NCBI GenBank assembly: GCA_007922195.1
Contig: ML681990.1
Span: 41,260,942-41,324,941, forward strand
From: Podocnemis expansa
Lineage: Eukaryota > Chordata > Testudines > Podocnemididae
Direction: 5' to 3'
Length of the DNA: 64,000 nt
Shown here: positions 1 to 64,000 of the stretch, piece by piece
Position numbering within the stretch: the stretch's first letter is position 1
How the letters are laid out: each line of letters begins with the position of its first letter
Notes under the pieces: generated by a model
Told to the model about the DNA's origin: nothing
Database searches by the model: none
Seen by the model: the letters and a program-made list of their open reading frames with translations, nothing else
Made by a program: the position numbers and the translations under genes

Positions 1-305
1 CAGCCCCCTTTCTGGGGCTGTGGGACAGCCCTCAACACCCTGGCCAGGGTGCTGAGGGTCAAATGTTGTTTCAGAACACTTTGTTCCAAAACAACATGTC
101 CCAACGGGGTTGTTTCGAAACAACGCCTTTCGAAACAACGTTGTTTCGAAAGGGAATGGGGTTTAAGTTGTTTCGAAACACCGCCGTTGTTTCAAAACAA
201 TGGAACCTGTTTTTTCAAAACAATGGTACGTCATGTCAACATGGCATTTCTTATTTTGAAACAACCTCTGTTGTTTTGAAATAAGAAGTGTGTGTGAACA
301 TACCC
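1..305. mobile_element. MITE with palindromic TTCGAA body (left end beyond window)
   Basis: The body is packed with self-complementary units such as GTTGTTTCGAAACAAC at 109-124 and decayed versions where TTCGAA has become TTCAAA or TTTGAA. The right end reads GTGTGAACATACCC at about 292-305, a diverged form of the GTGTAGACATACCC end of other MITEs in this window. Bases 1-60 are a GC-rich core. The left inverted repeat lies outside the window. It directly abuts a family-A LTR and probably inserted into it. Confidence 0.6.
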
Positions 306-1030
306 AGTGGGGCTAGCTAAATGACTGTAGCACCTCAGCCCATGAATAGGGGGAGGGGCATCTGTGTTTGAAAACAAACACAGATGCTTTGTTGGGGAGA
401 ATCTGCTTGCTATGGACAGAAAAATACCATCTTAGAAGCAACTGCAAGATACTGAGCCTATCCACATGGCCAAGATGGCCTGAGCTGGCTGAACAACACC
501 AATAGTTAATATTGTGGGTAAGAATTAGGAGAACAGATTAAAGAGCAATCTTGGAATAATGTCAGTAGACTAGCATGCGTTTTATATCTTTTACTTGGTA
601 GTAGTAACTCCTTTATTAAATGATTGTGTATTGATTTACTATGTATTCACTTAAAATCATAATCAATGAATTAGGTTTTATCTAAAGGTGTGTGGACTTT
701 AGAAGTGTGAATCAGAGTGGCTGAGTCAATCCATTTCTATGACAAATGGACAGATGTGAGTCTACGGTGATTGGGGGTGGGTCCCAATCTCTGTAGGATG
801 GGAGTTCCCAGTATAGTGTCTGGGGAACAGGGTTGCTGAATTGGGAACAGTCTCACAGGTGGCCAGAGAGTGCACACACACTGCCTGGGACCAATTACAT
901 GCAGGAGGCTAGCGTGGATTGACTCAGGAGTGAGTGGCCACCTGGCAAAGTGAGGTAAACCAGAGCTCAGGAGTGGAGATTATGGGTCAAAGTGGCACAC
1001 CAGACCAGATTCTCGGAGCAGCCTGTCACA
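306..1030 (+). mobile_element. Partial LTR, family A, copy 1
   Basis: Homologous to the complete solo LTR at 30604-31822. Shared stretches include CTAGCTAAAT near its left edge, CCTATCCACATGG at about 458-470, and a final part with TCCCAATC, CTGTAGGATGG and ACCAGACCAG. It ends ...CCTGTCACA at 1030, matching the TGTCACA end of the complete copy. The 5' part is missing or displaced beyond the MITE at 1-305. No protein is encoded. Identity as an LTR rests on the complete copy, which has TG...CA ends and a 5-bp duplication. Confidence 0.65.
358..387. repeat. Perfect 13-bp hairpin with AAAA loop
   Basis: GCATCTGTGTTTG (358-370) is followed by AAAA and its exact complement (375-387). The corresponding part of the sibling LTR at 30604-31822 has no such hairpin, so it is specific to this copy. 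Confidence 0.8.
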
Positions 1031-1856
1031 AGGAGGCAAAATGACTCTGTCCAGAGACATTTCTGTGAAAAAGCAGCAGGAGAGGGAATAATGGGATGCC
1101 AGCACACTCAGAAAGGATGTGTATATGTGAGTTCCACTGAGAAACTTGCTTCAGTAGGAATGAGAATGAGGCACCAATGGAAGTACTATTGGTACTAGCT
1201 TCTGTAAGGGCTGGTGTTGAGCTGAACCAGACTGGGATCCCTGTATGGGGTCACCAAGGAGGAGCTAGTAGGGATTTTAGGACATGCCAGTATTTACAAG
1301 CCAGTGAGCTTAAAGTGGAAGACAGGGATTTCTATGAACATGGATAAGATGAACTACAGTATGCATTAATGTGAAAAAACTGATGTTAGGCTTCATGGCC
1401 AGGGGAGGGGGAGAGATCACTCTTTGCTATATGAATTAAAATGATAGTCGTAATTGCTTTCTATATTCATGGCATGCTCTGACATTCCCCTTAGAAACCT
1501 AACCTTAAGAAACCTTTTAAGGATGATGACCTTAAAAGATAATGCTTGCTGGAAAGGAGGAACTCTGGTTGACAGTGGCTTTGATAAGTTTGGTCATGTG
1601 CTTCTCCTGAAAAACATTTAAGCGTGTCCTTGCACAGCAGGAGCCTCCTACCAATCTGTGGGGAGTGCATCTAGAATGCAAATGCTGAGAACAAGTTATC
1701 CATAGATTGCCCCTTACAATTTTAGCTATAATTATCTCTCAATCTGATGCTGAGCAGCATTTGAAATTATGCCAAAGCTACTCCTGCTGATTCATCCACT
1801 CAGTCGAATGGAATCAAGGTGTGGAATCCACTCCCTTCTGCTTCTGTTAACAGCTT
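1031..1856. other. No recognised feature
   Basis: AT-rich, non-repetitive by eye; reading frames are short and unconvincing. It lies between a family-A LTR and the Gmr1-like element and may be old intergenic sequence. Confidence 0.5.
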
Positions 1857-2818
1857 TGTAGGTGGGTAGCTGCAGGCTGGCCCTTCCTCAGTGTCTTTAT
1901 TTGAAGGGAGGCTATACCTCTTTGCTGTCCCAGCCTTTGCACAACACCATCCTGTGGGAAAATTAATGGAAAAGGGGCCTGGCCCAAGCAGGACACACAA
2001 ATCCCAGAATCTTTAGCCCCACCAGTCCCCAGGCAGGGCAGGGCTGGTAAGGAGTCCTTAGCCCACCCAGCCAGGACCTCAACCCACCAGGGCCCCAAGC
2101 AGTATACACAGATACCAGTGGTTCATTGGCAAAAGCACCATAAAGTTAAATGCCTAGAACTACTGCTTGCCCATAAAACCAGAGCAGTATGACAAGGAAG
2201 TGGGGAGGGGGACACAGGCCCACTCAACTCCACTGCACCCCAGTCCAGGGCCCTACCATCAGTGGGGCATCACACTACTGGGTCAGCAGGGCTCCAGCCG
2301 CAACATACTGCCTCTGGCCTCACTGGGGCACAATCTGCCCACAGGAGGGTTCCCTGGGGCACTTCGTCCTTCTGTCGGCAAAGCTAGCCTGTGTTCTGGG
2401 GCTCAGTAATGCCCCTCCTGATACTCTGCAAGCAGCAAAGCACACAGACCATTGGTGGCTTCTGTAGCTGAGAGCTCCTTGAGGTCTGGGTCTGAAGGCA
2501 GCTCTAGTAGTTTCCCCAGGTCTTCTCCTACAGGGAATTCTAGTAATTCCCTTGGCTCTGTGCCTGCCCAAATTCTGGGTAGTTCATCTCTGAGAAGGTT
2601 GGAGTCCTCAGCAGAATGTGGCTCAGGCAGCAGACCAAACATGTCCAGCTCCTTTAGCAGCTTGCTCCAGACTCAGACTTCAGGCCTGCCCTTTTTATTT
2701 CCTGTTTCTGCTTTGACTCTGATCTTCTGCTTCCATGTCCTGGGCCAGGAAGTTCCCAGCTCTGTCCAATGGGGAGAGTGCAGCCCTCCCTCAGCATCCT
2801 GCTCAGAGGGAAGTCACA
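1857..2818 (-). repeat. 3' LTR of the Gmr1-like element
   Basis: On the minus strand it starts TGTGACTTCC at 2818 and ends ...CCTACA at 1857, the TG...CA signature. The part 1857-2474 aligns with 8134-8636, for example around CCTCTTTGCTGT and CAGCCTTTGCACAA. The upstream half also resembles the solo LTR at 48515-49573. Minus-strand frame 2642-2403 encodes an acidic repetitive peptide (see Findings). Confidence 0.8.
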
Positions 2819-2827
2819 CCTCTTTGC
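2819..2827 (-). promoter_or_regulatory. Polypurine tract
   Basis: The minus strand reads GCAAAGAGG immediately before the TG of the 3' LTR, as expected for the plus-strand DNA primer of an LTR retrotransposon. Confidence 0.6.
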
Positions 2828-2910
2828 TACACATGCACCTCTGAAGTCCAGCTCTCGGTTTCTGGAGCTGGCCCTGACTCCTTTCCCTGTGCACAACATG
2901 GCATCTGCAT

Positions 2911-3405
2911 TTACATGGTCTTTACTGGCCTCACAAGGTGGTCCTTACCGCCCCAGTGTTGAATAGTGTACACAAAGGGTTGCATGGCAAGGGGCAAGGT
3001 ACCACTGCAGCAACCAGGCATTGGTATCCTTTGTTTGTTGTAACCACCAGTGAAGGTGCATGGTTGGTGATAACCACAAAGGGGCATCCCAGGAAGTAAT
3101 GTCTTAAGACCCTCCACCACCCATTTCACAGCCAAAGCCTCCTTCTCAACTGTCACGTACTTCTGCTGCCAGGGGAATGATTTGCAGTTAATGAAAAGGA
3201 CCGAGTGTTCCTCGCCACCCATGTCCTGCGTGAGGACGGGCCCCAGTCCTATGGCCAAGGTGCCTGTCAGTAAGAGGAAGTGGCAATAGAAATCAGAGCT
3301 GTAGGGAACCAGACCTGACAGAGCCTTGAAGACTTCCTTGCAACCCACTGTCCATCATGCATGCAGCTGCTGATCCTTTGTCAATGGGTCCATGAAGGGA
3401 GTGGC
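2911..3405 (-). pseudogene. RNase H domain of pol (degenerate)
   Basis: The Ty3/gypsy RNase H would degrade template RNA during reverse transcription. The frame 3348-2911 carries the hallmark TVEKEALAVKW with the conserved Glu and a preceding segment where family members have a TDAS motif. Here the first catalytic Asp codon is GGC (Gly) at 3262-3264. A final HWGGKDH segment corresponds to the family's C-terminal HRxGxxH region. The sequence between RT and this domain resumes at about 3405, just past the inserted LTR at 3411-4427. No integrase follows it, and the polypurine tract and LTR come next, so RNase H is the last pol domain. It is non-functional because of frame breaks and the lost Asp. 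Confidence 0.78.
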
Positions 3406-3410
3406 AGTGG

Positions 3411-4427
3411 TGTGACAGGATGCTCCCCAGATCCAATCCGGTGTGCTGCTGTGACCTCCCAATTCCCAATCCTGAACGCCACTTCATCTCACTTTGCCAA
3501 GTGACTACTCACTCCTGAGTCAATCCACTCTGGCCTCTGGCGTGCAATCAGTCCCAAGCAGTGAGTGTACACTCTCTGACTACTCAAGGACAGTCCCACT
3601 GCAAGCACCCCTGGGCCCAGTTACCACATCAAGAGCCACTGTCTACAGAGATTGAGGTACACTCCCAAGCACAATACACCTGTCTGTCCATTTCACAAAA
3701 AAATGGATTGTGCCCAGCCTTCTTAACTCACACCCTCTAAAGACCACACAGCTTTAGATAAAACAACTACTAGTTTATTGATCAGTTTATAATTCTAAGT
3801 AAGAATATGGCCAGTCATTGCAGAATCACACTATAAATGAGTCAGGAGTGACCACAAGGAAATAAAAGGTAAAACACACATACTAACCTAACATCTCTAC
3901 TTAAACTGACCTCATAGTTCAGGTTCATGCTCAGGGTGTTCAGCTGCCAAATGTTTGTACAGCCAGTTTCTGCCTGAGACCAGGCAGGACCCACATCTTA
4001 GTTAGAGTTGTTTCAAGATTGGAGAGGCCCAGGCCAAAAGCTCTAAATCCCTCCAAGTGTCTTTCTCTGTTCCAAAAACCTGCTCTGACCCCTCCCTTTC
4101 TGGGCAGTGGTGATATCTTTGTCTTATCTGAGCCAAGGAACTTAATTAGCATAGCTTTGTCACCTCCAGATGCCCACCTGCTGGCTGTTGGAAGAGAGCT
4201 CTGTCTGTCTCGCATCCCCCCCGAGCTGAATATGCTACATGTCTATGCACGTGCATGAAGTTGTAGGAAATATGATATCATGCCAATCATGTACAATAGG
4301 TTGTGAGCATCTATAAAGAAACATCGCACGGTGTAATTGGCAACAGATCATACAATCACAGTGTATAAGTGAGCTGAAAAATCATATAGATTATAACCCA
4401 GGGTACACAGATGTGCATCCTTTGACA
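3411..4427 (-). mobile_element. Solo LTR, family A, copy 4, inserted in pol
   Basis: On the minus strand it starts TGTCAAAGGATGCACATC at 4427 and ends ...CCTGTCACA at 3411. It shares a long stretch with copy 1, including GTGGATTGACTCAGGAGTGA. It falls exactly where the pol reading breaks: RT ends with VPNFPTL just above 4427 and the RT-RNase H linker resumes below 3411. The flanks 4428-4432 (CCTTA on minus) and 3406-3410 (CCACT on minus) could be a decayed 5-bp duplication. The interruption of a protein by this copy confirms that it is a separate, later insertion. Confidence 0.75.
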
Positions 4428-5341
4428 TAAGGTAGGAAAGTTAGGTACAAAGTGCCAATAGTATCTATCCAACCCTAGGAACTGCTGCACTTGCTTCTTG
4501 ATGACCAGCGCCAGGTACTCTTGAAGAGTCTCTGCACATTCCCAACCAAAGGTTGCAGGTTCCCCCTGCCCAGTGTATTGCCAAGGTAGGTGGTCTCCCA
4601 CCACCCTATGCAACACTTCTTTGAATTTGCAGTTAGGCCAGCATCCCATAGGGTTGTCAGGACCACAGCAACCTGGGAAAGGCGTTCTTCCCTATGACGT
4701 CATCTAAATAGGTAGTAGCATATGCTAGGTGGAACAACAGGGGTCAATCCATGAGGCCCTGGAACATCGTGGGAGCTCCATGGAAGCTGAACAGTAGCTA
4801 GATAAACTGGTACAGTCTACTGGACTTGACAAAGACAGTCTTTTCCCTTGACTTTGGTTCAAGGAAGATCTGCCAGTACCCCTTTGTGAGGTCCAAGATG
4901 GTGAAATACTGGGACTCTACAAGATGGTCAGGCAGTTCATCAGCCTGGGGCATGGGATAGGCATTAAATTTCTAAATGGTTCTAAATGGTATTTACCTAG
5001 CAGAAGTCGATACAAAAGTGGCATGACAAGCACTATTGGGCTATGCTACTCGCTGGCCCTTGGCTCAGTCACCCCCCACTCTAGCATTTCCTGAACCTCT
5101 CATTCAATCACCATTTGGTTGCTATGTGGACAACCTCTCTCAGGGGGTCTAAATATCATGGTGCACCGCGATGGTCTCTCTGGGCAATGCCGGTAAAGGT
5201 TTGGGCAAAGGCCTCCAAGAGGTATTTGCCCTGTTGCCTCTGTTTTCCAGTAAGATTATCACTCAATGAGTGCTTGCCCACATCAGTTGCATCTGCAACT
5301 TGTGGCCCAAGGTCCAGATCAGAAGGATACAGGGCAATCAT
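4428..5341 (-). pseudogene. Reverse transcriptase domain of pol (degenerate)
   Basis: Would copy the element RNA into DNA. The catalytic box TTYLDDVI is intact at 4692-4716, with YLDD exactly at 4699-4710. Downstream on the minus strand is the thumb and connection part, with LTAN..KC at about 4625 and FLGLDRYYWHFVPNF at about 4490-4440, a strong Ty3/gypsy signature. The upstream frame 5341-5156 holds the linker with YLLEAFAQTFTG, typical of the region just before RT. Several frameshifts and stops separate these blocks. The domain lies downstream of integrase, which is the unusual order. Confidence 0.8.
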
Positions 5342-5599
5342 GAGTCCCTCTATCTAATGCCAAGGTTTCAGCAGCTTAATGTGATACACCTGCCTTTTCT
5401 TCCTTGGGTCAGGTTGCCAAATTTCAAAGTTCACAGGACCCATCTGTTGAATGCGCTCACAGGGGCCTTGCCACCAGTTAGGATTTGGTCAATGAGAGCA
5501 ATACCAGGACCTTGTCACCAGATCAAAGATCCAGGTCCACATGCCTAATTATAGGTCCACAGCAGGGTAGCTTGTGCATCCTGGCAGTTTGTGCAGGCC

Positions 5600-6480
5600 A
5601 GGGTTCTCACCTGTCTCAGGGAATCTTGGAGCCCCTTGACATATTACAGACAATCTCTGGTGCGAGACAGCATCTGTTCCCAAGTCTTGCATACGAGGTC
5701 CAGTATGCCTCTGCGCTATCAGCCATAAAGGAGCTCAAAGGGAGAGAATCAGGTTGAGGAGTGGGGTACCTCATTGACTGCAATGAGAAGGGGAGAGGCG
5801 GGGAATCAATTGGACCTACCACAAAAGGTCCTCTGAAGAGAAGTTCCTCAGGCCAGTGTACCCTTGAGGGTCTAGTTAAATCTCTCAACTAACCCATCAG
5901 TCTGCAGCTGGTATGCTGATGTCCAGATTTTCTTGATGCCAATGATCTCACATACTTCCCAAAGAAGATGAAATTAGTCTCCTGGTCCAAAAACAATTCT
6001 TGGGACAACCCCGTCCCTGCAAAGACCTTCAGGAGTTCCCCAGTGATGGTCTGGGCCCTTGTGTTCTTCAACAGGGTGGCCTCAGGCAAGTGGGTGGCAT
6101 AGTCCACAATAACCAAGAGGTAGCAAAAGCTGTCTACACTCCTCCCTGGGAGCCAACCAGGTCAACAGAGACTAATTCAAAGGATGTCCCAACCAATGGG
6201 ACTCAAGGCACGCTGGCCAGCACAGCTCACTGGCACTCCAGACATGATGCACAGTAGTCCTTGACCTCTTGATATACCTCAGGCCAAAACAACCATGCCA
6301 GAATGCAGGCCAATATCTTGTCCATGCTCAGGTACTCCATCGCCAGGAAATCATGTGCCAGATGCATCACCCTTCTGTGATGAAGCTGGGGCACCAGCAG
6401 CTGGGCTCAAGCCTCCTGGGTGACGGAGTCCCATCTGAGTCAGTAGAGTCTGTCCTGCTACAATTCAAATCATCTCCATT
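5600..6480 (-). pseudogene. Integrase domain of pol (degenerate), upstream of RT
   Basis: Would insert the cDNA into the genome. The core frame 6116-5889 begins VIVDYATHLPEATLL and contains FLDQETNF. These hold the first two catalytic Asp residues, codons 6102-6104 and 5985-5987. Below it, remnants of the HPQTDGLVERFN-type region (5890-5910, broken by a frameshift) and a PFSL..MRYPTPQ segment at about 5800-5750 match the end of the core. Cys-containing remnants near 6240 correspond to the HHCC zinc region. Integrase is closer to gag than RT is, unlike ordinary gypsy elements and retroviruses. Confidence 0.8.
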
Positions 6481-6899
6481 GGGTGGCCTGCTAGGGGTCC
6501 ATCACGACCCCGTTTACCACAGCTAACTGGATGTAGGCCCAGCTAAGAGTAGGATGTTATCTTTGCTCTTGGCAAAAGTCAGATATGGGTTCCTCAAAAC
6601 TGTCCCTGCTGTCCCTTGTATGGTCTGCCATTTCCTTGGGACTGACAAGAGGTGCTCTACTCAGGATGTCTTATCTGGGGTGGATCCTTCTTCCAGGGCC
6701 ATCCCCACTGGGACACCTTGGTGACCCACAGTCCATAGCACATCTGCAAAAGCAGTCCAGTCCCTCACAAAAATCACAGGATAGAGAAGTCAGGCATCCA
6801 GACTCACTGGGAGCACATGGTCACCTCCTTGACGGTCAAGATGACGGGGAGTTTTGGGTATGTCCTCAAGTCTCCATATATATATCAAAACCCAATCTG

Positions 6900-6980
6900 C
6901 CCAAGGATGTGGCCATCTTCAGGGACTAACTCCCTAAAGATGAGGGTCTGCCCATACCCTGAGTTGCCCAGGGCCTGCAC
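6900..6980 (-). pseudogene. Aspartic protease active-site region (Asp changed to Asn)
   Basis: Retrotransposon protease, which would cleave Gag and Pol. The minus-strand frame at 6980-6926 reads VQALGNSGYGQTLIFREL, the ALxDSGxxxTLI active-site region of retropepsins. The catalytic Asp codon is AAC (Asn) at 6963-6965. The flap region below 6900 is broken by stops. It sits between the zinc knuckle and integrase, as expected. Confidence 0.7.
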
Positions 6981-7084
6981 ATATCTTCAAGCAAAGTACA
7001 CCTGTACAGCAATCTTCAGGGTGGATCACTCCCATGCCTGTCCTTCCTCAGCATAGACAAGGACAAAATTTAAAGTCCATCACC

Positions 7085-8059
7085 CAGTACTGACATCGGA
7101 GGTGTCCTATTTGGCCACAGGTGAAGCAATGCCCTACCCTGGCTGAAGTAGCCCAGTCCGTTGTTCCTTGGAGATGATTTTGGGAGTTCTGCAGATTGAG
7201 CTGGCCTTCCTTTGCTTGCCTGAGTGGCTGGGCAGTGAGGTGGCTGCAACCCAAGGTGGACTGGAGTAGACTGGACTCAGGGAGGGGCACAGGGTTGACC
7301 CACCCAGAGGGCTCCTACTGAGGCCAGGTGAGGTCAGTTCTTCCATCAGTTACACTGCCTGGCTCAAAGTGGTGGGGCTGTGCTGCATCACCCAGTTATT
7401 TCTGTAGGCTGGCAGGATATGTAGGAACTGTTCCACCACTATCTGTTTTGTCAGACTGATGGTGGAGCAGATCTCTGGTTGCAGCCACCACTGGCAAGTG
7501 TCTCTGAGTTCTTGGGCCACGGCCAAGGACCTAGCCCCAGGGAGGGTGCAGAATGTTTTCCTCCAGAACTGGTGCTAAAATGTTTTGGGACTGATGTCTA
7601 GCACATCGATGATGACAGCCTTCATGAACCAGTAATCCCAGGCCTCATCATCCAGGAGTGCCTGGTAGGCAGTCTGAGGAATCCCACGTAGGTGGGGGGA
7701 GCCAAAAGAGTGACCTGCTGCTCTGGAGTCCAACCTGCGGTGGATGCAATACATTCAAAGGTGGTCAGTAAAGCTTTGAGATTGTCACATGCACCCAGCT
7801 TTTTGATGTAAAGTAAAAATGGAGTGGGGCCAGTAGTGGGTGCCCCAGAGTCTGCCATAAAGGCTGAGCTGGGCAGCACGGTACCTAATTGCTGGGCATA
7901 TTGTTGCTGGTCCTGCTTCTGGGCTCCCAGCTCACAAACTAGTTTCTGCTGCTGTGCCCCCAGAGTCTGGAGCAGCTGTTGTTGCTGTTGCAGCTGGGTG
8001 GCATGCTTCTGTTCCTGCATCTCAGTCCACTGGGTTATACATTTGTTCAGATCCATCAT
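7085..8059 (-). pseudogene. gag with coiled N-terminus, SCAN-like segment and zinc knuckle (degenerate)
   Basis: Gag forms the particle and binds RNA. The start codon at 8059 opens a Gln-rich, coiled-coil-like N-terminus (residues about 15-60). Then comes a segment with CDNLKALLTTFE and TPEQQVTLLAP, typical of Gmr1-like Gag. After a frameshift near 7675 the frame continues with AYQALLDDEAWDYW and, at about 7512-7345, LRDTC..WLQPE, VVEQFLHILP and a final WV..H.P block. This order and spacing match the SCAN domain. TAG near 7575 and TAA near 7352 interrupt it. A CCHC knuckle at 7128-7093 (CFTCGQIGHLRC) has only two residues between His and the last Cys where four are usual. Confidence 0.75.
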
Positions 8060-8133
8060 TCTCCTGGTTTGGTGTCTTGGTCAGCATCCCCTTTGTCATC
8101 AAGAAATGATGAATATATGCATTCTCTATCATA

Positions 8134-8640
8134 TGTAGGCAGGTGGCTGCAGATTGGCCCTCCCACGGCATCCCAGTTGGAGGGACTCCACACCTCTTTG
8201 CTGTTCCAGCCTTTGCACAATACCGTCCTCTAGGGAAAACAGCAGAAAAAGAGGATCAGCCCAAGCAGGGCAGGCAAGTCCCAGAGTCTTCAGCCCCTGG
8301 CCACCAGGTGGGGTAGGGCTGGTAAACACATAGATTCATTACTGTTTACTTGTAAACCCAGGGTGGCATGACAGGGATGGAGAGGAGGACACAGGTCTGC
8401 CCAGCTCCACTGTGTTCCAGCCCAAGGCCTTGACTTGCCACTGGTTCAGTAGCGCTCCATCTGCAACACACCAGCTCTGGCCCCATTGGGGCAAAGTCCT
8501 CCCACAGTCAGGTTCCCGGGGCCACTTCCTCCTTCAGCCTCCAAGGGACCCCTGTGTTCTGGAGCTCAATAGTACTCCTCTGGGTACTCTGCAAGCAGCA
8601 CACCACACAATCCAGCTGAGGATTCTGCAGTCAGGAGCCG
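8134..8640 (-). repeat. 5' LTR of the Gmr1-like element, truncated
   Basis: Aligns with 1857-2474. On the minus strand it ends ...CTACA at 8134. Homology fades at about 8636-8640, so the U3 start is missing and no target duplication can be scored for the whole element. A frame ending GVLLAEYPEEYY (about 8605-8570) matches the peptide end seen in the other two LTR copies. Confidence 0.75.
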
Positions 8641-9116
8641 ACAGAGAGGCAATAATCTTGTGTGGAAGGTTCACTGCAGTAATCTAGCCCAGGCTAGACT
8701 GACAGTCATAACGTCATCCAATAGGAGCAGTAAAGAGTCATTCCTTTCTGTGGTACAAAGACCCTGGCCTAGCCATCTCAGAGCAGGAACAAAGAACTGA
8801 GTCAACAGTGGTGCTACTTGCTTGTCCTACATAGATGCTCTTACTGGGTGAACCCACCTTTGCTGAGCAGAGTCCTACAAGTCCTGTTACTAATCAGCTG
8901 TACAGGTTTACCCAATTCCAGTGATGAGATTTATTGAGCATGAGTACTAATCCCTGCCAAGAGTATAATAAATACATTGGACATGATCCTTAGCTGATGT
9001 AAATCAGCATGAACCCATTGATTTCAATTGAATATGACAATATATACCAGCTAAGGGGATATATTTCATGGCTAAAATGTCTTTACTGTTCTATGTGGAA
9101 GGAAATAGGAGTCTCA
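8641..9116. other. Intergenic; one old palindromic repeat
   Basis: Nothing coding is seen. 8979-9055 (TTAGCTGATGTAAATCAGC onward, with TTGATTTCAA in the middle) belongs to the old self-complementary repeats found elsewhere in this window. Confidence 0.5.
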
Positions 9117-9559
9117 GGCTACGTCTATACCAAAAACCTTAGTTCGGACTTGCTTAGTCCAAACTCAGTAGTTTGAAGTTAGCTCAAAATAAATGCAGTT
9201 TTTTAGTTTGAAGTAGCCACCCTTTTTTTTAGTTCAAACTAACTTTTAAGTTTGAACTAAAACAAAGCAGCAAGTTCAAACTGAAAGTTAGTTCAAACTA
9301 AAAAAAATGTTAAGTTCAAACTAACTGCTAGTTCGAACTTTTTAATTTGAACGACCATATCTACATGGGGCTAGTTTGAACTAAATATGCAAATTAGTTT
9401 GAACTAGGCAGTTAGTTTAGACTAACCAGGAGAACTAAGTAGTTCAAACTAAGCTAAATTCTTTTTTTAGTTCGATTGGCAAAGCCTAATGTAGACAGTG
9501 TTCAAATTAGTTTGAATTAAGGCTCTTTAGTTTCAACTAATTTGCTGGTGTAGACATAA
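9117..9559. mobile_element. MITE with AGTTCGAACT-type palindromic body
   Basis: The ends are imperfect inverted repeats: ACGTCTATACCA at the left, and the right end reads as TATGTCTACACCA on the complement. The interior is almost entirely variants of AGTTYRAACT, mostly with TTCGAA decayed to TTTGAA or TTCAAA. No coding capacity. Confidence 0.75.
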
Positions 9560-12280
9560 CTTCAGTCTCTTGAATTTACCTTGTCTCATTGCCACTTTGA
9601 CGGCAGCAAGGGGTCAAGAAAAAGAGGATCCCCTAATTGTAAAAAATGCATCTAATCAAAGTAAAGGAAATGAAAGCTCATTACAGATTGTTTCACTGAT
9701 GAAGAGTGAGCAAAAATCTAAAGCTGAACACTCACATCACATTTGTAAGCTGAACTGTAAAAATATAAACCAACAAATAAAACATAAATCTTTCTGATTT
9801 TCATGAAAAGAAAAGAAAATGTGGCCAAGTTCAATCCCTTGTGTACAACACCAACAACATCAGGGAAATTACTTCATGAAGAAATTTGCCTCACAGCATA
9901 TACAGCATATATATATGTCACATGGTCTAATCATAGGAATGAAAGCAACATAGGAATTATGTGGTCTATTCAAGCCTGTAAGGAGTGTGAACAAAGAATG
10001 TAATTACACATCAAGCCCATTGATTAACCAATTACTAGTTAAAGCAGATTTAGACTTTAAATTAATTTGGTTCTGAATTCTAGGGATTTTTGGACTAAGA
10101 TAAACAGTGTTTGAAGATTAATTATCCTTGTCTAAGATGAAGGAGCTCATTTCAATTTTGTTAGCATGTGGAAAGACTCTGGATGGTGCAAAGAACGTGG
10201 CAAACTGCAAGTCTCAGCAGTATTGAAATGCTTGATTAAAACAAGTTCTGAGACTCAATCATTTTAATCCTCACACAGAGTAGGGATATTGTAGGCTACA
10301 ATATGCAATTCCAAATTAATATTTAAATGAAAGACAGACTTAAGTTTACCTAGAGGAAAACGTGTGCTGTCTCCAAAAGATTCCATGGCAGTATAGTCAG
10401 GGAGTTAGAAACTGACCAGCAATGAAACACTGGAGCAGAGCTCTTTGTGCATGATTGACCAAATAATAATTAATAAAGAATTTAAAAGAACTGCCAGCCA
10501 TGGTGATTTCTGCTTTTATTTCATAAAGAAATACAAGATAGTGTCGGGCTGGTAGAAATATAGATATAAACCCCACTAATGGATTACAAGGCATTTTATA
10601 TCTAGGCCACTGGTTCAAATCCAATCTAAAATAGGTAATTGCTGAAACATTTCACCATTGATAGCTGTTTGGTAGCCCAAATTGCTTTGCCACAAAGTGT
10701 GCCTGAGAGAGTCAACATGCTTCCCAAAGCTCTCTGGGGTGCAAGGGAAGGACTGCGCTCCCCTCCATGCACAGCCAGTTCTGTTGATCACCCCAAGTTC
10801 CTGTGTACTTTTTACTGCCCTTCCCCCCACACACTTCTTGGAAAACTGGCGCCCACGAAGATCAGTGGGGAGCACTCAAGTTAGCACTAGGACTGAAGCT
10901 ATGCTTGGTCCCTGTACAGGAATGCAGATACAGGAAGGAAGGCTCCCCCTTGTACACCAGTAGCACCTATAGCTGTATGTAGTTGATGCACAGTCCATAC
11001 CAGTAGTAGTGGTACCAAGTAGAGGAAAAGCAGCCTTAGCTATCACACTGCCCACTCAGGTATGGTCTTGCAGATCTTCTATCATTGAACAGGAGCCATG
11101 GGAACAAGCCTGAGCAGCACTGTGGCCCTTATGAACCAGATCACAATGCCATTCAGTTTTGATCCTTCTGCCACCCTTTCCCCGTACTCCATTATGATGG
11201 AAGGCTGCTGGACCAACCCTGAGCAGGCAGTGGGGTAGTTAACACTACTCTCTACACCACTGTCATAGGGACCAGCTCTTGTACAAGGGCCCCCCTCCGT
11301 TCAACAGCCCAATCCACTCTGCTCTGCCCACAGAACTCACTCAGCAATAGTTACAAGCCTGGCTTATCAGTATGAGGGGAGCATCCATGAGCGCCTGCAC
11401 AAGCGAGTTGGCAGAAGAGGAGGTTGGTGTAATCTGTGCAGACTTTCTGAAGAAACCCTTACCAGACTTGATCAGCAGCTGTTTAAGAAACGTGGGCCCA
11501 CTCACTGCTCCAAGTTCCAGCCCAGGGACCCTACAACCAGCAGTTACGGTCCCCACTATCCTAACCTTGCTACTATTTCCCTAGCTATTGTGCCTTTCTC
11601 AGAGACTTCTTCCACCCTCCTCTAAGTACACCCTTTCCTAGGGCCAAGTCTTTTACTCTCCTGCTGATTTCCCACATTTCTTCTCTAAGCCTAGAGAGTG
11701 ACTGGAGGCCTCCACACTACAGCCTCTTTCTGCTGCCAACTTCCTACCTTCATCATAACCATGTCTGTTTCTTCTCAGGTAGGTTATACTCCCAGTCAGG
11801 GCTTGCTTATCACACCTAATTCTGCACAGATATAGCCTATCAAGGCAATCCTGCCCCTTCTCCACTTCATTAACCTGTTTAAGGCTGGTGTGGAGTGAAC
11901 ACCTCATTGTAACGTGATGGAAAGGATTTTGATAGTATGCTAAGCAAGGATATTCTTCTATCCTGCCTTATTTGGTAGGCAATCCAAATCCTACTTAAGC
12001 TCATAAATTTTCATCTATGGACTGGCAACTGTAATCAGCAAAATTACCAAACTCTCATTTAAGAAACTCAGAAGTCAGGGTAATCACACTGTAACTGAAA
12101 TGTTAGAGGTAATTCCAAACCTGTCTCTTGAGGTCTGATTCCTTATCAGGTAACTAAAAATCAGCAGAAGTCATTGTTTCACTAAAATGCCAAGCCATGT
12201 TTAGTGAGCAGCGTGTGACAGCTGGGGTTGGGAATAGCAGTTTATAAGGGAGAGAGACAGAGAGGAAAGAAACTGTGTTA
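9560..12280. other. No recognised feature
   Basis: AT-rich intergenic or intronic sequence. Frames of 65-95 codons occur at chance level, with no domain signature, splice-site context or codon bias. 10840-11600 is somewhat richer in C but otherwise plain. Confidence 0.5.
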
Positions 12281-12284
12281 TCAT

Positions 12285-12425
12285 TTGTATTAGTGTAATA
12301 CCTAAGAGCCCTAGCCATGGACCAGGAGCACATTGTGCTAAGTACTGTACAAATGGAACAAAAAGATTGCCTTGATCACAAAGAATTTACAGTCTAGTGT
12401 GGATTAATTGCCAGAGACTGCTTTT
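12285..12425 (+). repeat. Old SINE fragment (MIR/CORE-like amniote repeat)
   Basis: Contains CACATTGTGCTAAGTACTGT, ACAAATGGAACAAAAAGA and AATTTACAGTCTA in the order typical of an old amniote short repeat. A second copy lies at 24740-24895. Confidence 0.6.
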
Positions 12426-12474
12426 GAACTATTCTATCAGATCAGGATCTAGGTTATACGGAAGGTTGACATCA

Positions 12475-12535
12475 ATGGGCCAAACTCATCCTTCTTGTGA
12501 TTTCATTGAAATGACTGATTTGGCCCAACATGCTT
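12475..12535. repeat. Old palindromic repeat
   Basis: GGGCCAAACTCATCC on the left pairs imperfectly with TGATTTGGCCCAA on the right around a TTCATTGAAATG centre. This is one of a class of very old self-complementary repeats common in reptile and bird DNA. Confidence 0.5.
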
Positions 12536-13407
12536 AGAATCATAGTTCTTGGTTGCATAGAAGTTGTCCTGCTGTATATAGTTCATCTGATTGTAAAACA
12601 CAACAGATTGCTGATATGTTACAGCACATTTGAGAGACGCTTCCAGGTACGAACACTGTTGCATAATTCACAAGCTTAATACTCAGTTATCACCATCCGA
12701 AGAACTGCTGCTGCAAAATCCTGTGGATTTCCAATGCTGAGTCACCAAAAGAAAATGTTGCATGAAGAGACACAATAAGTTAGGCCAAAAGGTTTAGGGG
12801 GGTGGGGATGGGATTTCTAGAGCTCACAGAAGCTAGGACTGTAAAGGACAGGAAAAAAGTATAATCCACTGACCTCAGTTAATGTTCCATTGTGTTATTG
12901 TTTCCCTCTACGTTCAGGGTGGGTTATATATTTTCTTTCTCAATCCCAGAGGCCATTCAGAGTGGATCAGCAATTTCCAGTGTTAAGGGAGCTATGCATT
13001 TTGAGGAGTGCTGAATCAGTGCTGTCCATTTGCTGCAATAATAAAATGTGAGGCTGACCTCAGAATGAGTGTGATTTGTTTTCCACTCATGATTTCTTGA
13101 GGAGAATGGATCAATGAAATGCCCACAATGTAACCTGAATTTTTCAAACTCTAACAACTACTTAACATTTAAGGAATCTGCAAAGGACAGCAAAAAATCC
13201 TCAGTTTGCAAAAGAAGAGAGTAAATATATGTCTTGTTTCTTCTTCCACCTATAAACCAGTCTCACTGAAATCTGTGTCCCAAAAACCATGTGTTATTGA
13301 AGCATGAAGGTCTGTTAGGTGTAACAAAACATGGAACCATGGGCTCAAATCCCAGAAATCTTGACTCAGTACTTCAGCCATTAGAAGTGGACCAATGAAG
13401 TTCTAGG

Positions 13408-13412
<5 letters not shown>
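12536..13412. other. No recognised feature
   Basis: AT-rich unique-looking sequence; no coding or repeat signature seen. Confidence 0.45.
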
Positions 13413-13459
<47 letters not shown>

Positions 13460-13469
13460 NNNNNNNNNN

Positions 13470-13516
<47 letters not shown>
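13413..13516. repeat. (TG)n microsatellite with assembly gap
   Basis: Uninterrupted TG dinucleotides on both sides of ten Ns at 13460-13469. The true repeat length is unknown, because the gap probably marks a collapsed tract. Confidence 0.97.
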
Positions 13517-13517
<1 letters not shown>

Positions 13518-13599
13518 TTTCAGATGGGACCTTGAAAGCAGAGATTGTCTGTGATGTGTGATCATTAGAGATCCCACTCATTTTTTATAAGAACAAGAT

Positions 13600-13725
13600 C
13601 TTGCTGTGGTCGCTATTCAACAGACACAGAACAGGAAAACAAACAACGAGTCTTGTGGCACTTTTAAAGGCCAATGGATTTATTTCTTGGATGAGTTTTC
13701 GAACAAGGAGACGTTCTCTGCCTCA
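13600..13725 (+). mobile_element. tRNA-derived reptile SINE, diverged
   Basis: Contains AAAACAAACAACGAGTCTTG, TGGCACTTTTAAAG and GGATTTATTT, the central part of the SINE family found at 31180, 58840 and 59946. Confidence 0.65.
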
Positions 13726-14143
13726 AACAGTTTACAGCTGAAATTCCCACTGATACGAGAGATTTTTTTAAACTGCTGTTGTCCATATAAAATCAGCATT
13801 AGAGGCAGCATGTAGCCACACAGCTAAAAATCAAGCAGAGAGGGGAAGAAAAACATCATCTTTATTATTTAAATCAGAACAGATAAAAATCCATGATGAC
13901 AGAATTATAATGATTAGACATAAATAGAAATACAGTTAGTTTTAAGTTTAAGGCTTTTGATAAGTAGTAAATACAATAATGATAGTTTAGAGCAAGTTTA
14001 GCTAGAAATCTAAAATGATGGCGGATAGTGTCATTGTTAAGAAACAGAGACAAAAGGAAGGTATTAAGAAACTGATCAATAGCAGAAAGGTAGACTGGGG
14101 TGAAATAAAGGTCCTTCTAATACCTGCAGGGAGAGGTTGGTAG

Positions 14144-14488
14144 CTATGTTCCATCTAAGGCCTTAAGACAGCTGAGCAACTTACATTGCTCACTATGCCC
14201 CCTCCATGGGCCTGATCCTGCCCCCCCCCCACTCTCCTGGTCACCACCCCCAGTCAGCCCAATCCCACCCCCCACACAGCCGGCCCGACTCCTCCGTCTT
14301 CCTCCAACCCTCTGCCCCCTTTCACGGCTGGCTGCCCCTGCCCTGTCACCAATCACTCCCCCTGTCCCCTTACCCAGCCACCAGAGCAGTGCGGCCTGAC
14401 TCTGTTTGCCAACTGAGCAGTGTTCCCTGTGCCAAGCAGTGGTGGGGGCTGTGCGACTGCGCGGCCATGCAGCTTAGAGGGAACATTG
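14144..14488. mobile_element. hAT-type non-autonomous element with perfect 8-bp duplication
   Basis: The ends are CTATGTTCCATCTAAG on the left and the complement of CAATGTTCCCTCTAAG on the right. The 8 bases GTTGGTAG flank it on both sides (14136-14143 and 14489-14496), the target-site length of hAT transposases. The interior is C-rich (14205-14360) and non-coding. Open frames there are composition artefacts. Confidence 0.8.
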
Positions 14489-14559
14489 GTTGGTAGATAG
14501 AAGGAGGATCTACAGAAGATCCAAGTTTAAAGTAAACAAGTAGAGTTTGTTGCTTATTC

Positions 14560-14612
14560 CTGAAAAAATCCGTTGGTCTTTAAGTACCACAGGACTCTTG
14601 CTGTTTTTGCAA
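14560..14612 (-). mobile_element. SINE fragment
   Basis: TTGGTCTTTAAGTACCACAG followed by GACTCTTGCTGTTTTTGC is the complement of the SINE central region. Confidence 0.6.
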
Positions 14613-15343
14613 GTAGAGCTAATTATCATATCGGATAGCTAATTGGTTAAAAGTGGTATCACCCCTCAGTGGGAAGATGCTGTCAATTGACCTTAAGAAA
14701 GCAACCAATAAGAAAGGTTCAGAAAACTACATATAAGGCAGAGAACTAACAAGCTTGAGTATGGTCAATTAGATGATTAAAGAAAAAAAACAGAAGACAA
14801 CAGCAGCTGGCAAAAATAAAACAGAGCAGAAAGGTCCAAGGTGAAACAGATACGTAACTAAGAAGAAGAGTAATTATGATTCTTCTAAACATAAGACTGT
14901 ATGGGTATAATTGTAAATAAAGCTGGATGCTTGTGTTTGAATGATCTCTAATCACACCAATTCTTTGATTGCCTAATCAATGCTCAAAGAAATGTTAGTC
15001 TATAGCAGTATTAAGAATGTGATTGTAATGTCAATGCATACATATGTATAAGAAATTGTATGTTATAGTGTAATAAGTTTGGTTTTCTAATAAAACATTG
15101 TAGTAAGGCTTTATACATTTTGTTTTCAAAGAAATTACCATCTGAGTGTCAGTCCTTTGAGTGGAAGATTGCAACCATGTCCTCTCAAGGCTAACCTGAG
15201 GCAGGCAGGTTAAGGGAGCTCTCCCATAATTTAAATGGAAATTCCTGGAAAACCCCTGTCAATCTCCAAGAGTGGATCAGTTTTGGTTACCTACTTATAG
15301 AAGTAAGGCTTGACTTGGTTTATGAGTGTACCCAAGACACTGT
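14613..15343. other. No recognised feature
   Basis: AT-rich; frames are short. Nothing recognised. Confidence 0.45.
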
Positions 15344-15863
15344 GGCTAAATCCACACATACATGGTTAAATCAATTTAAGTTAAATTGATCTAATTGAAC
15401 CACTGTAAAAATCATTAAATTGATTTAAGTTAAATCGATTTAACAGGTCCCCACTAGAAGACCAAATCGAACCAGCATGCCCATGGACAAGATCTGCCAG
15501 TTCAATTTAGGAGAAGGGGCACTATGGGAGGTGTGGCAAGATGGCCCCTAGAAGGGCCATGCCCCCCCTCCGCAATATATAGAAAAAGGACAGCACCTTG
15601 GGAAGGAGAAAGGCAAAAGTGTTAAATCAAAATAACAGTTAAATCAAAATAACACGTCAACACTGTGTCATTTTGAAATAACAGTTTCAATTTAGCCATC
15701 ATTTCAATATAGTACTTGGTTTTATTATATTGAAATGATTTTCCTTATAGCGAGGTAAGGGAGCTCTTTATCTTGACGTAAGGAAATATAGTGTGGACCT
15801 GCAATCTTTTAAATTGAAATAATCTACATTATTTCAATTTAAAGACTGTGGATGGACATACCC
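15344..15863. mobile_element. MITE with TTAAATTGATTTAA-type palindromic body
   Basis: The left end is GGCTAAATCCACACATACA and the right end is GGATGGACATACCC at 15850-15863. Flanking arms consist of ATTGATTTAAGTTAAAT-like and ATTTCAATTTAAA-like palindromes. The GC-rich middle (GGGAGGTGTGGCAAGATGGC near 15527-15546) recurs at 44671-44690, so both belong to one subfamily. Confidence 0.7.
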
Positions 15864-18800
15864 TGTAAGATTTTGTGGGTTCTAAAGTTTAGGGCAACAC
15901 CCACTGTTGTGCAGTGTTCTGTCTGGTTGTATGTTCAGGTGGCTTTGGTGCCTTTGAGAGAAAAAATATTGAATGAAATAAATTACTTGTATTAAAAAGA
16001 AGTAACTGGGTCCTTAACTGTAAGAACATCTCCATAATTTTCTGTGGTTAATATTTTATGCACTATATTCAGCAATGTGTTACCAGTAAGTTTATAGGGG
16101 ACAGCAAAAAAAACCACACATTCACCTTATATACAATGAACACAGCCACTTTAAAGGCAAAATAAACTGTTGATGGATTTGTGTTTCTTTTAACTGAAAG
16201 AAACGCGTAGGGTCACACTGTATACTTTATTAAAAAATATGGGAGCTATCTTCCTTCCTCTGATTGTGCCTTTTTTCACCCTTTAGCGTTCCCATATCCA
16301 TCACTTAGTTTTGCTCTATTCTGCTAATCTTAGATACAACACAACTAATCTCTTAAGAAAACCAAAAACAAATATTTAAGCTGCAATTTGTAAGCAATTG
16401 CATCTGTCAGTTGTAGTGTGGGCTTTATCAAGTGACTTTTTTAGTGAGAAAAACATACATTAGCAAATAGCATGAAGCATAACCTTTTGCATAGCTCGAT
16501 ATGAAATGTTGGATTGAAATGAGACAGTACTTCGAAGAGTTCTGTGAGTTACACGGGACCCAACCCTGAGCTGCCTTATTACTTTAAAAGTTGTGGGGTC
16601 TGGACAGAGAGTCAGAGAAACATGGTAGTGGTTCCTACATCAGGCTTCACTGATGGAGAAAGGAGGACATGACCATGTCTCCCTTATGCCCAGCTAGCAC
16701 AACACTCATGAGAGTAACTGACCACTGGAACATACTAAAGCAGCCAAATGAGGGCTGAGCCATCTTATAAAAAAACAAACAAACAAACCACCTTTGCACC
16801 CCGTGTGTGCTACCCAGTAACAGCATGGATTCTGGTCCTCTACATCTTCTGGGCAAAGGGTGCAAAATCATCAGAGGCTCTGCCAGCAGAGATGTCTGTT
16901 CCTATGTGAGCAGTGGATTTGTTCAGCACACCACAGCAAGGTATGTGGATTGCCAGGGCAACCAAACTGTAAAATTAACACTAAAATCATACACCCCAAA
17001 AAACCTACCTTAAAAGAATATTATCAAGGCTGTGCAGTCAAGCACTCCAAAGTTAGAAAATGCCAGAAATAAGATTATATGTGCAAACTTAATTTTACAT
17101 CCTTGTTTTTCCCTGGCATCCCAGTTTCTCTTTAGATCTTTCTCCCATTCCCCTATTGTATTTCCCTTAGCCCCACTATTCTCAGTGTCCTCCCCAGGCA
17201 GTCTCGTTCTTTCATACCCAGTTCCCTGGTGTCCTACTTCCCTTCTCCCCTTCTAATCTCCAGGCTCAGGCTCCTCCCTGTCCAACAGGTTCCTTAGCCC
17301 ATTCTATCCCCAGTTCCAACTCTTGTCCCATCTGCATTCAAATCAAGTAGCTTCTTTCTCCAGCTACCTACACACAACGCAGAGGAGACGGCATTGAGAA
17401 CACAGGAAAGACTCACAAACACACATCCCAGCAGCCCCCAACTATATTGTAGGGAAAGTTCTGCTCAAAATCTTTGGGAAAGGTAGCTGTAAAGGCTAAG
17501 CATCTCTCTACTGAGTATGTGTGAACTGTGGTTTTCCAGAAATGTATAACTTGGACAAATTTACATGGATTTACAAATGAATAGCAAAAGCACATCCTTG
17601 GCGCACATGCCCTCGTCCACATTCAAGTTCCCACTCCAGTGCAAGGGGTGTGGCAGAACTTCTCAAAGAAAAGTAAGTGGAGTTTTAACATAGTCAAGAT
17701 CATGTATTTTCCCCTAGCCTTGCTCTTGGAAATAGCTGAACTGCTTTGCTGAAATTTTCCAAAATCTCTTCAAAGCAGGCATCTGTCATGAATTGAAAAC
17801 TGCATGCAAATTACAATTGCTCACTTTAAAGTGTAAAGGGTTTCCTGACTCTCCTGCTTGTAGGAAAGGGGACTCTGTAATAAAGAATGTGATCCAAGTC
17901 AGTTTGTGGGAGCCAGCCAGCCTACAGTAAGGTCTTGGGTTATGTTATGTCTGACTGTTTTAGGGAGCAACCTGTTTTGTCTCTCTGGTTTTGAGGTATT
18001 TTGTGAGAGTGTTCTGAATTCTAAGAAATCAAGTACTATTCTGTTGCAACCTTTCAGCAAGAGTGTTTTTATGGTTTTTATTTTACTCTAGCGATACACA
18101 GGAAACATAACATCACCCTGTGTTGAAATTTTCAACCATAATGGTTAAAGGCTGATAAAGCTATGAGCAAATGGAAACAGTGACTTATAATGGGTGTTTT
18201 AGGCAGCCTTAATAATAGTTAATGCTACCAGTGCTGATTATAATTATAAATCTTTCATTGCAGCCTATGCATCTGAGAGGAAACCATCAGCAACTGCACA
18301 CCCAAATGTTGCACTTTTCTTTGGTGAAGTTTCTGTGTTGTGGAGAACCAAACTATTATGAGCAAGCATACGGCTGAAAGCTTAAGGCCATACCACAGCC
18401 TCTCAGAAGCAGCAACTCCCTATGCAGCTCCTTTTAGATATTGAAAGTGTGTACTGAAGTTTCCAATGTTTTAACTGCAGCTGTTTATTTTGCAGCATCC
18501 TAGGGGCTGAAAAATGATGCACCCAAGCAAAAAATAAAAATGGAATGTTAGCTCATTAAAATGTCTCTCTGGGCCTTAAAACAGGATTTGTTTTGCTGAA
18601 GTAAAGTGGACCTGAAAGGCATCTCTTCCCACGCCAGGTGCCAAGCCTCACCCCATGCTATGATTGTTTCCTTTGGCTCTGTTCTGGATTAATCACTGAC
18701 AGTGCTGCCCTTAGCTTTGTGTTCTGTAGTTGTTACGGTGATTTATTATTTCTAAGGCACCACAGGTGGGTAAGTCACTGTACAGGCTGGTGTAAGAGGG

Positions 18801-19829
18801 GAAAGAGGCCAGAGGCTACTAATGGGTTCACCAGAAGAAATCAGGAGGGTCTCCACTGGTTTCAGTGATGCTACCTTACTGTTAAATATTTACAACATTG
18901 CTAATTGTGAGGATGCAGTGGAATAATCAGCCAGTTAAAATAGAGCATCTTTTTAAAAGTTTTAGACATTCTAGGGAGATCCATAGCCATTCTTCTGGCA
19001 CTATTCCCTTCTCAGGCAGTGAACAGCAGCCTGAAAATATGTCTGAGATGTCCCATGATGTAGAGAAATGCTCAGGTGATGTAAAGGTAACTCAGCCTGC
19101 TCTACCTCCGCTGCATGTCAGTGGTGGAGAGAGGTGGAGATGAACCAAAGTGCACAGACCTTTGGATGATCCTCAGCCAGCAGCATGGTGTCTTCTGGCC
19201 CATTGCACTTGGCGTGACTTGAAGTAGCCATTAAGATGATCTAAATTATGCCAGAGGATGTTTTGACCCATAGCTAGCCCCAGAATGAGAGAACCAGAAG
19301 GGTGGCTTAGCGCTACTTTTTCTCCTTTTCCAGCCGAGCTGGAAATGAGCTCAAGACAGCTGAGGATTTAGTCCACTGAATGTAGTATTTAATGTATCTT
19401 ACCTTATATTAGTATGTCTAGTACAGCCTCCTATCTCAGGTAATATTTAGTTTAATGACAAATGCTTGTAGTGCACTTTGTGATCTGTGCAGTTCTGAAC
19501 AAGGAGGGGAGCTCCTTCCTGAGCAGCCCCAGGCAACCAGTTTCCACTCTGATGAGAGAAAGCTGAGCCTTGAATAGTTTAGCTGCACACACTGTTAGTG
19601 AAGATGAAAATATCTGGCACTTTCTAAAACTCCAGCTACAAGTACTTCACATTCACCTTCCGCAGCTGTAAAGTCCACCAACTTCCTGCACGATGAGTCA
19701 AGTAATATTTATTTGAATTCATACTAAAGTGCCTTTGATTCCACAGAGGCCTGTTGTTCCTGTATGTTGGGACCCAGTCAGGAGGGATCAATCAGTTGTC
19801 ACTGGGCCCTTTGGAATTTTGAATATTTC
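15864..19829. other. Long stretch without recognised genes
   Basis: Mostly AT-rich, unique-looking DNA. A short (AAAC)n run lies at about 16771-16788. 17100-17300 is pyrimidine-rich on the plus strand. Frames up to 81 codons (for example 18898-19143) show no known domain. An exon of a distant gene cannot be excluded by eye. Confidence 0.5.
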
Positions 19830-19965
19830 TGTCAAGTCCTTCCTAACTCTACTCCTTTGTATGTTAAATAATATTAAGTGTCTGTAATTTTTCCTTCTAT
19901 AAAATATTTCCAACCAGTTTGGATGCTCTTCCCTGGCCCCTTCTATTCTCTGCTGTATATCTAAG
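19830..19965 (-). mobile_element. CR1-like LINE fragment
   Basis: The plus strand resembles the antisense of a CR1 3' region: GTCAAGTCCTTCCTAACTCT, then TTTTTCCTTCTATAAAATAT, then GGATGCTCTTCCCTGGCCCC. Confidence 0.4.
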
Positions 19966-20345
19966 GTGAAGTGAGCCTACCTAGAGACAGTAGGCTAGAG
20001 GAGTGAGTACATTCGTTAGCCATAAGAGGCTAACATTCAAGCCTGAATGTTAGCTATCTGGTAAGCAGCTGCAAAGCTACTGAAATCAATAGCTGGTGCA
20101 AAGCTATTGATTCCAATACCTTTGAACTTGCTTACCTGAAGGCTCAGTTTGTCCCAAAAGAATACACCTCTACAGTAAAGCGTGCTGTAAATTGAACTGT
20201 GCCAAAGGTCTGTGGGGGAAAAAAAGAGATTGTGTGTTTCTGACAGAAGCCACCAGGATCAAGCAGTGAAAATGGCTTCAGCCCTGGAATCAGGCTCTGT
20301 TCTTGGCCTTTTTGCTGACTCAGTATGTTAATCCCTTGCACTCCT

Positions 20346-20540
20346 TGGGTATGTTCATGCGGCCTGTGACAGTGAGGTTACTAGTAATGGGTTGACAGCC
20401 CAGCCCAAACACTTCCTCAGAGCCCAAGCTTCAGTCCAAGCCACAATGGCAAAGTGCTATCTATACACATATACGCTTAGAAAACTAGCATAAGCCCTGC
20501 AAGCCCAAATCTGTTAACCCAGGCAGGCAGGCTAATTGCT
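20346..20540. mobile_element. Possible degenerate MITE
   Basis: Starts GGGTATGTTCATGCGG, like the GGGTATGTCTACAC ends of other MITEs, and has an interior rich in AGCCCA and AAGCCC motifs. The right end is not clear. Confidence 0.35.
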
Positions 20541-20611
20541 AAGGGCTGCTTAGAAATAGCCTCTGTGCCTCACTCTCCTCAGTTGTATCAAGTGTCTGAC
20601 AATGTGGGATT

Positions 20612-20725
20612 TTCTCCCATGAAAGCTCATGCGAGGAATAAATTTATTAGTCTTCTAAGTAGCACCAGACTCCTTGTTTGCTTTACTGAACTAGACTATT
20701 ATGGTTACCCCTTTGGAACAAGTGC
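20612..20725 (-). mobile_element. tRNA-derived reptile SINE
   Basis: The complement begins with GGGGTAACCATAATAGTCTA, passes AACAAGGAGTCTGGTGC, and ends in AATAAATTTATT and a GAGCTTTCATGGGA segment. This is the full family order from tRNA-like head to 3' part. Confidence 0.75.
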
Positions 20726-20867
20726 AAAACACTCAGAGAATATAGTGATATGACCAGTAGAAACACCTCTATCTACCTTCAGCAATGGTGCAAACTAAGA
20801 CTGCCACATGGCCACCCAAGGACCAAACATAATAAAGAAAGTGTAACATAATAAAGTTTTATAATTC

Positions 20868-21040
20868 TTAGCATTTAAGTCAAAGTAACGTTACAGATTC
20901 GAAGCTCCATACAAACGTTCATCCTCACAATACACCAGTGAAATCAGTCTGTTAAGAATTACGCTGTCCATAAGGTTAAATGCCTTGTCCAAAATCTCAC
21001 AGGTCAGGAGCAAAGCCAGAACTAGAGAGTCTTGCTTCAT
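20868..21040 (+). repeat. MIR/CORE-type SINE
   Basis: Contains AGGTTAAATGCCTTGTCCAA, ATCTCACAGGTCAGGAGCAA and CCAGAACTAGAG, the CORE region of MIR-like SINEs. Confidence 0.65.
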
Positions 21041-21759
21041 GTCCCTTAGTCACAAGATCAGTCTGTTAGCCTACGTTGCCTCTGTCATTATAAGTTTTCC
21101 TGTTCTTTATCAGTTGTTCCCTGAAATCGGTTGGTGCTGGGCTCAGTCACCCCTCCCAGTAGGCTGGAGGAGGGGCTTTTAGCTGGTAGCTGTGGGTGGG
21201 ACCAGTTACCAAACAGTCCACTACAGTCCTGAAAACCCTACTGCCATGACATTCGGTCCTCAGCCCATCGGTGGGATGCCTAGCTGCCAGCATAGCTGAT
21301 ACATCCAAGACCCTTTCGCTCTTTGTGTTACTTCCTGCCCCTCCCTTCCTTTATCCTTTAAGTCTTCTTCACACCCTTACACCTTTTGACTACTCTCCTT
21401 CGGCTATTCTCTCTTACTCAAGCAATCTGCATAGCACAACTTTGTATTTATTAACTACAATGAGTTTTTTTCAAACAATTTGAAGCAGCTGCTGACCTTT
21501 CCTATGCGTGGCTGTAACGTTTGTCCAGCATTGTTCTAAATTTAATGATTCCATGCATCTCAGATCAGTCTCTTTTAGAAGTAGGTCTGTGACACAAAAC
21601 AGTTAGCCTCCAGTTGCAGTCATTACAGTCTGAACTAAGAACAGGCCCAGTCTTGAGCTAACACAAATAGATACGAGCTTCCTTCTTTGTCAGCAGTCAT
21701 CACAGTGGTTTATTAATTGAATGAGCAAGGTCACTGGTTAACCTGGCTGCAGAAAGTAA
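21041..21759. other. No recognised feature
   Basis: Mixed composition, 21310-21420 pyrimidine-rich. Frames up to 70 codons look random. Confidence 0.45.
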
Positions 21760-22712
21760 GGCTTGGTCTACACTAAAAAATTAGGTCAGTTTAATGAGGT
21801 CAATCAAGGTGTGAATAATTCACACATCTGAGTGGTATGGTCATGTCTGCCTAAGTCCCTGTGTAAGCTACACTAGGTTTATGAAAGAATTCTTCTGTCG
21901 ACCTAACCGCTACCTCTCAGAGATGTCAGTTACCTACAATGATGGGAGTATCTACATCAGCGGTTCCCAACCCATTACCCATGGGCCAAAGGTGGCCTGC
22001 TGGGCTTTTTAAAATGGCCTTTTCTCCCTTCGTGTTGCCTGGGAGCTGGGCAGCAGCTGCTCTCCTGCCATGTAGTCCCAGTGTGGAGCCAGGCGCTGGG
22101 CTGCAGCCTCACTCCTTCCTCCCAGTCCGGGTGCAGAGCCTGGAGCCAGGCTGCAGCCACTCTTCTGCTGCCTGGTCCCTCTCAGCACACAGCCAGGATC
22201 CAGCCTGCTGCTGCAAGCCTGCAGCCCGGTCCAGTAAACGCCTGGGAGACTATGTGAGGCTGCCAGACCTCCTGGCCAGTGCCTGCTCCCAGCCCTTCCA
22301 TTCCAGCCTGCAAGTACCTGCCTCTGGCCTGGTGCCTGCTCCCAGCCCAGCCAGCACCAAATCAACTGTTTTTAACAGTTTCAATTCTTTTTAGAATTTG
22401 AAATTTTATATTCTTAAACTTTTGTTTAAAAAATACTGGTTAAACAGTTTTAGGCTTTTTTAATGTTAAACAATTTAAAAGTTTTAATTTGCTTTGTACT
22501 AAATAAACGTTTACTTTTAGATATGTTGAGATGTACAGTCCTTAATGGTGTACTCTGTATGTATACAAATACATTTTTTATAAGTTAATAGATAGGTGGC
22601 CCTTCAGGGTTTGAAAAATGGTATTTGTGGCCCTCAAGCCAAAAAGGTTGAAAACCACTGATCTACCCTGAAGCACTACACCAGCGTAACATTTTTTAAA
22701 CATATACAAGCC
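21760..22712. mobile_element. MITE split by a hAT insertion
   Basis: The left end is GGCTTGGTCTACACTA. The right end CATATACAAGCC is a decayed complement of GGCTTGTATATG/GGCTTGTCTACAC. The two halves (21760-21957 and 22661-22712) are separated by the 703-bp element at 21958-22660. Confidence 0.65.
21958..22660. mobile_element. hAT-type non-autonomous element inside a MITE
   Basis: The ends are CAGCGGTTCCCAACC on the left and the complement of CAGTGGTTTTCAACC on the right. Flanks ATCTACAT (21950-21957) and ATCTACCC (22661-22668) are a decayed 8-bp duplication. The left half is GC-rich with repeated CAGCC and CTGCC motifs; the right half is AT-rich. The long frames at 21939-22394 and antisense lie wholly in the GC-rich part and are artefacts. 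Confidence 0.75.
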
Positions 22713-23639
22713 CTGAGTTAGCTGACCATGCCTGGCAGATAAGTAAATACAAGTCTTCAGTTTCTGGCATGCTTGTTGCTTTTTGGAGAAGCACAAATAT
22801 ATACCTCAGATTTAAAAGAGCAAGGTATTGTTACCTGTTAATATCTCAGTTGCCTCAGGAGGCTTGATTAAAGCTTGTTAGAACCATAGAGCGGCAGATA
22901 AGTTCTCTGTAGGAAAGAGATCCTAGCACTGAACCTCACAGTGTGTGAAGAACTGACTCTTTGAGAAAACGACTGAAATAAACTGAATGGGACTCCATGG
23001 CACAAAAGAAATAGCTCCACAGATTACTAAAAAATTTCAAGTGAGATCATCCTTCAACTATTTTGATTTACAAATATGTTCTTGAGACCTTAGCCTGCCA
23101 ACTAATGTCAGAGGTTGCCATACAATTTGCCCTGTATTTTTTTTTCCTGAACTGGTACTAGACATAGGTCCAGATTAATTCTGGAGGGAGAACCTTTAAA
23201 AGCACAAAAGGAAGAACATAGTTTTTAAATATTAAGATAATGTTGTTAAAAGAACAAACAGTTATAGGGTTCATATGAAGAGTGGCTGGGTGTCCTATAC
23301 GTCATTGGTAGGAACTGGTTTACATTAAGGATTGCAAGTATGACAGGTACATGACCAGCAGTAACCCAGATGAAGAAAGTCAAGAGACCAGGGGGGTTGA
23401 GGTAGAAATTTTACAGAATTCAGGAATATCATCTTTATAGAAGTTAAGCAGAGGGTGTATGAGGTGTGGCAGACTAGGAGTATACATGGTAATAGAAGTG
23501 GGTTGTCCCAGATTGTGCCAACAGTGTGGCACAGATAGTTCATTAGCCCATATATTCCCATCTGTGAGGAGGGAGGTCTTCAGATCCTCTTGGTGAGATC
23601 CTCTTGGTGATGATTCACAAGTGCACTCCTGCTTACTGC
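22713..23639. other. No recognised feature
   Basis: AT-rich. A 14-bp unit AGATCCTCTTGGTG is duplicated in tandem at about 23582-23609. 23290-23600 may be a further, unrecognisable part of the LINE remnant to its right. Confidence 0.45.
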
Positions 23640-23880
23640 TTGTATGTACCCAGTGACGTGCTCAATGTAGATGTCTCTGGACCACCTGATAAGAGTCAGA
23701 GACCATGAGCCAGCCCATCAACTGGACACAGCACCATCCGATTCCACAGGCCCGCAGCACCCACTCATTGGAGGAGTCCCAGGAGCCCAGGACTACAACA
23801 ATCAGGGCATGGGTCTGCACCTCATAGGCCCTGGCACTCAGGATGTCATCCAGGAGAGTGTACTTTAACTCCTTCCAAGC
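23640..23880 (-). pseudogene. Remnant of a LINE-type polymerase C-terminal region
   Basis: The minus-strand frame from about 23875 reads KYTLLDDILSARAYEV, then VVVLGSWDSSNEWVLRACG, then LMGWLMVSDS. A single frame change later it gives RDIYIEHVTG. This series resembles the region after the RT domain in reptile non-LTR retrotransposons (R2/NeSL-like or related; class not settled). No catalytic residues are included. Frameshifts and a stop make it a dead fragment of about 80 codons. Confidence 0.55.
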
Positions 23881-24739
23881 TCAGGCTCTGCAGAATACTG
23901 TATTACAAGATGACTGGTGTTTTGAATTGTTTCCCTACCTCAAACTCTGAGCATGCAAGGAGGGAGCAGGATAAATCTTCTGATTTGTGATTAACTGTTA
24001 ACAAGAGCTGCTGGTAAATTGCTGAGGCAATCAGGTGAGCAATTCACAATAAGCAATCTATCAGGCAAGTTTAGCCCGCCCCTTCTCCTGTTTATTAATA
24101 ACCCTCAAACAGATTCCAGTTTGTACAAATGTGTTCGCTATTTGAAATTGTTTGACAAATGTTCTGTGTAACTGCAAATGGGACACTGAACGTATTTCTT
24201 CATGTACTCAGTTAGATATTTGAGCTGTATGTTTGGTCCTCTGAGTCACGAGGTATTATTTCTATTCTCTGGTTGAGTAACCTAACATTTGTAAACTACT
24301 TCACTTCCACCCAGTACCAATTTAGTCTAATCTTTTGGAGATTAAAAGTACCTCAGCCCTGGGCCCAGGCTTTGCTCCGCAAACTTTCATAACAGCAAAA
24401 TGCACGTTCACAAAAAAGTTACAGTGCTGGGCTGAGAACAGAGATGGATCTACCTTTTGTTTAGAAGCTGAGAAGATGTTTGTAGATCATTCTTCTTAGT
24501 GTTTGCATAGTTCTAACCAGCACCATTAGAGCAACAACCAGGTTTTATAGAAAGGAGCTAGCTATTTCTAATCAGATTATAGAAGAGACTTCCTGTGATT
24601 TATCACCAATTACTGCTGGATGCTCTAGTCTTCATACAGGCAAAACCCCACTTACAACAGGAGGAGGTTTACCTGCATCACCACTGCAAGACTGGGCCAT
24701 ATGACATTGAGAAGCTAATCCTAAGAGATGCTCAGCACC
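23881..24739. other. No recognised feature
   Basis: AT-rich intergenic-type DNA; no coding or structural signature. Confidence 0.45.
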
Positions 24740-24895
24740 ATATTAATAATTATTTGCATTACAGTTGTACCTCAGGCAGTTGGAATAAGGGTCCATTGTG
24801 CTAAGCATGTTACAAATACATAGAATTTATAATCTAAACAGATAAATGTTAAGAGGATAAACAGAGTCACAGAGACATGAAATGATGAATGCCCA
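24740..24895 (+). repeat. Old SINE fragment (MIR/CORE-like), second copy
   Basis: Begins TATTAATAATTATTTGCATT, continues GTCCATTGTGCTAAGCATGT, then TATAATCTAAACAG, and ends in a CAGAGTCACAGAGACATGAA core-like part. Same family as 12285-12425. Confidence 0.6.
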
Positions 24896-26987
24896 TCGCT
24901 ATCAGTGCACATTCAGAAGCTCCGCATCTCCTAGGATCAAGCCCTAAATGAGGAATAAATATTTGTAGCCGATGATCTCTAAAAAGAGCTCTGTCTTTCT
25001 GCCGAAATATTTAGCAATAGAACAGAAGGAAACAAAAACACAAAAAACAGAATTGTTTCTAAACAGAGGCAAAAATCTAATCTGCTGTCATTCAGTGTAA
25101 TACCAGGTCTTAATTTAGTACATTTTTTCTGTAACAAAACTGTCCCATGAGACATTAGTGACCTTAATAATTCCTTCCCTAATGTATTAATGAAGCAGGG
25201 TTTGCTGTGATATATTATGTACTCTTTATACCTCACCTGCATAAACAACAGTATTAACAATATAAATTACAGCATTCATATTAATATGTTGTGGGCATCC
25301 AGACCAACGCAAAATGCTTAATGGCCTTCAGCAAGCACTAGGATTACAAGAAAGTGTTGAGAGAAAAAGATGCTTTTTTTTAGAAATTGATACATTCTGT
25401 ATGAGCCCATTAAACCTCAAGAAATCATTTCTCTGTTTAAAAAAGATCATAAATGCCCAAAGTTTTGCATCTTGCACTATTAATGCTAGTTCATTACCTT
25501 CAGCTAGACTTCAAGGCTTTGTAACGGAAATTGGCTCTGATTTTGGAGATATGCATTACATCATAGTCTTCTTTTAGGGCATTATGTCATTCCTGCTGAG
25601 ACGCATTATCTAGGGTTGGATCAGCATTAGCGATTTTTGTGGGCCTACTGCAGTGTTCCCAAAGTACTGCTGAGAACCACAGATTGAAATCTGAAACATT
25701 TATCTTTTACAAAGCTGAAAAAGAGCAAAGAAGTTAACATCAGGCACCACTGATTTCTTTAACCCTCTCTTGACTCAGCTTCTCATTGGAGCTTGGTTTT
25801 AAAGCCTTTGAACACTGTGCAAATGTGGTAATCTTTAGAAATTCACATTAAAGGGGCCATATTATAGTATTTCTTCCCAGGACCTGAGATGGCTTGCTGC
25901 AGCTGCTAGTATTATACCACCCGATCTTTACAAGATGTCAAAATGAGTCAAATTACACTTACATATACTGATGGTATATGGTACTCAGAAACGTATAGAA
26001 GATATGTTAAAAAAGAAAAGGAGGAATGCAATGGGAAGCTGGGTGTGACCTGCCTGTTTCTAAAATGGTTTGTGTAGAATTGAGCAATCCTTATATTTCA
26101 TTTTCAGAGGTTTATGGAGATCATATATATACATCCTGATACTTTTGAGAACACAAAGGGAAATTCCAAAAGGTTCATACTATACAGCAATTTTTATGCA
26201 AGGAGCTGAACAGATATATTATCTCTTCTCATTTCAACCATGAAATTAGAAGCCCATCTTGTCTCACTACATCCAGAGCAGGATTAGAAACTGTGCCATG
26301 AAGGGAATAGGCAGGTGCTTTCAGGATAAAGCAAGGATATTCCCAAAACCCCGGAGAATCCCCATACCTCTCTTTTCACAAAAGTGTAATTATAAAAAGA
26401 GGCTGTGAATACGAAGAGGAAATGGAATACATTCAACCATGACTAAATAACAAGTCCCCTTCTTATTATAAACTGACTAATACTATTCATTGGAGGGCTT
26501 TTATTCCCATCTCTACTCTAGTTTTTACTGAGACTTTGTGTTTCACTGATTTTTCACATTTAGTACTTTAAGGCCCTCTGCTACAATCATAGTGCTTCTC
26601 TAGAAAGGTTGGGAGTGATGACTATTTACATTAGAAAGTAGTACACACCTTAATAATCAGAACAGAGGAAGGGAGGAATGCCATACAGGCTTGCTAGAAA
26701 TTTCTTTCTCATTTTGACATGAAGCTTTCCCTTTATGATTTGAGACACTTCCTTTCAAATCACAGTCTGAATAGTAAAGCATTAGAGAGCTGAGCAAAAC
26801 ATTCACACTTATTTGACCTTCTCCCCTACCGCTCCATTGGTAAGGTCACAAGCAGTAGAAGTTTTATGATTTGGGGCTAAGCTACTTTTAATGCTTAATA
26901 ACAGCATGATCCCTTTGGGATACACAAGGAAAGCCATTTTCTCAGTTCATGCTGTGCTTTATAGTGCGGCCAGAGTTTTGTGGGTAA
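24896..26987. other. No recognised feature
   Basis: AT-rich. 25314-25577 holds an 87-codon frame without known motifs. Nothing supported. Confidence 0.45.
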
Positions 26988-27063
26988 CTCCTCATTACAT
27001 CTTAAAATGCTACTGAAAGGCAGAATCCTGCCTTTTAGTAGCATTTTAAGATCGAATGAGGAG
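26988..27063. repeat. 36-bp near-perfect inverted repeat, 4-nt loop
   Basis: The left arm 26988-27023 (CTCCTCATTACATCTTAAAA...) pairs with the right arm 27028-27063 at 33 of 36 positions around the loop AATC. No inverted-repeat element ends or target duplication are obvious. It could be a palindromic mini-element or a transcribed hairpin. It lies 7 bases from an (AC)n tract. Confidence 0.85.
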
Positions 27064-27069
27064 CACGCG

Positions 27070-27070
27070 T

Positions 27071-27111
<41 letters not shown>
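27070..27111. repeat. (AC)n microsatellite
   Basis: About 20 AC units, preceded by CACGCGTG. Confidence 0.95.
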
Positions 27112-27112
<1 letters not shown>

Positions 27113-27449
27113 CGCTCATAAACATTTTCACAGGAAATATTTTGTTTTGACAAAAATGTTATGACAAGCGCTAATCATTCAAATTAAAGGCATGCCTATC
27201 AATATAAACCTGTGAATAACCACCCCATTGTAGAGAGAGCACAGACCCCTACATAATGAATGGTTAAAAACTGAGAGAAATAATACCACAATGATAGCAA
27301 TAATACCACAATAGAGCCTCTTCCCCTCCAAGACCCTACTCCCATTGCTTGCTCCCCTCCCTCCTTCCCTCCCAAAATTACCCTGTCGCTTGCTGGATCC
27401 TCCCCATCTCCGTCTCCCACCAACTGGGCTCCCTTTGCTCTGGGGCTGG
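27112..27449. other. No recognised feature
   Basis: Contains a near-tandem AATAATACCACAAT doublet at 27279-27313. Otherwise plain. Confidence 0.4.
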
Positions 27450-27951
27450 TGTGATGAAGTGGGAAACCCCTCTTGGACTAATATGGGATGTTACAAGTGA
27501 TAACCTCATTTTTCTCTGTTCTGGTGATGGGACGCGGCTGTGGGATAGATAGAAGAGCCAGTAGGGGGCAGGGGAGTGTTCAGGCAGACTTTATCTGGAA
27601 CCCCCACTGGTCACACAGGTTGTGGCTGGTTGGACCAGTGGGTAGGGCTCTCTAGTCTGGGAGAAGAACAAAGGACTAGGGGAGGAGAAAGGAGTCAGGA
27701 ATGGGGGTCTGAGAGGAAGGATCCCCAGGGCATGAACCTGCTTGTCAGGCAGGGGGTTCACTACTATACCTTGCGGTTAACCTGATAGCCAACCATCCTA
27801 GCTGTGTGATCTGGACTGCAAATAAACCCTTCAATTTCCACACTGGCTGAGGTCACTTCTGACTGGGGCTTCCCGGGATGCTCCTAGAGGGATGACCCCA
27901 TGAGAGAATCCAGATGGAGCAAGGGTGCACCCTCTTTGGCTGGATCTGGCA
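27450..27951 (+). mobile_element. Probable solo LTR (ERV-like)
   Basis: Starts TGTGATGAAGTGGGAAACC and has an AATAAAC polyadenylation-like signal at about 27819, followed by TTCCACACTGGCTGAGGTCA, a layout typical of reptile LTRs. GCTGG precedes the TG (27445-27449) and recurs after CTGGCA at 27952-27956, giving a candidate 5-bp duplication. Related sequence could extend to about 28195, so the 3' limit is uncertain. No internal coding region follows. Confidence 0.5.
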
Positions 27952-28591
27952 GCTGGATGCATGGTAGCGTGGAGACTTGGGCTGGGCCAGACTGGAAAAG
28001 ATTCTACCTTAGCAGAGTTCGGATCAGCTGTGAGCAGAAGGGACCCCCACAGTGATTTCTGAGCAGCTCCATCACAGCTGGGACAAGAGCTGCTGCAACC
28101 TGAGAAAGAGTCTTCCTGCAGGAAATGGCCCCAGCTGAGCAGGGGCTGATATGGGTTAATGACCTGGTGCCTCATGCCCGCCCACTCCACAATAACCAGG
28201 CGTATGATGTCCAGTCAGTATGACTGACTGGACACTTCATGATCCCCTTTTCTACAGGACTTTCTGGTCGAAAACTGGATATTTGAGAACCCTAAAAATT
28301 GGGAGACTATACTTGAACACCACATTTTAAAGATATTTTATTTAAGGTATTACCGCAAAATGCACTGAAAATTCAGAACAAATACACCCAAATATATTAA
28401 CCCTCAACACTAAGGACTAGTAAAACTGCTGTTGCGCTGGCATGCAAAGGGCCCAACTTTGCTCTCAGTCAGAACAGCATAAACCTAAATTAACTGAAGA
28501 TTTACGCTGGTTTACATGAAAGCAGGATTTGATCCATCCTGTTCAGTGAGCAGCACCATTATAATTAAGGTTGTGTCATGATTCCTGTTAG

Positions 28592-29129
28592 CAGGGGTTA
28601 AAGTATTATTTGGGGTGCCCCGGAACCCTCCTAATCGGGCAGGGCCCTTCCCGCATGGGTGACCACCCCTGTACATCCGGGCCCACTTCAAGGACCCCAA
28701 CTAATGCCCCCAATATCCATTTCGCTGTCCACAAAATCCACCTCAGCCCTCAATACCCACTCCCAAAATCCGCCCCCAATACCCTCTGCCCTGTTCCTAA
28801 TATCAACCAAGCCCCCAATACCCATCCCCTGCTCAGGTGCCACCAATACTCCCCCCCATGTGAGCCAGGCCGCCCCCATACTCACGGGCAGTGCACTGGG
28901 CCAGGAAACTCTGCAGCCTGCGCATGCACAGGGGAGCCCGCACCCTCCCCTGCCTGCGGGAACGCGTGGCAGAATGCTGTTCCGGTGCCTGCTATTTTTC
29001 AGTGGTGAGCCCTGGGACGCAGTGTTTTGGCACCATTTTCTATTTTTAGGGGACCTGGAACTCTGAGCCCCTAAAAACAGCGGGCTCCAGAATGGTGTTC
29101 CAGGCTGTTCCAGCTTACTTTAACCCCTG
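28592..29129. mobile_element. hAT-type non-autonomous element
   Basis: The ends are CAGGGGTTAAAGTA and its exact complement TACTTTAACCCCTG. Flanks CCTGTTAG (28584-28591) and CCTGTTAA (29130-29137) match at 7 of 8 bases, indicating hAT. The interior is C-rich (28620-28880), so frames at 28610-29066 are not genes. Another copy begins at 63830 in the opposite orientation. Confidence 0.82.
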
Positions 29130-29263
29130 CCTGTTAAAAGGTTGACTAGCCTAAGTCCTTTAAAATTGACATATTGGATCAGTTGCTTTAGCACAGTGAG
29201 AGCAAGTGGCTACTTTAGGGGAAGATTAATTTGGTATTTCCAAAGACAAATAGCACAGCCATT

Positions 29264-29411
29264 TGGAACTGACAGTGCAGGTAACTTGACCACTGACTAC
29301 AAAAATAAATATGGTTGCCAACATGTGGATTCTGGCAACTGTGGAACTGATAGTGCAGGTAACTTGACCACTGTGGAAAAATGAATCAGGTTACCAACAT
29401 GTGGATTCTGG
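29264..29411. repeat. 78-bp tandem duplication
   Basis: TGGAACTGAYAGTGCAGGTA at 29264 and 29342 starts two units, each ending near CCAACATGTGGATTCTGG. They differ at scattered bases and by a small indel. Confidence 0.8.
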
Positions 29412-30598
29412 GCCATTCCTGGTTCACACAGTAGCAGAAATTTCCAAGGGAACATGGCCATGAGAATTGCTGGGTACATCAGTGATTTAAGTAGAGAGAA
29501 GTGGCTGCGGCCTTCATAGGCATCATGTTTTGCCCGGTCTGCAGCATCTGATTTATAACTTAAGAGACTGTGATCTACTCGGCTTTCTGTAGGTGGAAAC
29601 GATCTGGGCTTCTAGCAAGCTGAGCTGGTGAGTACGTCCATTAGTTAGTACCAGGGATTTCACTAACACCCCCGCTACACTCCCTCTGAATTTCCCAACA
29701 CCCCCCCCATTTATCAGCTAGTAACAGTGTTATACCAATTTAGTGCACACCCCCTATGCCTCCCCTTACACCCCACCTAATTTCAAGTCCTGGAGAAGCT
29801 GCTGATTAGTACTGCTGCACCTGACATTGACTATATTCGCATTACCTAGCATGAGTGCAAATAATAAATACTTACAATGATTTCATATCCCAGCTCCCTA
29901 TTGACAATACTCTTGTAATAAGTCTCTGCATCCTGCTAATTATCTAACACACCATTCTGCACTGAAATGAGCCATACTGGATCCTGCAGGTGTACCTGCA
30001 ACTCTTCCCTTTGCTCACACACACAGGAGGGAGCAAAACATAAATCTCCTCATATCACAATCACAGCTCTGATACACATCTTGACATAATCCACACCTAT
30101 CTCAAACACATCTTTACCAAGCAGGCCTAACTACTGCACCTCCAATTAGTGTCAGAACACCTCATACATCAGGAGTGAAGGCAAATAATTCCAACTGGCT
30201 ACTGCCAGCAGCAGGGGCAATGTATATATTCAGACATACAATGCAAGACAGCTGCTGAAGAAAAATATGCCACCCTCACTACTGCAACCCATTATGGCCC
30301 TTCTCACTGCTTTACCCTCCCACCACCAGTCTCAGCAAATGCTCCACTCAGATTCCCTTGAAAGTGCTGAACTCTCCAACTATCAGCCTGCTTAGGCAAG
30401 TATGTTTGTCTCATGATCCCCTGTTCTGACCCACCTGCTGAAACCTCCTTCAACCTTTTCTCTAGCAAGTACCTTGGCTACTTAAATAGATACAAAATTA
30501 CATGTGCAATTTTATGCAGCAGTTCCATGTGTAAAGTGCACAAAAGCCTAAATCAAGACTTTTAACTTCCCATTGTTCTTTTAAATACTGTAGATTAT
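29412..30598. other. No recognised feature
   Basis: 29655-29800 is C-rich with ACACCCCC motifs and CCAGGGATTT/CAAGTCCTGG edges, but no duplication supports an element. The rest is plain. Confidence 0.4.
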
Positions 30599-30603
30599 AG
30601 GTA

Positions 30604-31822
30604 TGTGATGTGCAGAATCCTCCACACTGCTGTAATGTGACCCATGTATCCTTCCTGTTCACCCTTGCAATGTGATAGTGTGGTTTAATGCAAAATATGT
30701 CAGGTGAGGCATTTTTGTTAATGTTCATGCTCTACATTATTATTATGGTAGCTTGTTTCCTGCAACATCATATATGTGTACAGATATGAAAACCCTTGCC
30801 AAAGGTATTTCACATGGTTCAAGTAGGAGCAAGTAATCAGGACTGCAAATACACATCCAGAACAAATATGTATAACAATGGACTAGCTAAATATTTGTAG
30901 GGGAGATCACCTGCTCTTTCTGAACAAAGTGAATCACCTGACCACAAGGAGGAGGAGGGAAGGGTGTTTGAAGTGAGAGAGAAAGGAAACAAAGACACTT
31001 TTAACTGGCTTTTTGCCAGAGGAACGCCATCTTGAAGTAACTCAGAAAATACTGATACCTATCCACATGGGCAGAAGGACCTGGCTGCAAAACCATCAGT
31101 AGCCAGGCACATGGGTAAGCTTGAAATGGACTGCAACCGTGAACTTTAGCTTAGAATGCGTGTTTCCTTTTATTTGGTAAAACAAACAAACAAGGAGTCC
31201 TGTGGCAATTAAAGAGTAACAAATTTATTATAAAAATAAAAATAACTTTGTTAGTCTTTAAGTGCCACAGGACTCCTTTTTGTTTGTTTTACTGAACTAG
31301 ACTAACATGGCTACCACTTTGGATCTTTTATTTGGTAGTAATAAAATCCTTGACTGATTGATTAATTGATTGTGCATTAATTCACCTTATAACTCACTTG
31401 GAATTATGTTTTGATCAATGAACTTATGAATGGTTTATTTAACGCAACATGAATTTTGTAAAGAGAAAGTATGAAAGCGTGAAAACCTATCTTGGAGCAA
31501 AAGTGATGCATATCAGTTGCATTGTTAAACTGATGGACTGGAGTAAATGAGCCTGCAGCAATCAGAGAAAGATCCCAATCCCTGCAGGATGGAAGTTCCT
31601 GATGTTGCATCTGGGGTCTAGGGTGCTCTCTGAAGTACTGTCCCATGTCTGGCTAGTGAGCACACTTGCACTGCAGGGGACCGATTGCATGCTGGAGGCT
31701 GGTGTGAGCTGACCCAGGAATCGGGGGTTCACCTAGCAAGGCAAGGTAAGTTAGGGCCGGGAATGGGCAATTGGGGTGGCCAAGCAGCACATCAGACCAG
31801 GTTGCAGGAGGTTAATGTCACA
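30604..31822 (+). mobile_element. Complete solo LTR, family A, copy 2
   Basis: Starts TGTGATGTGCAG and ends ...AATGTCACA, the TG...CA signature. AGGTA occurs on both sides (30599-30603 and 31823-31827), a perfect 5-bp duplication as made by retroviral and gypsy-type integrases. Removing the 146-bp SINE insertion at 31180-31325 and its duplication leaves about 1.06 kb. It has no coding capacity. Its homologues are at 306-1030, 3411-4427 (minus) and 59726-60884. It defines the family. The internal region of the parent element is not in this window. Confidence 0.82.
31180..31325 (-). mobile_element. Tail-to-tail inverted SINE insertion with one 12-bp duplication
   Basis: The right arm (31325 down to about 31240) is a SINE in minus orientation starting near its tRNA-like head (GGTAGCCATGTTAGTCTA). 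The left arm (31180-31230) is the SINE central part in plus orientation. The arms pair over roughly 50 bp. TTTTATTTGGTA flanks the whole at 31168-31179 and 31326-31337, so it entered as one event. Confidence 0.85.
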
Positions 31823-31827
31823 AGGTA

Positions 31828-32235
31828 CTAGTAATGAGTTCTTTCCAATATACGGCATGAGCTTTTGTACATTTTCTAGAGCAATCTCTCATGTCCCAAA
31901 GATCTCAGTTCTACACCTGCTCATTGGGAAGATACTCAGTCTAAATGACTCTCTTCAGCAACAAGAGGGACAATGTTGCCAAAACCCCTGCACTACAGAG
32001 TCACACCTGCATCAGTTAAAAACCCAAGGCTATTTGTAAATTATCATCTGACTTTTATCATTTACATTCAGACACTTCACACATTATTTGAACAAACATT
32101 TTTTTTGTCTTTCATTGATTTAAAACCAATTCTTTTTAACAATGTGAAATTGTGAACTGGGGGCTTGATTCACCACGGTGGTATTCTGGTTTTATGAGTA
32201 TAATGCCCTTGATTTCATTCCCCTCTGACTTAATC
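31828..32235. other. No recognised feature
   Basis: AT-rich unique-looking sequence. Confidence 0.4.
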
Positions 32236-33107
32236 CAGTAACTCTCAACCTTGCCAACTGCTGTACCCCTTTCAGGAGTCTGATTTGTGTTGCATAGCCC
32301 AAGTTTACCTCATTTAAAAACTACTTGCTTAATAAATCAGACAGAAAAATACAAAAGTGGCACAGCACACTGCTACTGTAACATTGCTTACTTTCTCATT
32401 TTTACCATATAATTTTAAAATAAATCAATTGGAATATAAATATTGTACTTATACTTCAGTGTATAGTACAGAAAGTAGCGTATACAACAGGGGCGTTGCT
32501 GGCCGGGGGAGGGACCCGGGGCATGGGCCCAGGCCCCGCCCCTGGCCTGCAGGCCCCACACCCAGCCTGCAGGCCCCGCCCCTGGCCAGGGACAGGGCCC
32601 TGTGCCACCGTGCCGCTGCGTGTGGCTATGCCCCACATCCCTGGCCAAGGATGGGGCTGGAAGCGGCCGCGGCTGGCGGGGTCCTGCATCCCCGGCCAGG
32701 GATGGGGCTGCTGCCGGCACACGTGGCCGGGCCCTGGATTGCCCGCCACAGCCGTGGACAGCCAGGCTCCAGATCCCTGGCGGGGGACGGGACTGGAAGC
32801 GGCCGCAGGGGGACGGGGCCTCCATGGCCGCCGGTGGCTGGGCCCTGGATCTCTGGCCCAATTGGGCTGGAGATCCGGGGCACCAGCACTGGGGTTTGGG
32901 GCACATGCCCTGGGGTGCCCAGCACCAGCAACGCCTCTGGTATACAAGTCATCGTCTGTGTGAAATTTTAGTTTGTACTGACTTTGCTAGTGCCTTTTTA
33001 TGTAGCCTGTTATAAAAATGAGGCAGAAATCTAGATATATCAATGTGCCCCCTAAAAGAGCTAAATATACCACCAGGGGTACATGTACCCCTGGTTGAGA
33101 ACCACTG
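32236..33107. mobile_element. Older hAT element, interrupted
   Basis: The ends are CAGTAACTCTCAACC and the complement of CAGTGGTTCTCAACC. The 22-bp perfect palindrome at 33073-33094 (CCAGGGGTAC and its complement) lies just inside the right end. The flanks show no clear duplication. Without the nested element at 32488-32939 it is about 410 bp and non-coding. Confidence 0.7.
32488..32939. mobile_element. GC-rich hAT element (452 bp), nested
   Basis: The ends are CAGGGGCGTTGCTGG and the complement of CAGAGGCGTTGCTGG (14 of 15). Perfect 8-bp duplication GTATACAA at 32480-32487 and 32940-32947. The very GC-rich interior gives open frames up to 204 codons on both strands with Pro/Gly/Arg-rich low complexity; these are artefacts, not genes. 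A second copy of about the same length lies at 53227-53680. Confidence 0.88.
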
Positions 33108-36100
33108 CCCACTGGAGAAAGTATGTTACAAGCCCCGCTCTGTGCCTGATCCACAGAGGATATGAGTCTATTACAGCTGCCGAAAGAGAGTTTTATTTCA
33201 AGTTATAACAGCTGATAACTTTAACTCTAAAGGACCTATGTTAAATCCCAGTGTGTCAAGATGGTAGCAGCCACGCTTACACTGAGGTAAAACTGGAGTA
33301 ACACAGTTGTAAATATGCATGTGACCTTAGTCTTCATGAAAGATGCCAGACTGGCAGTCCAGGCAATTGAAATCCCTTTTTGTTGCACAGCCTCACACTC
33401 CATGCTATACCTCAACCATCATCTAGGAGCATAAGAAACCAGCATGTTTGCTCATTAGTAAACCTTCTAATTTTGCAGGAAATGGGGTAGAATTGTCACT
33501 AAATGCAGAACTGTTTTGGTCTACTGGGCTAACCTGTACCAAGACAATTTTTTAAAATTGTTTTGCACCTGTTCAAGCTGAGTGCCTTCTTTGAAGTTGC
33601 TCTGGTTTATGGGATTTTATATATGCTCATTAATTTATTTTAAAAGAATGCTATTTAAAAATAAATCCAGTCCACTTTGTCATTATTACCTATTGTCTGA
33701 GCTCTGTAAAGTGACTGATAACCATTTATAAAAAAAATACTTGTCCTATGCTCTTATGTCAACATTAGCCAGTCTGGGCCTGATCCAAGTTTGTTTTGGC
33801 CTTCCTGGGCTTCCATTGACTTTGGTGTGCTCTGAACCATAACTTTGTTGAATAGCAGGCTCTCAGCTACTTTAATGAGGCTTTACTGAAGACTTGGGGG
33901 GAGGGGGTATTTTGTTTTGGTTTGGTTTGGTTTTTCACAAAAATACCCACAATAATTCAACTTAATGGCACGATCACCTGACTTCTTGATTTTCAGTCAA
34001 AGGGGATTTTGGACTGGTTATACAAGAGCAAAAGAGAAAAGGAGTACCGGTAACTTGTTGATCATTATGTAGCCTGCGCATTGTTACTCCCACGGGTCCC
34101 TAAATGCCAAGCATCAGTCCAGATTGAAATTAAATCCATGATCTCAGACCCTCAGATGAGGTGACAGAATAGCGCTTTTTTTTTTTTTTGCTCAGTGCAA
34201 CATGAGAAGAATGTGCTAATACTTCCATAACTATATAGCTATATTATATATGTAACAATGATTTGCAAATTGACATGTCCCACATTGCACCAGCTTGCAT
34301 AAGGTAGCAGGAGGAAATGTCATGTGACAGATGAAGGGGCACTTAGCTAACCCTGATGATGCAAGATCTATGTAATACATGCATTGTCTTACATTTCATC
34401 AGAAATATACTGATATTTGGGACAGAAAACCACCCAAAAGTCCACAGCAAAACAGATCATGAGCAGCAAGTAAATGCTCTTCACTCATCTTCTCCTTAAC
34501 TACAGTGAATTGCATAGGTTTGTAATTTTACACAGTGACTCAAGGAGGAATAGGTTCATATTTGGGAGGCATGTGGTAGTCTCTGAACTGTAGAAACAAT
34601 TACGGAAGACTATCTTGTTCAGGCTCAGATAGTACATCAAGACAAATATTAAGCCAGGCAAGCAGGCAGTGTATTACAGAAAAAGTCCTTGTCTTTTGTC
34701 TGGACCCTCTTCTGTCTCTGATTCACAACTCCCAAAACCTAAATCTGTCCTCTTTTCTGCTCCCACCTCCTCCTTCCTTTCCCATGTCTCACTGGTCTGT
34801 AGCCTTGTCTTGATGTACCCAGTCAGCACCCTCTGAACAGACACAAGGCTTCCTGGACTGCAGGAGCAGCAGAGACTGGCTTGTGGGTCTGACCATGATC
34901 TCCAAGAATCACTGCCACTCTTAACTGGAGTCCAGACCATAGCTGTAATGATCAACATAGTCAAGTCCCATTTTTGGGTGCCCTGTGTTAGATGAGAGCT
35001 ACAGCAATTCATCAGTCAGATTGAATTTCCCATCTAGCAGCAGGAGGGGGCAATAGGGCTGAATTTCCTGCATGGTCAGCAAAGAGAATATGCCAATCTG
35101 AGGTGGCTGGATATGGCTTTATTGCTTATGATACTGCAAACTGCAAAGCCATACCTGCTAGGGGGAGTTGGTATTAGCAGGTTGCGAAGGACATCCTTTC
35201 TGGCTCGCATCCACAAGCAGTGAAGTCAGAAAGCAAGAGAAGAGGGGAAGGGAATCCTTTTACCCACATTTTCCTTTTGTCTTTAGTTTCATTCTACTCC
35301 GTGACTTTATTATAGCTCATTGACAGGACCAAGAAGCCAGCTGTGTGGGGAGCAACATGAGCTGAACTGACACAGTTTTAAAAATGAACTCAGTGAGGTG
35401 AAGAGATCATTTTTCTCTCCTGACATTTTCAACTACTTAGATGCTTAATTATCTGTTACCAGAATGTCTCCATGTAAGTGCCAGCAAATTTCACCCATTA
35501 GCAATTAGTGAGAACAGTTATTCTACTGAACTTTGTGCAGTTGAATAAATAAATAAATCCCATCCCCACTCAGCATGAGCACAGGAGGACAGACTTTCAG
35601 TTGGTGTAAATTGTCAAGTCACCACTGAAGCTAATGCAGCTTTGGCAATCTACAAAAGCTGAGGATCTGCTCCGGGGAATTTTTAAAAGAGATATTTAAG
35701 CATTTTCTCATGAAGTATTGCTGCACCTCCTCTTATTTTGGGTATTGAGTCAGTGACCATAGGCCTTTCTGTCCTGTGAATAATCTGAGTATTGATCTAG
35801 TAAGTGAGTGGATCCCCATGCAAATTCTGGGTGTAGATTCAGTAAGCCAATACATTTCTATCAACCAGAGCAGCACCGCCAGTCCCCTTCCTTGCAACTT
35901 GTCTGTGTTCTATGGCAGGTTTAAATGGAATCTACCTTCTTATCAATATCTTCAGCTCTAAAATATCAAAATTATTTTAAATAAGGAACTGATTTCGAAC
36001 TTCAGCCTTAGGAGTAATACCTGCCACCAGGCCATTAAAGCATGCCAAAGGAAGATTCATATCATAAAAGCTATGTAGTAATTATCACCATTTTATCATC

Positions 36101-38618
36101 TGCAAATATAACGCCTCTACAAGTTAGATGATCACTCCTCATTTTTCTGTCTTTGTGATATGGTAAGTTTAGTGTTTCTCATCATATTTGCACAAGTATA
36201 AAATTAGTTTTAAGGAGCAGGATGGACTGGGAAGGAGAGTCAAAATGGGCGTTAAAAGAGGGGGGGGGAAGGGAAATGATTTTAAAATGTCCATTAGAAG
36301 AGCAGATTGTAACAGAGACTCCAGTCTGTGGATTCTTATTTTTATTTTTGCTAAAGTATTTGCAAAAATATTCTTGGAAAGGTCTTGAATATTTTAAAAA
36401 AGTCACTGTTTCAACTCTCTGCAAAATGTCATGGTTAATCATTAATGTACAAGTTTTCTTCCATAAGAATTGCTCTCTTGTTCCTGAAAAGTTGCCTTTT
36501 TTAACTCTGCCCTGTGACTTTAATTAAAGTCAAGAGTCAAAAAAGTCAGCTTCATCCATGTTTATGTTTGTGATTACCAGCAGGACCTCATCTGTCAGGC
36601 AGTATGGATTAGACAGTCAACTAGAAGGAGAAGTTCAACCAGAGTAACTCGATATAGTTTATCAGATATCCCATAGCTTTAGGTGTGAGATAGCTTGAGA
36701 TACTTTTCCTGGTAACTGACCCAGCTCATAATGTCTGTGCATCTGGCTCTGGTCTCCGCATGTCTGAAAACTGTACTATGCTTAATCCCTTTGCTTCCAG
36801 CTACTTTAGGGCATAATTTTTGAGAACTGTTTTATGTGTGGTGGCACATTTGTACATGTATAATTTGTGCATGCATACACCTTGTGGCAACTGCATACAC
36901 AGATGACTAGACAACTAACTGGTCACCTGTGCTCACAGTTGGTGGGGTTTCATGTGAACTCACCTCCCTGTGGTGAGTAACACAATAATGGCAAGTGAAA
37001 TTTGTGCACATGTACACAAAGTATACATTCAAAAGATCAGGGGACCCTTCTTCACCAGAGAACCTGCAGAAGGGAGCCAATAAGTTCCTCAGCTCCCTTC
37101 ATAATGTGAGGAACCTGGGAACTCCAGCAGAAGCTGTTCTACCACTGACTGACCTGCCAAGCAGCCGTTGTACAGCGGCCATAAAGCAGTCATTCCACAG
37201 GAGCTGATGCTGCTTCAGTTACTGCCTGAAATTCAGGATGGAAACTGGCACCCTGACAGTCTCCGCAGAAAGACCAAATGAGAAGGACGACTACCTGCCC
37301 TAGGCTTATTTGTGAGCTAAAGTGCCCTGGCACCCATGGTAGTGCTGTGCACAGCAGAGTGGCACGTGTAAACTTGCACTCCTCAAGGCTATAGATAAAG
37401 TCTGACTCCGAAGCTGTCAGCCAAGCACTTTTTATAAGTACTAAGTTCACACAGAAAATAAAGTCAGGGCAAGCCAATGCCAAGTCATGAACACATGAAG
37501 ATGATTAATGCAAAGGTTTTGAGAACTCATTAAAAGTGGCTGTTGGATGTTTGTCAAGCTGGGTTGACGTGTAGCAGTTAAGCAGGGGCTTATGGTCAGC
37601 TAAAAAAGGCCCCCTGGAGCAAATATCCACCACATTCCTGCTGATTGTTAACATAAAGGGCTCGTTGTACTAAATACTGCATGGTGCAAGCATTGCTGAT
37701 GTACATAGTAATTGGGAATTTACAATGAAGTATGCAAAGACTTTGATTTAGATTTGGTCCTTTTCTAAAGGTTTGACTGAGCCCTATTTAAAAAAAGACT
37801 TTACAATGACAACAGCTACTTAATGGAACATTAATGTAGTTGATCACATACAGTCAGTGTGATTTCAACCCGTGACTCTGGCATCAGCACTTCTGCCTGA
37901 TATCTTCTGTTCTCAGCACTGACCCCATGGAATGAAGGCAAGCGTGCCATGAACACCAAGGAAGAGTCTTCCTAAAACTGCCATGGGGCTGACTGATATT
38001 TAAAACAAAACAAAACAAAAAAACCCTTCCTCCTGATTCTTCCCCCTTAGTAGGAAATAAAAACACTTGCATATTCAAGCACTGCTTCCAGTCTCTGTCA
38101 GATCAGCTTTCATCTGGTAATGTAGCTATCTCTGCTCTTCACCCAGTCTTCTTAACCCTATCTCTTTCACTTGCTCAAAGCAGCTGCAGATAGTTTATGA
38201 AAGTAATTTTTTTCAGAGAAATTTAAGCTTATGTAAAAGAACAGCTCATAGACTGTACAAAGCAGTTCCTCAGAGCAACCAGTAGAGCCTGATTTGCTGT
38301 AGAGATGGGCCTCAGATGTGACATTTGGAGAGAAAGTGAAACTAAGGGAGGATTTAGGCAGGCAGAATCCAGTCACCCCAACAGGAATTTCATCAACACG
38401 CTTACACTTGGACCTCCCCTACTGTGTAAAGTGCACACAATAAGTCACAATCTTTTACCTGAGAGAAATATAAAAGGTAGACTTTTAGAAGCAAAGATAA
38501 TTTACAGTCTCATCCCACATGCAGTGGGGCTTCTGTGTATTTCATATTCCAAATGAAAAATTTTGACAGCATAAAAGCTTTGATTGCTGGAAAACCCACT
38601 GTAATGCAGAAAAACAAA
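33108..38618. other. Long stretch without recognised genes
   Basis: Mostly AT-rich. Old palindromic repeats lie at 33774-33835 (GGGCCTGATCCAAG with a CCATTGACTTTGG core) and 35596-35680 (CAGTTGGTGTAAATTG onward). Short (TTGGT)n is at 33915-33935 and a T run at 34178-34190. The 112-codon minus frame at 34674-35012 and the frame at 36222-36527 show no domain. An isolated exon cannot be excluded. Confidence 0.5.
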
Positions 38619-38720
38619 TGTTACTTATCTGTAACTGGTTCTTTCAGCAGATTATCTGTAGTGACCCATATACAAAACCTCTAGGATCCTGTTCCCCTCC
38701 CTTCTTCATCACTGGAAGAA
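38619..38720. repeat. Possible interspersed-repeat fragment
   Basis: GTTACTTATCTGTAACTGGT with TTCTTTCAG downstream resembles a repeat common in turtle DNA. Assigned from memory of the pattern only. Confidence 0.35.
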
Positions 38721-38831
38721 TAACTGGAATCTCCTCTGAACCATCTCCCTGGTGATTTTAAGAATTTTGATTAGTGTCTCACTAGTAACGGAGACTTAGG
38801 ATGCACAATTCTCCTTTGTGCAGATGAAATT

Positions 38832-38948
38832 TCAAATCAAATCAAATCAAATCATAGGGCTGGAAGGGACCTCATGAGATCATCAAGTCCAACCCCCTGG
38901 GAATTGAACCCAGGACCTTCTGCATGTTAAGCAGAGGTGCTAGCTATC
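38832..38948 (-). mobile_element. CR1 LINE 3' end
   Basis: Starts with an (AAATC)n tail, then GGGCTGGAAGGGACCTCATG and CATCAAGTCCAACCCCCTGG, the complement of the CR1 3' terminus. Confidence 0.85.
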
Positions 38949-39030
38949 ATTTCACTAGCTATTAGATAAACTGATGCCTTAGCATAGAGGAGGAAGGGAT
39001 GCCCCATAAACTAGACAAATTCTGACTAGA

Positions 39031-39243
39031 AATAGGGCTCAAATTTTAACAGTGGGGACAATTAACCACTGGAACAATTTACAAAAGGTTGTGGTCACAA
39101 TTTTGAAATCAAGATTTGGTGCTTTTCTAAAAGATTTTCTCTGGTTCAAACAGGAATTCATGGAAATCTCATGTCCTGGGTCATACAGGAGGTCAGACTA
39201 GATAATCACAATGATGTCTTCTGACCTTATAACCTATGGATTT
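39031..39243 (+). mobile_element. CR1 LINE 3' end
   Basis: Contains ACCACTGGAACAATTTAC, then GAGGTCAGACTAGATAATCA, CAATGATGTCTTCTGACC and a CCTATGGATTTATGA tail, the 3' UTR and terminus of a CR1 subfamily. Confidence 0.8.
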
Positions 39244-40788
39244 ATGAAAGGTCTAATGTAACCAACCTAGGAACTCAAAGTGACATCAGTGTCTAGTTCA
39301 CTTGCATAAAAAAGTGCTCAGGAATTTATTTTCCCATTCATCCACATTTGGTTCATTGGAGATAACTGTCACAAAGAATCTAAAAAGGTAACCAACCATT
39401 ACTAAAATGGGAGCTATTGAGCGCTGATCTCAGTTTTGAAGACCTGATTATTTCATTTAAGGTGTTGAGCTGAAAGGTGGTGGGATGCTCAGGTTTTTTG
39501 AACATTTGACTCCAGTTGCCTGCAATGGAGTTCATTTATGATCGCAATGGACCTAGGCTTACCCTTATGTACATGACTGGTTGATAAGAACTCAGTTATT
39601 TCAAGAGGTAAAATTCTGCTGGTGGAGGGGGGAGGAGAGTATAACTGCTTGCTTAGTCACAGTGATGCAGACATCCTGGGCTTTGACCTAATTTGTTGAT
39701 AGTTCTTTTATGTTGACCTTTCTAAAGTTTCTTTAATTAAACTGCAGCTGTAACACCTAGGATGCTGACATATACTTTCTGGGCTAATTCTTCAGATAAC
39801 ATTTTGATTCCCCTGTATTCTGTCCAATATAGCTACATATTTGGGTCTTATTGATATGTTAGATCCTCTGGGGAAATGTCCGTAAAACATATTACAAGAA
39901 TCTCCTGCCTCCTAACTATGGAATTCTCTACTTGTGACCCACAGGGGTACAACTTTTAATGACCTCTAGAATAAAAGGCTCTTTATTATAACTATTCAAC
40001 TGTGTCTCATTATTAGGCCTTATTCTGCTAACAGTTAATTGAAAGTGTCCTGTAACTCAAGAGCTAGGAACTTATGCTGTAGAGCAGGCATATCTGTGTG
40101 CTGTGTTGTCTTCATCAGAATCAGAAGGGCTATTGTGTGTAGCGTAGTGGCAATGGTTAAGTTGTACAGGAAATAAATTTTAATTTCAACACTTTCAAAG
40201 GATTGCAGCTGGACATAGCCACATGGAAAACAATGCCTGAGAACCGTACAGCCATATCCTCTGGCAATATTTTTAAAATGCAGAAGTGAATGTTTGTTGT
40301 GTATCCTGTTACTGTTAGTTCTTATTTAAAGTACTCAGTATTTCACTGGAATTTCTAGGTTATGGACATAGTGCAGATTTGGACCCCAGTTAAGCAACTG
40401 CACCCATGTGATTGGACTTCCATAGAAATAAATGTGTGCATGAGCTAAGGGGATCCTCCTGCACAAATGCAGATTGCAAGTTCAGGATGTTGGAGACTCG
40501 CTAGAGAAACCAATCAGTCTTCCTTGCTTAAATGTCAACTTCTGCTGTTGATATTTTCGGGGTCTTCAGTGGTAAAGGTGGAAAAGGACAATCCAATCCA
40601 AGATCACTGATGGTTTCACAGAAGAGTATTTAAAATACATCAGAAATGAGCCTATCAGTACTTACCATCTATCAGGGATGAGCCTAAAACTCTAGCTGAC
40701 TGTGACAAATGACATGTTGAATAATTCAAGGGATGAACAGGCCAAGTTCTCTACCTAGTTCAAATGATGTAGTTCACACTGTTCACTA
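39244..40788. other. No recognised feature
   Basis: AT-rich. 40365-40500 has self-complementary GCACCCATGTGATTG / TGTGTGCATGAGC features of the old palindromic class. No gene. Confidence 0.4.
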
Positions 40789-41177
40789 AGGCTTAGTCTA
40801 CACTACAGAGTTAACTCAGTGCAGGGCAGCTTACATTGGCCTAACTCTGTAAGCATCTAAATTTAAAAGTTACTTTTGCTGATGTAACTTGCCCACTCTG
40901 CCAACTTAATAACTTCACCTCTGCAAGAAGCATAGCACTTCAGTCAACATAGTTAAGTAAATCCAATATCAGTGTAGGCACATCATTAATTATATCTACT
41001 TTTGCTGTCTCTCAAAAGTTGTCCCACACTGGCAGTTCAACTGGTGCATGTGCTTCTAATGTGGACATTCACCATCAACACAAGGAGTATTATGTGTACA
41101 TAAGAAGCAATTTAAGTACTATGGTGGCTGCATGTCAATGTAACTTAGGTTGACATAAATTTGTAGTGTAGACATAC
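40789..41177. mobile_element. MITE, GTCTACACTAC ends
   Basis: The left end is GGCTTAGTCTACACTACAG; the right end is the complement of GAGTATGTCTACACTACA. Matching sub-terminal blocks such as AACTCAGTGCAGGGCAGCTT sit inside. TAA precedes the left end. Non-coding. Confidence 0.75.
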
Positions 41178-43499
41178 TCTTACAAATTAGTCACTCCTGA
41201 GTTTGTTGACTTCACTAAACAGATTCTAGTTATTCCCTTTTCTCTTCGGTATAAAAGTAAGAAAGGAATTTAAAAGAATATTTGTAGCTCTGTCAGATGA
41301 GTGCCCATGAGATTATCTTTGCTATTTATTGATCCAGCTAAGCATTAATTGGTGTTGGTTATTCTTTAATGATCAGGATGGACTGGGTATGATGATAGCC
41401 AGGGAATACTTAATAAACAATGCAATTACCTAACTGGTCACCTCCCAGCAGGATGAACTCAATTTGCACTTTGAATCCCTGAAGAAGGTCACAGTGAAAT
41501 GGCAAAGGTTTGTTTGTGTGTATTGAGTCAAATGCCCAAGGGGATGTAGTGAATGTGCAAACACAGACTGGCACTGAGATGTGCAAAACCATACATGCTC
41601 AGCACTAGATACCTATGTTAGCCATTTCGTATGTGCAAATGAAGGCGTGTGGGAGCATGCCTGCTGCACCCTCCTTACTGTTCAAATTCTCTCTTTCAAT
41701 AAAATGATAACAACATACACTGAATGCCTTTAAACATTTCCATTCCTCATTCTACACAATGAAAAATGGCTTTTACTGGGTAATTCCTGATCTAGTGTAG
41801 AAAAGGCAGAAAGAAGCTCTTTAAGGGCACCTACTGTATTTATTTTATCATGGTACTATTTTACCTGAGTACCTTTTATTATAGCTATTGAAGATGTATT
41901 AAGGTACCCTAAGTTGCTGTGTTTAACATGGCCCACATGTCTGATGGTCTACTTTAATACAAAAATTAGAGCAGCCACAGCCAAATAGAGGTGCAAAAAT
42001 TCTTGCCTTATGTGTTCATTAGAATTCTTTTTTAACCAACATAATTTCTCTCTATCTCCTGACTTTATTGTAGTGCAAGACTATAACTATGCCAGCAGTT
42101 CACAAGTATAGGATTTGACCTATTGGATCTGTCTGGATCTGGTTTTTGCTTTTATACATTCAGTTCTGCCAAAAGTTGAAGAGACGTTAACCATTAATTT
42201 TCCAAGAAAGAAAGTGCTGTAACTTGACTTCAATTAAACAGCACTAACTTTTAATATCCTTGTATTGCTTCTTTATTTCACCACAACATAACTATTGTGT
42301 ACTTGTCAGACTCTACCTTGTACCCTCTAAACTCCATTGTCACCTGTGCTGAGATATTTGTCAGGATGTGTTGAGCAAAGAATGAATTTCTCAGATCTTT
42401 GACTACAAAAGAAGATATACCAAGGATGCCACTGATTTTCTGACACACTAGCACACCAATAATCAACATGCATGAACTGCCCTGTTGACAAACATTTACT
42501 TATACAGCTTTTCTTCTGGATTCTTTCCCTTTGAATGTCTCCTTATCTTTCAGTTTTTCTTTTGTGCTTGATAGAGTCTCTAGATAATATAGTCCAGCTA
42601 GAACTGTTTACTGTATCAAGAGTGTCACCATTTGATGTGAAATTGAAGTTAGCAATACTGTAAAAGGCCAAAAAAAAAATCAGCGCAGCTCATTTCATTA
42701 CTTTCTTCGTGGTGGTTCCTCAGTTAACTTTCCAGCTAAGTAGCTAATATCTGTAATTCTGGTTATCAAATGTCTTGCTTCAGATCTTAAATGGATTGAT
42801 TAAGAGACTAAAATGCAAGGACTTTTCACTCCCAAGTGTGCATTCCATAGCGTCCAGAGATTTTTTGTCACTGCTCCATTAGATATTGGCTGGTGTCATA
42901 TGTAAGATAGTGGACTATGTGAATCAATGGTCAGATCCAGTAAGTCAAATCCTGTGCTGTCTGTCTGACACTGGACTAAAAATTGGAAGTCTAATAAAAT
43001 CTCAAGTGTTTAAAATGATCTCCTCAGCCAAAGTACATTTGGTGCATCAATGGTGTAGGAATTCAAAGTGGAAGAGAGCTCTTCTACTTACTTTAAAATC
43101 CAACCAAAAATTTAGGCAGTGAAATCCAGAAAAAAATTAGAATGATTCATTCTCTGTTAGATTTCCTATCTCATTGTTTACCAAGCCTCATTTCCAGAAG
43201 CAAAGCTTCTCCATCTGTATGAATATGGTCCAAAGTTTACTATATACAAATATTGTTATTCAGTTTGATTTACCCTGTTAACTCAATTAAAAATATTGCT
43301 TACAATGGAATGCAAAAAATTAGAACTCATGAGCTAAATATTATTTTTACCAAGAACGAGTGTGCTGATTTGCTTCATACTGGTTAGTCTAGAATATGGA
43401 TTTTTTGTGAATCACCTGAAATGAGATATGGTGCTCAGAAAATTACGTGTTATCTATTTTTACTCAGTGGCATAGTTTCCATTCCCACACAAAGCCTGA
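41178..43499. other. No recognised feature
   Basis: AT-rich; frames up to 78 codons without motifs. Confidence 0.45.
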
Positions 43500-43760
43500 A
43501 GGGGTTAAGATAGCTACTTATACCAATAACTGCGTAGGCTGCAACTGGAGGAGGAACCAAGGAGCAAGGAAGATGAATTGAAGATGAAGTTGAGCTAGAC
43601 ACCAATGGGGGAGAGGCTGTATAAAGCCCAGTAGCTGAGAGTAGAATGGAGCTGCAGAAACTCTCAGGATGAGAGAAGGCAAGGTAGAAAGTAGCTAGAG
43701 ATACAGCAGTAAATCTTAAGACTGTTCAGGTCTTGACTGTCTGTTGTAGGGTCTCTGGTA
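43500..43760 (+). mobile_element. Possible LTR fragment
   Basis: A TATAAA at about 43620 is followed by a purine-rich stretch and a GACTGTCTGTTG..GGGTCTCTGG segment, a layout like the promoter and R region of reptile gypsy-type LTRs. No ends found. Confidence 0.35.
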
Positions 43761-43844
43761 CTCCTACTGGAATTCTGTGCCACTGGGCAATGAAGAATTT
43801 GCACAAAATTTATATTCTCCACTGACCCCTGCCCCTGCCCCTCC

Positions 43845-44170
43845 CCACTGTCTTCAGCACGGAGTCAAAGGTGGGGGGCGGGGTACAGACCCAGCCTCTG
43901 CTTTGGGCCGGTTCTTCCCCACCCCCAAGGCAGGGAACAGCCAGCCCAGGGATGGAGCAGGCCAGGCCAGAGGCCAGGCTTCATTCTCTCACCCCTCCCC
44001 TAGCCCTGAGGGTGGGGAGGGCCAACCCAGAGGATGGTTGGGAGAGGAGTGCCCAGCGCCCAGACCTGCCCGCTCCACCTCTGGCTCAGGGGAAGGGGGG
44101 CAGTGTGGGGCCAGCCCACAACCTCAGCACAGGCTGATTGGCCCTCAGCCCTGCACCCCCCTCGGGAGGG
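43845..44170. repeat. GC-rich interspersed repeat, copy 1
   Basis: Shares blocks with 56600-56825, for example CAGCCAGCCCAGGGATGG against GAAGCCAGCCCAGAGGCAGG, and GATTGGCCCTCAGCCCTGC against GATTGGCCCTAGGCCCCAC. The 157-codon frame here is a by-product of its composition. Confidence 0.55.
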
Positions 44171-44189
44171 CCACCCTCTTGTATTTAGG

Positions 44190-44510
44190 GACCTATCAAA
44201 TTTGCTGCTGTGAAAACTGCACATGGACCATGAAATCTGATCTTCTGTAAAATCTGTTCTCCAGCCACCCAGTTCTGAAGGCAGAGCAGAAAGCAGTGAC
44301 CTGAAGGAAGTGCTCTGAAGGCAGCATCCCCACCAGCAGCAGTCCAGAAATAAGGGTGGCATGGTATGGTGTTGCCACCCTTACCTGTGCACTGCTGATG
44401 TTGGCACCAGCTGACTTCAGAGCTGGGCTCCTGGCCAGCAGCCACTGCTCTCCAGCCCTGCAGCTCTGATAGCAGCACTGCCACCAGCAGTAAGGGTGGC
44501 ATTTTCTGAA
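44190..44510. repeat. Interspersed repeat with internal duplicated motif
   Basis: AAGGGTGGCAT occurs twice (about 44353 and 44493), and AGAGCTGGGC, CCAGCAGC and GAAGGCAG recur. It resembles a known turtle/crocodilian repeat pattern; class not assigned. Confidence 0.45.
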
Positions 44511-44539
44511 TCTTTTTTGGTGTCTGTATTATTACAGAG

Positions 44540-44740
44540 ATAAGCTAAGTCCTTATTTTGAAATAAATTAATTTGAATTAAAAAAATGCTAAGTCGAATT
44601 AAGGGAAGCCCTCAAATCAAAATAGCATGCCCTGTGTGTGGCATGCTATTTTGATTCAGCAGAGGGGCAGCACGGGAGGTGTGGCAACATGGCCCTCTGG
44701 TAGGGGGAGGGAGGAGGGAGGAGAGCGGCCCCCAAGTGCC
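44540..44740. mobile_element. MITE fragment with 17-bp perfect hairpin
   Basis: AATCAAAATAGCATGCC (44615-44631) pairs exactly with 44640-44656 around an 8-nt loop. The following GGGAGGTGTGGCAACATGGC block matches the centre of the MITE at 15344-15863. The ends are not clear. Confidence 0.6.
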
Positions 44741-44989
44741 GCCTTATCTCCCCCCAAGTCCCAACTCCCACAGAGGGGGAGCGGGGAGGGGGGGGCTCAC
44801 TGCCAGGTCCAAAAGCTTTGCTGCCCACCTGCCAGACCGGCCTCTCTCCAGCGGCTGCGCAGCTCTTAGGAGCGTGCCGCTCCAGGAGGCCCCACTCCTG
44901 GCAAGCCTCAGCGCCACACTGACCACTCTCCTCCTAGAAAATATTAGAAGGCCAATGCATCAGCCCGAGGCTCAGCAAGTCCCTTTTTC

Positions 44990-45365
44990 CCCTTGTAGCT
45001 CAGCAGTGGTTACTCCAGCTTGACTAGCACAGTTGTAGATAATTAAGGCCCCAGCCAGGACTTATTAAAAAGCCTTCCTTCCAGAGAAAGGGTGTAGCTG
45101 GAGTATGAGAGTGAGGAGAGCTACTAGTGTGTGTGAGAGGAGGCAAGGTGCATTTGGAAGGCAGACAGACCTAGCGAAGGAGCAAGAACACTGGTCAGGA
45201 AGAGCGTGCAGCTACAAATACTGGTGGAAGGAAAATAACCCTGCTCAAAAGGGGCAAAGGACCTTTCCCAGTCCTGGAGGCCTGAGGGAAACAGACCTAC
45301 TGCTAGTGGAAAGTCCAGGACCCACCAAAGTAGAGGAGGAACTTTATCACAGTGCCTATTACCCC
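44990..45365 (+). mobile_element. Possible LTR fragment
   Basis: GATAATTAAGGCCCCAGCCA, then TATTAAAAAGCC (a TATA-like element), then purine-rich sequence resembles turtle gypsy-type LTRs. No ends or duplication found; the 139-codon frame starting at 45105 has no known domain. Confidence 0.35.
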
Positions 45366-45576
45366 CATCCCTGTCCCAGTTTTTCACCTTTGCTATATGG
45401 TCACCCTACAGTAAGGTCTGTACATCTAGATGTTCCTTTGACGTCATCAGTGCAAGAAATGCACAGCACCTTTGAACCTCACAATTCCACAGGACATGGA
45501 ACCTGCTTTAACCGCACCTTTTAACACAAGACTGAGAAACAATATACAAAGAAAAATTTGTGTGAGGTGCCTTTAA

Positions 45577-45862
45577 TGGTATGTTTACACTACAGTAAAA
45601 ACACCTGCAACTGGCCCATGTTAACTGACTCAGGCTCATGGGTCTTGGGTTGTGAGACTACAAAATTGCAGTGCAGGCATCCAGGCTCTTGCAGGAGCTT
45701 AGACTTGCAGATCACCCCCTTCTGTAGGGTCCCATAGCCCATGTTCCAACCCAATCCCAGATGTCTACAATGCAGCATTGTAGCCCCACATCCTGAGTCC
45801 TATGACCCTGAATCAGCTGAACAGATCAGCCACAGGTGTTTTATTGCAGTGCAGACATACCC
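45577..45862. mobile_element. MITE with about 24-bp inverted ends
   Basis: The left end is GGTATGTTTACACTACAGTA and the right end is the complement of GGGTATGTCTGCACTGCAAT. TAA flanks both sides, the 3-bp target of PIF/Harbinger-type transposases. The interior is partly self-complementary (CATGGGTCTTGGG, GATGTCTACAATGCAGCATT). Confidence 0.78.
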
Positions 45863-47559
45863 TAAGCATTTAGTGGTAACTGTACTTAGTCTATTGGAGT
45901 CTGCAGGTCCCCAACATATGAAGAGTTCAGAACACCATATCTATATATATTTAGATCAGAGCATATAGCCTAACCACCACAGAATGTGCAACAGCACTGT
46001 CACTTCAGCATATATTGTAGCACGCATGAGCTTCCTGGGGACCAGCTCTTATTCAAGATTGTTCCCAAACAGATATGGAGGTGCCAATCCTCTGACTCAT
46101 CCAGAAGGTGAAAAGGTGCATGAAATGTCATTAGTGCCAAGAACCAAGGCATATTCATGTCTCACTGATGATGTATCAAAGATATGCATGGTGTCATGTT
46201 CCAGGTCAAACTGGCACTAACAGTCTTCTGACATGTTTGTGTGCCAAGGACCTTTCTAGTTAGAACAGGCAGAATTTTTTTATAAGGCTTCTTGGAGTGA
46301 ACATGATCCCTGAGTTCTGCTAAGTGTAACTATCCCCTGCCTGAGAAGTCAGGATATGCTAGATCAACCAATAACTATAAAGGTGACCCAGAAATGCTAG
46401 CCAGTGGCACTTCATCTGATGAGTATGAGACATCTGATGGAACGTGAAGCTGGCTGGAGGCAAATATTTTCTCACTTGATCTTCTCATCCTTTTACACAC
46501 CACTCTTTTTCAGCTCAGTAAGGGCGCCACAAGCAATCACATGCTTAAGAAAAGATGGTTATCTTAACAAGTTGATATGACTGTCACATTCCCACTGACA
46601 CTCGTTTACGAGATTCAGCTCAAAATGCAACAGCTAGACTGGATCAGCTTGGCCTGTGTGAAGCTGCACAGAACACACAGAAAGACACAGTCCGTGTTCC
46701 ATGGAGCTTGCCATCTAAACAGAGAAATAAAAAAGGCAGACAGTGGGTGAGCAAAAGGGAAGTTATCACATGTATTTTTAATAAATATGTAGTAGTAACA
46801 TACGTGATTTATGTGACTCAATATTGATAAGGTGGGCATCAAATGAATCCTGACTTCTATGTTGCAGGGAGAAGCTGCTCCCATCTGGCTCATAAGCAAT
46901 GAAAATCAGTATTGTGCCCAGGAAAATCAGATCACACAACAGCTAAACGAGAAAGAAACAGTGAAAAGAATGACATATTACATAGACAGAAAATGATGAG
47001 AAAAACTTTCTTCTAACATTAAACTCAGTTTACTCCTTCAGTTTCTTTCCCAACAATTCACTAAAGGAAGAATGCACAACTTTTATGAGAACACTGATTT
47101 AAAGAAAAAAAATCATACAAGTCTCTCTAATGGCTTGACCACCAGAGAGCTAACCAACTAGCTGTACTTGTGTCAACCAAAAAAAAGTGGAACCAGAGCT
47201 TAGGTACAACTCATAGTTGCTAGATACAGAAAACGAAAACAGGTAGATAGAATTAGGGTTTGGAGTTTTTTTATCTATACCCTCCAGTCACAACAGTGGC
47301 TCTGTGTTCTAAATTCTTAGCTTACTAGCTAGAGCTATCAGGCAGCCACACAAGTGAGCAACAGGTTCATTTGGAGAATTACCACTTCTATGACCAAAAG
47401 GTAAAACCAAAGGTAAAAGAAATATTGAAAAGATGTGATAAATTTACAGCATCAGCAAGAAGGGTTTTGCTGTATATAACATTCATTCTCAGCACTAGCA
47501 GAACCAGAGCTTTTCCTTTTAAGCATTAACAAACTCCTTTAAAAGTATGAACATTATGA
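45863..47559. other. No recognised feature
   Basis: AT-rich; the 94-codon minus frame at 46615-46899 has no recognised domain. Confidence 0.45.
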
Positions 47560-47926
47560 GCAAAAGTCTACACTACAGAATTAGGTTCATCTAAGTTACA
47601 CTGACATACAGCCACTGCTGGAATTGAATGGTTTTTGCATGTCCACACTATGTGGCTTGTGTTGGTGATGTATGTCCTCACCAGGGGCATCTGAACTGAT
47701 TTAACAGTTACTGTAGAGCATGTTGGAAAGGCTTCTGAAAGAAGCAACAGTCAAGGTAAGCAATGCAGTGTCTAAACTGACACTTCTTCAACCTAAGTGC
47801 CATGCTTCTCGCTTGAGGCAGAGTTAAGTCAGCATAGTGGAAGCTACATTTTTAGCATAGATGGTTACAGTTATGTTGACATAAGCTGCCTTACCTCAGC
47901 CTAACTCTGTAGTGTAGACCAGGGCT
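47560..47926. mobile_element. MITE, GTCTACACTACAG ends
   Basis: The left end is AAAAGTCTACACTACAGAAT; the right end is the complement of CTGGTCTACACTACAGAGTT. TAGG/CCTA sub-terminal blocks pair. Closely similar to 40789-41177. Confidence 0.78.
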
Positions 47927-48052
47927 AAATCCCATAATCCTTGTGGCCCCATTTTAGCAAAAAAAGTCCTCAGCTCCACCCTCAATGACTCCATTTCCAG
48001 GATTCAGGTAAAGCTCCCAATAGTTGCTATTAACTAAGAAATTGAGACAGAT

Positions 48053-48387
48053 GGGTACGTCTACCCTATGTGTTTAAGTCGACTTAAGGGCCCTTAAGTC
48101 AACTTAAACAGAGCCCTGTCTACACTGCAGGGCAATAAAGTCGACTTTAGGGTCCAGTAAAGTTGACTTTATAAGGTCCACTTATAAAGTCGACTTTACA
48201 GTTAAGTCGACTTAATAAAGTCAACTTAAGGCAATATGGAGTTACTAAGTCAACGTAATAAAGTCGACTTAATGTAGTGTAGCCTTACTAAGTCGACTTC
48301 ATTAGGTCTACTTAAAGTCATCTTTAATTAGACTTTATTAAGTCAACTTAATAAAGTCGACTTTGCTTTTATAGTGTAGACATACCC
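48053..48387. mobile_element. MITE with AAGTCGACTT palindromic body
   Basis: The left end is GGGTACGTCTACCCTATG; the right end is the complement of GGGTATGTCTACACTATA. The body is made of AAGTCGACTT units (perfect TTAAGTCGACTTAA at 48074-48087) and their AAGTCAACTT decay products. Its core word differs from those of the other MITEs. Confidence 0.85.
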
Positions 48388-48514
48388 AATGTGATTAACC
48401 AGCTTGCTCCATGTAACAAATTGTTTCCATAACCATGACTAGCAGTTTTATGACACTGGCAGCTTTTATGTTTCAAAATCTCTAGAACTGACACAAAACT
48501 ATGAATTGTGTTTC

Positions 48515-49573
48515 TGTAAGGCTTTAGCTCATCTTGCCCTGTCCCTCAAACTCTTGCGCTATCATGGTCCAGAAGGTACTGGTCACCACACTGGGAATTA
48601 GCAAAGTTGCAGGAATCTGGGTCTCTTCTGCAGGGCCAGAAGGAGAAGCAGTCTGTCCCTCAGTAGGGCAGGTGAATGAACTGTCTCCAGCCCTCAGTGA
48701 GTGAGTCCACAGTTTATAGCCTGGCCCTGGGGCAGGCACATAAGCTATTACCACAGGCAGGGTAGGCAACTAAACAGTCTATCACCTCAGGTAGGCTTCA
48801 CAGGCTAGGATCAGGTAATTACTAAAGGGTTGTTTGGGAACTGGGATGGGGGATGCAAGCCCATCCAACTCCACTGCATCCCAGTTCAGGTCCCTATCTG
48901 TGACAGAGGGATCAGCCATGGAGTCAGTGTGGCTCCAGCCACAACGTGCTGGCTCAGACTCCAGGCACATAGCCACTGGACTGTTGACCAGCAACCCTGG
49001 ACAACTTTCTGCCCCCTCTCCTGGTGGTATCTGATCAGTGTATCCCACTCAGCCTCCTCAAAGTAATCACCCAGAGGCAGGTTACACAGTCCCTTGATGT
49101 TGTTGGGCGGTGCTAGGTCTGGTAGCTCCACAGGGTTGTCAGCAGATGGCAACTCCTCTAGGTCATAGCCTGTCAGGGGCCGGTCATCAACACTGGCTGA
49201 TGGTAGTTCTTCTAAGTTGCAGGCTGCTGGCAGAGTCCCCAGATCTCTGGCAGCAAGTTGCTCTAGGGCCTCCTCAAGGCCCCAGGCTGCAGGCAGCTCC
49301 CTTGGGTCCTCAGCAATGGGTAGGTCCTCCAGGTCCCAGGCAACTGGGAGTTCCTCAGGTGGGCAGTGGTATGCTCAGGGCTCTGGAGGGAGCAGAGGGA
49401 TATCCTTCCCTTCTGCTGGCTCAGCCCAGACTGAGCTCCTGGGCATCCCTCTTGTACTTCCTGTCTCACTCCCCTTCTTTTGGGCTTGCAGACAGGAGGC
49501 TCCTGGTTCCAGCCACCTAGGGGTGGCTCTTCCCTCTGTCCATCTCAGAGGGAGGCCCTGCTCCCTCAATACA
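48515..49573 (-). mobile_element. Complete solo LTR of the Gmr1-like family
   Basis: On the minus strand it starts TGTATTGAGG at 49573 and ends CTTACA at 48515. GTTTC flanks it on both sides (48510-48514 and 49574-49578), a perfect 5-bp duplication. It matches the 3' LTR at 1857-2818: shared GAACTGGGATGGGGGATG-like block, CCAACTCCACTGCATCCCAG, and on minus GACAGGAAGTA..AAGAGGG. A minus-strand frame of about 163 codons (49374-48886) contains LPxAxDLEE repeats (see Findings). It arose by recombination between the two LTRs of a former full element. Confidence 0.87.
49098..49370 (-). repeat. Degenerate 27-bp repeats encoding LPxAxDLEE
   Basis: On minus, units translate as LPVAWDLED, LPIAEDPRE, LPAAWGLEE, LPAACNLEE and LPSADNPVE in one frame, with longer spacers of whole codons between some. 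Equivalent but fewer units lie in the 3' LTR at about 2480-2600. Confidence 0.7.
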
Positions 49574-49578
49574 GTTTC

Positions 49579-50600
49579 CATCCCACTTCATAGTGAGCTC
49601 AGAGGCTGCTATTTCTCCTGCTAATTACATCTGTTATGTCCCCACTTATTTCTGTATATCTTTCAGTCAATAGAAGGCATTTAAAATGTAGAACCAATCC
49701 AAAATACAGTCTCAAGTAACCCAATCGCCTACTGGTTCATCCAACAAACAGCATGTTTAGTCTACATAGATGCACAACACGGTCTATAAAAGCTTAGTTC
49801 GTCCTTTAGAAAAATGCCTGCATATTAATTTGCATGTGTGTGCATGCACACGCACGCAGTGAAGGCAGCATCATTTCAGGTTTAGCTCAACCTCCTTGTT
49901 TTTTAAGACTGATGTGGATCATTACTTGAAGTAATGAGTTTAAAATTTCTTCAGTTTTCTGAGCGAAGTCCTTTTCTGTGAAGAAAATAACTCAGAGCTT
50001 GAGGTCTTCCAGGGATTAAGCCAAATCTGAACTGTAATGGGAAAACCCAGCAGGTCAGGTAAGGGGGGGAGTGGTGGGGGTTGGAGAGGAGCAGATAAAG
50101 AAGAAAAAGATATGTAGACCTGTGACAAACTCCTATGCTGGGGGACAGGAAGGAGAGCTATAAGAGCAGATTATGTCAGAGGTGAAAGCCCAGTTAATTG
50201 TGTACACAATAGACTGCAGAGGCAGGGAAGCCACTCAAGTGCCTGTCTGACTACTTATTCTATGCTTTTGCTGGTTGCCCATCAAGAAATGTAACCTTTC
50301 TGCTGTGCACACTGCACAAGTGTGGCCATATGTGCAATCTCATAACAACAGACATGCACACGCCATAGCTGGGAGCATACTGTAGCCAGCTCCTGGGTCC
50401 TACTCTGCATGTGGGGTGTGCAGCATCCCAGATCGTAACCCTGGGATGTAGTCACAGCTGGGCCAAGACCCACCCATTTGGCCCTGAAGCCCACCCTTAG
50501 TGAACGACCATAAATGGAGCAGAGGTGCCAGCACCGATGCCTCTGTTCCACTTGTGGCTGCAGGCCTCGCAGCTGTGATCAGGGCAGAGGTGCTGGTTCC
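49579..50600. other. No recognised feature
   Basis: Mixed composition; 50280-50600 GC-rich with GCAGAGGTGC motifs, possibly part of the neighbouring repeat. Confidence 0.4.
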
Positions 50601-51357
50601 CAGTGGCATAGCAAGGATGTCTGGTACCCACTAGCACCTGGGTACCAAGTCTACATTTGTGCTTCCCCAGGTGCCCCACACCACTCCATGCATTGCAGGC
50701 CTCCCACTGCAGCCCCGTGCTCAGGGGCTTGGCCCCCACCACCCCTTTTCCATCACTGCACGACTGATGATGCCAATCCCTCTGCTCCACTCACAGCTAC
50801 AGCCACCTTGTCCCGCAGCCACGAGCAGAGCAGAGTAGTGTCCCTGCCCTGCTTGTGGCCACAGCTGCCAGCTGCTGACCAGCCTCATAGCCACACAAGC
50901 AAAGTTCATGTTGCTGCTGGGTGCAATGCCTCTCCCCTAACCTCATGGGAGGGGGGTGGAGGGAAAAGCTTCCAATCATGTAACCAGAAACTGACCTTGG
51001 CCAAGCCCACCCTCCACTTTTAAGGGCCAGGCCAGAAAGCAAGGGCAAGCTACACTCCTTCCCTCACCTGGCAGCTGCTGAGACCATGACAACTCCTCTC
51101 AATGCTGGGGACCAGTCAAGAATCAGGGTGGACCCATAACTGAGGGAAAGGCTCACTTAGCAGGCAGGAGAAGAAAACAAATGGGGAAGAGGCAGGGGAT
51201 TGTGCTACGATGGGATGGGGCTCTGGGGACTCATGGGCTGAGGGTCAAGCTGATGGGTAGCACCTGAGACAGAAAGAGAAGGCTCAGAAGAGGGGAAGTG
51301 GACGCGCAGTGGGGTGGGGCACAATGGCCCCCCTACAATCCCTGGTTTCTGCCAATG
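50601..51357. mobile_element. Possible hAT-like repeat
   Basis: The left end is CAGTGGCATAGCAAGGAT; the right end is an imperfect complement (CATTGGCAGAAACCAGGGAT on minus). No duplication seen. The GC-rich interior gives a misleading 169-codon frame overlapping 50514-51023. Confidence 0.42.
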
Positions 51358-51912
51358 TTTTCAAAAGGAGGCACAAGCAACCAATTGGGAAATCATTTGC
51401 AGATAGTTTTCAGCTGGACATATGCAGGATTTTGAAGAACGGGTTTTGATCATAGCAAATGTCTTGAGCTCTTTGCGTCCCCAGTGCCCCATGCAGGTGG
51501 GCTTGAGACGTAGTATTGGGAATGAGTTTTCAAAGAGTGTTATCAAAAGTGTTTGGGGCTCCCAGGGATTGTTCTAGATGCACTTAGCTTAGGTGAGTCA
51601 GAATCATGGCTAAGTCATGAAGTGCAAGTTAATAAACTTAAGCAGGAATCTCCCATTGGCTGGCTTGCAGTGTGGATACCTTGTACTCCCTCCAGACAGA
51701 ATACCACTTCCCAACAAAAGGTGATAAAAGATAAGGAGAGAGATAAAGATACATTATGACGCAGCAAGGAATAGATACTCTGATCAGGATTTATGTGAGG
51801 CTATAAGAGTGTCAGAGATTGGCACTCATACAAGTCTGCAGGAGGAAAGGAAGTATTGAGCTGTATAGGATTGGAAAATCAACTGCAAAGACTTCAGGCA
51901 ACCATGCCAAGC
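51358..51912. other. No recognised feature
   Basis: Plain sequence. Confidence 0.4.
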
Positions 51913-51920
51913 TTGTATAT

Positions 51921-52068
51921 CTGGTGTGGCCAAACTGTGGCTCACGGAAGAATGTCAGCATATCAATTTAGTAGGTAAAAGTATATGGCTATATGCCTCA
52001 GTGCAGCTCTTGAAGGCTTAATAATCAACTTGTGTGGCTCTTGAGTTCCGTAAGTTTGGCCACCCCTG
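51921..52068. mobile_element. Short hAT MITE (148 bp), perfect duplication
   Basis: CTGGTGTGGCCAAACTGTGG on the left and the complement of CAGGGGTGGCCAAACTTACG on the right. TTGTATAT flanks it at 51913-51920 and 52069-52076. Confidence 0.88.
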
Positions 52069-52076
52069 TTGTATAT

Positions 52077-52952
52077 AATGAGGCCATCCACGGAAAGAAA
52101 GAAGTGAGCAAAGGAAGCCCAGTAGAACAGGTGATGCCTACACCCTCTTCCTTGTAGCTATATGGGAAGAGTGAACAGTACCACAAAAGCAAGACAGGAC
52201 AAGATACCAAGAATACCAACTGAACAGAAAGTAGCAGAGAGTTCAAAGAGGGTGAGGATATAGTGTAGATCCTAAGAACAATATACCCATTAAATCATCA
52301 AGCTTCACATCCTTCTAGCTATTTTAAGTACTAAAAATGCTTTCAAATTTTATCAGTTTTTAAAAATGTTTGTGTGAGAGAGAGACAGACAGACAGATGG
52401 GACAGAGAACTGCAACTACTTCCCATCAACTTGTTTTGAGACCAACCAATAAATTCTTATGTTCCCATAATCCATTTAATTTTGTAACAGCTATAGTGCC
52501 AGTACCTGCTTACATGACTGGGGCCTAAGCAATCTCTAATACACGCTGTATAATTTAATGGGAATTCAGGATGGAGGATAGCTAAATGTAGTTGCACTTC
52601 CAAATTCACCTTTCTCCAATTCTGTCACGATCCACTGCCCTCTAAGCACTAGTCATCTGGAAAATTTGAAAACTAAATTCTTGGGTTTCATCTTTTAAGT
52701 TGTTAACAGGATCAGACTAATCAATTTTAGCATTCTGGCCATTATCGTTCACGATCATCATAGCCAAGTGAAGTACTTAAATTTGTGCCAGGTCTTGACA
52801 GGGCTGAGTGCTGGCATCTCAAGGCTTGGCAGTTCATAGCCCGGGTAACTTAAACTTGCTATATCAGTTATGAAAGTGAAAAATTTTCTTGAGCCCCAGC
52901 ACCTAATTGCATGAACTCCAGCACCTCTTTCATTACAAATTAGGCAGTAGTC
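52077..52952. other. No gene; short GACA run
   Basis: 52373-52400 is a (GA)n/(GACA)n microsatellite. The rest is AT-rich. Confidence 0.45.
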
Positions 52953-53153
52953 CAGTGGCTTTGAACCTGTGATCCACATGGACTCCTGGGGGTCCACAGA
53001 CTGTGTGTCAGCAAAATGTCACCATTTCCACAGAACACTGATGTTCAACCTGGGATCCTCAGGATGTACCTAAGATTTCCAAAGGGATCTGCACTTCCAG
53101 TCAAATTTTTGAAGGAAATATGAAAAATGAAAAAAAAACTTGAAAAATCACTA
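52953..53153. mobile_element. Probable hAT MITE
   Basis: Starts CAGTGGCTTTGAACCTGTG; the end TTGAAAAATCACTA is a decayed complement. CAGTAGTC and TCGTAGGC flanks agree at 5 of 8 bases. A CTGGGGGTCCACAG block is typical of this group. Confidence 0.55.
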
Positions 53154-53226
53154 TCGTAGGCATAGCCTATGTGTTTCCTTGCCACTAGCCTTGAAGATGC
53201 TTCTTTTTCTTTTCCTGATTGATCTT

Positions 53227-53680
53227 CAGTGTCGCTGGCTACAAAAAATGTTTAGGGCTAAGACCCAGCCCCACCATTGCACTGGCCCTGCCCCCTGCCT
53301 TGCCAGCCCCCATCTGGTCCTGCTTCCTCTTCCAGGAGCCAAGGCCAGATCCAACTCCTACCATCTGCATCCCCAGCTCCTGCTGCCACTGCCACCACCA
53401 GCCCCAGGTCCCTAGCCAGGGTCACATCCAGTGGCCCCAGGTTTCTAGCCAGGACCAGGGCTTGGCCCTTTGTCCCCAGCCTGGGGCGGAGCTGGATCCT
53501 GCCACTACTGGCAGCCCGACCCCAAATCCCCAGCTGGGGTTGGGGCTGGATGTAGGGGGTGCTCAGGGCAGTCACAGACTCTGTGTGCCTATGCTGGCCA
53601 TGGGAGTCAGGGCACTGGTGCTGGGATTGGGAGCTCATCCCCTCCCCCACCACCATGCCCAACACCTGCGACACCCACTG
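53227..53680. mobile_element. GC-rich hAT element, second copy (about 454 bp)
   Basis: The ends CAGTGTCGCTGGC and, on minus, CAGTGGGTGTCGCAGGTG match the CAGRGGCGTTGCTGG ends of 32488-32939. Length and composition are almost the same. No duplication is preserved. The 163-codon frame across it is an artefact. Confidence 0.58.
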
Positions 53681-54404
53681 CATTTCATGGTAGCTTTAGT
53701 TTTCAGTTGATATAAGTTATCTTTTATATTATCTCAGGTACATTAGCACATGTCTGATGCACAGCAGTATTTAATTGGCCATAAGAACCACCTCTACAAA
53801 CAGGGCCTAGATCCTCAGCTGATATCAATCAGCATATTTCCATTAGCATCCTGTCTTTTCCATAATGGTACAGACTAAGGGACCCATTCAATGATTCTTA
53901 GTCAGGTCAAGCCAAGGAAATCCAGACAAACCTCTCCATTCTAGAAACCCAAGTCGATGTTTCTTGTCCTGCTGATCTCTGGTTTTCCTATGCTGTCCAT
54001 TCCACCCAAATAATCCTTAAAGCACAATTTCCTCTGTGCCCTCTAATAAAGAAGCATACACACTTGTACTTAAATAAACAGCATAATATCTGTTTTATGT
54101 GGAGTCATTTTGGGGAAGTGAGAACTGAAACCTGTACATGACTACTGCAAGGACTGGTTCGTTCTGATTTGACAAACATGACAAAAATGACTAATGGGCT
54201 GAATAAGTAGCTTTATAAAAAAGAGTTAAAGGGCATATGTTTGGGCAACCAGTTTCTAGGAGCAGGTGTAGATGTAATAGTATATTAGGGATATAAACAC
54301 CATCACGGAGGAAGAATTGTTTAGGATGCTCCAAGGCATATAAACTAGTAGTAATAACTAAGATGAAATTTAGCAAAATTAAAAATCCATCTGACTGTTA
54401 CCTG
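53681..54404. other. No recognised feature
   Basis: 53808-53835 (GATCCTCAGCTGATATCAAT) is a fragment of the old palindromic class; otherwise AT-rich. Confidence 0.4.
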
Positions 54405-54690
54405 AATATCTTCTGACAGTTGAAATTAGACAAACACAGCCTAGAAATAAGGTGCACATTTTTAACAGTGAGGGAATTAATCCCTGAAACAACTTACCTA
54501 GGGATTTGGTGGATTCTGTATCACTCTCTATCTTTATATTCAGGCTGAACATCTTTCTAAAAGATAACTTATAATTCATAGAAGTTACGGGGTTGATGCA
54601 GAAATTAGCTGGTGAAAATGTGGCCATTGTATGTAGGAAATTTAACAAGGTGACCCTAATGGTTCTATCTAGCTAAAATCTATGAATATC
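54405..54690 (+). mobile_element. CR1 LINE 3' region
   Basis: AACAGTGAGGGAATTAATCC, GATTTGGTGGATTCTGTATC and CCTAATGGTTCTATCTAGCT followed by AATCTATGAAT match the CR1 3' UTR order. Confidence 0.7.
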
Positions 54691-54984
54691 TCAGGAAAAA
54701 TGTCAAAACATTAAATTTAAAGGAGTTACACTACCTGCAGATCTGGATCTAGGAGAGTAGTGAAGAGTCAAATGCAAAAGCTGTTGATGTCTGTGAAAGG
54801 ACTCCTTTTCAGTGGCCTTTGGATCAGGCTCTTACAGAATGAAGAGAGATGTTTTGCTGGCCAAGCATATCATGTCCACCAAGTATTAGGCGACACTGCA
54901 CTCAAAAAGCCAAGCTAGAGTAATCAAACTCTTATTGTGTAACTACTCAAAAAATATTAAAGGAGAGTTTAACACCCAGCTAAA

Positions 54985-55142
54985 TGCATTTCAAATATTG
55001 AGCTGTAAAGATCTCCTGAATTCTGTTGGACATTGGACTATTCAGGAAGAGAGTTGCTTGCTCTCTAAAGCCATAGGTAAGCTGGAGGTCAGATTAGACG
55101 ATCTAATGGTTCTTTCCAGTCCTAAAAGCTACAAATCCTAGG
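54985..55142 (+). mobile_element. CR1 LINE 3' end
   Basis: GGAGGTCAGATTAGACGATC, TAATGGTTCTTTCCAGTCCT and a CTACAAATCCTA end. Confidence 0.78.
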
Positions 55143-56599
55143 GAAATTGTGGAGGCTCCAGGACTTATAAAAATGGTTTTGGGAGGAACAAAATGAGAGG
55201 GGACCCTATAAGCCACAGATCTGGATGGCCACCCAGGCCATAGCCCAGTTTTGGCACACCAAAGCCTAGCTCAAGGCAGGCAATCTGGCAAAACCATGGC
55301 CAGCAAGGAGGTACAGTATCACAGGAGGAGAGCCCCACCTGCACACTGCAAACAAAGTCAACAGACCAGAGCAGGGAACCAAGCCATCCCTATGAGACAG
55401 GAGGCAGTTTGGAGTTATTGTGAGATAGACTTGCTCTCCAGTCCTCATCCCCGGCTTTCTAGTGCCTGGAGGAAGGACCAGATTCTCTTCCCCAGCACTG
55501 CACACCTAGGAGGAGGACCCAAATGCCTCCCTGTGTAGCTCATTTTAAAGGGCACTCTGTGGCCCCCAGCTCATAATGCATTTTAATTTCCTAAAATGTT
55601 TGCCAATGCAAGCCAAAACCAGTTAGAACAATGTGCAACACAACATCACAGGACTTCATGTGGAAAGCAAAAACAGAAAAGAAATGAAAAGGAAAAATCT
55701 CTTCCATTAAAACCCTTGTAGCATACCTAAATTTGTCTAGAAAGTTAACATTAAAGAAATTAAATGTTCACTGTGTAGTCCTCTATTAGCTGAAAGAATA
55801 TTATATTAACATCAGCTATAGAATACAATTAGATTTTTTATAGCATCTGTTATGCTTAAGGTGACAAAGTGATTTGCACAGTTTTATATTGGTAGTGCAA
55901 GATTTGGTAGTCATGACAGGCTTGGCTATACCCAGGGCCCTGGAAATGAGTGCTAGGGTCTGAATAAGGGTAGTGGTCAGACTAGGGTAGATCTAGGGTC
56001 TGTTGATTAGTACTGATATTTCCAGGAGGTTCTGCAGAATTTAAGTTTCAATTTTACAAAATGCTGTTGGTGTCCCTACCACATAGTTGCAAAGGCAATC
56101 TGTTAAATGGGAACTGATTCAGTGCTGTTTTCCTGAGGCTGCCCATGGAAACAATATCTCTGAAAGCTGGGGACTAACACATTCATCCCAGTGGAGGTTT
56201 AACTCTGAAACCCACTGATAACAATTTTATGTCCCTGTGGCTGACTGAACATTTTAACAAAAACACAGTGCTTTGCTGACTGTGGTTAGATTTTTCTGTT
56301 CAAATATGTCACGGAGTTACAAAGTAGTTACAACTTTTAAATCTACAACTTAAAACTTTTAAATCTAACTATTTTCTGTAACACTTTTTGATCCTTTCAG
56401 GGACACAATGATTGTCAATGTAGATGGATAATTTGCCTCTTTCATTATGAAAATTATCTTTCTTCTTGCTGAGGGCCAGATTAACGCCCTGTGTTGGGCT
56501 GGGGATCAATTCCTGCATCCACAGCTGGGCACCTACTAACCATACCAGCACTTCCTTCCTTCAGGGCATGCGAATGGAGTGACCATCCCTGGCCCCATG
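55143..56599. other. No recognised feature
   Basis: 55240-55540 has an open 95-codon frame with no known domain. Otherwise AT-rich. Confidence 0.45.
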
Positions 56600-56825
56600 G
56601 TTCTGCAGGTCCCCCACTGCAGTGCTGCCCCCACCCCGCGCTGCCTTCGGCATCAAGCCAAAGGCAAAAGGGTGGGGTGGGAGCCCAGAACCTGGCCCCA
56701 AGGCCAGCCCTCCTCACTCCCAGGATGGAGAAGCCAGCCCAGAGGCAGGGTAGGAGAGTGGAGCCTGGCCTCAGGGCCAGGTGCCCCCACAAGAGGATTG
56801 GCCCTAGGCCCCACCTCACCCCCCA
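56600..56825. repeat. GC-rich interspersed repeat, copy 2
   Basis: Shares several blocks with 43845-44170. Frames of 112-132 codons across it are composition artefacts. Confidence 0.55.
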
Positions 56826-58272
56826 GGGATGGCTTTGTATATCAGTAAAGACTGGGATTCAAGCTCTTCAGTGCAAAGCAATTTACTGAAAAGCAGGTAT
56901 AACAGGCTTGTCAAGAGGCCTATACAATGCATTTCCATAGTAAGCCTCAATTTCACAAGCATTCACCTTCAACAACTATTCTGGCCCCATGCAGTATCCT
57001 GATAGATGAAAACTGCTCCTCCTTCTTCAAGAACCCTCAGGGTCATTGGCCTGTTTTCTGAGTCCCCTATAGTGGGGTCTTGGCTACCCCAAAATCCTCT
57101 GATCTATAGTCTCTTGTAGAAGAGTCTAGGTTACCACCAGGACATCTGGTTTCAAGTCCCTCTTCCATTGATAGTATCACCAGCCTTCTTGGATATATGT
57201 GTGTATAGTGAGATATAGATATAGATAGACAGATAGCATGTGATTTTCCTAGTACTTATACCCTCTTCCCAAAGGAGTCACATGTCCCTAGAATGCTCAA
57301 AATAAGCTTTGCTATCTTATTATCTAGCATATCATAATTAATTCATAATTTGGGAGGGGACTACAGGGATTGGCTGATAGTCACTTTCCATTGACTGCTC
57401 CTAAAGGCACTTGATGTCATGTTGTTCTATACTAAAGGGTCAATTAACCCAGGTCAGCTAGTCCCAGATTCACCATTACACACCTCCACGTGTACACACC
57501 AGGCAAACTGGCTGTTGGCTGACCATGACCATTTGTCTTCCACACCAACACAGCTGCTTACACAGGGCCGGGACAAAAATTCATGACAAATGTCAATGCC
57601 AAATTGAATTTGGTCTTTTCTGTGATTTTCCACTGTCTAGTGCTAAGAGGCCCTGATCCCAGAATCCTCTAGCATTCAACCTTACCAAACTTATCCATTG
57701 TGATATTGTATAGTGATTCAGCACCATCCTAACACCCTCCTCAACATACACACAAAGACATGCATATACACACCCATACAGAAGTAGGGGCTCTGCCATC
57801 TTTCTAACACTGACTTTCCCCACTGAGCCCTCCCCACATATCTAGAAACTGTTGGCCTGTTCCTGCTCCCCAAGTCATTCTCATTGATTTCACCTGAACA
57901 GTATTGTATCCCATTCTAGGAGAAGGCAGGGCAGGTGATAAATAGGAAAGATGCACTTGATTCTCTCTCTGGCCCCATAGGATTAATCAGACAAGACAAT
58001 ACAGTCCCAAACCATAATGAATTCTGTATAGCCTCTTCTCTCATTCCAGCAGTCCTGGTGCCCCTTGGCTCATGGCATAGTTCCAGTGGAGCCATACTGA
58101 AGGGTTGCCAGGGAACAGATCCAGTGCATGGGCAATGGACCTCTTCAGAGATGTCCTTGGTCACAGGGAGCTGCAAGGTTTGGGATGCATAATGTCACCA
58201 TGGAGGGAAAGGAGAGGATTTCCAAAAGGGAATCTCTGCACAGCTTTTTCTCCCACAAGCCCCTCCCCACAG
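56826..58272. other. No gene; GATA-rich microsatellite
   Basis: 57205-57238 holds (GATATA)n/(GATA)n and (GACA) units. Nothing else recognised. Confidence 0.45.
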
Positions 58273-58352
58273 CTATGTTTTGCAGCAGTTTGGAATCCCA
58301 GGCACTTCTCTTTGAATTCAAAGAACTTTGTCTGAAGTGTAAAATCATTGAT
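58273..58352 (+). repeat. Inverted repeat, left arm
   Basis: TTTTGCAGCAGTTTGGAATC, GGCACTTCTC, TTTGAATTCAAAGAACTTTG and TCTGAAGTGTAAAATCATTG match the complement of 59197-59285 closely, with a few substitutions and small indels. Confidence 0.75.
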
Positions 58353-58609
58353 TAGCAAAGAGGGGACTATCTGGCCATGGCTATTTACGTTCCTTCCCAT
58401 CTATTGTTTCTTCTTTGCAGGGGTTCACCTGATCCAGGAGTGTTCCTAGTTTGCCATCTTTCACTGTGACAGTCTCAACAAATCAATTCCATATTGATCT
58501 CTTGGAGACACACAAGTGGGGACCACTCAGTACCTGGAACATTGCCAAATACCTCTTTTTTACCCACTGGCCATTTGAGATAGGAAAAAAGTCATCATAT
58601 TGCAGACAG

Positions 58610-58695
58610 TAGGCCACATTCTCATTTGCACTAGCATAAATTCAGAGAAATCAGTAGAGTTACACTGATATAAGTTTAGAGTAAGTGAGATAAGA
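58610..58695. repeat. Old palindromic repeat
   Basis: TTTGCACTAGCATAAATTCA and its weak complement TACACTGATATAAGTTTAGA enclose GAAATCAGTAGAGTT, as in the old reptile/bird self-complementary repeats. Confidence 0.45.
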
Positions 58696-58839
58696 AACTA
58701 GCTCAGTGTCCACACAGGACATTGCAGCACACAGTGATACTACTTACCCTTTCCTTCTGGCATAGTGGCTTCATGCCATCCTACACAAAACAGGCATTCC
58801 AGCACAAGCCACCACTTCTTTTAAAGTGTCTTAACAAAG

Positions 58840-58952
58840 CGAGACTTTTCCCACATGAAAGCTCATGCAATAAATAAATGTGTTAGTCTTTAAGCACCAC
58901 AGGACTCCTTGTTTGTTTTGCTGAACAAGACTAACACGCTGCCCCTTTGAAA
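58840..58952 (-). mobile_element. tRNA-derived reptile SINE
   Basis: The complement gives AAAGGGGCAGCGTGTTAGTC, AACAAGGAGTCCTGTGGTGC, AAAGACTAACACATTTATT and GAGCTTTCATGTGGGA. Confidence 0.82.
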
Positions 58953-59196
58953 CAAATTTCCACGGAACACTTTCATTCAAGACCAAAAGAGAACCATCCC
59001 ATAAAAATGCCTCCCCTGCATTTTCTTAGCTAGCAAGTAAAACGAAAAAAATCACATCTTGTTTCTCACCAGATAAACTCTGATTGCCTTTCAAGAGTGG
59101 CTGAAAGCAGGCAAAAAGTTAAACTTTCCAACATTCTGCATAAGGTCATTCCCATAATCAAAAGGAAAATAATCCTCTTTCACTAGATAATTGGCT

Positions 59197-59285
59197 TAGC
59201 TAGCCAAAGATTTTACGCTTCAGACAAGGTTCTTTGAATTCAAAAGGGAGAGTGCCAGGAATTTCAAACTGCTGCAAAACAAAGG
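59197..59285 (-). repeat. Inverted repeat, right arm
   Basis: Partner of 58273-58352; the copies face each other about 850 bases apart. They are probably two copies of an unidentified interspersed repeat. Confidence 0.75.
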
Positions 59286-59725
59286 ACTGCCTAGTGCTAT
59301 AGGGCGAGTATATGGGGGGGAGGGTGCAATGCTTTAAAAAAGAAGAAGCATGCTCCTGAGAGAACAAGGATGCTTTTCTGTCTAGACTTTTTACACCTGT
59401 CATGTGCTCATCTCCTTTTCAAAGACAAAGCCAACAAAACCACAAGCTGTGTGACAAGTATTCTGCAGAAGCAAACATGTGAACAGTGGTGTGTGGTGTA
59501 TAAGTCAGTCATTTTCATGAGCTTGTTTCTGCTAAGCTAGTGACCAAACATAGCTTGCTGTTGCCTGATCTGGCTACGATAGGGTAGAATGATATTATTA
59601 AGAAAGCCTAGCGTAACGTATGAACAGTTCCAAACACATTCAGTAATCACAATATCTGCAGGCATATAGATCTAGCTTTTGTCTTCCCACAAGGCCTGAA
59701 GCTCTGGGCATCCCAGATTTGGCTG

Positions 59726-60884
59726 TGTGACACATTGCACTGCTGTGTACACCCTTATGGTGCAATTGCATGTCATTTATGTTCACCCTTATAGTGTAAC
59801 AGTGTATTGTTTAATGTAAAGTATGTCATGTACGCTATTTCTGGAATACTCACGGCACACTGAATATTATTGTTATAGGGATATGTTTGTTGAGGTGTCA
59901 TATTTACGGTTATGAGGCTTCACTATGTAATATTCCCAAACATGTTGACAAGTTCCAAAGGGGTAGCCGTGTTAGTCTAGCCCAGCAAAAAAGCCACAGG
60001 ACTGCTTGTTTATTCCCAAATATGTGTCTCATGGCTAGTAACATATCTAGGACTTGTATAGGTATTCCAGGATCCAAAGGACTTCAGTATTCCAAGAACA
60101 AAGGACTGGTCCAGACAACTACAGATGAATCCACAAAGGACCAGAGTGACTTGGGGCATGGAAGAAACCATATAGGAACACTGTTTGTCACCTGACCTGG
60201 GGAAGAGAGGAATCCCAGAGAGGGACTAGGAACATTTTAAAAGAGGGAAACATTTTGCAATCTCTCTCTCTCTTTTCCATCTCCAGCTGCAATTGTCAAC
60301 AACCAATTGAAGTGCCACTCACAGGGGGAGGGGCTGGTTTGAGGCAGACCATCCAGCCTGTGGTGATCCATCTGAATACGTAAGGTTGCTGAAAGTGTTA
60401 AGCTTCATTTAGAATGTGCTTGGCCTTTATTTATCTTGGTCAAATCTGATTTGTTTTCCTCTGGCTTATAATCACTTAAAATCTTTCTGAAATTAATATA
60501 TTTATTTGTTTGCTTGATCTATAGCAGTGCATTTGATGTAAAGTGTGTTAGGGTCTCCATTTGAAGTGACAAGGCTGGTGCATATCAATTTCTTTGATAA
60601 ATTGATGAACATATAAGTTTGCAATGTTCAGAGGACCACACTGAGCATAGTAAGATGCCAGTTCCTAGAGTTGCATCTAGGACTTGGGGTATTGGCTGGG
60701 GTCATTGCCATTGCATCTAGTCAGGCACTCGCTGAGTAAGGTACAACTCTTTTGCTGGTAGTTGCACATGAACATCCCAGGAGTGGGAGTTTACCTAGCA
60801 AAGCATCATAAGATAGCTCTAGAAGCAAGGGGCTGTGGGGTGACACAGCAATTCACCAGTCCAGGTTGCAGAAAGGACCATCAT
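59726..60884 (+). mobile_element. LTR, family A, copy 3, with SINE insertion
   Basis: Starts TGTGACACATTGCACTG and matches copy 2 at TGTTCACCCTT (about 59779), GTTTAATGTAAAGTATGTCA and the 3' part GCAATTCACCAGTCCAGGTT. It ends near ATCATA at 60884. GGCTG and AACTG flanks do not give a convincing duplication. Confidence 0.68.
59946..60010 (+). mobile_element. Short SINE insertion with 15-bp duplication
   Basis: Contains AAAGGGGTAGCCGTGTTAGT and GCCACAGGACTGCTTGTT. TATTCCCAAAYATGT flanks it at 59931-59945 and 60011-60025, with one difference. This is the target duplication of LINE-driven retroposition. Confidence 0.85.
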
Positions 60885-63289
60885 AAACTGGTGAAGGAGT
60901 ATCTGAACCTTCATATTGAAAAGAGCAGCATGATGTACAAAACTAAACAAGGGACTCAGAGCTGGTGACTAATCCAGCTCTGACACCCTCAGTGGCCTTT
61001 GTCAAATCACATGGGCCACAAATTTAAACCTGATAGCTTCAGCAGAGGCACCTACCTGCAGAGGTGCAGTCTTAGGGACTTACATTTTAACCCCCATGTT
61101 TGAACTGTTGGTCTTAATTGGTTTGGGCCTCAGTTACCACAGCTATGAAATAGAGATAACACTCATCTCACCATGATGTCATAGCAGTTAAACAGTTAAT
61201 GTTTTAAAAGCACTGTATAAATACTAAAACTTAGCAAATGCACATGAAAACCTCCAACAGCTGAGACCTATCAAACCTCCAAACTACTATTTAATTGAAC
61301 AATTGTCCCTTGCACAACTTAACTCTTCTTCCCTTTCCTCTTCCCCTTTTTAGTTCTCCTGTTCAACTGTCTCCTCCACCACATTCATTCCATCACATCC
61401 ACCATCAGTTTCCATTTCCCCTCTGTTCCAATTTGTTCCTCAACCGCAAACCACTATTATTATTATTTATTATTTGTACTGTGGTAGCCCTAGTCCAGTG
61501 TTCCCTTGTGTGGTGTAAACAACTTAGCAGGAGTATAAATTCCAGGAGCAGTCTCACAGCTACTGATGCTGTTTTGCAGTGCTCCAGCTGGGAAGAGGGG
61601 ACCTGAAATTGGCCTCAGTAACCAACTGGGGTGGGGGGTCCTCCTTGTTCAAAGAGAAACCCATAATGGCATAAGCCAGCCCTCCACCTCCCCCCTGCCC
61701 CCCCCCACAACCTCCAGGGTGCTGAGGAAACTCCCTTGTGTTTCTCCCCTACTTTTCCTCCCTAGAAGTAGCTGCCCCAGGAGCCTGCATGCACGATTTC
61801 TTAAATAAAGAGAGAGCTACAGACCAGTTAATGCAGCATGATGATGCATTAATTTCCCACCATCATATCTGGTGGGAACTGCGAAGAATTGTGTGGGTCC
61901 CTGTAACATCCCTGCCGACACACATACAGACTATCCTTAGCCCTCCCTCTGCTGCTCCATTCCCAGTCCTGATTACCAAGCCTGCAGAGGGTTCTCTGCA
62001 TTGTGAAAAATCCCCCTTGTAACAAGTTTTCCACTGAATCTCTTGCCACCAGATGCAATGTATTAATGGAACAATCCAGCCCTGGTAAGGGACAGAGCAG
62101 GGGACCTTACAGTCTCCAAGAAGTCAAAAATGAAAAAGACCTAAAATACAGACTCTTCAGTGGAGCCCTTTTCTAATCATAGTTACAACCTATGACAGCC
62201 AGAAATCCTCTATTGTAATAGAGAAAATGGCTGCCTGGGGCAGATTCTATTCTTTGCCTGATTCCTTTATAATAAAGTGCTCCAGAATAATCACATATCT
62301 GAACTAACTAAATATTCCTATCCCTGCAACTGAAAGTGGAGGATGTTCCATACTGTGGAAACTAGCTGCTTGTTCCACTGTAACTGCAGGAATCTTCAAT
62401 TTTAAAGTTATACCAAGAGAAATGAACTATAGCAAATGTTATTGAAATAAGCAGCTTTTTGTTATTGGTCATGTTTCTCGTTTTTTGTCTTTCCACATTT
62501 CAGTACTTTATAATAACTCTGCCTGATGCCCCGAGGTTACTTCGCTGCTTGTTTTATAAGGTGTCTCATTCACCTGGGAAAGCAGCACTGTTCTGAGTCC
62601 TGCAACCTGAACCAGAACTCTTTATGAGCCACTCCATAATACAAACAGAGGTACCCTCTGGGCACCATATAAATTAATAGCAGAGCAAGTGTTTTCCAGT
62701 GTGTTTCTTTTCAACATAAATGTTTCATCCAGGAAATTTGATTTCTCTGATGGAACAGTTTCTCTTAATGAACTTGGCACTGTAGGCATAGACTGTTATC
62801 AAGACATTTGTCTTCTACACACACAGCACGAGTCGGTTTGCATCAGTCTCAAACAATGGAGTTCCACTAGAGTAGCCTCTCTTGGCCTGATTTTCAAAGG
62901 TGCTGAATGCTCACTATTCCCACTAGAGCCTGGAGTATTCAAGGCCTTCTGAAAATGAGGTCATATGGGGTGAGGGGGAAATCCATGAAACTAAGACAAC
63001 AATACAGCTGCTATTTCATTCAGTTACTTCAGACACTGACCTTTCACAATAATCTGACCATATATGTCCTTTTCTCACATACTCATAAATTTAAGATCAG
63101 AAAGGAAAACTATGATCACCAAGCTTTACCTTGAGTACATTGCAGGCCACAGAACCACAGTCACCCAGTCCTATAATAAATCCCTAACCTGTGGCTAACT
63201 TAGTAAAGCCTCAAATCATGGTTTAAAGACTTCAAATTACAGAGAATTCACCATTTACACTAGTTTAAACCTGCATGTGAACTGTGCCC
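60885..63289. other. No recognised feature
   Basis: 61320-61400 pyrimidine-rich and 61675-61710 C-rich. Frames up to 103 codons without domains. Confidence 0.45.
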
Positions 63290-63690
63290 CATGCTGAAGA
63301 AAGTAAGTGAAAAGACCAGGGTCTCTGCCAATCTGACCCTGGGGGAGAATTGATTCCTGACTCCATATATGGTGATCAGTTAGACCTGAGCATGTGGTCA
63401 AAACCACCATGCAGACACCTGGAAAAGAATTCTATATAGTAATCAGAGCCTTCACCATCTAGTGCTCATCATTAGCCACTGGGGATTTTTTACTACTGGC
63501 AGTCACCAAAGGACCATTTGCCATTGTAGACAGTCCCATCAGATCAATACTTCCATAAACTTAGGAAGCTCAGTCTTAAAGGCAGTTAGGTATTTCTTGC
63601 CCCTAATGCTCCCCTTGGAAGGCTTTCCAGAACTTCACTCCTCTGATGGTTGAGAACCTTGTTGCAATGTCTATAATCAGTTTTTTCAAA
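63290..63690 (-). mobile_element. CR1 LINE 3' region
   Basis: The complement reads AAGGTTCTCAACCATCAGAG, GAGTGAAGTTCTGGAAAGCC, TGAGCTTCCTAAGTTTATGG, CATGCTCAGGTCTAACTGAT, then GGTCAGATTGGCAGAGACCC and a GCATGGGGCAC end. This is the CR1 3' UTR in order. Confidence 0.85.
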
Positions 63691-63829
63691 AGATGGGCTT
63701 CATTCTTTTTTCACTGATTTGAATCAGCAGTAGCCCTGCTGAAATTTATGACATAACATATATCGTAATGAGAAGAAACCTAGACCCAGCCTACCTACAT
63801 TTGGTCTAATCAGTCTGGGTAGATAATTG

Positions 63830-64000
63830 CAGGGGTTAAGTAAGCCAGAACACACAAGAACAGTGTTCCAGGGCCCAATATTTTTAGGGGTGAGTGTTCC
63901 AGGGCTGCTAAAAATAGAAAATGGAGACAGATCGCTGTATTCTGGGGCTCACCATTTAACAATAGCAGACTCTGAAATGCAGCATTCCAGCTCCATTTTC
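63830..64000. mobile_element. hAT element, truncated by window end
   Basis: Starts CAGGGGTTAAGTAAGCCAGA and follows the complement of the right part of 28592-29129 (GTTCCAGGGC, TTTTTAGGGG, CTAAAAATAGAAAATGG, TCTGGGGCTCACCA). Confidence 0.8.

Follow-up and report, generated by a model that had tools for sequence, protein, structure and literature searches.

The minus strand of the analyzed window (the whole stretch of 64,000 nucleotides) very probably holds a copy of a Gmr1-like Ty3/gypsy LTR retrotransposon that died long ago. Based on Pfam matches and protein alignment, the parts are arranged on this strand as gag, which includes a SCAN domain, followed by a weak zinc knuckle, a protease-like remnant, integrase, reverse transcriptase (RT), and RNase H, and a single pair of LTRs encloses all coding parts. 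The order of gag, protease, integrase, RT, and RNase H had been proposed from the letters alone (hereafter the sequence-only reading), and was confirmed by Pfam and by alignment to protein P0004, an uncharacterized protein (LOC142829504) from Pelodiscus sinensis, as named in the source, with an open reading frame of 1075 aa. Some details of that reading were revised. The protease stands at the expected place in the order but is only a decayed remnant lacking a Pfam match, and, of the proposed span 1857..8640, the start holds whereas the LTR matches stop at 8630. The features are as follows.

1857..8630, minus strand: whole element, with edges set by the LTR matches (LTR pair and the domains between)
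8134..8630, minus strand: 5' LTR (pairs with 1857-2467)
7622..8080, minus strand: N-terminal part of gag, glutamine-rich, a 152-aa stop-to-stop frame (assigned to gag by position)
7353..7550, minus strand: SCAN-like capsid C-terminal part of Gag (Pfam PF02023; PDB ZNF24 SCAN)
7093..7131, minus strand: degenerate CCHC zinc knuckle (Pfam zf-CCHC, E 0.005, 17.3 bits, below the cut-off of 20.8)
6736..6980, minus strand: protease remnant (P0004 alignment; two putative motif strings)
6230..6397, minus strand: integrase zinc-binding (H2C2) domain (Pfam PF17921, E 4.1e-11)
5875..6181, minus strand: integrase core (Pfam rve; colinear with P0004)
5357..5473, minus strand: integrase C-terminal domain (Pfam Integrase_p58_C, E 3.8e-8)
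4437..5156, minus strand: RT, in pieces, with YLDD box and thumb (Pfam RVT_1; identity to P0004 and P0001)
about 3412..4430, no strand: foreign insertion of ~1.0 kb between the RT thumb and RNase H (break in the P0004 alignment; repeat match)
2938..3411, minus strand: RNase H (Pfam RT_RNaseH; P0004 residues 874-1033)
1857..2467, minus strand: 3' LTR (pairs with 8134-8630)

Anatomy and decay of the element

The two LTRs share 74.0% identity over 496 aligned sites (in blastn, 69.7% for one piece of 307 alignment columns and 74.4% for another of 195). The corresponding K2P divergence of 0.33 indicates that the insertion is old. No matching short target-site duplication was found at either LTR edge, and neither a primer-binding site nor a polypurine tract was recognized by eye in the element. 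With the LTRs 26% diverged, such signals would be expected to have faded.

For the coding parts, P0004 aligns to the element in ten pieces that extend through RNase H and all follow the same order (10/10), with a switch of frame at every step from one piece to the next. This copy is dead because of these frame changes and of the foreign repeat that lies between RT and RNase H. The repeat splits adjacent residues of P0004, such that the alignment ends with residue 874 at 4431 and resumes at 3411. In a repeat comparison within the window, positions 3411-3885 gave an inverted match (69%) to 571-1030.

The enzymes are of the Ty3/gypsy type. The sequence-only reading had suggested profile searches for SCAN, RVT_1, RNase H, and integrase, and all of these families were matched. 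RT_RNaseH (E 3e-8 on 2911-3354), Integrase_H2C2, and Integrase_p58_C are above the Pfam cut-offs, whereas RVT_1 (E 4.8e-6; 26.9 bits, slightly below the cut-off of 29.6) and rve (E 0.002 on the 90-aa piece 6161-5889) are below. The Ty3/gypsy-like motifs that had been listed are all present, namely VDYAT at 6128-6063, YLDD at 4716-4690, and VPNF at 4499-4437. The D, D, and E regions of the integrase core, read by eye, fall in three frames. For the protease remnant, positions 6950-6828 align to P0004 residues 2-42 (E 1.6e-4), and the stretch 6736-6980, which has no Pfam match, includes two strings that we take to be protease motifs.

By analogy with known families, transcription of a living element of this kind would start from the 5' LTR. 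Particles would be built from a Gag protein whose capsid C-terminal domain is SCAN-like. The RNA would then be copied, and the DNA inserted, by the Pol enzymes, among which integrase precedes RT.

The SCAN-like Gag

The SCAN segment was confirmed, with scores well beyond those expected by chance. PF02023 matched residues 9-74 of the piece 7574-7353 with an E-value of 5.1e-14 (52.3 bits, compared with a gathering cut-off of 27), and a PDB search matched the SCAN chain of zinc finger protein 24 (ZNF24; E 1.2e-8). The SCAN-like identity proposed in the sequence-only reading is thus upheld, and the coordinates shift from 7512-7345 to 7550-7353. In the N-terminal frame of gag (7622-8080), no significant Pfam match was found (best E 0.18).

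SCAN is a domain of vertebrate zinc-finger proteins such as ZNF24, and in an alternative reading this stretch would be an exon or pseudogene of a host SCAN gene, or a domesticated gag, rather than the Gag of the element. Consistent with such an origin, SCAN has the best Pfam E-value among the element pieces tested, and the segment matches host SCAN zinc-finger proteins both above the Pfam cut-off and in the solved ZNF24 structure. Moreover, the combination of SCAN with such a Pol was not seen in a second element, because the protein searches found no relatives at E <= 0.001 for SCAN/Gag (24 candidates) or for RNase H (31 candidates). However, the segment lies on the same strand as the Pol parts, downstream of the 5' LTR and ahead of the zinc knuckle, which is the place of Gag. 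Stops bound its frame and the start of gag is in another frame, so no intact protein could come from it. Unlike in SCAN zinc-finger proteins, no C2H2 zinc-finger array was seen alongside among the listed stop-to-stop frames (at least 80 aa within 1-12000 and at least 110 aa beyond), which were viewed by eye rather than in a joint Pfam scan. Based on its position, strand, broken frames, and the lack of a visible C2H2 array, a host SCAN origin was rejected as very unlikely.

The assignment of this segment to Gag agrees with published work. SCAN is homologous to the Gag of Gmr1-like elements (PMC4592553) and is present in over half of the frog Gmr elements (PMC4131045). The link between SCAN and capsid is not visible to every profile, as the capsid profiles of one study missed human SCAN proteins (PMC11011659).

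Relatives and clade assignment

An integrase upstream of RT is described as a mark of the Gmr1 clade (PMC8220671, PMC2774666). Among the 14 RT relatives, integrase and RT are both visible in 10, and integrase comes first in all of these; three others begin inside RT, and one shows no integrase. Of seven relatives searched with Pfam, P0001, P0004, P0007, and P0012 have an integrase core followed by RVT_1 and then by RNase H, and P0009 has an integrase C-terminal domain preceding RVT_1. The Pfam matches of P0013 and P0014 include no integrase family. P0004 shares the order of integrase, RT, and RNase H, colinear along the element, but is a single open frame with no Gag family among its Pfam matches.

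In the RT tree, which has no named Gmr1 reference, the element groups with 12 of the 14 relatives (nine integrase-first and three unreadable) and lies apart from Ty3; the support for this branch is modest (86/84). With these partners, the RT placement that the sequence-only reading had called for neither upholds nor contradicts its Gmr1 assignment, and a grouping on the Ty3 side was not rejected. In this tree, the integrase-first order alone is not diagnostic of the group, because P0013 is integrase-first by blastp yet is separated from the group by the 86/84 branch and falls with Ty3. When the RT stretch of P0004 (not that of the element) was compared with PDB, the best match was 4ol8 (E 5.7e-61), a Ty3 RT, and 7q5b, listed as Ty3-G Gag-Pol, had an E-value of 3.2e-60.

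An alternative is a Ty3/gypsy element of another clade in which the domain order changed independently. In its favor, the grouping of the element RT with Ty3 and P0014 has a p-AU of 0.086 (0.219 with P0013 added), and the element sits on a long branch in the tree, its row covering 46% of the columns. Nevertheless, the RT is 56% identical to P0004 and 60% identical to P0001 over 93 aa, compared with 37–38% for P0013 and P0014. Together with the identical order in all 10 readable relatives and the presence of a SCAN-like Gag, this makes an independent change of order hardly credible.

The possibility that two separate elements lie end to end, with the order an accident of insertion, had been named in the sequence-only reading as one of two findings that would refute it; despite the foreign repeat between RT and RNase H and the missing target-site duplication, it was rejected as next to impossible on the single LTR pair and the colinearity of P0004, a single protein that spans the Pol parts in order and bridges the junction between integrase and RT (5473 to 4693) with gaps of just 35 and 53 bases.

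The Gmr1-like assignment first made from the letters is supported, as an integrase-first Pol, Ty3/gypsy-type enzymes, and a SCAN-like Gag together correspond to the published description of Gmr1-like elements (PMC8220671, PMC4592553). The element shares these features and the LTRs with the Gmr1 clade but is much broken and carries a nested repeat. In Ty1/copia elements, integrase likewise precedes RT (PMC8220671); the order is all that they have in common with this element, whose RT, RNase H, and integrase match Ty3/gypsy-type relatives. Both the SCAN-like Gag of Gmr1-like elements and the integrase-first order have been published (PMC4592553, PMC4131045, PMC8220671). Elements of this kind are already described, and the locus is one more example without a new principle. 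As another fossil in which a SCAN-like Gag and an integrase-first Pol share a single LTR pair, it fits the published view that a Gmr1-like Gag gave rise to the vertebrate SCAN domain (PMC4592553).

Frames near the 3' LTR and other observations

An 89-aa open frame (2672-2403) crosses the start of the 3' LTR. Elsewhere in the window, a 162-aa frame at 49374-48886, whose composition looks alike by eye, adjoins a second LTR piece.

This particular Gmr1-like family may have had additional coding sequence, acidic and rich in leucine and proline, that followed RNase H and ran into the 3' LTR. This is a weak lead and unlikely, because tblastn searches of the window with the two frames gave no match linking the two places at E 0.1, and Pfam matched neither frame at E-values up to 1. 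The tblastn matches of the 89-aa frame in the window are the frame itself and the 5' LTR only.

Finally, an Rfam search at gathering cut-offs found nothing on the element; its sole match in the window was to a tRNA (38897-38957).

Domain order and continuity of the element

The element is very probably a Gmr1-like Ty3/gypsy LTR retrotransposon, present in the window as a long-dead copy.

Features of the element, in minus-strand order
8080-7622, minus strand: start of gag, glutamine-rich, open frame; no match in a Pfam search
7550-7353, minus strand: SCAN (Pfam, E = 5.1e-14; ZNF24 SCAN of the PDB, E = 1.2e-8)
Between SCAN and integrase, minus strand: CCHC knuckle, weak (Pfam, E = 0.005, below cut-off)
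Minus strand: integrase zinc-binding domain (Pfam, E = 4.1e-11)
Minus strand: integrase core (Pfam rve, E = 0.002, below cut-off)
Minus strand: integrase C-terminal domain (Pfam, E = 3.8e-8)
Minus strand: RT (Pfam RVT_1, E = 4.8e-6, slightly below cut-off)
Minus strand: RNase H (Pfam, E = 3e-8)

The sequence-only reading placed a Gmr1-type retrotransposon with Ty3/gypsy-like motifs on the minus strand of 1857-8640. The order gag, integrase, RT, and RNase H that it proposed is borne out by these Pfam matches and by colinearity with P0004, a 1075-aa protein from a Pelodiscus sinensis record (LOC142829504, named as in its source). The proposed SCAN-like segment is likewise confirmed, with its motif string beginning one residue inside the Pfam match. 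A protease had also been placed between gag and integrase. The stretch there is a remnant: it has no match in a Pfam search and only a 41-residue alignment with P0004.

P0004 itself carries Pfam integrase domains (zinc-binding, 199-256; core, 274-369; C-terminal, 515-548), followed by RT (669-828) and RNase H (918-1021). It is one of 14 protein relatives of the window RT, six of which served as tblastn queries against the window. The ten P0004 matches span 6950 to 2938 and all follow the order of the protein, which contradicts the possibility of two elements joined end to end. Residue 874 matches both 4431 and 3411, with about 1.0 kb of foreign sequence between. The element is thus single, and a repeat was nested in it later. 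Within the insert, 3411-3885 matches 571-1030 in inverted orientation at 69%, and 31351-31791 contains weaker matches; the dispersed repeat is 67-69% alike between its nested copy and those elsewhere.

Terminal repeats and decay

Comparison of 1500-9000 with the window by blastn gave two direct repeat pairs, 1857-2050/8134-8325 (74.4% over 195 columns) and 2161-2467/8340-8630 (69.7% over 307 columns). A single alignment of 1857-2467 with 8134-8630 gives 74.0% identity over 496 sites (K2P 0.33). These are the LTRs of the element, 611 and 497 bases long. Without the insert, the span from 1857 to 8630 measures about 5.8 kb. A target-site duplication was looked for at the element and not found, and neither a primer-binding site nor a polypurine tract was recognised in it by eye. 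The 46 bases at 2783-2828, located after RNase H and before the 3' LTR, are 78% like 8157-8202 of the 5' LTR and are possibly a scrap of another LTR.

The frame changes at all nine steps between the ten P0004 pieces, by arithmetic on their positions. In-frame stops delimit the open stretch that holds SCAN, and the gag start lies in a different frame. An intact Gag or Pol is beyond this copy. Among the features examined in the element, there was no sign of domestication.

RT relatives and published Gmr elements

The protein search with the RT part yielded the 14 relatives (E <= 0.001) among 229 candidates; those that are named are vertebrate records. Integrase and RT segments are both present in ten, and integrase comes first in every one (blastp with P0004 pieces). 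P0006, P0008, and P0010 start inside RT, and their integrase position is unreadable. P0014 has no integrase segment by blastp, and Pfam, run on seven of the 14, shows protease then RT in this protein.

In the RT tree (16 rows), the window groups with 12 relatives, nine integrase-first and three unreadable (support 86/84, not starred); its row has a long branch and 46% of columns filled. Ty3, P0013, and P0014 fall outside this group. P0013 is integrase-first by blastp, yet lies on the Ty3 side, and in this tree domain order alone is therefore no marker of the window's group. Constraining the window with Ty3 and P0014 was not rejected (p-AU 0.0864), nor was adding P0013 (p-AU 0.219). In pairwise comparison, the window RT is 56% identical to P0004 and 60% to P0001, versus 37% to P0013 and 38% to P0014. 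Domain order, SCAN, and these RT relatives suggest membership in the Gmr1 clade, the tree references including no named Gmr1 sequence.

LTR retrotransposons proceed through LTR-driven transcription, Gag particle assembly, reverse transcription, and integration. By analogy, the SCAN-like part would serve as the capsid C-terminal domain in a live ancestor. PMC4592553, citing Emerson and Thomas 2011, calls the homology of SCAN to the C-terminal part of Gmr1-like gag capsid protein striking. The Gmr1 integrase order is described as Ty1/copia-like (PMC2774666), and SCAN is reported in more than half of the frog Gmr elements (PMC4131045). The window element is also similar in size to four fish Gmr elements, which are 6058-6465 bp long and have LTRs spanning 337-518 bp (PMC11117352). 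Since integrase order, SCAN in Gag, and size are all already published for Gmr elements, the element is ordinary for its kind.

Other repeats in the window

Another LTR fragment of the element's family lies at 48837-48955 (73% to 2196-2314 by blastn). A 162-aa open frame at this piece (49374-48886, minus strand) is acidic and leucine- and proline-rich by eye; a shorter frame with a similar composition (2672-2403) spans the beginning of the main element's LTR. Neither frame has a Pfam match, and no significant match was found between the two places. Palindromic or inverted repeats occur at 48134-48364, 31177-31292, 26988-27063, and 9223-9460, with repeat units such as TAAAGTCGACTTAA at about 48.2 kb and AGTTCAAACTAA at about 9.3 kb; we take them to resemble small non-coding DNA transposons. 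Finally, 38897-38957 (minus strand) gives a weak tRNA match, scoring 31.3 bits where the cut-off is 29, and is perhaps a tRNA-derived short repeat.
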